Origin: an uncultured bacterium
GTDB taxonomy: Bacteria; Cyanobacteriota; Vampirovibrionia; Obscuribacterales; Obscuribacteraceae
NCBI GenBank assembly: GCA_913063055.1
Contig: CAJXZK010000008.1
Location: 1 to 42,326 of the forward strand
DNA length: 42,326 nt
Direction of reading: 5' to 3'
The notes below the pieces were generated by a model. It was not told the DNA's origin. It saw only the letters and a program-made list of their open reading frames with translations, and searched no databases. Both the position numbers and the translations under genes were made by a program. Positions 1 to 42,326 of this stretch are shown piece by piece (the first letter of the stretch is position 1; every line of letters begins with the position of its first letter).

Positions 1-2
1 GT

Positions 3-485
3 ACCAAGGTGATCACCGCTGGCAACGCTTCTGGTATCAACGACGGTGCTTGCGCCCTCGTCATCGCTTCGGAAGCGAAGACCAAGGAGCTGGGGGCCAC
101 GCCTCTGGCCGAGCTGGTCGACAGCTGCACTGCTGGCGTTGACCCTGAGCAGATGGGTATCGGCCCTGTGGCCGCAATCCAGAAGCTGCTCGAGCGCAAC
201 GGCCTCACCCTTGCTGACATCGACCTGATCGAGCTGAACGAAGCTTTCGCCACCCAGTATCTGGCCTGCGAGAAGCTGCTCGGCCTCGACCGCAGCAAGG
301 TCAACGTCAACGGCGGCGCCATCGCCCTGGGTCACCCCATCGGCGTTTCCGGTGCTCGCCTCATCCTCACCCTGGCTCACGAGCTCAAGCTTCGCAAGAA
401 GAAGCTCGGCATTGCTGCTCTTTGTATCGGTGGTGGCATGGGTATTGCCACTCTCATTTCCAACCCCGAATTCGAGGGAAAGTAA
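3..485 (+). CDS. Acetyl-CoA acyltransferase (thiolase), C-terminal part, 5' truncated by contig edge
   Basis: Thiolytic cleavage of 3-ketoacyl-CoA, the last step of fatty-acid beta-oxidation, in the cytoplasm. The frame is open from base 3, so only the C-terminal ~160 residues are present (a full thiolase has ~390-430) and the N-terminal nucleophilic cysteine lies off the contig. Seen directly: the NASGINDGA segment, the thiolase signature [17 protein letters not shown] with its catalytic His, and the C-terminal CIGGGMG motif holding the second active-site Cys. The stop codon is one base before the ATG of the multifunctional beta-oxidation gene, so the two are translationally adjacent. The order thiolase then multifunctional subunit is that of fadI-fadJ rather than fadB-fadA. 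Family call is firm; chain-length specificity (FadA/FadI versus acetoacetyl-CoA thiolase) cannot be read from this fragment. Confidence 0.93.
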
Positions 486-486
486 T

Positions 487-2613
487 ATGACTAACAAGAT
501 CGTCACTCTCAACATGTTGCCGGGGGGCATCGCGCACGTCGTGATCGACACCCCCGACAGCAAACTCAACGTGCTCTCGCAGGCTTTCTTCAGCGAGTTC
601 ACGGCTGTCCTCAGCGACCTGGAAGCCCGCACCGACGTGAAGGGCCTCGTGATTTCGTCCGGCAAGGACGACAACTTCTTCGCTGGCGCCGACGTCAAGG
701 AAATCCGTTTCCTCCAGTCGCAGCCCTCGAAGCAGATCTATGATGCCACCATGCATGGTCGCGGTGTCTTCAACCGCATCGCTGCTCTGCCCTACCCGAC
801 CGTGGCTGCCATCAATGGCACCTGCCTGGGTGGTGGTCTGGAGCTGTCCCTCGGCTGCAAGATTCGCATCGCCTCCACTTCTCCCAAGACCTCTCTCGGT
901 CTGCCGGAGACTCAGCTGGGCTTCCTGCCTGGCTGGGGTGGCAGCATCCGTCTGCCCAAGCTGATCGGCTTGCAGCAGGGCTTCCAGATGATCTCCACGG
1001 GCTCTCGTGTCGATGGTCTCAAGGCCTGGCGCCTTGGTCTCGTCGATGAAACGGCCGTGCCGACCGACCTGATCAAGCGTGCGGTGGAACTCGCTTCGGG
1101 TGCCAAGCCCAAGCGTTTCCAGAAGCCCTTCAAGCAGCGCATGATCGACGCTGGCATCGAGACCAGCGCCGGCCGCGCCGTCTTCGCCAAGATGGCGACC
1201 AAGATGGTGTTGGCGCAGACCAAGGGCAAGTACCCGGCTCCGCTGGAAGCTCTCAAGCTCATCCTCAAGACCTGGAACATGCCGCAGGAAAAGGCCTTCG
1301 AGATGGAATCGCTGATCTTCTCGCGCCTGGCGGTTTCGTCGGTGTCGCGGGCTCTGGTCGGCATTCTCTTCGCCGAAACCGAAAGCAAGCGCATGCCCGA
1401 AGGCGTCAAGCCTGCCATCAGCGTCAAGACCGTTGGTGTGCTCGGCGCTGGCGTTATGGGTGCAGGCATCGCTCAGGCGGCTGCCTACGCTGGTTACGCA
1501 GTCGTGCTCAAGGACATCGACCAGGCTGCGCTCGACAAGGGCATGGCCGGCATCAAGGCTCTCTTCGATGGTCTCGTGGCCAAGCGCAAGATGTCGCAGG
1601 TGGAAGCCGACATGAAGTACGGCGCCATCAAGGCTACCGTCAACTACGCCGACATGGCTGACTGCGACCTCGTCATCGAGGCTGTGGTCGAGAAAATGGC
1701 GGTGAAGAAGGCGGTTCTGGCCGAGCTGGAGAAGGTGATCACCAAGCCCTTCGTCTTCGCTTCGAACACTTCTTCGTTGTCGATGGACGAGATGGCCAAG
1801 GCTGCTCGCACTCCCGCCAACGTGGTTGGTCTGCACTTCTTCAACCCGGTGCACAAGATGAAGCTGGTGGAAGTGGTCAAGGCGGAAGACAGCTCTGCTG
1901 AAACCGTCGCTCTGGCCAAGGCCTTCGGCATGCGTCTGGGCAAGACCACGGTCGTCACCAATGATGGCCCGGGCTTTGTCGTCAACCGCGTTCTCTCGCC
2001 CTACATGAAGGAAGCGTTCACGCTTCTGTTGGAAGGCGTCTCCGCGGACGACATCGACAAGGCTGCCACCAAGTTCGGCATGCCCATGGGCCCGATTGCC
2101 CTGATGGACGAAGTCGGCCTCGACATCGTCGCCCACGTCATCGACGTCATGCACGCCGCCCTGGGCGAGCGTCTGGCGCCGCCGGCCATGATCGCCATGA
2201 TCAAGAGCACCAAGCTGCTCGGCAAGAAGGGCGGCAAGGGCCTCTACCTGTACGACCCCAAGACCGGTCGTCGCGCTGGTATCAACCCCGACATCGCTGC
2301 TGCTATCACGGCTGCGCCCAAGGTCATGACGGTGGGAGCGATCCAGGATCGCCTCTTCCTGCCCATGGTCAACGAAGCGGCGCTGTGCTTGCAGGAAGGC
2401 ATCATCACCGACCCGTCGCAGCTCGACCTGGCCATGATCTTCGGAACGGGCTTTGCTCCGTTCCTGGGTGGTGTGCTCGGTTACGCTGACCAGGTCGGCA
2501 TGCGTACCATTCAGCAGAAGCTGCAGTACCTCTCGCAGGTGGCTGGTGACAACTACAAGCCCGCTCAGCTCATCGTCGACAAGGCGAAGCGCGGCGAGGC
2601 TTTCTACGGCTAA
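487..2613 (+). CDS. fadJ: Multifunctional beta-oxidation protein: enoyl-CoA hydratase / 3-hydroxyacyl-CoA dehydrogenase
   Basis: A 708-residue alpha subunit of the fatty-acid oxidation complex: hydrates trans-2-enoyl-CoA and oxidises L-3-hydroxyacyl-CoA with NAD, feeding the thiolase just upstream. N-terminal crotonase domain (~1-200): oxyanion-hole segment FFAGADVKE, catalytic Glu119 (GGGLELSLG) and Glu141 (GLPETQLG). Dehydrogenase domain from ~314: Rossmann motif GAGVMGAG (320-327), NTSSLSMDE, catalytic His450 in GLHFFNPVHKMKLVE, then DGPGFVVNR. Glu119 and His450 coincide in number with the known E. coli FadB residues. The frame is open further upstream into the thiolase gene, but the ATG at 487 is preferred: it follows the thiolase stop, has GAGGGA in front and begins the conserved domain. 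Could equally be named fadB. Its long GC-rich antisense open frame is a codon-bias artefact. Confidence 0.95.
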   Translation: MTNKIVTLNMLPGGIAHVVIDTPDSKLNVLSQAFFSEFTAVLSDLEARTDVKGLVISSGKDDNFFAGADVKEIRFLQSQPSKQIYDATMHGRGVFNRIAALPYPTVAAINGTCLGGGLELSLGCKIRIASTSPKTSLGLPETQLGFLPGWGGSIRLPKLIGLQQGFQMISTGSRVDGLKAWRLGLVDETAVPTDLIKRAVELASGAKPKRFQKPFKQRMIDAGIETSAGRAVFAKMATKMVLAQTKGKYPAPLEALKLILKTWNMPQEKAFEMESLIFSRLAVSSVSRALVGILFAETESKRMPEGVKPAISVKTVGVLGAGVMGAGIAQAAAYAGYAVVLKDIDQAALDKGMAGIKALFDGLVAKRKMSQVEADMKYGAIKATVNYADMADCDLVIEAVVEKMAVKKAVLAELEKVITKPFVFASNTSSLSMDEMAKAARTPANVVGLHFFNPVHKMKLVEVVKAEDSSAETVALAKAFGMRLGKTTVVTNDGPGFVVNRVLSPYMKEAFTLLLEGVSADDIDKAATKFGMPMGPIALMDEVGLDIVAHVIDVMHAALGERLAPPAMIAMIKSTKLLGKKGGKGLYLYDPKTGRRAGINPDIAAAITAAPKVMTVGAIQDRLFLPMVNEAALCLQEGIITDPSQLDLAMIFGTGFAPFLGGVLGYADQVGMRTIQQKLQYLSQVAGDNYKPAQLIVDKAKRGEAFYG

Positions 2614-2657
2614 GACAGTCTGCGGCTAAGTCTCTAGGGACCAGATCTTTAACTCAG

Positions 2658-2697
2658 CCCACAGCAGGCTACGGAGCAATCTGTAGCTTTGCTCTGG
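2658..2697 (+). other. Imperfect hairpin downstream of the fad genes
   Basis: Arms CCCacAGCAgGCTAC and GTAGCttTGCTctGGG pair with two small mismatches around a ~10-base loop. No T-run follows, so it is more likely an RNA-stabilising or processing hairpin than a terminator; the real terminator lies 50 bases further on. Confidence 0.4.
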
Positions 2698-2746
2698 GCG
2701 GTTAGAGAATGGTGCTGGACTTAGTTTCAAAAAGCAATTTTTGGAG

Positions 2747-2786
2747 GCGGGGCGAATAGCATTGGCTGTTCGCTCCGCTTTTTTTT
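2747..2786 (+). terminator. Intrinsic terminator of the beta-oxidation operon
   Basis: Left arm GCGGGGCGAATAGC, loop ATTG, right arm GCTGTTCGCTCCGC (14 pairs, two of them G-T), followed by eight T residues at 2779-2786. This is a canonical rho-independent terminator on the + strand and closes the thiolase-fadJ transcript. Confidence 0.88.
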
Positions 2787-2934
2787 CTCAAAACCAATTT
2801 TTTTGCCCCTGTGAGACTATAGAATGTAGTAGAAAAATTGAAAGTGAGCTTGACCTCGGGCCAAAAAAGCAAAAAAATGCCACGAAGAATCAAGGTTTCA
2901 GGGTTTAGAGTTACTGATCAGGCTATTCTTTGGC
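2787..2934. other. Remaining intergenic sequence after the fad terminator
   Basis: With the two hairpins before it, this completes a 321-base gap between the fad genes and the next gene (2935, minus strand). It is A-rich with short open frames that have neither codon bias nor a ribosome binding site. No RNA gene or repeat is visible. Confidence 0.5.
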
Positions 2935-3270
2935 TTAGTGAAAAACATTTGAACACGGGTAAGCCGCGATGCAGCGATGATGTTTCATCCAGAGCACAAG
3001 ACGGTATTTATGGTAGCTCCACGTTTCATCAAATTTCTCGTAATCTTCGAACTCCGTAACCCGCGGATTTCCCAGTTGCTCTTTTAGCTCAACGTCTGAG
3101 CGTCCAAGTGGTTTGAATTGATCGACACTAGCCATTCCGGCAATTTCGTCGCTTATACATTCGCAGTTAGAGAACAAATGAGCTATTCCGTCTACATCTT
3201 CGCGGTAGCCAGATTCCACCACGGCAAAGCCGATGACCACAAATATCAAAGCTAGAATTCGGTCTCTCAT
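2935..3270 (-). CDS. Small exported protein of unknown function
   Basis: A 111-residue protein. The N-terminus (MRDRILALIFVVIGFAVVES) has a positive start and a hydrophobic core and should act as a signal peptide or single membrane anchor. The mature part is mildly acidic and then basic-aromatic; a segment LGNPRVTEFEDY...ETWSYHKYRLVLW recalls the G-x-P ... W-x-Y pattern of small SmpA/BamE-like lipoproteins, but there is no lipobox cysteine, so this is only a resemblance. The ATG at 3268-3270 has only a weak purine stretch in front. It is read towards the fad terminator and lies just upstream, on the same strand side, of nothing obviously related. Could be spurious, but length, signal-like start and sensible composition favour a real gene. 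Confidence 0.5.
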   Translation of the reverse strand: MRDRILALIFVVIGFAVVESGYREDVDGIAHLFSNCECISDEIAGMASVDQFKPLGRSDVELKEQLGNPRVTEFEDYEKFDETWSYHKYRLVLWMKHHRCIAAYPCSNVFH

Positions 3271-3363
3271 AGCTCAATACTAGAACAGTCAGTCATCTCC
3301 GAGAAGCGTGATCGCACCAATTGGTCGGTGTTCTTCTCTCTGTCAACTTTTGAACTTCGGCTT

Positions 3364-4308
3364 TTATCCACCATGCACCAGGTCACCATTGGGGCTGAAG
3401 TCGCGAATCATGACATTGCCATTTTTATCAAAGCTGGTGTTGGTGCTTGAGCCGTCAGGTCTCTTCGTTTCAGAATTAGTAACAACCCCATTGGCATCAA
3501 ATACATTGGTATTTTTGCTGCCATCGCTCTCATATTTTGTGTTGATAGAACTGCCATCAGGGCGCGCTGTTTCAGAGTTGGTGATATTGCCATCTTTGTC
3601 AAAGTGGCTAGTATTTCTGGTGCCATCTTGGCTGTAGGTTGAATTGTCTGATGATCCGTCAGCCTTCTTGCTTTCAGATTGTGTGCGATTGCCATCAGCG
3701 TCAAACACATTGGTGTTTCTGCTTCCATCGCTCTCGTATTTTGTGTTGATAGAGCTGCCATCAGGGCGCTTGGTTTCAGAATTGGTGAGATTGCCATCTT
3801 TGTCAAAGTGGTTGGTGTCTCTCGTACCGTCTTGGCGGTAGGTTGAATTGTCTGATGATCCGTCAGCCTTCTTGCTTTCAGATTGTATGCGATTGCCATC
3901 AGCGTCAAAGACATTAGTGTTTTTGCTGCCATCTTTTTCGTAGCTCGTATTAATAGAGCTGCCGTCTGGTCGCTTGGTCTCAGAATTAGTCTTAAAGCCG
4001 TTTTCGTCAAATCTCGAACTTTCTCTCGTGCCATCACTGGAGGTGCTTGATTGAACGCTTGAGCCGTCGCTGTTCTTTGTACTACCTTGCATGTTGGCTT
4101 TGGCGCCATTGTCTGTGGGTCCGAAAGAAATGCCTTTGTCATCTACGCTAGCTTTAGGCAAGCTTCCAGCGGCAGTATCTGAGCCCTTAGGCATTTCTGG
4201 TCGCACGTTTTGACTGTAGGCCTCAGCGGCCGATGAACTTGCTGCTTTCTCCGCACCGCTATCACGGACATTTTCAACTTGATGTGAGTGATTGACGTTG
4301 TCGTTCAT
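3364..4308 (-). CDS. Repetitive Ser/Asp/Gly/Asn-rich protein built of 34-residue units
   Basis: A 314-residue protein without signal peptide or membrane segment. Residues 1-75 are polar and unstructured-looking. Residues 76-314 are seven 34-residue units that alternate between two types: A (ETKRPDGSSINTxYExDGS..NTNVFDADGN) and B (ESKKADGSSDNSTYxQDGTR.T.HFDKDGN). Each unit contains two DG(S/T) turns and an FDxDGN turn, so it resembles the YD/RHS-type or other beta-solenoid carbohydrate-binding repeats, with D-x-D-G-N turns that could bind calcium; that is inference. The ATG at 4308 is chosen over a TTG two codons upstream because AGAAGGAG sits seven bases before it. The last unit degenerates (IRDFSPNGDLVHGG), typical of a solenoid cap. 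Function unknown; a surface or matrix-associated role would need a non-classical export route. Confidence 0.8.
   Translation of the reverse strand: MNDNVNHSHQVENVRDSGAEKAASSSAAEAYSQNVRPEMPKGSDTAAGSLPKASVDDKGISFGPTDNGAKANMQGSTKNSDGSSVQSSTSSDGTRESSRFDENGFKTNSETKRPDGSSINTSYEKDGSKNTNVFDADGNRIQSESKKADGSSDNSTYRQDGTRDTNHFDKDGNLTNSETKRPDGSSINTKYESDGSRNTNVFDADGNRTQSESKKADGSSDNSTYSQDGTRNTSHFDKDGNITNSETARPDGSSINTKYESDGSKNTNVFDANGVVTNSETKRPDGSSTNTSFDKNGNVMIRDFSPNGDLVHGG
3367..4083 (-). repeat. Tandem 102-bp units in a 204-bp higher-order (A-B) repeat
   Basis: The DNA coding for the 34-residue units repeats every 102 bp at protein level, but nucleotide identity is highest at 204 bp. For example CATCTTTGTC recurs at 3591 and 3795, and GCTTTCAGATTGT recurs at 3670 and 3874. 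So the array grew by duplication of an A-B dimer. Outer units are more diverged than the inner ones. Confidence 0.85.
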
Positions 4309-4728
4309 GAACAAGCTCCTTCTCTATGGCCAAATTTTGCTTAGTAAGTTTGCGGTTTGAGTTTGTCGCCGCTGCCAACTCGTTCATGATCACCTGGCGT
4401 TCGTGAAAAACTCGTGAAAGAACTCATGGAGACTGGGTGTCACAGTACTTTCACGTCCTAAAAAATGATGCCGATCGTAGACAAAAATTGCCATTCTAGG
4501 GTGAAAAATCTGCCAGCCAAATTGATCGCTGATCGTTGATTGCTGATCGTTCATCGTTGATTGAGTGATCAATTCGACAACTGTTCTTTCCCCCGCCTAA
4601 TCTTTGCTTGTGTTACCTAGACTGATTAGAAGTTGGCAGTCAAAACAGACGAAGTGAACAAATAGATCTAGATCAGGCTTAAGCAATCGAACGAGTGCAA
4701 AATAAGCAGCAATAACAAAGGGAATGGC
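4309..4728. other. Intergenic region with a short GATCGTT repeat block and inverted ends
   Basis: A divergent intergenic region of 420 bases between the repeat protein (minus) and the exported protein (plus). At 4520-4574 there is a small block in which GCTGATCGTTGATT recurs with variation, bounded by the inverted pair AATTGATC (4520-4527) and GATCAATT (4567-4574). Near 4400 the words CGTGAAAAACT and CGTGAAAGAACT lie in tandem. An open frame over 4390-4572 on the minus strand is repeat-derived and was not called. Promoters for both neighbours must lie here but none is clear. Confidence 0.5.
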
Positions 4729-6141
4729 ATGAACAGATTAAAGAGAGCGGTTAGTGCAGGATTGCTGGCGACGCTCTTGAGTGTTAACTACACTGCGGTT
4801 GCCTATGCCGCCATACCAGAATCAAGCGTACCGGCCGTTAAGAAGGAAGTGATAGAAGTGTCTACTACAGTTAAAGACATACCTCTGGTCGAAAAATATC
4901 TCTTAGATGGTCGACTAAAAGAAGGTGAAGTGGCACTTGTGGCTCATTTGAAAGAGCATGGCAGTGACGATCAAGCTCGCTTTGGCCTGGGTGTATTGCA
5001 GTTTCTGCGTGCTGTAGAGGGTATGGGGCAGTCTTTTACCCGTTATGGTGTTCGCACTTATAGAAATCACGGATTTGTTCTGCCTTTCTTGCGCCTACCA
5101 GCGGCTACCAATGAAAATTCCAAGACCATTAGCTACTTCAACCTGCGCGAGATCGTCGAGACTTTTCAAAAGCAATTGATGCAGGCCGAATCTACGCTGG
5201 CACCGATTAGCGATGCTGACGTCAAATTGCCGCTGCACTTCGGCATGATCAAATTAGACTTGAATGGTACCGGTCAGCATGGTCAAATCAATCAGGCACA
5301 GAAAAGTAGTCAGGACAAGCAGTACGATCAGAAGGCTAGTGAGCAATCAACCAATGTACAGGGCAGTGACGATAATAGAAGTCTGTGGAAAGTCTATGCC
5401 AAGCTCACCAATAACTCTAATGTTCCAATTGAAAAAGCAGAGCAATTTTTCATCAAGTTTGATCGCGGAGATGTGCATTGGCTCAGGGGTTATTGCCACT
5501 TGCTCTCGAGCGTTTGCGATATTTATTTAGCGCACGACAGCAAAGATCTTTTCGAGCGCACAGCTCATTTGTTTTTCAACAAGGTGGATACTCCCTATCA
5601 ATTTTTGAGTCAGTCTAAGCGTATTCGCACAATTGGCGCAGGTGACGTGGAAATCTTGGATTTAGTTGCTTTGATACATTTGATCAGTTGTGATGTGATT
5701 GAGCCGAAGAGAATGGCTTCAGCACTAGATCATCTTCAGGCTGTGATTGATCAGAGTCGCGAGACCTGGAAGTGGATCATGGCAGAAGAAGATGATGATC
5801 ACGAATGGTTGCCTAATCCCCGGCAAACAGGTGTGATTCCTAACGCTCGTGTGACTGAGCAAATGGTTTTAGCCTGGTCTGGAATTATGACAGAGAGCGA
5901 AAAGATCTTGTCAGGAGAATTGTTGATTCCGTTTTGGCGCGGTAGCGACAGTGACCATCGCGGTATCAATTTGCGCAAAGTATTTTTGCAGCCGCAACGA
6001 TTTGACCTTGTGCTCTGGGTGCAAGGCTCGGCTGCAGCGCCCTATCTAGAAGAAGGCAAACTGAGCCGTGGCCAAACCTGGAGAGATTTGCGCGGCGAAT
6101 TTGGCAATCATTTTCCTGGTTTTGCTTTATGGTTCAACTGA
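4729..6141 (+). CDS. Exported protein of unknown function
   Basis: A 470-residue protein with a clear Sec signal peptide (MNRLKRAVSAGLLATLLSVN...AVAYAA, cleavage near residue 28). The mature protein starts with a helical stretch in which VEKYLLDGRLKEGEVALVAHL and DDQARFGLGVLQFLRAVEG look like degenerate TPR helices. A low-complexity, Q/S/D-rich linker occupies about residues 180-220, followed by a second globular part with KFDRGDVHWLRGYCHLLSSVCDIYLAHD and a C-terminal region rich in Trp and Phe. I recognise no enzyme motif. The ATG at 4729 has AAAGGGAA seven bases upstream. It is transcribed alone; a weak hairpin (CAAAGT 6143-6148 / ACTTTG 6162-6167) follows the stop. Likely periplasmic or membrane-associated; function not known. 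Confidence 0.85.
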   Translation: MNRLKRAVSAGLLATLLSVNYTAVAYAAIPESSVPAVKKEVIEVSTTVKDIPLVEKYLLDGRLKEGEVALVAHLKEHGSDDQARFGLGVLQFLRAVEGMGQSFTRYGVRTYRNHGFVLPFLRLPAATNENSKTISYFNLREIVETFQKQLMQAESTLAPISDADVKLPLHFGMIKLDLNGTGQHGQINQAQKSSQDKQYDQKASEQSTNVQGSDDNRSLWKVYAKLTNNSNVPIEKAEQFFIKFDRGDVHWLRGYCHLLSSVCDIYLAHDSKDLFERTAHLFFNKVDTPYQFLSQSKRIRTIGAGDVEILDLVALIHLISCDVIEPKRMASALDHLQAVIDQSRETWKWIMAEEDDDHEWLPNPRQTGVIPNARVTEQMVLAWSGIMTESEKILSGELLIPFWRGSDSDHRGINLRKVFLQPQRFDLVLWVQGSAAAPYLEEGKLSRGQTWRDLRGEFGNHFPGFALWFN

Positions 6142-6601
6142 GCAAAGTCTCTTGAGAAGTAACTTTGTTGGCTACTAGTCACGGTTTGCCCCTCGTCGGC
6201 TGCCGTTTGTAATGAACCTATCTCTGCTACTGCGAGCTAATGTTGACGCTATCCTTGCTAGTTGTTCTGCTGGCGAGCTTAAGCGCGTGCCATAAACCTT
6301 TGCCTAAATGTAATCGCTGCGTGAAAATTCCCGCTCAGATTTTCTGGTTTTTCCTGACATCTAAACTTTAAGCACTTTTGATGTCATGCGGCTTTTCGTC
6401 TTCTTGGTTGTCAAAAGCCAAGAGGCGTTACCAGAGCGGCGCTGAAGAGTTTTAGTTGTAGCCGTTTTGATAATTGGCTTAGTACATTACGCGCCTGTCG
6501 TCATCTTGAGAATAGGAAGTTAAAGGTGATATTCATGAGTTCTATACAAATTCTCTTTTAATTTACAGTCACGCAGATAGAACCTACCCCCGACTCTTAT
6601 C
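6142..6601. other. Intergenic sequence upstream of the glycosidase block
   Basis: No convincing gene. It holds a 7-bp perfect inverted repeat TGACATC (6355-6361) / GATGTCA (6380-6386) and a weak hairpin just after the preceding stop codon. An open frame starting at 6675 further on is out of frame with the ABC transporter and was not called. Confidence 0.45.
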
Positions 6602-6646
6602 ACTCAAATTCTCTTTCACCCCGGGTGAACTGTTGAAGGTTTGAGT
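6602..6646 (+). promoter_or_regulatory. Nested palindromes upstream of the ABC transporter (candidate operator or leader hairpin)
   Basis: Inner palindrome TTCACCC-C-GGGTGAA at 6615-6629 (7-bp perfect arms, one central base) lies inside an outer inverted repeat ACTCAAA (6602-6608) / TTTGAGT (6640-6646). It ends 56 bases before the ATG at 6703. Either a repressor/activator site for the transporter-glycosidase block or a structured leader; sequence alone cannot decide. Confidence 0.55.
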
Positions 6647-6702
6647 CAAGAGCGGCAACACATCTGCCTTTCTAATGTCTAACCCAGAAAGAGAGAAACG
6701 TC

Positions 6703-8388
6703 ATGAACGATATGACCAACTCGCTGACCTGGAAACGCCTCTATGCAATTGCCAAACCCTTCTGGGTTTCGTCACAGAAAGGTCGAGGAATCGCCCTCTT
6801 GGTGGCTGTTTTGCTGTTGCTCTCGGGTGTCTCTGCGGTCAACGTCTACATCAACTACATCGCTGGCAAGTTCGCTACTGCACTGCAGTTGCGTGATGTT
6901 GGCCAGTATTATGTCTTCTTATTCACGTACGCAGCAGCGTTGCTGGTGGCTACTCCCATCATCATCTACTACCAGTTTCTGCGTACGAAACTCTCCTTGG
7001 TTTGGCGTCGCTGGCTGTCACAACACCTGATCAGTCGCTACTTCGCCAATCGCGCTTACTACAAGATCAGCTCTGACCCCAACATGGACAATCCCGATGA
7101 GCGGTTGACCCAAGACGTCGAGACGTTTTGCAATTCTGCCGTGGGGCTGTCTATTGCTGTGCTCGACGCCGTTATCACTGTAGTGAGCTTCGTTGGTGTG
7201 CTCTACACCATCTCGGCAATGCTCACCTTCGTCGTCATCGTCTACTCGCTGTTTGGCTGTTTTCTCACGCTCTATATCGGCCGCCGACTGGTTGACTTGC
7301 AGTTTCAGCACACCAAGCTCGAAGCTGATTTGCGCTACGTCATGACCGATGTGCGGCGCGATGTTGAGTCGATTGCCTTTTACGGTGGTGAGCGGCGTGC
7401 CAAGTTGCAAGTCTTTCGCGCTGTCAAAGACGCCATCGGCAACCTCGAGCTGATGATGATTCTGAACCGCAACCTGGGCTTTTTCACCACCAACTATAAT
7501 GCTCTTGTGGTGCTCATTCCTGCTGCAGTGATTGCCCCGCTCTACTTTGCCGGCGACATGCAGTTTGGTGACATCACCAGAGCTGGTATGGCCTTCGCCC
7601 AGGTCTTCGGTGGCATGACCTTGATCATTGGTCAGTTCATCGGCATCAGTGCTTTCACTGCCAACGTCAATCGCCTTGGCTCGTTTCTTGAGTCAATGGA
7701 CGCCCTGGCCGACAAGTGCTCGCTGCCTTGCAAAGAAATCGAACTGATTGAGTCAGATCGTCTCGCCCTCACTAACGTTTCGGTGCTAAGCCCGGATGCT
7801 ACGCGCACACTGATTTCGTCATTGACGGTGTCGGTGCCAGCTGGCTCATCTTTGCTCATCACTGGGCCGAGCGGCAGCGGAAAATCATCGCTTCTGCGCG
7901 CCATTGCCGGACTCTGGCAAGCTGGCAGCGGACGCATCGAGCGACCAGGGCGGGAGAAGCTGATGTTTCTTCCTCAGCGGCCCTTCGTTCCCAAGTCGAC
8001 CCTGCGCAAGGCGCTGTGTTACCCCATGACGAACACGAGGCAGAGCGACACACAACTGTTGGCTCTGCTCAAGCTCGTCAATCTGCCAGATCTCGCCATG
8101 CAGTCTGGCGGCCTTGATGTCGAACACGACTGGCGCGACAAGCTTTCCCTTGGTGAGCAGCAGCGCTTGAGCTTTGCTCGAGTGATTCTTGCCAAGCCTG
8201 CCTACGCCTTTCTCGACGAAGCCACTTCTGCCCTGGATGACGCTAACGAAAGACTTCTCTATACCCTGCTCAGCAGCGTCGGGAGCACAGTCATCAGTGT
8301 CGGTCACCGCAGCAGTTTGCTGGAACACCACGACACCGTTCTTGAGCTCAAGGGCGGTGGCGAGTGGGAGTTGCGCGCCTCCAAGTAG
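6703..8388 (+). CDS. ABC transporter, fused permease/ATPase of the SbmA/BacA-YddA type
   Basis: A 561-residue half-transporter expected to work as a homodimer in the inner membrane. The N-terminal membrane domain (about 28-320) has roughly six hydrophobic segments and matches the ABC_membrane_2 family: RRWLSQHLISRYFANRAYY followed by NMDNPDERLTQDVE is its hallmark loop. The ATPase domain carries Walker A GPSGSGKS (388-395), Q-loop Gln425 in LPQRPFVPKSTLR, signature LSLGEQQ (481-487), Walker B YAFLDEA (501-507) and switch His535. All catalytic residues are intact. Relatives move peptides, cobalamin or very-long-chain acyl-CoA (ABCD type); substrate here is unknown. It leads a same-strand block of three glycosidase-like genes, so import or export of a glucan-derived compound is an inference from context. 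Purine-rich AGAAAGAGAGAAA precedes the ATG. Confidence 0.9.
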   Translation: MNDMTNSLTWKRLYAIAKPFWVSSQKGRGIALLVAVLLLLSGVSAVNVYINYIAGKFATALQLRDVGQYYVFLFTYAAALLVATPIIIYYQFLRTKLSLVWRRWLSQHLISRYFANRAYYKISSDPNMDNPDERLTQDVETFCNSAVGLSIAVLDAVITVVSFVGVLYTISAMLTFVVIVYSLFGCFLTLYIGRRLVDLQFQHTKLEADLRYVMTDVRRDVESIAFYGGERRAKLQVFRAVKDAIGNLELMMILNRNLGFFTTNYNALVVLIPAAVIAPLYFAGDMQFGDITRAGMAFAQVFGGMTLIIGQFIGISAFTANVNRLGSFLESMDALADKCSLPCKEIELIESDRLALTNVSVLSPDATRTLISSLTVSVPAGSSLLITGPSGSGKSSLLRAIAGLWQAGSGRIERPGREKLMFLPQRPFVPKSTLRKALCYPMTNTRQSDTQLLALLKLVNLPDLAMQSGGLDVEHDWRDKLSLGEQQRLSFARVILAKPAYAFLDEATSALDDANERLLYTLLSSVGSTVISVGHRSSLLEHHDTVLELKGGGEWELRASK

Positions 8389-8412
8389 GCTGACGCATTC
8401 ACCTGGGAGCTC

Positions 8413-8509
8413 TAACGCAGAGCGTTAAACGTAGAGCTTCCAGCGTGAAGCCTTCAGCGCCAGGCTTCCACAAAGCTTCTATAGGCCTGCCCTGAACCCA
8501 GGGCGGGCC
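8413..8509 (+). other. Three successive hairpins between the ABC transporter and GH144 genes
   Basis: TAACGC-AGA-GCGTTA (8413-8427), GAAGCCT (8447-8453) / AGGCTTC (8462-8468), and GGCCTGCCCT (8484-8493) / AGGGCGGGCC (8500-8509, one T-G pair). The third is the strongest but is followed only by GTATTTCT, so it would be at best a partial terminator. They may adjust the ratio of transporter to enzyme transcripts. Confidence 0.55.
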
Positions 8510-8555
8510 GTATTTCTAATCTCAAAAACCACATTCACAAGAAGTGGAGAACAAC

Positions 8556-10013
8556 ATGGGACGCCATAAATTACAAATACATGCCCCGCTTCTCTCGCGC
8601 ATCGGGTCACCCCCGATTAGAGAAGAGGGCAAGAAGCGCGCCAGCAAGAAGGCCAACACCGCAGCTAAGACGCGGCGGGGGCCTGTTGTGATCGGCCGTA
8701 ACATCAGTGCCAGCAATGACATGATGCTTGAGAGGGTGCAGCGCGCACACTTTCAATACTTCCTCGACTACCAGGATAAGACCACCGGTCTCATTCTCGA
8801 CCGCACTCGTCTGGACGGGCCTGCCACCATCGCTGGTGTGGGTTTCGCTCTTAGCGCCTATGGCGCCGCCAGCAAGCGTCTCTGGGTCAGTCGTACTGAA
8901 GCCGCTGCTTACACCCTTAGGGTATTGCGCACTCTCTGGAACGTTCCCCAGGGTGAGCAGACCGAGGGCGTCAACGGCTATCGTGGGTTCTTCTATCACT
9001 TCCTCAACCCGGCTACCGGCACTCGGGCCACAGCGCCTCAGTTCTGGAATTCTGAACTGTCGAGCATCGACACGGCATTGCTGATGGCAGGCGTTCGTTT
9101 CGCCCGCTATTTCTACCGTGGCAAGTCTCCTGAGGAAGTTGAGATTCGTGACCTGGCTGACAAGCTCTACAACCGTGTGGAGTGGAGCTGGCTCGTGCGC
9201 GAGAGTGGTCTGATTGGCCACGGTTGGACGCCGGAGGGTGGCTTGATTCCCAGCGTCTACGCTGGCTATAGCGAAGCGCCTTTGCTCTATCTTCTGGCTA
9301 TCGGATCGCCCACCTACCCGGCTCCGGCCGCTTCGTGGGATGCTCTCTTTGCCAAGCCAGAGTTTGCTCAGCAGGACGGCAAAACCTATGTCAGCATGCC
9401 GGGGCAGCCGCTCTTTTGCTACCAGTTTCCGCAGAGTTTCATCGACTTTCGCGGTATCAGAGACAAGCTCAACCGCAAGCTCGGCATCGATTATTTCGAG
9501 AACAGCAAGCGGGCGACTCTGGCTCAGCATCAGTACGCTGTCGAGAACCCCCAGGGTTTTCGTGGCTACGACCGCCTGAACTGGGGCCTGACAGCTTGTG
9601 ATGGACCGGGCGATGTCACCAAGATTGTGGACGGCAAGGAACGCACCTTCTCTTGGTACAGAGAACGGGGCTGCCCGGCAGGTCATGACGATGGCACCAT
9701 TGCCCCTACCGCTGCCATCAGCTCGTTGCCCTTCGCACCGATGCTCGTGCTCAGCACCATTCGTGGTTGGTTGAAGAATCGGCCCGAACTTTTCTCTATG
9801 CACGGCTTTGCTGATGCTTTCAATCCTACCTTCGGCGCCAGTTTGCGCTCTGGATGGGTCGACGCTGAGCGCATTGCCATCGACCAGGGGCCGATAGTGC
9901 TCATGATCGAGAACTACCGCTCCGGCTTGGTCTGGAACACCATGCGTCGTGACCCGGCCCTCGTGAGAGCTCTGCTCAAGGCAGACTTTCAGGGCGGCTG
10001 GCTCGCGAAATAG
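8556..10013 (+). CDS. GH144-like glucan hydrolase (glycoamylase-like domain, PF10091 type)
   Basis: A 485-residue enzyme. From residue ~58 on it follows the PF10091/GH144 pattern closely: FQYFLDYQDKTTGLILDR, GYRGFFYHFLNPATGTR, NSELSSIDTALLMAGVRFAR, YSEAPLLYLLAIGSPTYP, IDFRGIRDKLNRKLGIDYFENS, WGLTACDGPGD, DDGTIAPTAA and IDQGPIVLMIENYRSGLVW. Characterised GH144 members are endo-beta-1,2-glucanases with an (alpha/alpha)6 barrel. Residues 1-50 are very basic (GKKRASKKANTAAKTRR) with no hydrophobic core, so the usual signal peptide is missing and the enzyme should stay in the cytoplasm unless exported otherwise. The start at 8556 is fixed by GGAGA five bases upstream; an in-frame GTG at 8544 overlaps that site. 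It lies between the ABC transporter and a GH1 beta-glucosidase, suggesting stepwise glucan breakdown. Confidence 0.88.
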   Translation: MGRHKLQIHAPLLSRIGSPPIREEGKKRASKKANTAAKTRRGPVVIGRNISASNDMMLERVQRAHFQYFLDYQDKTTGLILDRTRLDGPATIAGVGFALSAYGAASKRLWVSRTEAAAYTLRVLRTLWNVPQGEQTEGVNGYRGFFYHFLNPATGTRATAPQFWNSELSSIDTALLMAGVRFARYFYRGKSPEEVEIRDLADKLYNRVEWSWLVRESGLIGHGWTPEGGLIPSVYAGYSEAPLLYLLAIGSPTYPAPAASWDALFAKPEFAQQDGKTYVSMPGQPLFCYQFPQSFIDFRGIRDKLNRKLGIDYFENSKRATLAQHQYAVENPQGFRGYDRLNWGLTACDGPGDVTKIVDGKERTFSWYRERGCPAGHDDGTIAPTAAISSLPFAPMLVLSTIRGWLKNRPELFSMHGFADAFNPTFGASLRSGWVDAERIAIDQGPIVLMIENYRSGLVWNTMRRDPALVRALLKADFQGGWLAK

Positions 10014-10050
10014 ATTTACCAACTCTCTAACCACTCAACGAGGTATTATC

Positions 10051-11484
10051 ATGAACACGAGCAAAAACTCACGCACCGCTTCTGGTGCCGTCGCTAGAAC
10101 TGCGACTGTCGCAAAAGGCAAAAAGGCTAGCCGCATGGGCTATGTGTTTCCTCAATTCAGCGCCGCCCACAGCCCCGTGCCTGTGCGTCGCTACAACTTG
10201 CCCAAGGGCTTCGTCTTTGGCGCTTCCACCTCGGCCTATCAGATTGAAGGTGCTGTGGACCAGGCCAAGTACGGCCGTGGCCCTTCGATCTGGGAAGACT
10301 ACTTCACTGCTCGCCCGTTGCTCGACAACGGTGCAGTGGCGTGCGATCACTACAATCGCATGAAAGAAGACGTGGCCATGATCAAGAAAATGGGCCACAA
10401 GGTCTATCGCTTCTCGGTCTCCTGGCCGCGCATTATCCCCAACGGAACTGGCGCCATCAACGAGCAGGGCTTGCAGTTCTACTCTGACCTGGTCGACGAG
10501 CTTCTGGCCCAGGGCATCGAACCCTACCTGACGCTCTATCACTGGGACCTTCCCCGGGCCATGGAAGACATCGGCGGTTGGACCAGCCGGGCTGTGGCTG
10601 AGCACTTCGCCGATTTCGCCGAAGTGGTGGTGCGTCGCTTGGGCGATCGCGTCAAGAAGTGGTGCACTTTCAACGAACCGGAAGTGATTGTCGCCGGCTA
10701 CATCGGTGACGGTCTGGCTCCTGGTTTGAGCAATCCCAAGCTGCGCGTCACCGTGGCGCACACGCTGATGATTGCTCATGGCCTCGCCACCAAGCGCATT
10801 CGCTCTATCAACAGCAACCTCGATGTCGGCATCGTCGTCAACCTGGTGCCGGTTGAACCCGCCACCAAAGCGGCTGCTAAGGCTGCTCGCAAGATGTGGC
10901 AGCGCAACTATGCCATCTACCTCGATGGCATCCTCAAGGGCAAGTATTCCGATACTGTCCTGGAGGAAGCGGCCGAGACCGGTGTTTCCATCACTGCCGA
11001 AGACATGGAGCTGATTGCTCAGCCCATCGATTACCTCGGCATCAACTGGTATCTGCGCCTGGTGGTCAATGCCCGCGGTCGCGTGATCAAGGTGCCTGCT
11101 GCCGAAGAGACGCTGATGGGGTGGGAAATCTGCCCGGCTGCTCTGACGCGCATGCTGTTGGCCATGAACCAGGAATACACCCTGCCGCCGATCTACATCA
11201 CCGAGAACGGGGCGGCGCTGGCTGACACCAATACGGCCACGGGCGTGCACGACAACCGTCGTATGCTCTACATCCACGAGCACCTCAGCGCCATCGAACT
11301 CGCCATCGCCGGCGGTGTCGACATGCGGGGCTACTTCGCCTGGAGCTTGATGGACAATCTGGAATGGTCCCTCGGCTATTCCAAGACCTTTGGTATGGTC
11401 CATGTGGACCGTCAGACTCTGGTGCGCACTGTCAAAGACAGCGGTCTTTGGTATCGGGCCATGATCAAGGCTAATCGCCGCTAA
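10051..11484 (+). CDS. bglA: GH1 family beta-glucosidase
   Basis: A 477-residue retaining beta-glycosidase, cytoplasmic, releasing glucose from beta-gluco-oligosaccharides. Family 1 hallmarks in order: FVFGASTSAYQIEG (55-68), YRFSVSWPRI, YLTLYHWDLP (159-168), acid/base Glu209 in TFNEP, and nucleophile Glu385 in YITENGAAL, followed by RGYFAWSLMDNLEWSLGY for the glucose-binding site. All catalytic residues are present. A 47-residue basic, Ala/Ser-rich N-terminal tail precedes the barrel and has no signal-peptide core; the GH144 gene before it has a similar tail. Strong start: CGAGGT six bases before the ATG, only 37 bases after the GH144 stop, so the two are surely co-transcribed. Natural substrate is unproven; given the neighbour it may be sophoro-oligosaccharides. 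Confidence 0.95.
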   Translation: MNTSKNSRTASGAVARTATVAKGKKASRMGYVFPQFSAAHSPVPVRRYNLPKGFVFGASTSAYQIEGAVDQAKYGRGPSIWEDYFTARPLLDNGAVACDHYNRMKEDVAMIKKMGHKVYRFSVSWPRIIPNGTGAINEQGLQFYSDLVDELLAQGIEPYLTLYHWDLPRAMEDIGGWTSRAVAEHFADFAEVVVRRLGDRVKKWCTFNEPEVIVAGYIGDGLAPGLSNPKLRVTVAHTLMIAHGLATKRIRSINSNLDVGIVVNLVPVEPATKAAAKAARKMWQRNYAIYLDGILKGKYSDTVLEEAAETGVSITAEDMELIAQPIDYLGINWYLRLVVNARGRVIKVPAAEETLMGWEICPAALTRMLLAMNQEYTLPPIYITENGAALADTNTATGVHDNRRMLYIHEHLSAIELAIAGGVDMRGYFAWSLMDNLEWSLGYSKTFGMVHVDRQTLVRTVKDSGLWYRAMIKANRR

Positions 11485-11496
11485 TAGTCTAGTGAA

Positions 11497-11587
11497 GATA
11501 GCATCAGTAAGCAGTTTTTTGATGCTATCAACACAATCAAGGCTAAACGCCATCAGCTCGCCTGCTAGCTTCAAGAGCTAGGGCGAG
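11497..11587 (+). other. Two intercistronic hairpins between GH1 and the large glycosidase gene
   Basis: First: perfect 10-bp arms GATAGCATCA (11497-11506) and TGATGCTATC (11520-11529). Second: CTCGCC-tg-CTAGCT (11557-11570), loop TCAAG, AGCTAGGGCGAG (11576-11587). Neither is followed by a T-run, so read-through into the next gene is likely; they may protect or process the mRNA. Confidence 0.55.
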
Positions 11588-11612
11588 TTGGTGGTGCCAA
11601 CCGGAGCAGACA

Positions 11613-14600
11613 ATGCAAATTCAACTCAAGACCAATACTTGCAAACTGGTACTGAGCGATGGCGTTAAAGCCACGCTCAGTCAGCACAAGCCCGATCGTG
11701 CTGTGCGTCTAGATTTCGAGTTCAACGGTGCCGGTCATGCCATCGTGCGTGTGCCTGTGGCAATCAAGCTGCCAGACAACTACGTCTTTCAGTTCGCCGT
11801 TGCCGGACAAAGCCCTGTCAACACCCTGGAAATTAAGTTGCTCGACCAATCTACCGACAATGTCTGGTGGGTAAATCGGCCACACTTCGCTTTCAGCGGC
11901 ACAAAGCAGGTGCTCGTTAACAAAGCTCGGCATTTCTCATACGCCTGGGGGCCGAGCAAAGAACCACTGGCCGAAGTGGCTTACATCGACCTAACTCTCA
12001 CTGCGAGCACTGGAGGGAAGGGCAGCATTTACTTCAGCGATCTCTCCTTTGAGGAGCGCCCCAGTGCCTCTAAGGCCATGGGTAAGCCGAAGGTCTGGGC
12101 GAGCTCGTCGCGCAAAGATGCCATCAATGTTCTTGATGGCGATGACTATTCGCTCTGGCAGAGCGGCTTGAGCGAGCGCCAGGGTTTGGTCTTCACTTTC
12201 CCCGAAGTGCGAGAACTCAGTGCTGTGCTGATTGATTGGGGCGACCATCATGCTCGCAACTATCAAGTGCAGATCAAAGGTGAGCGCGGTGCCTGGCGCA
12301 ATATTGACACCATGATTGGTGCCGGTGGCGGTCGCCAGTACTTGCGCTTGCCTGACTGTGACATTAAGGCCCTGCGCCTTGTCTTGCGCAAATCGAGTGG
12401 CGGCAAAGGCTACAGTGTTCGCTCAGTGCGTTTCATGGGCCTCGACTATGCCCCCAATGCCAATGAGTTCTGGCGCCGCATCGCTCGCGATCATCCCGCT
12501 GGCTTCTTCCCTCGTTACTTCGATAAGGAGCAGTCTTTCTGGACTGTGGTCGGTGTCAGTGGCGGTCGGCAGGAGGCAATTATCAACGAAGAGGGCCTGC
12601 TTGAGCTCGGTCGCCAGACTGCTTCAATCGAGCCTTTCATTCATGATGGCAGCGAACTGCTGACCTGGAAGCACGGTCGTCATGAGCAGCACCTGGAAGA
12701 AGGCTATCTTCCTATTGCCGTGGTCAAGCGTGTACACGAGAAGCTCGCCCTTGAGGTCAAGGCTTTCGCATTGGGCCCGAGAGAAGACGCCACCCTCTAC
12801 GCTCGCTACAAGGTCATCAACCGCACCGGCGTCAAGCAGACTGGCAAGTTGTTCTTGGCTATCCGGCAATTCCAGGTCAATCCGCCCTGGCAGTTCCTCA
12901 ACACCCCGGGTGGTCACACGCCCATCCACACCTTCTCCCATGCCGGTGACACGGTCTATGTTGGCGACAGCCTGAAGGTGCGCACGCTCAGTCGGGCCGA
13001 TGCTTTTGGGGCTACCACTCTGGCCACTGGTGACATTGTCGAACACCTCAACTATGGGCTCTTGCCCGAGTACGGTGGTTTGGCTGACACTCGTGGCTTT
13101 GGCTCTGGTGCCCTGATGTACAGCTATGAGTTGGATGCTCACGAAGAAGTGACTTTCGACATTGCTGTGCCCTACTCACGTTACTCAGCTTTGCACGAAG
13201 TTGAGGATGCTCTGGCGGCAAGCAAGCGAGAATGGCGCGGCAAGCTCGACAAAGTCGGTATTGATATTCCGGCCGCTGCCGAGCTCAACGCTACGATCAA
13301 AAGTCAGCTCGCTTACATTCTCATCAATCGCGATGGCCCGGCTATTCAGCCAGGGTCGCGCTGCTACCGCCGCACCTGGATTCGTGACGGTTCGCTCACT
13401 TCAGCAGCCTTGCTGCAGCACGGATTTGTGGCTGAGGTGCGCGAGTTCATAGACTGGTTCGCTCCCTATCAGTACCCCAATGGCAAGGTGCCTTGCTGCG
13501 TGGATAAGCGCGGCTCTGACCCCACTCCTGAGCATGACAGCCATGGTGAGTTCATCTACATGGTGATGGAATACTATCGCTACACCGGCGATAAGGAGTT
13601 CTTGGCTGGTATCTTCCCGCGTATTCTTAAGGCCGTGGAGTACATTGATGTGCTACGCCAGCAGAACATGCAGGCTCTGGCAGCTCGTGATCACCGCCTG
13701 GAACAGCTGGACCAAGCTCCGGCTCATGAGCGCTCGCATCAGCATTTGCACGGCATTCTGCCTCCGTCGATTAGCCACGAAGGTTATTCGGCACATCCGG
13801 CCCATTCAAACTGGGATAACCTCTTCGCTATGAAGGGTTTGGATGACGCTGTATCGGCGGCCCTTGAGCTGGGTGAAGATGATCAGGTGCTCAAGCTTGT
13901 CACCATCCGCGATGCCTTCCGTCGTGACTTGCTTGCCTCGGTGACGAATTCGATGCGCTTCCATGGTATCGATTACATCCCTGGGGCGGCAGATCTCGGC
14001 GATCTTGACCCGACCTCAACCACCATCGGCCTTGACCCGTGCGAAGTGTTTTCTGCCTTGCCGCAAGAGCTTGAGCAGACCTTCGCTCGCTACTGGAAGT
14101 TCTTTCAGCGGCGCCGGGATGGGGAAGTTGACTGGGTTGACTACACGCCCTATGAATGGCGTTCTGTGGGCACTTTCGTGCGCCTTGGTGAGCTGGAAAA
14201 GGCTCATGCGGCAATCGATTATTTCATGGGCCATCGTCGCCCGAGGCATTGGAACCATTGGGCCGAGGTGATTTACCGCGATCCGCTCACTCCGCGCTTC
14301 ATCGGCGACGCTCCTCATGGTTGGGTGGGCTCAGACTTTCTGCGCAGTGTGCGCAACCTCTTTGTCTACGAGCGCGACAAGAAGCTCGTTTTGGCGGCTG
14401 GTATCAAGCCAGACTGGCTTGATAAAGGGGTTTCAATCACCAATCTGCCAACTTACTTCGGTAAGTTGTCTTTCACCGCTCGTCGTGAAAATGCGGAGGT
14501 GGTCTATCAGATCGACGGTTCAGTTTCGTCTGCCATCGATTTGGCTGTAGGCACCCTCAGTTGCGTTGCGGGAAAAGGCGCTAGCAGTGTTACTGTTAAC

Positions 14601-14699
14601 GCCTCTGTAAAAGTCACCGTCAACGGCGAAGCGGCAGAAATACAAGACGGCATGGTGAGCATCAAGACTCTGCCAGCACGGGTGGTTGTGAAGGTTTAA
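11613..14699 (+). CDS. Large discoidin-domain protein with six-hairpin glycosidase-like catalytic region
   Basis: A 1028-residue protein. Residues 1-150 form a beta-rich, carbohydrate-binding-like domain; 158-276 fit an F5/8 type C (discoidin/CBM32-like) fold (KVWASSS...DGDDYSLWQSG...LSAVLIDWG...YQVQIKG...LRLVLRK). Residues ~285-530 are a beta-sandwich of the type that precedes (alpha/alpha)6 glycosidases. The helical part follows, with TWIRDGS (588-594), HDSHGEF (641-647), SNWDNLFAMKGL and a C-terminal beta cap. The W-x-RDGS and acidic motifs resemble GH15/GH63/GH65-type barrels, but I cannot assign a family. No signal peptide. The ATG has GGAG six bases upstream. Last gene of the transporter-GH144-GH1 block, ended by a strong terminator, so a role in the same glucan pathway is the natural inference. 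Confidence 0.82.
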   Translation: MQIQLKTNTCKLVLSDGVKATLSQHKPDRAVRLDFEFNGAGHAIVRVPVAIKLPDNYVFQFAVAGQSPVNTLEIKLLDQSTDNVWWVNRPHFAFSGTKQVLVNKARHFSYAWGPSKEPLAEVAYIDLTLTASTGGKGSIYFSDLSFEERPSASKAMGKPKVWASSSRKDAINVLDGDDYSLWQSGLSERQGLVFTFPEVRELSAVLIDWGDHHARNYQVQIKGERGAWRNIDTMIGAGGGRQYLRLPDCDIKALRLVLRKSSGGKGYSVRSVRFMGLDYAPNANEFWRRIARDHPAGFFPRYFDKEQSFWTVVGVSGGRQEAIINEEGLLELGRQTASIEPFIHDGSELLTWKHGRHEQHLEEGYLPIAVVKRVHEKLALEVKAFALGPREDATLYARYKVINRTGVKQTGKLFLAIRQFQVNPPWQFLNTPGGHTPIHTFSHAGDTVYVGDSLKVRTLSRADAFGATTLATGDIVEHLNYGLLPEYGGLADTRGFGSGALMYSYELDAHEEVTFDIAVPYSRYSALHEVEDALAASKREWRGKLDKVGIDIPAAAELNATIKSQLAYILINRDGPAIQPGSRCYRRTWIRDGSLTSAALLQHGFVAEVREFIDWFAPYQYPNGKVPCCVDKRGSDPTPEHDSHGEFIYMVMEYYRYTGDKEFLAGIFPRILKAVEYIDVLRQQNMQALAARDHRLEQLDQAPAHERSHQHLHGILPPSISHEGYSAHPAHSNWDNLFAMKGLDDAVSAALELGEDDQVLKLVTIRDAFRRDLLASVTNSMRFHGIDYIPGAADLGDLDPTSTTIGLDPCEVFSALPQELEQTFARYWKFFQRRRDGEVDWVDYTPYEWRSVGTFVRLGELEKAHAAIDYFMGHRRPRHWNHWAEVIYRDPLTPRFIGDAPHGWVGSDFLRSVRNLFVYERDKKLVLAAGIKPDWLDKGVSITNLPTYFGKLSFTARRENAEVVYQIDGSVSSAIDLAVGTLSCVAGKGASSVTVNASVKVTVNGEAAEIQDGMVSIKTLPARVVVKV

Positions 14700-14742
14700 C
14701 AGCCTGTCCTTCCACTAACTAAAACCTAAGTCATAAGTTTAG

Positions 14743-14788
14743 GCAGGAAGAAGCTAGCAATAGCTTCTTCCTGCTTTTCTTTTTTTTT
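14743..14788 (+). terminator. Intrinsic terminator of the glycosidase block
   Basis: Perfect 14-bp stem GCAGGAAGAAGCTA (14743-14756) / TAGCTTCTTCCTGC (14761-14774), loop GCAA, followed by TTTTC and a long T-run. Very strong rho-independent terminator closing the 6703-14699 block. Confidence 0.95.
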
Positions 14789-14869
14789 GGATTTTTTTTG
14801 ACTTTTTTTGCCCTAAAACTTGACATCCATGGGCTTACTTTCAGTTGGCTTACACTTCTGCTCTTAAAA

Positions 14870-14927
14870 AAATACTTGAGTACTCAAGTATTTCTCCAAA
14901 CCATAGGCCTTAGCGCTTAAGGCTTAT
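14870..14927 (+). promoter_or_regulatory. Two palindromic sites upstream of the nucleotide hydrolase gene
   Basis: A perfect 24-bp palindrome at 14870-14893 (half-site AAATACTTGAGT), then an inverted repeat ATAGGCCTTA-gcgct-TAAGGCTTAT (14903-14927, one wobble mismatch). The second abuts TATACT at 14925-14930, a good -10 element. This looks like a promoter (start near 14937) with an operator across the -35/spacer and an upstream site centred near -55. Confidence 0.6.
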
Positions 14928-14960
14928 ACTTTCTCAAGTCGTTTTTAAGAGTGCAGGTGC

Positions 14961-15401
14961 GTGCTAAAAATCTACTTTGCTGGTTCAATCACTGCAGGGC
15001 GTAGCGATCAGCCTATTTATGAGCAGATCATAGATGAGCTGCGAAAGTACGGCACTATAAGCACAGAACTAATTGGCAGTCCAAATCTGTTAGCTGGTGG
15101 AGAAACCATGAGCGATAAGGCCATTCATGATCGCGATGTTGCCTGGTTGTTGGCATCAGATTGTGTTGTGGCCGAGGTGACCAATCCCAGCCTTGGTGTC
15201 GGTTATGAGATTGGACTCGCTACCCAGGCTAAGATTCCAGTGCTATGTCTTTATCGGCCGCTACCTGAGAGACGCTTATCGGCCATGATTGCTGGTTGTA
15301 ACTTAGTGCAGGTGAATCGTTACAGTGATGTAGCGGAGGTCGCCCCGGTGCTGGAAGAGTATTTTAAAAGCATGGCTAGAGAAGAATCTGCCCCTATTTA
15401 A
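14961..15401 (+). CDS. DNPH1/Rcl-type 2'-deoxynucleoside 5'-phosphate N-hydrolase (nucleoside deoxyribosyltransferase family)
   Basis: A 146-residue cytoplasmic enzyme of the nucleotide-pool hygiene type: cleaves the N-glycosidic bond of deoxynucleoside monophosphates, or transfers the deoxyribose. Seen motifs: YFAGSITAGR (5-14, phosphate-binding loop), D57 and D59 with W62 in IHDRDVAWL, and AEVTNPSLGVGYEIG (71-85) with Glu83 at the position of the catalytic nucleophile of Rcl, then a C-terminal RLSAMIAG. Length and all motifs match mammalian and bacterial Rcl proteins. Start is GTG with an AGG-containing stretch before it; an alternative start inside would remove the YFAGSI motif. It is monocistronic or shares a promoter with the next gene; two palindromes upstream suggest specific regulation. 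Confidence 0.88.
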   Translation: MLKIYFAGSITAGRSDQPIYEQIIDELRKYGTISTELIGSPNLLAGGETMSDKAIHDRDVAWLLASDCVVAEVTNPSLGVGYEIGLATQAKIPVLCLYRPLPERRLSAMIAGCNLVQVNRYSDVAEVAPVLEEYFKSMAREESAPI

Positions 15402-15444
15402 GCCGTGTGGTTTAGATTAAACCGGCTAGTCTTGACTGGCTAAT

Positions 15445-15471
15445 CCTTACCGCTTGGTATTATGGGTAAGG
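15445..15471 (+). promoter_or_regulatory. Inverted repeat before the 15488 gene
   Basis: CCTTACC (15445-15451) and GGTAAGG (15465-15471) form a perfect 7-bp inverted repeat 16 bases before the ATG at 15488. Possibly an operator, or a hairpin that limits translation. Confidence 0.35.
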
Positions 15472-15487
15472 TATTGCGGGAGTCTTC

Positions 15488-16153
15488 ATGGCCAAAACTG
15501 GTCGCGAAATAATAATCGGCGTTTGCGAGCGCTACGCCAATCTGAAAACATACCAAGATTTTGGTGTAGTCAGAATGCGCGAAAAAGTGGGCGAACCGGG
15601 CGAAGCGGCCAGAATTATTCGCTTCTATACATACTTTGAGCAACCTGATTTCTTCCGCTGTGAATGGTATGAAACAGCCAGCGATGGCAATTCTGCTGGT
15701 TTCTGCGACAGCCGTATAAGTTGGCTGGAGAAGCTGAGCGGACTTATGAATGGCGGCAAGAAGAGTGTTGAGTCTTTAGCTGAGGCTAAGTCTAATGATG
15801 CTTTCAAAATCGCTCTCGCTAAAATTGGTCATCATGGGCCAGCCGCCCTAATCAAGTCTTCCCTTAAGGCTCCCTCTGTGGCTCCTGTGCTTGAACCCTT
15901 TAGCCAGGCTCGTTTGATTGGGAAAGTTGTACACAACAAAGAGATGTGTGATCGCCTCTTGATTGAGTTAGAAGATAGCTACTATGGTGAATTTTTAGTA
16001 TCGCAAAGAGGATCTATTCTCATTCGTTCAAAAGAAGCTGTTTGCGCCGGTTCCAAGAGTGCAGCAAGCACTTCTTATGGCGGCGTTTTGTTGAATGGCA
16101 AAATTCCTTATGAGCGCTTCAAGAGCTGTAAGTTGCCCCGCGTAACGATCTAA
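15488..16153 (+). CDS. Hypothetical protein, weakly LolA-like
   Basis: A 221-residue protein with no signal peptide or membrane segment. Residues ~14-60 (YANLKTYQDFGVVRMRE...RFYTYFEQPDFFRCEWYE) follow the pattern Y-x-x-L-x-x-Y-x-D-x-G ... F-x-x-PD-x-F-R-x-E seen at the start of LolA/LolB/RseB-like half-barrels, which bind lipids or lipoproteins. The match is short and such proteins are normally exported, so this is only a suggestion. The rest is Ser/Lys-rich without recognisable motifs. Start ATG has GCGGGAG six bases upstream. It lies between the nucleotide hydrolase and an FMN reductase on the same strand, but with gaps large enough for separate promoters. Confidence 0.7.
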   Translation: MAKTGREIIIGVCERYANLKTYQDFGVVRMREKVGEPGEAARIIRFYTYFEQPDFFRCEWYETASDGNSAGFCDSRISWLEKLSGLMNGGKKSVESLAEAKSNDAFKIALAKIGHHGPAALIKSSLKAPSVAPVLEPFSQARLIGKVVHNKEMCDRLLIELEDSYYGEFLVSQRGSILIRSKEAVCAGSKSAASTSYGGVLLNGKIPYERFKSCKLPRVTI

Positions 16154-16217
16154 GCTTTCTGGTTAGCTGGCCAGTGGAGGATTGACGCTATAATTGTCCG
16201 GCCACAAGGAGAAGCAT

Positions 16218-16757
16218 ATGTCAAACAAGATTCTAGTCATTAGCGCCAGCCTCAACCCCGCTAGCCGCAGCCGCATTATGGCCAGTGAGGTATTTGCTCA
16301 ACTACCAGCAAGCGCCGACAAAGAGTTTCTTGACCTGCGCGACTATGACTTGCCAATTTGCGATGCTGGCGCTTGCTACGCTAATCCGCTAGTTGCTAAG
16401 GTGCAGACCAAAGTAAAAGAAGCCGCCTGCATTCTTGTTGCTTTTCCTGTCTACAACTACTCTTGCTCAGCTGCTTTGAAGAATTTGATTGAACTGACCG
16501 GTAAGGCCTGGGAAGGCAAAGTTGTGGGCTTTGTATGCGCCGCTGGAGGCCACTCAAGCTACATGTCTGTGATGAGTATCGCTAACTCTTTGATGCTCGA
16601 TTTCCGCTGTGTTGTTATTCCGCGCTTTGTTTACTCTGAAGGCAGCGCCTTTAACGAGCAAGGCCTCAATAGTGACAAGGTCAAAGAAAGATTGAAAGAG
16701 CTCGGAGCTACAGGCGTACAGATGATGAATGCCCTGGCACCACTGGCCGTTGGCTAA
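16218..16757 (+). CDS. NADPH-dependent FMN reductase family protein
   Basis: A 179-residue flavodoxin-fold reductase (SsuE/ChrR/ArsH-like, PF03358): uses NAD(P)H to reduce FMN, or quinones/metal oxyanions via bound FMN. Seen: N-terminal ILVISASLNPASRSRIMA (phosphate-binding loop for FMN), LRDYDLPICD, then LVAFPVYNYSCSAALKNLIEL (the P-x-Y-N-Y-S-x-x-x-x-LKN motif that contacts the flavin ring) and GFVCAAGGHSSYMS. Length is typical. The ATG at 16218 is chosen because AAGGAG ends six bases before it; an upstream in-frame start at 16194 would add eight residues over the ribosome binding site. It faces the copper ATPase gene tail to tail; no clear terminator separates them. Confidence 0.88.
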   Translation: MSNKILVISASLNPASRSRIMASEVFAQLPASADKEFLDLRDYDLPICDAGACYANPLVAKVQTKVKEAACILVAFPVYNYSCSAALKNLIELTGKAWEGKVVGFVCAAGGHSSYMSVMSIANSLMLDFRCVVIPRFVYSEGSAFNEQGLNSDKVKERLKELGATGVQMMNALAPLAVG

Positions 16758-16816
16758 AGCTTAGCTTGCCTATAGCTGATTAGTGGTCGTAGTTAGCTGT
16801 TCTTGCTTACTTCTGG

Positions 16817-19492
16817 CTAAAGTTTGATTTGGCGCAAGCGCAGAGCGTTGGCTATGACTGAAACAGAACTCAGTGACATGGCCATGCTAGCTACCATAGG
16901 GTTGAGCAAAAGACCAAAGATGGGATAGAGTAAACCGGCAGCAATCGGGACTGCCGCTGCATTGTAGCCAAAAGCTAGAAGCAGGTTTTGGTTGATATTG
17001 CTGCTCATAGCCTGGCTCAGTTTGATGGCGCGGACGATACCCTGCAAGTCTCCTTTGACCAGTACTATGCCTGCAGCCTCAATAGCAACACTGGTGCCGT
17101 TGCCCATGGCTATGCCAACATTTGCTCGGGAAAGCGCGGCAGCGTCATTTATGCCGTCGCCTGCCATCGCTACTCTTTTTCCGGAATCAACAAGTTTGGC
17201 TATGTAGTCGTGTTTGCCTCCAGGAGTGACTTCGGCGGAGATTATCTTCAGGCCTAGCTTCTCGCCCACAGCGCGAGCGGTTTTTTCGTTATCGCCAGTG
17301 AGCATGTGCACAGCTATGCCCTGTTTTTGTAGAGCGCTAATTGACTCTATGGCATTGTTTTTAATGGGATCGCTGATAGCAATAAGGGCGCTGATAACGC
17401 CGTCTATTTCAAGCAAGACAGCTGTTGCTCCTTGTTCGCTGAAATAGTTGATACGTTCTTGCCAGCTGCTTTTTTGACCTATCGGGCTTGTCTGTTCGAT
17501 CTGCGCGTTCCGATTAGTCTGGCTAGTATGTTCCTTTTGATTTCTCTGGCGGAAGTGACCAACAACAATTTTCTTGCCAGCAACAAGGGCGCTGATGCCC
17601 TCTCCTGGAATGGCTTGAAATTCTTTGGTGGCCAGTAGTTCTAAGCCTTTCTCTTGGGCGGCCGCCACAATCGCTCGGGCTAATGGGTGTTCGCTGCTGG
17701 CTTCGGCAGAAGCCGCTAGCTGTAGCAATCGCAAGATTTCTTCAGAGCTGCCTTTTTCTATTTCAATCGAGCTACTATCTCTTGTAATGGCATTGTCACC
17801 ATCGGCAAGTGAGCTGCTAGGCAGTGCATTGTTTGCTTTTGGATCTAAGATCTCAATAGCCGTGACGGTCGGCTTTCCTTCCGTTAGGGTGCCAGTTTTA
17901 TCGATTACTAAAACATCGACCAAGCGCAACTCTTCTAAAGATTGAGCATCTTTGACGAGTACTCCTGCTTTAGCACCTCTACCGATGGCTACTGTAATTG
18001 ACATTGGCGTAGCCAGACCAAGGGCGCAGGGGCAAGCGATAATTAGTACAGCTACGGCGTTGAGAAAAGCATAGGCAAAGGCTGGTTGTGGGCCAATTAG
18101 CATCCAACCAAAAAACGTTGCCGCCGCAATAGCAACAACAATCGGTACGAAATAGCTAGCAATCTGGTCTACTTTCTTTTGCACCGGGGCGCGGCTTCTC
18201 TGGGCCTGGGCTACAAGCTTGATGATGCCAGCTATAATCGTTTCGTTGCCGACTTTGGTTGCCTTGATAATCAGTGAGCCGGTTTGATTGATAGTGCCAC
18301 CAATGACAGTATCGCCAACTTTTTTGCTGGCAGCTAAAGCTTCACCAGTAAGCATGGCCTCGTCTACAGTAGATTGGCCGCTGATAACTATTCCGTCAGT
18401 GGGTATGCTTTCGCCAGGACGCACTCTTAGTCTATCGCCACGCTCTAGTTTTGATACAGCTATGTCGATTTCTCTTTCATCTATTTTGATAAAGTGAGCC
18501 ACTTGCGGAGTCAGGGCCATCAGTTCACGAATGGCTGCGCCAGTTTGCTTTCGGGCTTTGAGCTCTAGTATTTGGCCAAGCAGGGCTAAAGTAGTAATAA
18601 CAGCAGCAGGCTCGAAATAGGTGTAGTTGCCAACCATATTGCCATGCATGGCGGCTGCTTTATGAATTGTATTTGGCACTATATTTGGTGCTATTGTGGC
18701 GACAGCGCTGTAGAGATAAGACACGCCAACACCGCTGCCAATCAAAGTGAACATGTTCCAGCTTTTGTTTTTGATTGAGTCTAATGCTCTTTCAAAGAAT
18801 GGTTTAGCTAACCAGGCAACCACCGGTGTGGCCAGGGCGAACTGTAGCCAGTTGGTCAATTGCAGATTGGCGAGTTGAGGTCCAAAAAGGTTAGGTTGGC
18901 CGAGCATGTCGGGCAGGTTTAAGGCAAACAAGGGAATGGTGAAAGCCAAGGCTAATTTGAAGCGCCTGGTCATGTCGATTAATTCGCTGTCGTCTTCTAT
19001 TGTTTGGCTGGCATCAAGGCTTTCTAGGGCCATGCCGCAGAGTGGGCAAGGGCCAGGCTTTGTCGTAATAATTTCAGGATGCATCGGGCAAGTAAACTGG
19101 TTTTGCTTGCTCGCTTCAGAGCCAGCCACTGAAGCTTGAGTAGTGCTAGGCTGTTCTTGCGCTAGCTCTGTTTGACCTAGCTCTTTTTGTGTTTGGCCGT
19201 CTTGTGTTTGCGCTGCTTGTGCTTGTTCGTCTGGATTTTCTGCGGAGCTACCACTGTAGCGCAAGGGGGCTCGTGAAAATTTGGTTGAACAATTGAGATT
19301 GCAGAAGTAGTAAGTATTGCCTTGAAAAACTATTGCATCTGCAGCTGTTTCTCGCTCGACCAGCATATGGCAAATAGGATCTTCAAATAGACTTGGAGCT
19401 GCGCTAGCCTGTGAAGAAGAATTGCTGGAAGAATTTGAACTTGGTTGAATAGAAACACGAATTACGCGTCCTGCGTTATTCTCTGCTTCCAT
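16817..19492 (-). CDS. copA: Copper-translocating P1B-type ATPase with YHS and heavy-metal-binding N-terminal domains
   Basis: An 891-residue inner-membrane pump exporting Cu+ (or Cu/Ag) from the cytoplasm. Residues 36-76 are a YHS domain (DPICHMLV...[12 protein letters not shown]), 134-157 a heavy-metal-binding domain (CPMHPEI...CPLCGMAL), joined by a Q/E/T-rich linker. There is no classical CxxC HMA domain. The ATPase core has the transmembrane metal site CPC at 487-489, LTGEA (381-385), phosphorylated Asp531 in [20 protein letters not shown] with the P1B-specific HP pair, and [10 protein letters not shown]. Two Ser/Asn/Gln-rich insertions interrupt the nucleotide-binding domain. The ATG at 19492 has AGGGGGA upstream, and a perfect palindrome lies 16 bases before it. 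CPC indicates Cu(I)/Ag(I) specificity by family knowledge. Confidence 0.95.
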
Positions 19493-19507
19493 TGGTCCCC
19501 CTTAAGT

Positions 19508-19530
19508 GTTACTGAGCTGAACTCAGTAAC
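19508..19530 (-). promoter_or_regulatory. Palindromic operator candidate before the copper ATPase
   Basis: Perfect 9-bp inverted repeat GTTACTGAG (19508-19516) / CTCAGTAAC (19522-19530), spacer CTGAA, 16 bases upstream of the ATPase ATG. A metal-sensing repressor (CopY, ArsR/SmtB or CsoR class) would be expected here; no such gene is in the window. Confidence 0.6.
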
Positions 19531-19634
19531 CCAAGTAAATTGTCAATTGTTGGAGTCAATTCTAATGCAGTCTCTAACATTTCAGTGCACAATCAGCTAA
19601 TGTTTATACATAGTACGTCGACATTTCGTGAGAT

Positions 19635-21089
19635 ATGGTTGATCCGCCAATTAAAGAGCCAAAACTTCGCAAGGAAGAGAAAAGTTTTCTGGGAAAACAC
19701 GCCCGGCTGAAATCGGCCTTGCTGATGATTGCTGCCGTTTATGTCGTGCAATTTTGGTTCTTTCAACGAATCTGGTGCACCCCTCAAGACCTTTATCATC
19801 GAGTTTGGAAGACCACCCACGACAATCTTTTTGACCAAGCTGCAATGAAAGATTGGTTGAGCTTTGAGCATAAATACGACGATAAAATCAAAAACGAAGC
19901 TGATGCAGTCAAGTACTCCAATGAGATTCTCAAGACTCTCGACGATCCCTTCACTAAATTTCTTGACTCTAAGCAGGTAGCCAAGAAGCAAGACTCGCAA
20001 AACGGCCTTTATTCTGGCGTCGGCATGATCATGAACGGCAAGAAGAAGCCAGTTGTAGTGCGGATGTTGATTGCTGGTGGTCCGGCTGATAGGGCTGGTA
20101 TAAAGCGTGGCGATCAGATTCTGAAGCTAGACTCTTTGGATTGTCTCAAAGTGCCAGCAACTGAAATCGGCGAATACACCCGCAAGCACATGGGTCAACT
20201 AATCAAGTTTACTGTTCGTCGCCAGGGCAAAGAACTTGAATTTGCCATGATACCCGGCAAAATGAATGTGCAGTCTGTTAAATCGCAATTAGTGACTAGC
20301 GAGAAAAAGAAGAACACCATTGCCTATGTGCGCTTAGAGAATTTTGTTCATAGTGACATTGTTGCCCTGGTGCAGAAAGAGTTTGAAAAAGTAAAGAACG
20401 CTCAAGCTCTAGTCTTTGATGTTCGCGGCAACGGTGGAGGAAGCGTTGATAGCTGCCTGGCTATAGTCAGTATGATGCTTGATACTGGTGACTTGGTAGC
20501 TATGAAAAGTCGCTCTGGCACAGGTGCGGGCTCGCGTGACACTGGTACTGCTGGGTCTACCGATTACCAGACTGTACGTTATCGCTTAGAGCCGAACATG
20601 ATGAAAGTTCTGAATGAGGAACCGGGTAAAGAAGTAAAGGAAGAAATTCGGCCGCGGCAGCTCAACGTTTGGCAGAACAAGCCAATCGTAGTGCTGATAG
20701 ATGATAACTCGGCTAGCGCTTCAGAGATGTTAGCAGCGGCCCTCCACGATAACAAACGTGCCACCTTAATTGGTGTCAGAAGCTATGGCAAAGGTGTAGC
20801 TCAAATTTATTACGATATGCCACTATCGACCTGCTTGTCGCTGACAGCAGGTCGATACTACACTCCTGATGGAAAGTGGCTAGGTGACGGGCGCGAGCCT
20901 GTTGAAGCTACCGCTGAAGATGTTAAACCAAACCCTGATCACAAGTCAGATTTAAATGTTGTAGATCGCGGCATTGCGCCTGATATTGAAGTTAAATCAG
21001 CAGAGAATCTTGATTACGGTGCTGCTAACGACAATCAATTGTCGGAGGCAGTCAGATTTCTTGAGGGAAAAATTACTGCTACAAAGTAG
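19635..21089 (+). CDS. S41 family C-terminal-processing-type protease with PDZ domain
   Basis: A 484-residue membrane-anchored serine protease. Residues ~27-46 are one transmembrane segment after a basic cytoplasmic tail, placing the rest outside. Helical N-terminal part ends in LKTLDDPFTKFLD, the signature before the PDZ domain (about 122-210: SGVGMIMNGK...VRMLIAGGPADRAGIKRGDQILKLD). The peptidase core contains YVRLENF, FDVRGNGGG (261-269), catalytic Ser361 in NSASASEM and Lys386 in SYGKGVAQ. The Ser-Lys spacing of 25 residues is that of known CtpA/Prc enzymes, so it should be active. C-terminal DRGIAPDIEV is also typical. Start ATG has only a weak GTGAG in front. Divergent from the copper ATPase. 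Role is probably envelope protein quality control or maturation. Confidence 0.93.
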   Translation: MVDPPIKEPKLRKEEKSFLGKHARLKSALLMIAAVYVVQFWFFQRIWCTPQDLYHRVWKTTHDNLFDQAAMKDWLSFEHKYDDKIKNEADAVKYSNEILKTLDDPFTKFLDSKQVAKKQDSQNGLYSGVGMIMNGKKKPVVVRMLIAGGPADRAGIKRGDQILKLDSLDCLKVPATEIGEYTRKHMGQLIKFTVRRQGKELEFAMIPGKMNVQSVKSQLVTSEKKKNTIAYVRLENFVHSDIVALVQKEFEKVKNAQALVFDVRGNGGGSVDSCLAIVSMMLDTGDLVAMKSRSGTGAGSRDTGTAGSTDYQTVRYRLEPNMMKVLNEEPGKEVKEEIRPRQLNVWQNKPIVVLIDDNSASASEMLAAALHDNKRATLIGVRSYGKGVAQIYYDMPLSTCLSLTAGRYYTPDGKWLGDGREPVEATAEDVKPNPDHKSDLNVVDRGIAPDIEVKSAENLDYGAANDNQLSEAVRFLEGKITATK

Positions 21090-21121
21090 TTTAATTGGGG
21101 TGAAATGCAGGTTCGCAGCCT

Positions 21122-21358
21122 TTAGCTACCTTGCTTGAGCGGTTTGATTTCAATGCAAGTATCGCTGCCGCCACTTGTGCTGCTACCCCCTCTGGGTTCG
21201 CTTCCTGCCGCTTTGCTGTCAGAACTTGCTGCATCGGCTTTGCCAGCGTGACCGCCGCCACCAGCCTTTTGATAGGTGTCTTCAAAGAGTTTTGAAGAGA
21301 TTGCTGCTGCGCTGCCTTCGCCTGCTTTTACTGCTTCATGCTGTTCGAAATGTGACAT
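21122..21358 (-). CDS. Small Gly/Ser/Ala-rich protein
   Basis: A 78-residue hydrophilic protein of unknown function. The start (MSHFEQHEAVKAGEGSAAA) is helical-looking, the middle is glycine-rich (AGGGGHAGK), and the end carries a single Cys (TCIEIKPLKQGS). No signal peptide, membrane segment or known motif. GGAG lies eight bases before the ATG at 21358, which with sensible composition supports a real gene. It is convergent with the S41 protease gene, 32 bases apart. Short low-complexity proteins like this are easily missed or overcalled, so confidence is moderate. Confidence 0.6.
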   Translation of the reverse strand: MSHFEQHEAVKAGEGSAAAISSKLFEDTYQKAGGGGHAGKADAASSDSKAAGSEPRGGSSTSGGSDTCIEIKPLKQGS

Positions 21359-21525
21359 ATTGAACTCCAGTGTAAGTTGTGTAAACGCGCTGGTTTACTG
21401 GTTTGTAATCTATTAAAAAAACATTTGTCGCGTCAACTTTTGTCTTCGGGACATCTGTGCTATGACAATAGTTGCAAACACGTGAAAAGAACGTGACGGT
21501 CTAAAATGCTTCTAGTGGTTAGTTT

Positions 21526-23454
21526 TTAGTTGACTGGAGCGTCGCTAAACAAACTGTCTTCTGTTGGCAGTTTTAGGGTTTTCCAGCTGCCTGAGATTGT
21601 TCCTGCGACCACGCCGTTGAGGCGTGAGAGCTCTTCGTTTTTGTCTAGTGCTTTAAGAGTGGCAGCATACTTGCGCATCACTCTTACGGTAGATGGGTGT
21701 TCTGAGCCTAAGGTGTTTGTGCAAATATCTAAAGCACGCTGGTACAGCGCAGCGGCTTCTTCATAGCGATTTTGCAAATGACATGTGAGGCCCAGGTTAT
21801 CCAGAGCTGATGCCACGTTTGGATGTGTCGGACCAGATAGAACCTCAAGCATAACTAGATATTGACGGCTGTAAAATTCAGATAATTTCAAGTCGTTGAT
21901 ACGATAGGCCAGGCTGGCAACATTGTTTAGCGTGGCTGCAATCTCAAAGTGATTTTCCTCGAACAATGCTCGTTTTGATTTTAGGCTTTCAAGGAAGAGA
22001 TCGAGAGCTTCATTGTGTCGGTTTTGGGTTTCGTAGATCTTTGCCAGTACTTCTTTAGCGCGGGGATGACGCACATCATTGATTTCGATTTCTTCGGCGC
22101 GATCGAGAATTTCAGCCCACATCTGCTCTGCTTGATCAAGGTCGCCAAGCTCGTAGATTGCGTAAGCTGTTCGGCAAGCTTCTGCCCATTTTGCTAAGTC
22201 ATATTCTCTTGTAGAAATAGGCTTTTGCATCTGGTCTAACTGCTGCCAATTAAGGGCTTTTAGAGCATCATCAACTGATACTTGATTCTTGCGACAAAAC
22301 TCTAAAACTACGCAGGCATGCTCGATAGAAAGTCGGCCTTGTTTGAAAAGTTGATAGCTTTTCAAAGCCTCTTGTAAGACGTTTTTATCAATAACCCCAG
22401 CGACATCTAGAATTTTTGCGACCATCTGAGGGTTAAGTAAAACCGCTTCAAAAGCCTTTCTTAGTTCATCTGTAGTGACATTTTTTGTCAGCTGTAAGAA
22501 TTCTGGGAAAGTTTGAGTTGCGGTATTTTTCGACTTAGACTTCTGTGAATCTTTTGGACTGCTGTTGTTCAGCGCTTCTTCAAGAGTAATGCCGTCGCGA
22601 TATATGGCTGAGAGCGCGAGGGTTGCGTCTTCGAGTTTGAGGCTTTGTTCGGCTACCATCTTCTGCAGGGCTAAAGCGGCAGTGATTGTTGCCTCTTCTA
22701 TAAAGCGCAGGTCAGTCAGCACTTCTCCCACTGGTTTGTTATTGGCCAAGCCAAATTCTAGGGCTGTCATCAACTCTTGCTCTGACAGTACGCCAGCGGC
22801 AAGTAGTATCTCGCCGAGGCGAATTGATTGCCGCGTTGGCAGGGCGTAATAGCCTTTTTCGGCCAATGGCACTTCAATCGGCACATGCCTGCTGAAGGCG
22901 GAGCGCAGACTTTGTGTAGCCTGAGCGCGTGACACTCGCGAATCGCGCAATAGAACTTGGGCATTGATAGCAATCGATAGAAGCTCTTCAGGAATCAAGC
23001 CTGAGAGCACCAGGGTGCGCCCTAGAGGCAGACCGGTAGCTGTGCTCTGCTCAAGAGCAAGTTTGAGTCGCTTCTCGTCGATATAACCGGCTTCCATAAG
23101 CAGATCGCCAAGCAAGTTACTGCGCTTTATTTCGCTGTCTACGCCACTTTCGACCAATGCCTGGTTGAGAGTGCACTGCTTCTGTTTCACTACGGCTAGC
23201 ACTTTTTTGGCCATGCCAATATCGATCAGCCCTTCTCGTATCATTGATTGGGCGTCTACAACTGCTGCCAGCATGTCGTCTTTGAGATAGCCTGACATAA
23301 CGAGCACGCGACCAAGAGGCAGTCCGGTCTCGTGGCTGACCTTGAGTGCATCAGCCAATTCACGTTTACCTAGTAAGCCAAGGCCCCCAATCAGCTCGCC
23401 TAGCCGCAAACCTGCGGAAGCCGGTGCTTGTTTGGTTGCGCGGCCATTTTGCAT
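21526..23454 (-). CDS. T2SSE_N-like repeat protein with C-terminal TPRs
   Basis: A 642-residue protein without signal peptide. The first ~280 residues hold at least three copies of a helical unit of the form LGELL...G.L....L..AL......G.PLGRVLV.SG.L....L..A (for example LGELIGGLGLLGKRELADALKVSH, LGDLLMEAGYIDEKRLKLALEQS, LGEILLAAGVLSEQELMTALEFG), matching the N-terminal domain of type II/IV secretion ATPases (MshE/GspE_N, a c-di-GMP-binding element in some members). A helical linker follows, and residues ~470-620 are kinesin-light-chain-type TPRs (HNEALDLFLESL, VASALDNLGLTCHLQNRYEEAAALYQRAL). No ATPase domain. GGAG seven bases before the ATG. Probably a cytoplasmic scaffold or sensor; whether it binds c-di-GMP is unknown. 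Confidence 0.85.
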   Translation of the reverse strand: MQNGRATKQAPASAGLRLGELIGGLGLLGKRELADALKVSHETGLPLGRVLVMSGYLKDDMLAAVVDAQSMIREGLIDIGMAKKVLAVVKQKQCTLNQALVESGVDSEIKRSNLLGDLLMEAGYIDEKRLKLALEQSTATGLPLGRTLVLSGLIPEELLSIAINAQVLLRDSRVSRAQATQSLRSAFSRHVPIEVPLAEKGYYALPTRQSIRLGEILLAAGVLSEQELMTALEFGLANNKPVGEVLTDLRFIEEATITAALALQKMVAEQSLKLEDATLALSAIYRDGITLEEALNNSSPKDSQKSKSKNTATQTFPEFLQLTKNVTTDELRKAFEAVLLNPQMVAKILDVAGVIDKNVLQEALKSYQLFKQGRLSIEHACVVLEFCRKNQVSVDDALKALNWQQLDQMQKPISTREYDLAKWAEACRTAYAIYELGDLDQAEQMWAEILDRAEEIEINDVRHPRAKEVLAKIYETQNRHNEALDLFLESLKSKRALFEENHFEIAATLNNVASLAYRINDLKLSEFYSRQYLVMLEVLSGPTHPNVASALDNLGLTCHLQNRYEEAAALYQRALDICTNTLGSEHPSTVRVMRKYAATLKALDKNEELSRLNGVVAGTISGSWKTLKLPTEDSLFSDAPVN

Positions 23455-23504
23455 AAGAATCTCCAGAAATTTTAGAGTGATTCCATTGCCAGCGCTATTT
23501 TAGG

Positions 23505-24176
23505 TTATGCCCCAAGCCAGTTAAGTTTGCGTGTTTTAGACCTTAATTTCTTCGGCTTTGGTCTATGGTGGTCACTATTCCAAACAACAGTGGCGTTTGG
23601 AATTTTGAAGAAATTGTGGGCTGAGTAGACGTCTTTGCCCCATGTGCGCACAGTTTTGACGGGAATGCCAACGGCGTTCAAGGCGGCACCGACGAGGCCG
23701 TTGCAGTAGCCATTTGGATTAACAAATGTGTGATCGTAGGCGTTGCCCAAGTGTTTCTTCACCGAAGCGATGACAGTGTGTCTTTGTTTCTTGTCTCTAT
23801 AAGGTGGTCTGATAATCGCCAGGCGGGTGCTGGACCATTTTTTGAAGATGCCAAAATCGGTTTGGACAGCTACGCCATCCATGGTCAAGAGCTTCTTCTC
23901 GTCGTCGACGAGGGCTGTATGAACCCATGACGAGCCCAGGGTGGAAGTGCAAAGTGCTATCCACTGCCAGCTGTGCAGGTTGGCTTCAACGATTATGTCG
24001 CCGGGCTCAACTAGGTCTTGCAGCATGTTGAGTTCGTCATCATTTGTATCGAAGGGCAGAGGCCATGGCCAAAGTTGGGTCGTGAACACCTTTGTTCGCA
24101 CTGACGGAACCAATGCGATAGTTGCGATTGAGAGTGGGATGACTGATGCCACTAGTAAAAAGGTTCGTAGACGCAC
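23505..24176 (-). CDS. Exported YiiX/YebB-like permuted NlpC/P60 family protein
   Basis: A 223-residue protein with an N-terminal hydrophobic segment (FLLVASVIPLSIATIALV), so exported or membrane-anchored. The core fits the circularly permuted NlpC/P60 (PF05708-like) cysteine hydrolases: EPGDIIVEA (57-65), then the catalytic His86 in SSWVHTALVDD, and Cys158 in NPNGYCNGLVGAAL. In most relatives the Cys motif reads YCSELV; here it is YCNGLV, so two residues beside the nucleophile differ. Family substrates are lipids, amide-linked acyl chains or peptidoglycan peptides. The C-terminus is very basic. The start is a GTG at 24176 with a good AAGGAG eight bases upstream; no better in-frame ATG exists. 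It follows the repeat/TPR gene divergently in transcription order (50 bases upstream of it) and may be co-transcribed with it. Confidence 0.78.
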   Translation of the reverse strand: MRLRTFLLVASVIPLSIATIALVPSVRTKVFTTQLWPWPLPFDTNDDELNMLQDLVEPGDIIVEANLHSWQWIALCTSTLGSSWVHTALVDDEKKLLTMDGVAVQTDFGIFKKWSSTRLAIIRPPYRDKKQRHTVIASVKKHLGNAYDHTFVNPNGYCNGLVGAALNAVGIPVKTVRTWGKDVYSAHNFFKIPNATVVWNSDHHRPKPKKLRSKTRKLNWLGA

Positions 24177-24193
24177 TAACCTGGCTCCTTAAG

Positions 24194-24281
24194 CCGTTGA
24201 CAAGCCGTAAGATATTATCACTATATTTCTTATGCCTGACAAATACAAGGCTGTGCGTTATTATCAGATGCTTGTCAACGG
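24194..24281. repeat. 88-bp segment bounded by perfect 12-bp inverted repeats
   Basis: CCGTTGACAAGC (24194-24205) and GCTTGTCAACGG (24270-24281) are exact reverse complements 64 bases apart. It sits directly upstream of the 23505-24176 gene. It could be a MITE-like insertion, a long hairpin, or two copies of one regulator site in opposite orientation. Confidence 0.5.
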
Positions 24282-24354
24282 GTCAAGCTGCCCGAAATCG
24301 TTGAACAGCTTGGCTTTTGGGTGTTTTGAATTGTAAGACAATTAGTTGTAAGAA

Positions 24355-24386
24355 GAAGGCACCCAAGCCGTAGCCTGGGTGCCTTC
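24355..24386. other. Perfect 11-bp hairpin at the head of the repeat array
   Basis: GAAGGCACCCA (24355-24365) and TGGGTGCCTTC (24376-24386) pair fully around a 10-base loop. No T-run follows on either strand at a suitable distance, so it is a stable stem rather than an ordinary terminator. The heptad array starts 14 bases later. Confidence 0.6.
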
Positions 24387-24399
24387 GAGAGTGAAACGT

Positions 24400-24581
24400 C
24401 GGACTTCGTACTTCGAACTTCGTACATTGGACATCGAACTTCGTACATCGAACTTCGTACATCGGACTTCGAACATCGAACATTGAACATTGAACGTGAA
24501 TAACGTGAACTAATACATCGAACTTCGTACATCGAACAATGGACATTGAACGTGAATAACGTGAACTAATACATCGAACGG
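24400..24581. repeat. Heptanucleotide tandem array, 26 units in unbroken 7-bp register
   Basis: Consensus YGNACWT: CGGACTT, CGTACTT, CGAACTT, CGTACAT, TGGACAT, CGAACTT and so on, 26 consecutive heptads from 24400 with no register slip. A 37-base stretch is duplicated exactly within it (24487-24523 and 24543-24579), 56 bases (8 heptads) apart, and contains the variant heptads GAATAAC, GTGAACT and AATACAT. Short tandemly repeated heptamers (STRR sequences) are known from filamentous cyanobacteria. Both minus frames stay open through it only because a 7-bp unit yields the same seven-residue peptide in every frame; I do not regard it as coding. Confidence 0.9.
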
Positions 24582-25092
24582 TTTGAACTAAAACATTGAA
24601 CAGAACAGTTGTCTAGACAGTGTATGTATCGATGTCACCACATCGAACAGAACATCAAACTATGTACATGGACTTGAACATCGAACTAAGTACTCGAACT
24701 AAATACACGAACTAAGTACACGAACTAAGTACACGAACTAAGTACAGTGGACACGAACTATGTACACGGACAGTGAACTTCGAGCCCGAAATCGAACACG
24801 TACATGAAGGAGGACATGAACATCAAAATGAACTGAACAATTACACGGACAGTACTTCGAACTCGAAAAGTACATCGAACATTAACAGAACGTTGGACAC
24901 GAACATTAACAGTACGTTGAATTCGGACTTGAACAGAACATCGAACTTGGACCAGAACAGTACATTGAACACAATGAACAGTGGTGACATCGATACTTAA
25001 TTTGTAGCAGATGTTTTTAGTGTTCGCAACAGTTTTTTTCTGTAGAAAAAATAAATTCTTGAAATTACCGGTTGCAGATTGTTTGAAGAAAG
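24582..25092. repeat. Degenerate continuation of the repeat array, including a 13-bp tandem repeat
   Basis: The GAAC/GTAC/GGAC-rich sequence continues to about 25000 with lost register. Within it, CGAACTAAGTACA repeats five times in tandem at 24682-24746 (two units with one or two changes) and once more at 24754-24766 after a 7-base GTGGACA. The 13-mer looks like a heptad plus a 6-base heptad remnant. A 75-codon open frame (24773-25000, GTG start) is a by-product of the repeats. Beyond 25000 up to the next gene nothing is recognisable. Confidence 0.75.
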
Positions 25093-26277
25093 TTACTCAT
25101 TGACAATTAGTCTGCGTCTGATTGACTCACGGCCGATTGTAACTAGCTTCATTTGTGCCACTATGAACCACATCGCCAAGAGAATGTGAAACTCACTTCT
25201 CCTGCTAGCGATACCGATGAAGTCACTAAGGCCTCCCAGGGTATCTCCTGATGATAATTTCAGTCGTGCGCGGCAGGCCTCTAGCCATTTGCTATCGGGC
25301 TCAAGTGCTATTGCTTGGTCTAAGTCTTTTATCGCTGCTGTATAGTCGTGGGCTTTTGACTCCTGCATGGCTCTCATAACGTAGGCCCAAGACCATGTAG
25401 GCTCGTACTTGACGCATTTGTCGAGATCGATCATGGCGGCGTCGTGGTCGCCTCTTTCTAGATTGGCAAAGGCCATCATGTAATATGGTCGCGACCACTC
25501 GGGGCTGAGTCTGCTAGCTTCGTTATACTCGACCACAGCCATCTTGGTAAATCCAAGCTGATCTAGGGCCAAACCCATGTTGTGATGCATTCTAGCGCTC
25601 TCTGGAAACAGCTCTAGCGCTCGCTCGAAATCGGCTGTCGATAAGCTGCCAGATTCAGAGAAGACACTGATTTCTGTTAGTCTCAGATGGGCGAAGTAGA
25701 GATCACTTTTGTATTGAAGTGATTTTCTGAAGTCAGCTTTTGCGCCATCGGTGTCTTCGAGAGCGTATTTTATTTCCCCGCGTAGAGCTAGAGCGTAAGG
25801 GTTGGTTGGATCTGCCTGCAGCACGTGATTGTAGTCGACAAGCTGCTCGTGCATGTTGCTGTTGGCCATGAAATAGTCGGTGGCTGGAGAGTAAACTCTA
25901 TCGAACGAAGGGTTTAGTTCTGTGGCATGGGTGTAATCGTCGATGGCGCCTGCGAAGTCATGGGCAAGAACCTTGGCGTCTCCGCTCTGGGCGTAGAATC
26001 TTGCTGCATGAGGCATGATTTTGGCTGGTGTGTCATGTGTTTCGTTGCAGCCAAAGGTACAGGTGTGGTGCATTTTGCAAGGCTTGCTGGCGGCTATATT
26101 TTGTTGGGTATTAAAGATGCAAACTTTAGCGATGCAAGGACTGCTCTGGTCCAGAGATAAGTGTGGCTCTATGTGTAGACCATTTCCTGGGAAGGCAGTA
26201 GCTTGGGGAATAGTGGTGAAGGTAGTAAGGGTCAGCAGTGTGAGCAGTGACAAGGTGGTAGCGCGTTGCAGTTTCAT
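25093..26277 (-). CDS. Exported TPR protein with C-terminal membrane anchor
   Basis: A 394-residue protein: signal peptide (MKLQRATTLSLLTLLTLTTF...ATAF), a Cys/His-rich stretch (residues ~48-84, six Cys among CIAKVC, KPCKMHHTCTFGC) and then about six TPR units from ~100 to 345 (AHDFAGAIDDYTHATELNP, NPYALALRGEIKYALEDTDGAKADF, HMAYNEA-type helices, DYTAAIKDLDQAIALEPDS). A hydrophobic segment near 365-382 and a basic tail (RESIRRRLIVNE) would anchor the C-terminus. Closely paralogous to the 27734-28864 product, sharing NPYALALRGE, GAKADF, EWSRPYYM and the same basic tail, but the Cys-rich stretch is specific to this copy. AGGAG seven bases before the ATG. Protein-interaction scaffold in the envelope; partner unknown. 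Confidence 0.88.
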   Translation of the reverse strand: MKLQRATTLSLLTLLTLTTFTTIPQATAFPGNGLHIEPHLSLDQSSPCIAKVCIFNTQQNIAASKPCKMHHTCTFGCNETHDTPAKIMPHAARFYAQSGDAKVLAHDFAGAIDDYTHATELNPSFDRVYSPATDYFMANSNMHEQLVDYNHVLQADPTNPYALALRGEIKYALEDTDGAKADFRKSLQYKSDLYFAHLRLTEISVFSESGSLSTADFERALELFPESARMHHNMGLALDQLGFTKMAVVEYNEASRLSPEWSRPYYMMAFANLERGDHDAAMIDLDKCVKYEPTWSWAYVMRAMQESKAHDYTAAIKDLDQAIALEPDSKWLEACRARLKLSSGDTLGGLSDFIGIASRRSEFHILLAMWFIVAQMKLVTIGRESIRRRLIVNE

Positions 26278-26368
26278 CTTTTGCTCCTGGGGCTGTTTAT
26301 TGAATGTACCCAGAATTGCTCTGTCTGCAGGTTAAGTTTGCCAATGCGATCTCTTTGTGCTGGTTCTA

Positions 26369-26404
26369 AAAATGTCCGATTTTTGGCTGAAAATCGGACA
26401 TTTT
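26369..26404 (-). terminator. Long perfect hairpin downstream of the 26415-26741 gene
   Basis: AAAATGTCCGATTTT (26369-26383) pairs completely with AAAATCGGACATTTT (26390-26404) around a 6-base loop. A on one side and T on the other make it able to act in both directions. It starts about ten bases after the stop codon of the minus-strand gene, so a terminator for that gene, separating it from the downstream TPR gene, is likely. Confidence 0.75.
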
Positions 26405-26414
26405 CGGAAGACTG

Positions 26415-26741
26415 TTATTGACCAAGCGCCTTTAGAATTGATTCTAGATGTGTCCGCTCGGTAGCGGCTTTGTTGCCGAGAACCTCTAGGTTCTGTTCGA
26501 TGAATTTTCGCAGGCTGTTCTTGTCGCGTTCGCCGGTGGGTCTTACTGTTACCGGTTTTGCCTCGCCATTGCTGCTCACTGACATCAACAGGCCATCGGC
26601 GTCGAAAACTTGCCAGGTCGCTAGGTCGTAAGATTCGATGTAGCTTTGCGCATCAGCCACAGTCGAAAACAGATTGACGTCGCCAGAGTCAAGTTCGACG
26701 CCGAGCAGCGGTAATTTGATTGGTGGGAATGGCTCTGTCAT
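26415..26741 (-). CDS. Small hypothetical protein
   Basis: A 108-residue soluble acidic protein: MTEPFPPIKLPLLGVELDSG, then VNLFSTVADAQSYIESYDLATWQVFDADGLLMSV, a basic middle and a helical end (LRKFIEQNLEVLG...HLESILKALGQ). The mid-segment pattern (F-x-T-x-x-DA-x-x-YIE-x-x-D ... W-x-V-FDADG) is the kind seen in small partner or immunity-like proteins, but I cannot name a family. The frame is open upstream to 26936, yet the ATG at 26741 is chosen because GGGAGA lies nine bases before it and the extension overlaps the neighbour with unrelated composition. It follows the 26804-27727 gene after 62 bases on the same strand, so the two probably form an operon and may act together. Confidence 0.75.
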   Translation of the reverse strand: MTEPFPPIKLPLLGVELDSGDVNLFSTVADAQSYIESYDLATWQVFDADGLLMSVSSNGEAKPVTVRPTGERDKNSLRKFIEQNLEVLGNKAATERTHLESILKALGQ

Positions 26742-26803
26742 ATTGAGTTTTCTCCCATAATGCTCGCAGAGATTAGATTGGCAGAGAATAGAATTTGCAT
26801 GGA

Positions 26804-27727
26804 CTATTTCACTCGTTGCGTCCAGTAGAGCTGTCTGTGACCTCGTTCGGTAAACACGCGAGCCTTCTGCATTGCATCGGCTCGGCAGGGGCAGATTTCG
26901 ATCAAGACTTGGTTGCCGTTGTCGTCTTGTCTCCACAGCTCGTGTGGAGTGAAGTGCACAGAGTCGTGCTGCCAGCTGAGGTCACTGGTAGTCATATCGA
27001 ACGCAATAAGCAAGGAGTCAATGGCTTCGCCTGGAGAGGTGCATGCGGTTGTGACGGCTACCATTACTCCAGGTGGTTCATGAAGGTGACGTTGGAGAAA
27101 ATACTTTTCTTCGTCGATTTGGAGGATTGCGAGTTTATAGTAGTCTAGGTCGTCAATGTCGTCTTCGAATATTAGACCGGTTGCGCTTTCCATCTCTTCA
27201 ATGTTCTTGCATATAGTTGCCACTGTGTCGGCTTCATATATTCTTTCTGGACCTCGGAGTACCGAAATGGGGAGCTGTTTTACTAGTGAACCTGATGCCG
27301 TTTGATTGCCTCGAGTTTTCAACTTTATCGGCTCCAGAACTATTGACCCGACAGGCCGCTCTAGGGACGGCTCGGGCTCCGGATGATACATAAGGCACCC
27401 GAATTTGCCAGCTAATGCTGGTAGTTTTGTGCTTTCGAGTCTGGCTTCCTGGGTGCAATTTTCGGAAATAGGCATAAGTCCATACTGAAAGTACTGTGGC
27501 TTGATGAGTATTTGATGCAACGCTCCTTCAAATACCCATGAAACAATGTCAGAGTGTTGACTGGTATTTTTGAACGTGCGTGTGGCTTCCTTTGCAATCT
27601 CTTCCAGTGGTAGCAGTTCTAGGTCGGCGCAGGTTTGTCCATCCAGTATTTGGCGACAAATCTCAGCACGCGACAGCGTGCGAGGCTTCTTTTCTTTCCA
27701 GAATGTACTGCTGTAGGGAAAACTCAT
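26804..27727 (-). CDS. Hypothetical protein
   Basis: A 307-residue soluble protein that I do not recognise. It has no signal peptide or membrane segment. The N-terminus is basic (FWKEKKPRTLSRAEICRQIL) and amphipathic; the middle is mixed with several Pro and Cys; a notable acidic patch (IFEDDIDDLDYYKLAILQIDEEKYFLQR) precedes HLHEPPGVMVAV, and the end contains CPCRADAMQKARVFTERGHRQLYW. AGGAAA precedes the ATG, six bases after the stop of the TPR gene upstream, so it is translationally coupled to that gene. Context (exported TPR protein, this protein, a small partner, another TPR protein) suggests a specialised envelope-linked unit, but no function can be assigned. Confidence 0.75.
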   Translation of the reverse strand: MSFPYSSTFWKEKKPRTLSRAEICRQILDGQTCADLELLPLEEIAKEATRTFKNTSQHSDIVSWVFEGALHQILIKPQYFQYGLMPISENCTQEARLESTKLPALAGKFGCLMYHPEPEPSLERPVGSIVLEPIKLKTRGNQTASGSLVKQLPISVLRGPERIYEADTVATICKNIEEMESATGLIFEDDIDDLDYYKLAILQIDEEKYFLQRHLHEPPGVMVAVTTACTSPGEAIDSLLIAFDMTTSDLSWQHDSVHFTPHELWRQDDNGNQVLIEICPCRADAMQKARVFTERGHRQLYWTQRVK

Positions 27728-27733
27728 TGTTTC

Positions 27734-28864
27734 CTATTCAAACATCAATAGCTTTCGCTTAAGAATGCTTCTGCCCAGGTCCATTGCCGCTAGTTGGACG
27801 ATGAGACATAGAGTTAAAAGATGAGCAGAGAATCTCACAAGCAAACTTGGTTGGTGCACTGCATAAAAGGTAAAGTCCGCTATTGCTCCTAGAACATCAC
27901 CAGAAGCTAACTTAGCTTTTGCTCGATGCTGGTAAAGCCAAATGTTTTCTGTTCCGCTGAGTGCTATTGCTTGATTGTAGTTGCTAATGGCCCTTTGATA
28001 GTTGTGTATGTATAGCCAGATTTCAGCTTGTTTAAGGTATGGCTCAAACCAGGTTTTCTCATACCGTAAGCATTCTTCAAAACAAACTAGAGCTTTGGAG
28101 CTGTTTCCCATGTTTCCGTGCTCTTGTGCAAGCATAAAGTATGGTCTAGACCACTGCGGCTGTATTGCAGATGCTTTATTGAATTCTTCTATAGCACGTT
28201 CAGGTTCATGTCTAACGCTATAGGCTATTCCTTTATCGTGGTGTAAGCGAGCGCAGTTTGGATAGTATTTCAGGGCTTCGTTGCAGTCTGCTAGAGAGCC
28301 GGTGTCTCTTCTGTTAAACAGATCTGCTCTGCGCACGAGCGCAAAGAATAAATCTGGTTTGTTGGCGATGGCTCTGTCGAAATCAGCTTTGGCACCGACA
28401 TCATCGTATTTCATGAATTTTAGCTCGCCACGCAGAGCCAGTGCGTAAGGGTTGTTTGGCTCGTTTTCTATAACTTGATCGTAGTCGGCTAGTAGTTTGC
28501 TGATATTGCAATTGCTAAAGAAGTAGTCTTCGATTGGTGCGTTTGGTCTGGCAAATGTTGAATTTAAGTCGATTGCCCTAGTAAATTCATTAATAGCCCC
28601 TCTGTAGTTGTGAGCAGTTGCGTTGGCATTACCACGGTCGGCTGCCATTCGTGCTTGTTTTTCGGGGAATTCGCTGCCAACGCTGAACTCACCGGAGCCC
28701 TCAATGCGACAACTTTTGACAATGATCTGTGCAGCATTTGCATTGACTGGCTGCGGTAATTGAACAACTGAATTTCCTTCTGCCCTTGCCGCAGTTGACA
28801 TAGCGAAGCTAGCCAAACCAAATATTGTAAGCATAGCCAAAGTCTTAGCGCGCTGCCATTTCAT
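27734..28864 (-). CDS. Exported TPR protein with C-terminal membrane anchor (paralogue of 25093-26277)
   Basis: A 376-residue protein: signal peptide MKWQRAKTLAMLTIFGLASF...ARA, a short spacer, and about six TPR units from ~85 to 330 (NYRGAINEFTRAIDLNS, NPYALALRGELKFMKYDDVGAKADFDRAIANKP, PERAIEEFNKASAIQPQWSRPYFM, NYQRAISNYNQAIALS). A hydrophobic segment near 345-362 and basic tail RSILKRKLLMFE follow, as in the paralogue. The two share the same architecture and local identity across the whole length, so they arose by duplication, but two unrelated genes now lie between them. AGGAG seven bases before the ATG, with the same leader pattern as the paralogue. First gene of the minus-strand cluster that runs to 25093. 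Confidence 0.88.
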   Translation of the reverse strand: MKWQRAKTLAMLTIFGLASFAMSTAARAEGNSVVQLPQPVNANAAQIIVKSCRIEGSGEFSVGSEFPEKQARMAADRGNANATAHNYRGAINEFTRAIDLNSTFARPNAPIEDYFFSNCNISKLLADYDQVIENEPNNPYALALRGELKFMKYDDVGAKADFDRAIANKPDLFFALVRRADLFNRRDTGSLADCNEALKYYPNCARLHHDKGIAYSVRHEPERAIEEFNKASAIQPQWSRPYFMLAQEHGNMGNSSKALVCFEECLRYEKTWFEPYLKQAEIWLYIHNYQRAISNYNQAIALSGTENIWLYQHRAKAKLASGDVLGAIADFTFYAVHQPSLLVRFSAHLLTLCLIVQLAAMDLGRSILKRKLLMFE

Positions 28865-28900
28865 CTTCGGCTCCTATTTCTCTCTGCCTTTCTATTGAAT

Positions 28901-28958
28901 ATAACCTTGAAAAAGGTTATTGCAAGTTATGTTTGCAGCATGGCAGTGTCTCGAGACA
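28901..28958. promoter_or_regulatory. Inverted repeats in the divergent promoter region
   Basis: ATAACCTT-gaaa-AAGGTTAT (28901-28920) is a perfect 8-bp inverted repeat, 37 bases upstream of the TPR gene start on the minus strand. TGTCTCGAGACA (28947-28958) is a perfect 12-bp palindrome further upstream. Both are candidate regulator sites between the divergent 28864 (minus) and 29095 (plus) genes. Confidence 0.45.
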
Positions 28959-28979
28959 TCAATCCGTTCATCAATCCCT

Positions 28980-29039
28980 CCGCACCCATCGATTTAATCT
29001 TTCTCGCCAATTTCAATGTCGAGAAATTTCAGGGTGCGG
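28980..29039 (+). promoter_or_regulatory. Structured leader candidate upstream of the 29095 gene
   Basis: Outer stem CCGCACCC (28980-28987) / GGGTGCGG (29032-29039) encloses an inner stem TTTCTCG (29000-29006) / CGAGAAA (29020-29026). Both are perfect and nested, separated by an asymmetric internal loop. It ends 55 bases before the ATG at 29095, so it would sit in the 5' UTR and could be a cis-acting RNA element. Confidence 0.5.
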
Positions 29040-29094
29040 ATAGAACAGGGCATCGAAGTTACTTATGGCGTCAACATTACTAGTGGAGTCTACA

Positions 29095-29373
29095 ATGGCA
29101 AACCAAAGCTCTGAAAAATCCCCTTTTGAGTCAGTTCGCGAGCGCCTTGGCGAAGAGCTAATGGCTACTATTCCTTCCATGCCTGTGAGCAAGAGAGAGT
29201 TCAATGAAGAGCTCAAGCTCTGGAACAGCATTTTCAAATCTTCTAGCTCTAATGACCAGCAAGTACCTGCTCTCAGCTTATCCAAAGACACTGATAGCGC
29301 CTGGCGTGCTTATGAGAACTCTGAAGCTGGTCGCAAAAGACGCGAAGATATGAGCCGCTCCATGGCAAGTTAG
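29095..29373 (+). CDS. Small hypothetical protein
   Basis: A 92-residue soluble, charged protein (MANQSSEKSPFESVRERLGEE...VSKREFNEELKLWNSIFKSS...DSAWRAYENSEAGRKRREDM). Mostly helical in appearance with no recognisable motif, signal peptide or membrane segment. The start is placed at 29095 because GTGGAG lies six bases upstream; a longer version from the ATG at 29065 lacks a ribosome binding site. It is convergent with the YceI-like gene 28 bases downstream. A structured sequence lies ahead of it. Function unknown. Confidence 0.65.
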   Translation: MANQSSEKSPFESVRERLGEELMATIPSMPVSKREFNEELKLWNSIFKSSSSNDQQVPALSLSKDTDSAWRAYENSEAGRKRREDMSRSMAS

Positions 29374-29400
29374 GCTGAGCTATTGCTGAACTGGATTTCG

Positions 29401-29994
29401 CTATTGCTGAACCAGATCAATTACCAGATTTATCGCCACTTCATTGCTAATTGTGGCAGCTGCCAGTCCGCCTATCTTATAAGCTTTACGTTCTACTTCG
29501 GTGGTGGCGGTAGCGAGCAGATGCTTTTTGCCAGCGCCGTCAACGCTTTCTTTCAGTGGGCCAGCCGCCAATATCACTGGTTGGGAGATACCATGAAGGT
29601 TCAGCGTGCCTGCGATTTTGAAGCTTCCGCTTTTGTCCACTTCGATTTTTGAAGAATTGAACTCAGCAACTGGGAATGTCGGTACATCGAAGAAGTCTTT
29701 GGTTCTCAGGTGTTCGTCGCGTTTCTCGTTTTTAGTATCGATACTTGCTGTGTCTACTTTGGCTTTGACAGCGGCTTGTGCCAAGTTCTTTCCGTCATAA
29801 GTAACGTCGCCTGAGAGTTTGCCAAATTTTCCATCTACGGGCTGGCCCATGTTTTTCAGCTTGAAGTTCATGCTTGAAGTTTCTGGGTTGATTTTCCAAA
29901 CTGGCTCGGCCGCCTGCGCTGATTGACTGAAGCCACTGTTAAGGCCAGTTAGAAGGCCAAGAACTACAAGCGTATTGCTGAATTTTGTTTTCAT
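29401..29994 (-). CDS. YceI-like periplasmic lipid-binding protein
   Basis: A 197-residue protein with Sec signal peptide (MKTKFSNTLVVLGLLTGLNS...AQAAE). The mature part follows the YceI lipocalin-like fold: WKINPETSSMNFKLKNMG, GKFGKLSGDVTYDGKNLAQAAVKAKVDTASIDTKNEKRDEHLRTKDFFDVPTFPVAEF, FKIAGTLNLHGISQPV and a C-terminal strand. The blocks D-T-x-S-I-D-T, R-D-x-H-L-R-x-x-D-F-F-D-V and G-x-L-x-L-x-G are diagnostic. Characterised members bind isoprenoids (polyprenyl or octaprenyl chains) in the periplasm. The ATG at 29994 is preferred over an in-frame upstream start at 30051 because it begins the signal peptide directly and is preceded by AGAGAG. It is monocistronic. Confidence 0.92.
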   Translation of the reverse strand: MKTKFSNTLVVLGLLTGLNSGFSQSAQAAEPVWKINPETSSMNFKLKNMGQPVDGKFGKLSGDVTYDGKNLAQAAVKAKVDTASIDTKNEKRDEHLRTKDFFDVPTFPVAEFNSSKIEVDKSGSFKIAGTLNLHGISQPVILAAGPLKESVDGAGKKHLLATATTEVERKAYKIGGLAAATISNEVAINLVIDLVQQ

Positions 29995-30187
29995 TTGGAC
30001 TCTCTGGTTGGAAATGCGGGGGGCGTTTGGGTCTTCTAAAAGGCCGGTCATGGAGCAGTATAGTCAATCAAAACGCTGCCTAACCATGTTCGTTAGTCCA
30101 AAAAGTGTGTGCAAAAGTCCAGATTGGCAATTTGCTTGGCTTTGGCGCCTTTAGTTACTGACGGTTTGTTTGTTACCAAAATTATAC

Positions 30188-31924
30188 TTAAATCTTAGAT
30201 TGTGCCTGGTCTAGTTTCTTGGCTGTTTCGCTGTCTTGCTTGGCCAGTGCGCCCTGGTTTAATTTCTCGTAGGCCTTTGCTCGCCGCCAATAGTTGCTGC
30301 TGCCGTGTGCATTGTCTAACTGAATCGCTTTGGTATAGTCAGCCACTGCCAGATCGTATTTGCCGCTCTGCCTGTAGGCATCTCCGCGGTCGCGGTAGGC
30401 TAAGGCTGATTCTGGAGCCAGCTTTATCGCTATAGTGTCATCGTCAATTGCTCCGGCAAAGTTCTTTTGGGCGCGTCTGGCCAGAGCTCGCACACCGTAG
30501 GCGTATTGTACAAACTCCGTTTTTAGTGAGCTATTTTTACCCTGTGTTAGCTGAGCAAAATAAATATTGCAGTATTTCTCTGCCCCTGACCAATCGCGCA
30601 ATGCTTCGGCTGTCTCTATTTTTTGCTCTATCACTTTGGTGTCATTGGGAACGATTAACAGCATTTTGTTTAGTTCGTTGTCCAATTCTTTCATTTGCGA
30701 TTTTTGTTTCAACCCTGCACAGATGGCCGCATAGACTCGATAGTCGCCTTTGTGGTCGGCGGCAAGTTTGTTAGCTGCGAGAGGGGCTGAGAATGGCCTG
30801 CTGCTTTGATCATGGCCGTGTCTTCCTCTGGCACGGGGAGTGAAAGTTTCTGACTTAGGCATGGCCGCTAGCGCTGATAAATCACCATACGGTGGAGGTC
30901 CTTGTTTCGCGAGAATAGCTGCAGTCGCCATTTCTGCTTTTAAGTTTGCGGAATCTTTTACAATGGTTTCAAGTTTTTTGTAGGAGGCTAAGGCCTTGGC
31001 GTACCGACCTAGGCGCAGATTGGCTCTGGCTTGCGCAAGAATCGCCGAGGCTGAATTTGGCTCTTTCAAAAGTATTGCATCGGCAATGCGTAGTGCTTCT
31101 TCTAGTGCATAGATTTCAACCATGAATAGGGCCCAGGCGCCATCAGTTGCTGGCCGTGCCGATTGTGAATTGCGACTTTCGTTCTGGGTTAGTTCTTTTA
31201 GCTTCTTTTCGTCTTTGTCTGCTAAGTCGTTTTTGTGCAATGCCCGGTAGGCCTTGGCTCGATTGTAATAGCTCGTCGTGTAGTCTGGTTTCAGTTCAAT
31301 TGACTTGGTAAGCATTTTGATGGCTGTTTCATAGTGCTTCATCATCAATTCAAAGTAGGCGTAGTGTGACTGCAGCCTAGCTTCTCTCGCGGCTTGGTTT
31401 GTTTCTAAGTTAGTTACTGTGTTGTCTAAGGTATCGTTATTGCAGAGAGTGTTGGCTTTTCGGAAGTATTCTGAGGCTTTGGACCAATTTTTATCCTCTT
31501 CGTACAGACGGCTTAAAAGTGAGGCTATTGATTCATTCTTGGGGAATAGCTCAGCGATAAATTGTGTTTTGCGTAGCTCTTGTTTGGCGGCATTGGGGTT
31601 GGCTGCTCTGAAAACGACAGTCTTTTTTGTTGATTCGACCACAATCGTATGTGTGAATCCATCTTGCTTGTAGCTGTATTTTTGATGCTGGGCATCCAAG
31701 CTGGTTTTCATTGTATCGGCCATCTTCTGGGCTTCTTCTGGCGAAGAGGCTTGCATCTCGCGCCGGTTAGGGCGAGGAAAGTGCATCGAGCTGCTTTGTT
31801 CGCTGGGTGTGAAACCGTGAGGGCGAACTTCGTCGATATCTTCAGCCAGCGCTAGTGCTGGTCCTACGGTGAGAGAGGTAGCTAAAAAGAAGGCCGATAA
31901 TTGACGCAGTCTGTCAGGAGTCAT
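30188..31924 (-). CDS. Exported TPR-repeat protein
   Basis: A 578-residue protein with signal peptide (MTPDRLRQLSAFFLATSLTVGPALALAE). A ~100-residue region follows (QKMADTMKTSLDAQHQKYSYKQDGFTHTIVVESTKKTVVFRAANP), then TPR arrays over the remainder: WSKASEYFRKAN, HYETAIKMLTKSIELKPDYTTSYYNRAKAYRALHKNDLA, RYAKALASYKKLE, NFAGAIDDDTIAIKLAPESALAYRDRGDAYRQSGKYDLAVADYTKAIQLDNA. A Pro/Arg/His-rich linker splits the array in the middle. The start at 31924 has GAGGAAA five bases upstream; an in-frame extension to 31984 lacks one. No enzymatic domain. Third exported TPR protein within 7 kb, but not closely similar to the paralogous pair; divergent from the flavoprotein gene. Confidence 0.88.
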   Translation of the reverse strand: MTPDRLRQLSAFFLATSLTVGPALALAEDIDEVRPHGFTPSEQSSSMHFPRPNRREMQASSPEEAQKMADTMKTSLDAQHQKYSYKQDGFTHTIVVESTKKTVVFRAANPNAAKQELRKTQFIAELFPKNESIASLLSRLYEEDKNWSKASEYFRKANTLCNNDTLDNTVTNLETNQAAREARLQSHYAYFELMMKHYETAIKMLTKSIELKPDYTTSYYNRAKAYRALHKNDLADKDEKKLKELTQNESRNSQSARPATDGAWALFMVEIYALEEALRIADAILLKEPNSASAILAQARANLRLGRYAKALASYKKLETIVKDSANLKAEMATAAILAKQGPPPYGDLSALAAMPKSETFTPRARGRHGHDQSSRPFSAPLAANKLAADHKGDYRVYAAICAGLKQKSQMKELDNELNKMLLIVPNDTKVIEQKIETAEALRDWSGAEKYCNIYFAQLTQGKNSSLKTEFVQYAYGVRALARRAQKNFAGAIDDDTIAIKLAPESALAYRDRGDAYRQSGKYDLAVADYTKAIQLDNAHGSSNYWRRAKAYEKLNQGALAKQDSETAKKLDQAQSKI

Positions 31925-32103
31925 GGTTTCCTCGGATATTCGAATTTTGAAAGCGGGCCTTTGGCTTTGGTGCTTTGGCGTCAAACCTTTTAAGCAGCGA
32001 TTTATCTGGCCATTTTTCTTTTACCCAGTAATTTGTTCTCTGATATTAGAAGTTAAAGTATTACAATACCTGCTTATTTAAGCCCCCAGGAAAAGAGCGA
32101 AAA

Positions 32104-33603
32104 ATGGCTGCGCCCCAAAAAGATGAAACTGCTTCTACTGAAAAAGATATCAAGCACATAAGTAGCAAAGACATGCAAATAGACAGTGACGCTAAGCACT
32201 ACGACACTGTTGTACTTGGTGGCGGTAAAGGGGGGAAGTCTTTGGCTCTGGCCCTTGCGGCGAAAGGTGTTAGCGTCGCGCTGATTGAAGAGAAGATGAT
32301 TGGCGGCTCTTGCATCAATGTTGCCTGCATTCCTACTAAGACCTTGGTTGCTTCTAGCAAGCTTGTTAATGCCGCAAGACTGGCAGCAGAAGAGGGCTTT
32401 AGCTTCTCTGGCCCGGCCGCCGGTGAGATTGGAGCTGGCGTTGACGTAAAAGATTCCAATCTAAAAGCTGCCCTCGCTCGCAAGAGAGCAGTGGTTGAGG
32501 GAATGGTCAATGCCCACTGGAAGCTCTTTGACTATACTGATAACTTAGATTTCTTCTATGGCAAAGGTAAGTTTGTCTCTACTAAGTCAATTGAAATTGA
32601 ATTGAACAGTGGCGCCCGGCAGGTAGTTACTGGCGACAAAATATATATCAATACTGGCAGTCGGCCTCTGATTCCTTCGTATGAAGGCTTGGAAGAATGC
32701 GGTTATTTGACCAGCACTTCGATCATGGAGCTAGAGAAATTGCCCGAGCATTTGGGCATCGTTGGTGGTGGCTATATTGCCCTTGAGTTTGCTCAGATAT
32801 TCAGACGCTTAGGCAGCAGAGTTACCATTATTGAGCGCGGCAATCACTTTTTGCCCAGAGAGGATGCCGAAATTGGTAATTGCGTCAAACAGATAATGCT
32901 TGACGAAGGCATTGAAATTCTTTTTGATTCACCGATTAAGTCGCTGAAGAAGAACGGCGATAACACTGATATTGATCTTGGCGACAAGGGAATTCTTTCG
33001 GTCAGCCACTTGCTCGTTGCTACCGGTCGCCTTCCTAATACTGAAAATCTTGGCTTGGAAACTGCTGGTGTGGCGCTTGATTCACGCAATTTTGTCAAAG
33101 TTGATAGTCGTTTAGAAACTAACGTACCTGGCATCTTCGCCATTGGTGATTGCAAGGGTGGGCCGTTCTTCACTCATTTATCTTGGGATGATTATCGGAT
33201 TCTGCGTGACAATGCTTTGTCTGGGGCTGGTCGCACGACAGAGGGCCGAATTGTTCCCTATACTCTTTTCACCGACCCTGAGTTAGGTCGTGTGGGAATG
33301 ACGGAGGCCGAAGCCAAACAAGCTGGGCACAAGATACTGGTGGCCAAGATTGAAGCTAAGACCATTCCTCGCGCTCAGACCGAGCGAGAGACAAAGGGTC
33401 TGCTTAAGGCTGTTATCGATGCTGAGACTAAACAGATACTTGGCGCTTCAATTTTGTCGGCAGCAGGCGGCGAGATCGTCTCTGTGATTCAAGTGGCAAT
33501 GCTGGCGAAAATGCCTTATACCGACTTAGCTAACGTGATGTTCTCGCATCCGACTATGGCGGAAAGTCTGAATTTGTTGTTTGCTAAGGTAAGCGAAGGA
33601 TAA
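32104..33603 (+). CDS. Pyridine nucleotide-disulfide oxidoreductase (mercuric reductase / dihydrolipoamide dehydrogenase-like)
   Basis: A 499-residue FAD flavoprotein. Residues 34-62 are the FAD-binding fold (YDTVVLGGGKGGKSLALALA), followed by the redox disulfide Cys70/Cys75 in GGSCINVACIPTK. NAD(P)H-binding Rossmann motif LGIVGGGYIALEFAQIFRRLG, the second FAD contact GIFAIGDCKGGPFFTH, and a C-terminal dimerisation domain with SHPTMAESLNLLF, where the His-Pro...Glu pair forms the acid-base catalyst. There is no C-terminal Cys pair as in MerA, so mercury reduction is unlikely. Length is normal except for a 32-residue polar N-terminal extension. No lipoyl-dependent complex genes lie nearby; substrate is not known. 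AGGAAAAGAG precedes the ATG. Likely co-transcribed with the small membrane gene 33 bases downstream. Confidence 0.9.
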   Translation: MAAPQKDETASTEKDIKHISSKDMQIDSDAKHYDTVVLGGGKGGKSLALALAAKGVSVALIEEKMIGGSCINVACIPTKTLVASSKLVNAARLAAEEGFSFSGPAAGEIGAGVDVKDSNLKAALARKRAVVEGMVNAHWKLFDYTDNLDFFYGKGKFVSTKSIEIELNSGARQVVTGDKIYINTGSRPLIPSYEGLEECGYLTSTSIMELEKLPEHLGIVGGGYIALEFAQIFRRLGSRVTIIERGNHFLPREDAEIGNCVKQIMLDEGIEILFDSPIKSLKKNGDNTDIDLGDKGILSVSHLLVATGRLPNTENLGLETAGVALDSRNFVKVDSRLETNVPGIFAIGDCKGGPFFTHLSWDDYRILRDNALSGAGRTTEGRIVPYTLFTDPELGRVGMTEAEAKQAGHKILVAKIEAKTIPRAQTERETKGLLKAVIDAETKQILGASILSAAGGEIVSVIQVAMLAKMPYTDLANVMFSHPTMAESLNLLFAKVSEG

Positions 33604-33636
33604 GCTAAGTGTAGTAGCTGTGGCACGAGGTGGGTC

Positions 33637-34170
33637 GTGGATTTAAGAAGCGAACGCCTCTTGCACAAATTCATTGTTGGTGTTGGTCACCATCATCCTG
33701 ATTTTAAGCCACCTAAGCTCAGCTTTTGGATTAGGCTTGGCGCGTCGACATTTTTTTCTGTTTCCCTTTTTTTTCTCGTTTCTATGCAACCGTACATTGC
33801 GCCTTTGACCTTCGCTGTTCTTGTTCCGACCTATGTGATTTTTGTGTCATTTGGCTGTTGGCGGATTAGGGCAATTGAAACGGCCTTAGCAAAGGCTGAT
33901 GCCGACAAGCAACTTAGTCAGCCTAGTCATCTTGATGATCCTGGTCAGCCGGGTCAGCAGACACAATGCCAAACGCGCAAGCAGGATGAGCAATCGGCTG
34001 AGTATCAATCAGAACTTATTACGCGAAAATTTGAAATGGCACTGTCATTGGGAAGTGCTTGTTTGTCTATTTCTCTATTCTACGGGGCGATGCCGCGGTT
34101 ATTGCGGGTATTGATGGTTCCACTTGTAATATTTTTGGCCTGGTATAGTTGCAGGCGAATAGACAGATAA
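33637..34170 (+). CDS. Small integral membrane protein of unknown function
   Basis: A 177-residue protein with four hydrophobic stretches in two pairs: ~28-70 (LGASTFFSVSLFFLVSM, APLTFAVLVPTYVIFVSFG) and ~135-172 (MALSLGSACLSISLFYG, LLRVLMVPLVIFLAWYS). Between them is a polar, Q/D/S-rich cytoplasmic or periplasmic loop (~80-125). The N-terminus is basic (RSERLLHKFIVGVGHHHPDF). No catalytic or transporter motif. Start is a GTG at 33637 with GAGGTGGG before it. It follows the flavoprotein gene by 33 bases, so it is probably translated from the same message. Function unknown. Confidence 0.72.
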   Translation: MDLRSERLLHKFIVGVGHHHPDFKPPKLSFWIRLGASTFFSVSLFFLVSMQPYIAPLTFAVLVPTYVIFVSFGCWRIRAIETALAKADADKQLSQPSHLDDPGQPGQQTQCQTRKQDEQSAEYQSELITRKFEMALSLGSACLSISLFYGAMPRLLRVLMVPLVIFLAWYSCRRIDR

Positions 34171-34241
34171 TCAGCTCAGCATTTGAGGCCGCACCCACGA
34201 TTTCTTCTGAGCCATTTTATTGTTGCTATTTCCGCATTCAC

Positions 34242-34265
34242 CTATATAGGAGGTATCCTATTAGT
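34242..34265 (+). promoter_or_regulatory. PadR operator candidate at the padR promoter
   Basis: ATAGGA-ggta-TCCTAT (34246-34261) inside CTATATAGGAGGTATCCTAT, 28 bases before the PadR ATG. It overlaps a likely -10 (TATAGG at 34245-34250, 16 bases after TTGCTA). The same sequence pattern recurs at 34964-34987 upstream of the carotenoid oxygenase gene. Confidence 0.65.
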
Positions 34266-34288
34266 GTCTGAGTTTGGGGAGATCTTCA

Positions 34289-34852
34289 ATGTCACTGTCG
34301 CACGCGATTCTTGGCTTTCTGCGCCAACAACCGCAAACTGGATACACGCTTAAGAACGAGCACTTCGACAAAAGTGTTGCCTATTTCTGGCCAGCGGACC
34401 AAACGCAGATTTACAAGACCCTCGACAAGCTTGTTGAGCAGGGCTTTGCTACTAGCGAAATTGAGTTTCAGTCTGATCGCCCCAATCGCAAAGTTTATAC
34501 GATTACCAAGCAAGGGAAAGTAGAGTTGGAGCGTTGGTTGAGTGAGGCAATCGAGCCGCCAATGTACCGCGACCCGCTATTGGTGCAGCTATTCTTTAGC
34601 GATTTCATTGATCGCGAAACTATGATTGCTGTGCTCATGAGTGCTAAGGCTAAGCATGAAGAGTGCTTGGCTGCACTAAAGGCCATTGATATTCCGGCTG
34701 TGTCAAAGTGTTCTGACTATGAGCAGTTGGCTGGTCGCTTAACCCTTGAACTCGGATTTAAATCAAAGCAAGCATATATAGACTGGTTGGACGAGGCTAT
34801 TGAAGCAATCAAAGCCATGGAGAAGAAGTCTAAGCGCGCCGCTAAGCGCTAA
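34289..34852 (+). CDS. PadR family transcriptional regulator
   Basis: A 187-residue repressor-type regulator. Residues 1-85 are the PadR winged helix (MSLSHAILGFLRQQPQTGYTLKNEHFDKSVAYFW...QTQIYKTLDKLVEQGFATSEIEFQSDRPNRKVYTITKQGKVEL), with the typical Q-I-Y-x-x-L-x-x-L recognition helix and wing. The C-terminal part (~90-180) is the helical dimerisation domain of the AphA/Vir-like subfamily, holding any ligand pocket. ATG at 34289 has GGGGAG seven bases upstream. An inverted repeat covers its own promoter and a nearly identical one lies before the carotenoid oxygenase gene, so it probably represses itself and that gene in response to an unknown (perhaps carotenoid-derived or phenolic) ligand. 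The regulon and ligand are inference. Confidence 0.9.
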   Translation: MSLSHAILGFLRQQPQTGYTLKNEHFDKSVAYFWPADQTQIYKTLDKLVEQGFATSEIEFQSDRPNRKVYTITKQGKVELERWLSEAIEPPMYRDPLLVQLFFSDFIDRETMIAVLMSAKAKHEECLAALKAIDIPAVSKCSDYEQLAGRLTLELGFKSKQAYIDWLDEAIEAIKAMEKKSKRAAKR

Positions 34853-34963
34853 TGCTAGATCATTCGTTCCGTTCATAACTTTCGCTCGATAGATTTCGCT
34901 CAATAGCTTCCAGGATTTTGTTAAACCGTCGTAATATTAGACGAACCCACTATTGTACTTTTC

Positions 34964-34987
34964 TGATATAGGAGTAGTCTTATATCA
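34964..34987 (+). promoter_or_regulatory. Second PadR-type operator, upstream of the carotenoid oxygenase
   Basis: TGATATAGGA-gtag-TCTTATATCA: 10-base arms with one mismatch, spacer 4. Aligned with the padR site, ATATAGGAG-N3-TC(C/T)TAT is common to both. It ends 91 bases before the oxygenase ATG at 35079. Confidence 0.65.
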
Positions 34988-35078
34988 ATGGAGTCCGAGA
35001 GTCTCTCAGTGGCAGATTCCGATAGCAAGTTTTGAAGAGTTTTAGTAAGCGGCCAGTTCCGCTAGAGGGGTAATGAGG

Positions 35079-36509
35079 ATGGCAATTAAGGATAAGACCG
35101 TGGATAGAGCTGGCGAGAAGACGATTGAAAATTCTACTGAAAAATCTACTGAGAAATTGACAGATAAACTGGCTGCTAATCCTTTTCTTGTGGCTAATTT
35201 CGCCCCAGTAGCCGATGAAAATGTTATTTCTGACCTGGCTGTTACCGGCACCATTCCAGAAGAGTTAGAAGGTCGCTTTTTGCGCATCGGGCCCAATCCT
35301 TCAGCCAAACCTAACCCTAAAAAATATCACTGGTTCCTGGGTACGGGCATGGTACACGGCCTGCGCTTGAAGGGCGGCAAGGCCGAGTGGTACAGAAACA
35401 ATTATGTTTTGACCGACAATGCTGCTCGCGATTTGAAGCGTGAGCAATTGCCCTATCCGCGCAAGACCCACGGCGGAAGTGTTAACACTAATGTGCTCAA
35501 CATTGGTGGCGAACTTTATGCTTTGGTTGAGGCTGGCGCTTTGCCGATGAAACTAGATGGCAATTTGCAGACAACAGCTTACAGCGATTTTGATGGAACA
35601 TTGAAAGGCGCTTTCAGTGCTCATCCGCGCCGCGACCCCGTTACTGGTGAGTTGCATGTCTTGGCCTATGAGCCTGGGAAAAAGCATATTGATTATTTGG
35701 TAGTAGATAAGGCCGGGCGATCGCGCACTGCAGCCCAGGTTTCTGCTCCACATCAACCCATGATTCACGATACTGCGATCACACCTTCGTTTGTGGTTGT
35801 GCTCGATTTGCCTATGACATTTGATCTTGTCGCAGCAGTCAGTGGTAAGTTCCCTTATCTATGGAATCGCAAGCAGCCAGCACGTATTGGCCTTCTGCCT
35901 CGCAGCGGTGATGTTAATTCGATGATTTGGTTTGAAGCACCACAGTGTTATGTCTATCACATCATGAATGCTTACGAAGACGGCGGTAAGGTTGTTGTGG
36001 ACGTAGTCAAAAATTCCACCTATTTTGATGCTGATGTGATTAGGCGCGGAATAACTCCTCCGGTTTTTGTGCGTTGGGTGCTAGATTTGCCCACAGGCAA
36101 GCTCTCTGAAACACAGTTAGCTGAGCAAGCAGTGGAGTTTCCGCGCTTGAACGATAGTAGAGTTGGTCAGAGCTATCGTTTTGGTTATACAGCGCAGTTC
36201 ACTGCCAACTTGCAGTTTGGCTCTGCCTACAAGCATGATTTGATCAGTGGCGAAACACAGACTCATGATTTTGGTTCAGGTAGAGCGACAATGGAGCCAG
36301 TTTTTGTGGCTAAGACAAACGCTGTTGCCGAAGACGAAGGCTGGCTTTTGTCTTATGTTTACGACCAGAATACCAATAGAACTGATGTCGTAATTTTAGA
36401 CGCGCAAGATTTTGAATCTGCGCCAGTTGCTACTATTCATCTGCCTGTGCGAGTGCCTTTCGGCTTTCACGGCAATTGGGTGGCTGACTCTGATTTGAAT
36501 GCGTTCTAG
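35079..36509 (+). CDS. Carotenoid oxygenase (carotenoid/apocarotenoid cleavage dioxygenase family)
   Basis: A 476-residue Fe(II) enzyme that cleaves a conjugated polyene double bond with O2 (carotenoid, apocarotenoid or, in some relatives, stilbene/lignin-derived substrates). Family marks: RFLRIGPNPSAKPNPKKYHWFLGTGMVHGLRL, KTHGGSVNTN, and the four iron-binding histidines His182 (SAHPRRD), His230 (MIHDTAIT), His294 (YVYHIMNAYED) and His464 (FGFHGNWV), all present. Seven-bladed propeller length is normal. The N-terminal ~35 residues are Lys/Glu/Thr-rich and probably disordered. Start 35079 has GAGGGG eight bases upstream; an ATG two codons earlier is too close. Preceded by padR and its shared operator, so induction by a substrate is likely. 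The enzyme is compatible with a heterotrophic or light-exposed lifestyle. Confidence 0.93.
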   Translation: MAIKDKTVDRAGEKTIENSTEKSTEKLTDKLAANPFLVANFAPVADENVISDLAVTGTIPEELEGRFLRIGPNPSAKPNPKKYHWFLGTGMVHGLRLKGGKAEWYRNNYVLTDNAARDLKREQLPYPRKTHGGSVNTNVLNIGGELYALVEAGALPMKLDGNLQTTAYSDFDGTLKGAFSAHPRRDPVTGELHVLAYEPGKKHIDYLVVDKAGRSRTAAQVSAPHQPMIHDTAITPSFVVVLDLPMTFDLVAAVSGKFPYLWNRKQPARIGLLPRSGDVNSMIWFEAPQCYVYHIMNAYEDGGKVVVDVVKNSTYFDADVIRRGITPPVFVRWVLDLPTGKLSETQLAEQAVEFPRLNDSRVGQSYRFGYTAQFTANLQFGSAYKHDLISGETQTHDFGSGRATMEPVFVAKTNAVAEDEGWLLSYVYDQNTNRTDVVILDAQDFESAPVATIHLPVRVPFGFHGNWVADSDLNAF

Positions 36510-36572
36510 CTAGTTCGAATCATCAGTCACTATTTATTTCGCAACAAAAATGGCGATTGAAGAAAAAGATCG
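36510..36572. other. Spacer between the oxygenase and the arg leader
   Basis: First part of a 410-base gap (36510-36919) that otherwise consists of the argF leader described in the following entries. No gene or repeat is visible here. Confidence 0.4.
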
Positions 36573-36601
36573 TTGACAAAGTAGAAGCTCGCCGTTAACC
36601 T
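36573..36601 (+). promoter_or_regulatory. Possible arg operon promoter
   Basis: Perfect -35 TTGACA at 36573-36578, and TAACCT at 36596-36601 after 17 bases as a weak -10. A start near 36608 would leave about 29 bases before the leader-peptide ATG. The -10 is poor, so this stays tentative. Confidence 0.4.
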
Positions 36602-36636
36602 TCAACAAGTTACCGCTTTGGAATGCAACCGCAGAA

Positions 36637-36729
36637 ATGCTTTTACTTGCTTCTACTACTCTTATAGCTAATGCCGCTGACCGACGCCGCCGCGAGTTCT
36701 CACCGAACCCGGGGCATCGACTTGCATAG
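36637..36729 (+). CDS. Candidate arginine leader peptide (attenuator control ORF)
   Basis: A 30-codon frame, ATG at 36637, stop TAG at 36727-36729. The peptide begins MLLLASTTLIANAAD and then has RRRR at codons 16-19 (CGA CGC CGC CGC, 36682-36693), followed by EFSPNPGHRLA with a fifth Arg. It is too short for any ordinary gene call. A run of four Arg codons placed ~13 bases before an antiterminator arm, upstream of argF-argG-argH, is what a ribosome-mediated attenuator needs: stalling at Arg codons when charged arginine tRNA is scarce. Weak point: no good Shine-Dalgarno lies directly in front (only GGA about 14 bases upstream). An overlapping frame from 36623 has six Leu codons in a row and is treated as a competing reading. 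Not proven to be translated. Confidence 0.55.
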   Translation: MLLLASTTLIANAADRRRREFSPNPGHRLA

Positions 36730-36792
36730 CTAATAAGCTAATAAGCGCAACAAGACTGTCATCCCTGGGTTAATCACCCGGGGATTTTTTTT
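36706..36792 (+). promoter_or_regulatory. Transcription attenuator upstream of argF: mutually exclusive antiterminator and terminator
   Basis: Element 3 ATCCCTGGGTT (36761-36771) can pair in two ways. With element 4 ACCCGGGGAT (36776-36785) it forms a 10-pair hairpin (one G-T) with loop TAATC, and with T-run 36785-36792 this is an intrinsic terminator. With element 2 AACCCGGGGcAT (36706-36717), which lies inside the leader frame, it forms an 11-pair antiterminator with one G-T and one bulge. Elements 2 and 4 are near copies of each other, so the structures exclude one another. A ribosome stalled at the Arg codons (36682-36693) would leave element 2 free and allow read-through; one reaching the stop codon at 36727 would mask part of it and let the terminator form. 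Confidence 0.65.
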
Positions 36793-36919
36793 GCTTTAGC
36801 CATCAAGTTCAGCTCAGACCTACCGACCTAACAACCTACCGACCATCTGGCTTACGGTTCCCTACCCACAATAGTTTGCCCATAGCCAACCGCTCAACCC
36901 ACTGTAAAAGGAAAGACAA

Positions 36920-37951
36920 ATGACCCTAACTGCTCAAACCGAGATTAATACAGCAAAAGTAACTGCTAAATCTGGTAAGCCCCAGCGTATGGCTAATCCC
37001 GAGGGCGTTTCTCCTCTGGCTTTTGTTCTCGATGAGCACAGCATGCGCGGCAAAGACATTATTGGTATTGAGCAGCTCAGCGCTACGGAATTACTGTTGA
37101 TTCTTGATGTGGCAGCCAAGCTCAAAGCAAATAAGTTTGACGCCACCCAGACACTTTTTGCTAAAGGTCAAACTTTGACCATGTTGTTCGAGAAGCCATC
37201 ATTGCGCACCAGAGTGACATTTGAGGCTGGAATGACGCAGTTAGGTGGTCATGCCATCAATATTGAAACCAAGCTTGGTGAGCGCGAGACAATTGCCGAT
37301 GTGGGCAAGAACCTTGAGCGTTGGGTTGATGGTGTTATGGCTCGCACTTTTGAGCATTCGACAGTTGTGGCTCTGGCAGCCAATGCTAATGTTCCGGTCA
37401 TCAACGGCTTATCTGATAAAGAGCATCCTTGCCAGGCCCTGGCTGATTTCCAAACCCTGATTGAGCATAAAGGCATCAAAGACATAAAACTGGCCTATGT
37501 CGGTGATTCCAACAATGTCTCTAATTCCCTTTTGCTCTTAGCGGCTACTCTAGGCGTTGATTTTTCCATGGGTTGTCCTCACAAATATGAGCCCCAGGCC
37601 TCGATTTGGATGAAAGCATTGGAGCTAGCCAAAATTTCTGGCGCTGAAATAACTCTTTCAAATGATCCTTATGAAGCGGTCGCCAATGCTGATGCTGTTT
37701 ATACCGATGTGTGGACATCAATGGGCCAAGAAGCTGAGGCCAAAGAGCGAGAAAAGATTTTTGCCCCTTATCAGCTCAATTGCGAGCTGATGAAGCACGC
37801 CAAGCCCGATGCCATCGTCATGCATTGCCTGCCTGCTCATCGCGGTTTAGAGATTACAGATGAAGTTATTGATGGTCCAAACTCAGTGGTTTTTGACCAG
37901 GCCGAAAACAGATTACACGCTCAGAAAGCCATTTTGGCGCTTGTTCTTTAG
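36920..37951 (+). CDS. argF: Ornithine carbamoyltransferase
   Basis: A 343-residue enzyme making citrulline from ornithine and carbamoyl phosphate, step 6 of arginine synthesis, cytoplasmic homotrimer. Carbamoyl-phosphate-binding loop is SLRTR (94-98, the common variant of STRTR) in FEKPSLRTRVTFE, with ART at 141-143 and HPCQALADFQT from His169. The ornithine-side motifs MHCLPAHRG and DVWTSMGQE are present. A ~35-residue N-terminal extension precedes the usual start of the family, beginning with MTLTAQTEINTAK. AAAAGGAAAG lies six bases before the ATG. First structural gene of argF-argG-argH, 128 bases after the attenuator T-run. Any anabolic versus catabolic distinction rests on context: the downstream argGH genes make it anabolic. 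Confidence 0.97.
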   Translation: MTLTAQTEINTAKVTAKSGKPQRMANPEGVSPLAFVLDEHSMRGKDIIGIEQLSATELLLILDVAAKLKANKFDATQTLFAKGQTLTMLFEKPSLRTRVTFEAGMTQLGGHAINIETKLGERETIADVGKNLERWVDGVMARTFEHSTVVALAANANVPVINGLSDKEHPCQALADFQTLIEHKGIKDIKLAYVGDSNNVSNSLLLLAATLGVDFSMGCPHKYEPQASIWMKALELAKISGAEITLSNDPYEAVANADAVYTDVWTSMGQEAEAKEREKIFAPYQLNCELMKHAKPDAIVMHCLPAHRGLEITDEVIDGPNSVVFDQAENRLHAQKAILALVL

Positions 37952-38053
37952 AAGAAAGACCTCAGTTTTAAGAGAAAGTTGAATCCACATTCAAGAAAAA
38001 CTAAAAGCCCAAACCCAAATTCACACCAACCTACAGATACTCGGGAGAACCCA

Positions 38054-39274
38054 ATGAAGAAAATTTTGCTAGCTTATTCCGGCGGACTAGATACTTCCTG
38101 CATTTTGACCTGGCTCAAAGAGAAGCACAATGTGCCGGTTGTGGCCTACTGCGCTAACGTGGGTCAAGAAGAAGACTTCGACGCTGTACACGAAAAAGCT
38201 CTCAAGACCGGCGCTGAGAAGTGCATTATTGATGACCTCAAAGCAGAGTTTGTCAAAGACTTTATCTTCCCTTCAATTCAAGCTAACGCAGTCTACGAAG
38301 CAGTTTATTTGTTGGGCACATCCCTTGCTCGGCCATGCATTGCCCAAGGCATGGTTGAAGCAGCCTTGCGTGAAGGATGTGATTACATTGCCCACGGCGC
38401 CACTGGCAAAGGTAATGATCAAGTGCGTTTTGAACTAGCGGTGAAGTCGTTGGCTCCGCAGTTGGGTGTGATTGCTCCCTGGCGTGAGTGGGAGTATCAG
38501 AGCCGTACAGATTTGTTTGCCTACGCTGAGAAGCATGGTATTCCTTTGCCAATCACTAAAGAAAAGCCTTATTCGATGGATGCCAATTTGATGCACATTA
38601 GCTATGAGGGTGGCATTCTAGAAGACCCGTGGCAAGAAGCTCCTGAAAACATTTATCTGTGGACCAAGAACCCTGAAGAAGCTCCAGATAAGGCTCAATT
38701 TGTTGAAATTGAATTTGAGCAGGGTGTGCCAGTGGCTATTGATGGTGAGAAATTAGGGCCAGTTGAATTGGTTGAGAAGGCCAATGCTATTGCAGCTGCC
38801 CACGGAGTCGGCCGTATTGATCTAGTTGAGAATCGCTTTATTGGTATTAAGTCGAGAGGCGTGTATGAAACCCCTGGTGTAACTATTCTCTTGCAAGCTC
38901 ACCAGGCCGTTGAATCGCTCACTCTCGATAAAGAAGTGGCGCACTTGAAGCAGTCGTTGGTAAGCAAAATTGCTGAACTAACCTACAACGGCTTCTGGTT
39001 TGCTCCAGAGACTCAACTGCTGCATAACTTCATCAAAGAATCGCAAACTTGCGTTACTGGTGTTGCCAAAATTAAGCTCTACAAGGGCAACTCAATGGTT
39101 GTGGCAAGAAAGTCAGAACAATCTCTCTACAGCGAAAAGATGACAAGCTTCGAGAATATGTCGAGCTTCAACCCCGCTGATTCTGGCGGTTTCATCAATA
39201 TCAACGGTCTTAGACTCTCTGCCTGGAGCCAGAAAAATGCAAGTATTAAGAAAAGCGTTCACGCAACAGCTTGA
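38054..39274 (+). CDS. argG: Argininosuccinate synthase
   Basis: A 406-residue ligase joining citrulline and aspartate with ATP, step 7 of arginine synthesis. ATP-pyrophosphatase loop AYSGGLDTSC (7-16), then CANVGQEEDFD, and the citrulline/aspartate-binding blocks HGATGKGNDQVRFE, APWREWEY and YSMDANLMHISYEGGILEDPW, all intact. Length is typical of the bacterial type. The start at 38054 is set by GGGAG seven bases upstream and by the conserved MKKILLAYSGGLD; the frame runs 25 codons further upstream with low-complexity, non-conserved residues. It is separated from argF by 102 bases, and its last 38 bases overlap argH. Confidence 0.97.
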   Translation: MKKILLAYSGGLDTSCILTWLKEKHNVPVVAYCANVGQEEDFDAVHEKALKTGAEKCIIDDLKAEFVKDFIFPSIQANAVYEAVYLLGTSLARPCIAQGMVEAALREGCDYIAHGATGKGNDQVRFELAVKSLAPQLGVIAPWREWEYQSRTDLFAYAEKHGIPLPITKEKPYSMDANLMHISYEGGILEDPWQEAPENIYLWTKNPEEAPDKAQFVEIEFEQGVPVAIDGEKLGPVELVEKANAIAAAHGVGRIDLVENRFIGIKSRGVYETPGVTILLQAHQAVESLTLDKEVAHLKQSLVSKIAELTYNGFWFAPETQLLHNFIKESQTCVTGVAKIKLYKGNSMVVARKSEQSLYSEKMTSFENMSSFNPADSGGFININGLRLSAWSQKNASIKKSVHATA

Positions 39275-40595
39275 TCAATCGGTTACTGCCTTTGTCAATT
39301 CAGTTGATGCCGATGAGGCTTTGGTTGAAGTTGATATCCAAGGTAGTATCGCCCACGCCACTATGTTGTGTCAGCAGGGTCTCCTCACGGAGGCCCAGGG
39401 CACAAGCATCGTTGCTGGATTGAAGACGATTTTGGCCGAGTATCAAGAGGGCAAGTTTACGCTCAATCCTGTTTTTGAAGACGTTCATATGAATGTCGAG
39501 AAACGTCTTGAGCAGCTCATTGGTCAAGACGCTCTGCGGTTGCACACGGCCCGCAGTAGAAATGATCAAGTGGCACTTGATCTGAGGCTCTTTGTGCTTG
39601 GTCAAATTGCTTTGCATAAAACGCAAATTACTGTGCTTAAGTCGGCAATAGCTAAATGCGCTCTTGCTAATATTGAGGCCGTAATGCCTGGTTATACCCA
39701 TTTGCAAAGAGCACAGCCAGTGCTTTTCGCCCACGCCATGCATGCTTTTATGGAAATGCTTGAGCGCGATTTTGGTCGCTTTTGCGATCTAGAAAAGCGC
39801 ACTGCAGTCTCGCCTCTTGGCGCTGGAGCTCAGGCTGGAACTGGTTTGCCTATTGATCCACATTTGAGTGCCAAACTGCTGGGGCTGCCCACTTGCTTCA
39901 ATAATTCGATTGATGCTGTAAGCGATCGCGATTTCGTTGCTGAGTATTTATTTGCAGCATCGATGTGCTCTGTGCACTTGAGTCAGATGGCTGAGACTTT
40001 CGTTATTTGGGCCACTCGAGAATTTGGCTTTGTCACTTTCAGCGATGCGGTTACCACTGCGTCAAGTCTGATGCCGCAGAAGAAGAACCCTGACCCAGTC
40101 GAGATTGTGCGTGGTAAGGCTGGTGGGATGATGGGAGAACTCATCAATGTTCTCTCCACCTTGAAAGGTTTGCCTTTAGGCTATAACCGTGATTTGCAGG
40201 AGACAAAACCCCCAGCAATTAAGGTTGGCAAAGAATTAAGCGGATGCTTGAACGTCATGGCCGTGGCAGTCAATAGCATGACTGTTAACAGTGCAACTAC
40301 GCTTAAGGCGGCTTCTGATCCCGATATGATCACAACTGATCTAGTTGAGTATCTAGTCAATAAATCGGTGCCTTTTCGCAAAGCCCACGAAGAAGTGTCG
40401 GCTCTTGTGGCTTTCGCCCGCGAGAAAAATGTTTCTCTTTCGACTTTGACATTGGCGGAGATGCAGAGCTTCAGTAAAGAATACGATAGCGACGCTCTGG
40501 CGCTGTTTGATCCGGTTGTATCGGTTAATGCTAAGACTTCTTACGGCAGCACCGGTACGGCTAGAGTGAAGGCGGTGGCAGAAAGTCGGGACTAG
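39237..40595 (+). CDS. argH: Argininosuccinate lyase
   Basis: A 452-residue enzyme of the fumarase/aspartase superfamily that releases arginine and fumarate, the last step of arginine synthesis. Motifs: HTARSRNDQV (103-112), general acid/base His154 in GYTHLQRAQP, and the flexible-loop signature SSLMPQKKNPDPVEI (276-290) with its catalytic Ser. Most homologues start with an LWGGRF motif; here the corresponding stretch is QVLRKAFTQQLDQS, so the Trp-Gly-Gly is replaced. The ATG at 39237 lies 38 bases inside the end of argG in another frame, with GGAG eight bases upstream, so translation is coupled. No terminator is obvious after the stop; the toxin gene converges 62 bases later. Confidence 0.97.
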   Translation: MQVLRKAFTQQLDQSVTAFVNSVDADEALVEVDIQGSIAHATMLCQQGLLTEAQGTSIVAGLKTILAEYQEGKFTLNPVFEDVHMNVEKRLEQLIGQDALRLHTARSRNDQVALDLRLFVLGQIALHKTQITVLKSAIAKCALANIEAVMPGYTHLQRAQPVLFAHAMHAFMEMLERDFGRFCDLEKRTAVSPLGAGAQAGTGLPIDPHLSAKLLGLPTCFNNSIDAVSDRDFVAEYLFAASMCSVHLSQMAETFVIWATREFGFVTFSDAVTTASSLMPQKKNPDPVEIVRGKAGGMMGELINVLSTLKGLPLGYNRDLQETKPPAIKVGKELSGCLNVMAVAVNSMTVNSATTLKAASDPDMITTDLVEYLVNKSVPFRKAHEEVSALVAFAREKNVSLSTLTLAEMQSFSKEYDSDALALFDPVVSVNAKTSYGSTGTARVKAVAESRD

Positions 40596-40657
40596 TTTTG
40601 AGATTTGGTTTCGTCAGTTTCTGGATTTTAGCAAGAGTTCGCACCTTGCTGATGGGT

Positions 40658-41068
40658 TTAGTCCCAGAAGACTGCGCATGGACTGGTTTCGTTAATTAGT
40701 CTGTCCCCTGTGATTAGCGGGCAGTCGATTCGAAGAGCCATAGCTACTATCAATACATCAAATGGGTCATTGCTGAATAGCAGGCTGTGCGAGCGGATTA
40801 TATCTTCGGTTTCAATATCGACAATTGATATTGCTTTGGCAAAGAATTGCTCTTGAACGTATTCTTCAAGTGGAATTGCCGTTTTAACCGTCCCAGCTTT
40901 TATGAGTAGTGAGAGTTCCCATAGCACCACTGCCGGAATGAAAATAGCGGAGCGTCCTGATACGGCGCTGTCAAATGCTTTCTTGACTTTGTTTGGCAAC
41001 TTGCGAAATTGCGCTGTTATGTAATACACCAGTGGGTGCGTGTCGGTAACAAGTAATGGCGCAGTCAT
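40658..41068 (-). CDS. vapC: PIN-domain toxin (VapC-like ribonuclease)
   Basis: A 136-residue PIN-fold Mg2+ nuclease. The acidic cluster is present: Asp9 (TDTHPLVYY), Glu51 (VVLWELSLLIKAG), Asp104 in the family motif DPFDVLIVAMAL and Asp122 in LITGDRLI. Family members cut tRNA or rRNA and are held inactive by a cognate antitoxin. Its ATG overlaps the antitoxin stop by four bases (ATGA), the usual coupled arrangement in which the antitoxin comes first. Convergent with argH. Whether it is an active system in this genome is not known from sequence. Confidence 0.9.
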   Translation of the reverse strand: MTAPLLVTDTHPLVYYITAQFRKLPNKVKKAFDSAVSGRSAIFIPAVVLWELSLLIKAGTVKTAIPLEEYVQEQFFAKAISIVDIETEDIIRSHSLLFSNDPFDVLIVAMALRIDCPLITGDRLINETSPCAVFWD

Positions 41069-41376
41069 AGTTCTTTCGTGGACCTAGCAATTGAATCAAG
41101 GACAGATTGAGTAATTTTATTGCTTGCTTGTTCTAAATCACCGACAAGCACAGCGGAGCCCGCTAGCTGACGCTTCGGCTTGAAGGGTTGGTTTGATTGG
41201 GCTAGAAGCCAGAGATAGTCTTTGTAGCCAAGCATGACCGCAGCTACTTTTCCGTAGTCTGTTACTTCAACAACACCACCAATTTTGGAGAGAGACTCAA
41301 CGAGTGGAGCAAACTGCTCACGTGCCTGCGTCTTGCCGAGCTTCTTAAGGTTTTTTTTGTGTGCGATGTCTGTCAT
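41065..41376 (-). CDS. Antitoxin of the Phd/YefM type
   Basis: A 103-residue protein starting MTDIAHKKNLKKLG. The core TQAREQFAPLVESLSKIGGVVEVTDYGKVAAVMLGYKDYLWLL follows the Phd/YefM N-terminal dimer fold (R-x-x-F-x-x-L-x-x-x ... V-x-V-x-x-x-G-x-x-x-A-V-M-x), which binds DNA; the C-terminal tail would wrap the PIN toxin. A longer form from a GTG at 41397 is possible but would place the start inside the palindromic operator, so the ATG at 41376 with GGTGA five bases upstream is preferred. First gene of the toxin-antitoxin operon and expected to repress its own promoter with the toxin as co-repressor. Confidence 0.88.
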   Translation of the reverse strand: MTDIAHKKNLKKLGKTQAREQFAPLVESLSKIGGVVEVTDYGKVAAVMLGYKDYLWLLAQSNQPFKPKRQLAGSAVLVGDLEQASNKITQSVLDSIARSTKEL

Positions 41377-41388
41377 TGAATCACCAAG

Positions 41389-41412
41389 ACTGTACACAAA
41401 ACACTGTACAGT
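41389..41412 (-). promoter_or_regulatory. Toxin-antitoxin autoregulatory operator
   Basis: Perfect inverted repeat ACTGTACA (41389-41396) / TGTACAGT (41405-41412) with an 8-base spacer. Each half also contains the palindrome TGTACA, and ACTGTACA recurs as a direct repeat 14 bases later (41403). It lies 12 bases before the antitoxin start, as expected for Phd-type binding. Confidence 0.75.
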
Positions 41413-41465
41413 TTTAAGGTGATCTTGTAAAGAGTCGCTGGGAGCAAGTTACCTGGAGGGTTGCG

Positions 41466-41483
41466 TTGCTATGGTGATAGCAA
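41466..41483 (+). promoter_or_regulatory. Inverted repeat between the toxin-antitoxin operon and the 41589 gene
   Basis: TTGCTAT-ggtg-ATAGCAA is a perfect 7-bp inverted repeat about 105 bases before the 41589 start. Operator candidate for that gene; no strong -10/-35 pair is visible beside it. Confidence 0.35.
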
Positions 41484-41588
41484 AAGCGATTTTATAAAGA
41501 CCTTTTGCAATTGAACTTTTTTCTGGTTCATGACGTATTACCTATTATGGGTCTTTTATGCTAATCGACGCTCTGTGGAGGTAATACT

Positions 41589-41990
41589 TTGGTGAACAAG
41601 GCGAATGCAAGCGCTGGTCTGGGGAAGGCAACCTTGGCAAACCGGGCCCTATCTAAAAAGACATTTTCTTATAGATACCTGGCGCTGTTTGTGGCTTTGA
41701 CATTGCTACTAGGAATGATTGCAATTGAGCCAGCCGAAGCCAGACGGGGCGGTCATCGTCGCATAGGTGGTAGGGTTGGGGGCCGAAGTGTGATGCGGGG
41801 CGCTGGTCGCATGTCTAGAGGGCTTTCTCGAGGCCTGCTGGGTGGTCGGCGCGGGCGCGGTGGGCGCAAGCATCGAAACCTGAATCAAAACCAAAACAAT
41901 CTTACGGGCCAGAATGCTGCCTATCCAAATGGTATTGACCCCAACTCTGCCAATGGTTTCCATAACAACGGTAATCACATCGGTAATTAA
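41589..41990 (+). CDS. Small exported Arg/Gly-rich protein
   Basis: A 133-residue protein with a long signal peptide: a polar ~26-residue front, a hydrophobic core (YLALFVALTLLLGMIAI) and cleavage after AEA near residue 51. The mature protein is extremely basic (RRGGHRRIGGRVGGRS...RGLLGGRRGRGGRKHRN) for about 45 residues and then Asn/Gly-rich (NLNQNQNNLTGQNAAYPNG...NNGNHIGN). Such composition suggests binding to anionic polymers (DNA, polyphosphate, polysaccharide) outside the membrane; this is inference. GGAGGT lies six bases before a TTG at 41589 and nine before a GTG at 41592, so the start codon is one of these two non-ATG codons. No family recognised. Confidence 0.72.
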   Translation: MVNKANASAGLGKATLANRALSKKTFSYRYLALFVALTLLLGMIAIEPAEARRGGHRRIGGRVGGRSVMRGAGRMSRGLSRGLLGGRRGRGGRKHRNLNQNQNNLTGQNAAYPNGIDPNSANGFHNNGNHIGN

Positions 41991-42102
41991 GTAGTTCTCA
42001 ATAATGTGGCCAGTATTTTACGAACCGGCCTAATTATTTTGTGCGCTCTGTTGAGGCTCTCGTACGGAGGGGAGTCCTTACTTACCAATGGAGCGCAAAG
42101 AG

Positions 42103-42256
42103 ATGATACGCAAAGTTACCGGATTGGTGTCCAGGCAAAGTCAACGGCTGTTTGCCACAGCTCTGTCGTGTTCAATGATCTTGGGAGCAATGCAATTGCC
42201 TGCTCTCAGTGCCGAAATGAAATTGAAAACTCCTACTAATAGATCAGTGAAAAAAC
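42103..42256 (+). CDS. Exported protein, 3' truncated by contig end/adapter
   Basis: Frame starting MIRKVTGLVSRQSQRLFATA and continuing LSCSMILGAMQLPALSAEMKL: a basic N-region, a hydrophobic core and an AxA-type cleavage site (about residue 35) give a convincing Sec signal peptide. The mature part seen so far is only ~17 basic residues. GGAG at 42090-42093 lies nine bases before this ATG; an in-frame ATG at 42088 is the alternative start. The genomic sequence stops at 42256; the frame runs on into adapter sequence, so any translation past that point is artificial. Function cannot be told. Confidence 0.6.
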
Positions 42257-42326
42257 CTGTCTCTTATACACATCTCCGAGCCCACGAGACCGTACTAGAT
42301 CTCGTATGCCGTCTTCTGCTTGAAAA
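42257..42326 (+). other. Nextera/Illumina adapter read-through (assembly artefact, not genomic)
   Basis: 42257-42275 is CTGTCTCTTATACACATCT, the Tn5 mosaic end used in Nextera libraries. It is followed by the read-2 adapter CCGAGCCCACGAGAC (42276-42290), an 8-base i7 index CGTACTAG (42291-42298, the index sold as N702), the P7 flow-cell adapter (42299-42322, starting ATCTCGTATGCC) and four A. The order and spacing match a library adapter exactly. It should be trimmed before any analysis. Confidence 0.99.

What the first reader, a model, noticed from the sequence alone, without database searches (positions are those of the whole stretch)
36637..36792. Arginine-codon attenuator in front of argF-argG-argH
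Seen: a 30-codon frame with CGA CGC CGC CGC, then element 2 (36706-36717) and element 4 (36776-36785), near copies that both can pair with element 3 (36761-36771). The 3:4 pairing ends in an 8-base T-run. Known: this is the layout of ribosome-mediated attenuation in trp, his, leu, thr and phe operons; arginine genes are classically controlled by ArgR/AhrC-type repressors. Inference: low charged tRNA-Arg stalls the ribosome, frees element 2, prevents the terminator and switches argFGH on. The geometry (control codons ~13 bases before element 2, stop codon just after it) fits. Weak points are the missing Shine-Dalgarno and the possibility that the terminator simply serves the upstream oxygenase gene.
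Basis: partly seen in the sequence, partly recalled or inferred. Interest (0 to 1): 0.92.

Follow-up and report, generated by a model that had tools for sequence, protein, structure and literature searches.

The report
Arginine-codon attenuators controlling arginine genes
In a family of uncultured bacteria related to cyanobacteria, each arginine-making operon begins with a tiny gene rich in arginine codons and an RNA switch that most likely lets the ribosome sense arginine shortage and turn the genes on, apparently replacing the usual ArgR repressor.

Summary
The finding holds, and it is larger than one locus. The same cassette occurs three times in this genome: before argFGH, argC and argJBD, so before every arginine transcription unit found. 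A covariance model finds 43 strong copies in 26 of 50 family genomes; all 42 with a visible downstream gene precede argF, argC, argJ, argG or argB. The Arg-codon frame is open from a start codon in 42/42 leaders tested, element 2 lies 22-27 nt after the first Arg codon in nearly all, and all three helices show compensatory change. ArgR is absent from this genus and from all 18 genomes with an argF leader, but present in 7 of 11 genomes whose argF lacks one. hisG in the same genus has a classical His-codon leader. In at least two operons no room is left for a promoter after the terminator, so it must be conditional. I found no earlier description of ribosome-mediated transcription attenuation for arginine biosynthesis. 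Mechanism inferred; no expression data.

The parts
36573..36601 (+). predicted promoter TTGACA-N17-TAACCT; start of transcription predicted near 36608
   Evidence: sequence; TTGACA with a 17-nt spacer and a TAxxxT-like -10 recurs at a similar distance before most other leaders. The stricter scan did not list it.
36637..36729 (+). leader peptide frame, 30 codons, MLLLASTTLIANAADRRRREFSPNPGHRLA, stop TAG
   Evidence: frame conserved in relatives
36682..36693 (+). control codons CGA CGC CGC CGC (Arg x4)
   Evidence: wobble bases of codons 1-2 vary between relatives while Arg is kept; CGA/AGA interchange in argJ leaders
36689..36699 (+). element 1, 5' arm of the protector hairpin (pairs with 36705-36715), overlapping the last two Arg codons
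   Evidence: folds; covariation
36705..36715 (+). element 2 (GAACCCGGGGC): pairs with element 1 or with element 3
36727..36740 (+). stop codon within the apical hairpin of the antiterminator
36761..36771 (+). element 3: pairs with element 2 (antiterminator) or element 4 (terminator)
36776..36792 (+). element 4 and the run of 8 T: intrinsic terminator
36920..37951 (+). argF, ornithine carbamoyltransferase
   Evidence: TIGR00658 above cut-off
38051..39274 (+). argG, argininosuccinate synthase
   Evidence: TIGR00032 above cut-off
39237..40595 (+). argH, argininosuccinate lyase
   Evidence: TIGR00838 above cut-off

Best explanation
This is a ribosome-mediated transcription attenuator that senses charged tRNA-Arg, and it is one of several copies of a cassette that controls the whole arginine pathway in Obscuribacteraceae. 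Transcription starts near 36608. When Arg-tRNA is scarce, the leading ribosome stalls at the CGN run and covers element 1; element 2 is then free to pair with element 3 as soon as element 3 is made, the terminator cannot form and argFGH is transcribed. When Arg-tRNA is plentiful, the ribosome runs to the stop codon next to element 2, blocks 2:3, and 3:4 terminates transcription at 36785-36792. With no translation, 1:2 forms first and again leaves 3:4 free (basal termination). Shown by sequence and comparison: the frame, the codons, the three competing helices, their covariation, the promoter-like site, and the exclusive association with arg genes. Inferred: the ribosome stalling, the sign of the response and the termination itself.
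For: Three copies in the own genome, before argF, argC and argJ. 43 model hits at E <= 1e-4 in 26 of 50 family genomes (tally at E <= 0.01); all 42 with a visible downstream gene precede argF/argC/argJ/argG/argB. In-frame open start in 42/42 leaders (ATG 34/42, against 0 and 3 in the other frames; shuffles 7.5 +- 2.7). Element 2 lies 22-27 nt after the first Arg codon, and the stop lies 18-48 nt before element 3. Own-versus-swapped pairing: 2:3 0/5000, 3:4 0/5000, 1:2 13/5000, control 1:3 4948/5000. Compensatory pairs in the 1:2 and 3:4 helices. Ribosome masking switches 2:3 from P = 0.98 to 0.04. ArgR absent in the genus and in all 18 genomes with an argF leader, present in 7 of 11 argF genomes without one. 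A classical His-codon leader stands before hisG in the same genus. The gap from T-run to ATG is about 13 nt before argC and about 30 nt before argF of G001, too short for a promoter, so termination must be conditional.
Against: No transcript, translation or expression data. The Shine-Dalgarno of the argF leader is weak. At equilibrium the full-length RNA always favours the terminator, so the switch has to be kinetic, as in other attenuators. The column-wise 2:3 count is only modestly above shuffles, because element 3 is also bound by element 4. ArgR and a leader coexist in G064 (argB leader) and in G006 (argJ leader with only two adjacent Arg codons), so replacement is not absolute. The ArgR contrast is not corrected for relatedness.
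Confidence: 0.9

Rival explanations
1. The hairpin is simply the transcription terminator of the upstream carotenoid-cleaving oxygenase gene, and the Arg codons are coincidental.
For: It lies downstream of the oxygenase stop (36509) and is a good intrinsic terminator.
Against: A promoter-like site lies between the oxygenase and the hairpin. Relatives carry the cassette before argF, argC, argJ, argG and argB with other upstream genes, with the Arg frame and element 2. An unconditional terminator 13 nt before argC would silence it.
Confidence: 0.02
2. Nascent-peptide arrest: the Arg-rich peptide, perhaps with free arginine or ornithine bound, stalls the ribosome (as in fungal AAP or bacterial SpeFL) rather than low charged tRNA-Arg.
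For: Consecutive basic residues can slow ribosomes (general knowledge); SpeF-type leaders with Arg codons are known (PMC6386406).
Against: Peptide sequences flanking the Arg run are not conserved between leaders. Arrest caused by abundant arginine would favour 2:3 and switch biosynthesis on, the wrong sign. The element 2 sequence is kept even when it is read in another frame (G016) or lies after the stop (G032, G063), so RNA rather than peptide is conserved there.
Confidence: 0.05
3. The leader RNA is a metabolite riboswitch or protein-bound antiterminator and translation is incidental.
For: The region between elements 2 and 3 keeps a hairpin and a TTAGCACCA-like segment in argC leaders.
Against: The reading frame is conserved with synonymous variation of Arg codons; stop position and Arg-to-element-2 spacing are constrained; Rfam finds no family above its gathering score.
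Confidence: 0.03

Closest known systems
Ribosome-mediated transcription attenuators of his, trp, leu, ilv, thr and phe operons (Yanofsky type)
   Same: Own promoter, short leader frame with a run of cognate codons, 1:2 protector, 2:3 antiterminator, 3:4 terminator with a U-run, stop codon positioned to block element 2, biosynthetic genes downstream.
   Different: Arginine codons; several leaders spread over the pathway, including one inside the argC-argJBD cluster; lineage outside the groups where leader peptides were known in 2010 (PMC2965389).
Salmonella/E. coli speF leader (orf34 / SpeFL)
   Same: Ribosome pausing at consecutive Arg codons changes mRNA folding (PMC6386406).
   Different: Controls ornithine decarboxylase through Rho, RNase G and translation, not an intrinsic terminator of arginine biosynthesis.
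Pseudomonas aeruginosa carAB leader
   Same: A leader peptide before a gene of the arginine/pyrimidine pathway, attenuation proposed (cited in PMC4997734).
   Different: Attenuation is linked to pyrimidines, while arginine acts at the transcriptional level; one operon only. The original paper was not read here.
ArgR/AhrC repressor regulon and Arg T-boxes
   Same: Same genes controlled (T-box for Arg noted in PMC1262725).
   Different: Protein repressor or direct tRNA-binding RNA; ArgR is absent here, no T-box match in the leader, and the leader has a conserved reading frame.

Membership tests
Ribosome-mediated transcription attenuator | short leader frame with a run of codons of the pathway's end product | tested here: met
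   RRRR or a similar run in all but one of the strong leaders (G006 has only RR)
Ribosome-mediated transcription attenuator | mutually exclusive 1:2, 2:3 and 3:4 helices with comparative support | tested here: met
Ribosome-mediated transcription attenuator | intrinsic terminator just upstream of the structural gene, promoter upstream of the leader | tested here: met
   (promoter by sequence only)
Ribosome-mediated transcription attenuator | geometry: a ribosome on the control codons masks element 1, a ribosome at the stop masks element 2 | tested here: met
Ribosome-mediated transcription attenuator | readthrough rises when the cognate aminoacyl-tRNA is scarce | not testable with these tools
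   needs an expression experiment
ArgR/AhrC regulon | ArgR repressor encoded in the genome | tested here: not met
   PF02863 absent in all 6 genomes of the genus
T-box (Arg) | match to the T-box RNA family | tested here: not met
   Rfam scan of 36400-37100
SpeFL-type arrest leader | conserved arrest peptide sequence | tested here: not met
   only the Arg run is conserved between leaders

The most novel reading that the evidence does not exclude
The first ribosome-mediated transcription attenuation system for arginine biosynthesis: one cassette, copied to each arginine transcription unit (including a second leader with its own promoter inside argC-argJBD), has taken over pathway-wide control from ArgR in a family of the cyanobacterial sister class.
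Probability: 0.75. Interest if true: 0.72.

Novelty: new variant of a known kind. Interest (0 to 1): 0.66.

Why it matters
Arginine is the textbook case of a pathway run by a dispersed regulon under one repressor (ArgR/AhrC). Here the same dispersed regulon appears to be run by copies of a translated RNA switch in a lineage without that repressor. That makes a direct comparison possible: how a regulon moves from a protein to a cis-RNA regulator, and why attenuation, thought typical of his, trp, leu and thr, was not known for arginine biosynthesis. It also extends leader-peptide attenuation (Arg and His) to an uncultured branch of the Cyanobacteriota and gives a covariance model with which to annotate it.

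Tried and rejected
Rfam found nothing above a gathering score; the weak NsiR1 and anti-hemB matches reflect mainly the terminator. The strict promoter scan did not list the conserved TTGACA-N17-TAACCT site. Model hits with E between 1e-3 and 1e-2 in G030 (C154, C143), G006 (C26) and G065 are not leaders. A model search of 386 genomes over the phylum found the cassette only in the own genome, and one over 289 genomes of the class found one strong hit outside the family, an Ile/Val/Leu-type leader and not an Arg one. 71 of 79 argF loci from named genomes, the more distant ones, gave no match. ilvB and leuA of the bacterial type gave no hit above cut-off in the genus, so BCAA leaders could not be examined. 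A first constraint-folding script did not apply its mask and was redone. Ten literature searches of open-access papers found no arginine-biosynthesis attenuator; subscription papers could not be searched.

Full report
WHERE IT IS. The window is contig C8 of a 5.7-Mb draft genome. argF, argG and argH are confirmed by NCBIfam equivalogs, and the upstream gene is a carotenoid-cleaving dioxygenase relative.

THE OBSERVATION. The frame 36637-36729, the four CGN codons at 36682-36693, elements 2, 3 and 4 and the 8-T run are as described. The leader folds better than dinucleotide shuffles (z = -2.4) and element 2 complements element 3 better than all 300 shuffles of the intervening region.

A FAMILY OF CASSETTES. 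DNA similarity showed a second copy in the same genome before argC and a copy before argG in G018. From 17 leaders I built a covariance model, R1. In 50 genomes of the family it finds 43 hits at E <= 1e-4; 26 genomes have a match at E <= 0.01. In the own genome there are three: before argF, before argC (C242:2489-2606) and between argC and argJ (C242:3875-4000). Since argB and argD follow argJ and argGH follow argF, every arginine transcription unit found has a leader. For 42 of 43 hits the next gene could be read and it was argF, argC, argJ, argG or argB each time; the 43rd ends at a contig edge. Among 386 genomes spread over the phylum only the own genome scored. In the class, one hit outside the family is an Ile/Val/Leu-type leader and a second is weak, E = 1e-3.

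THE FRAME IS REAL. In 42 leaders with enough upstream sequence, a start codon in frame with the Arg run and without intervening stop exists in all (ATG in 34). The other two frames give 0 and 3 for ATG, and shuffles give 7.5 +- 2.7. The Arg codons vary synonymously: CGA, CGC or CGT at the first two positions, and CGA against AGA in argJ leaders. The rest of the peptide is not conserved. In two genomes the frame seems leaderless, with the predicted start of transcription at the A of ATG (G032, G063; by sequence).

THE GEOMETRY. Element 2 starts 22-27 nt after the first Arg codon in all but one leader by the annotated frame (G009 argJ, 14 nt, has extra Arg codons upstream), and the stop codon always lies 18-48 nt before element 3. 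The control codons thus sit on or just before element 1, and the stop sits where a ribosome covers element 2. In G032, G063 and G027 argC the stop lies directly before element 2, and in G016 element 2 is read in another frame, so element 2 is conserved as RNA, not as peptide.

ALTERNATIVE HELICES. Element 3 has changed between CCCGGGTT, CCTGGGT and CCCGAGTTC, with matching changes in elements 2 and 4. In an alignment-free test each element pairs better with its own partner than with partners swapped between leaders: 2:3 0/5000, 3:4 0/5000, 1:2 13/5000, while the control 1:3 gives 4948/5000. Column counts on the model alignment show strong covariation for 3:4 and 1:2 (C-G 18, U-A 13 and G-C 2 at one pair, U-A 22 and G-C 15 at the next), and modest covariation for 2:3, as expected when one arm serves two partners. 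These controls do not correct fully for relatedness, and the alignment was fitted to 1:2 and 3:4.

FOLDING WITH RIBOSOMES. For the transcript up to element 3, P(2:3) is 0.98 with a ribosome on the Arg codons, 0.04 with one at the stop, and 0.83 without a ribosome at equilibrium. Before element 3 exists, 1:2 forms with P = 0.98. The completed RNA always ends in the terminator at equilibrium. The switch must therefore be decided while RNA polymerase moves, as in known attenuators (inference).

THE TERMINATOR MUST BE CONDITIONAL. Only about 13 nt separate the T-run from the argC start codon and about 30 nt separate it from argF in G001, so no promoter fits behind it.

ARGR. PF02863 is found in 8 of 50 family genomes and in none of the genus. 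Of 29 genomes with a long argF match or argF leader, 18 have an argF leader and none of these has ArgR; of the other 11, 7 have ArgR (Fisher p = 2e-4, not corrected for relatedness). Two genomes combine ArgR with another leader: G064 (argB) and G006 (argJ, with only two adjacent Arg codons). So replacement is a strong tendency, not a rule.

SAME MECHANISM FOR HISTIDINE NEARBY. In four genomes of the genus, hisG is preceded by MTGRNHHHHHMFLDGAD or a like frame and a terminator. This is the layout of the classical his leader, and suggests that the lineage uses leader-peptide attenuation generally.

WHAT IS KNOWN. Leader-peptide attenuators are known for his, trp, leu, ilv, thr and phe; a 2005 survey of Actinobacteria found no RNA elements for arginine and cites only T-boxes (PMC1262725); a 2010 survey of premature terminators knew no leader-peptide systems outside Proteobacteria and Actinobacteria before adding Firmicutes (PMC2965389). 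Nearest are the speF leader of Salmonella (PMC6386406) and the carAB leader of Pseudomonas (via PMC4997734). I found no report of ribosome-mediated transcription attenuation for arginine biosynthesis, but only open-access papers were searched.

VERDICT. Observation confirmed; interpretation supported and extended to a regulon. It works like, and meets the sequence-testable criteria of, a ribosome-mediated attenuator. The novelty lies in the amino acid, the pathway-wide use and the apparent exchange with ArgR.

Noticed in passing
L200 (G000:C171), L199, L201, L198, upstream of hisG: Histidine leader peptides (MTGRNHHHHHMFLDGAD and variants with up to 7 His) followed by a terminator before hisG in four genomes of the genus.
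   Followed up: partly
L188 (G049:C2:409500-413500), minus strand, about 2230-2430: An Ile/Val/Leu-rich short frame (MLSRSIIILTVVVLVLIGSTG) with the same 2:3 and 3:4 layout, before a 547-aa frame without family match, in a genome of another family of the class.
   Followed up: partly
window 40658-41397, minus strand: Two small adjacent genes right after argH that look like a PIN-type toxin and its antitoxin (by eye; not searched).
   Followed up: no
L021 and L022 (G032, G063), leader ATG: The predicted -10 places the start of transcription at the A of the leader ATG, suggesting a leaderless leader-peptide mRNA.
   Followed up: no
L093 and L095 (G060:C49 and G060:C445); L091 and L039: G060 carries two diverged argC leaders with argC and two argF-type leaders, possibly strain mixture in the MAG.
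   Followed up: no
L115 (JARLGU010000054.1): A contig labelled Capsulimonadaceae encodes an argF 71% identical to this one, without the cassette; it may be a misassigned Obscuribacterales contig.
   Followed up: no
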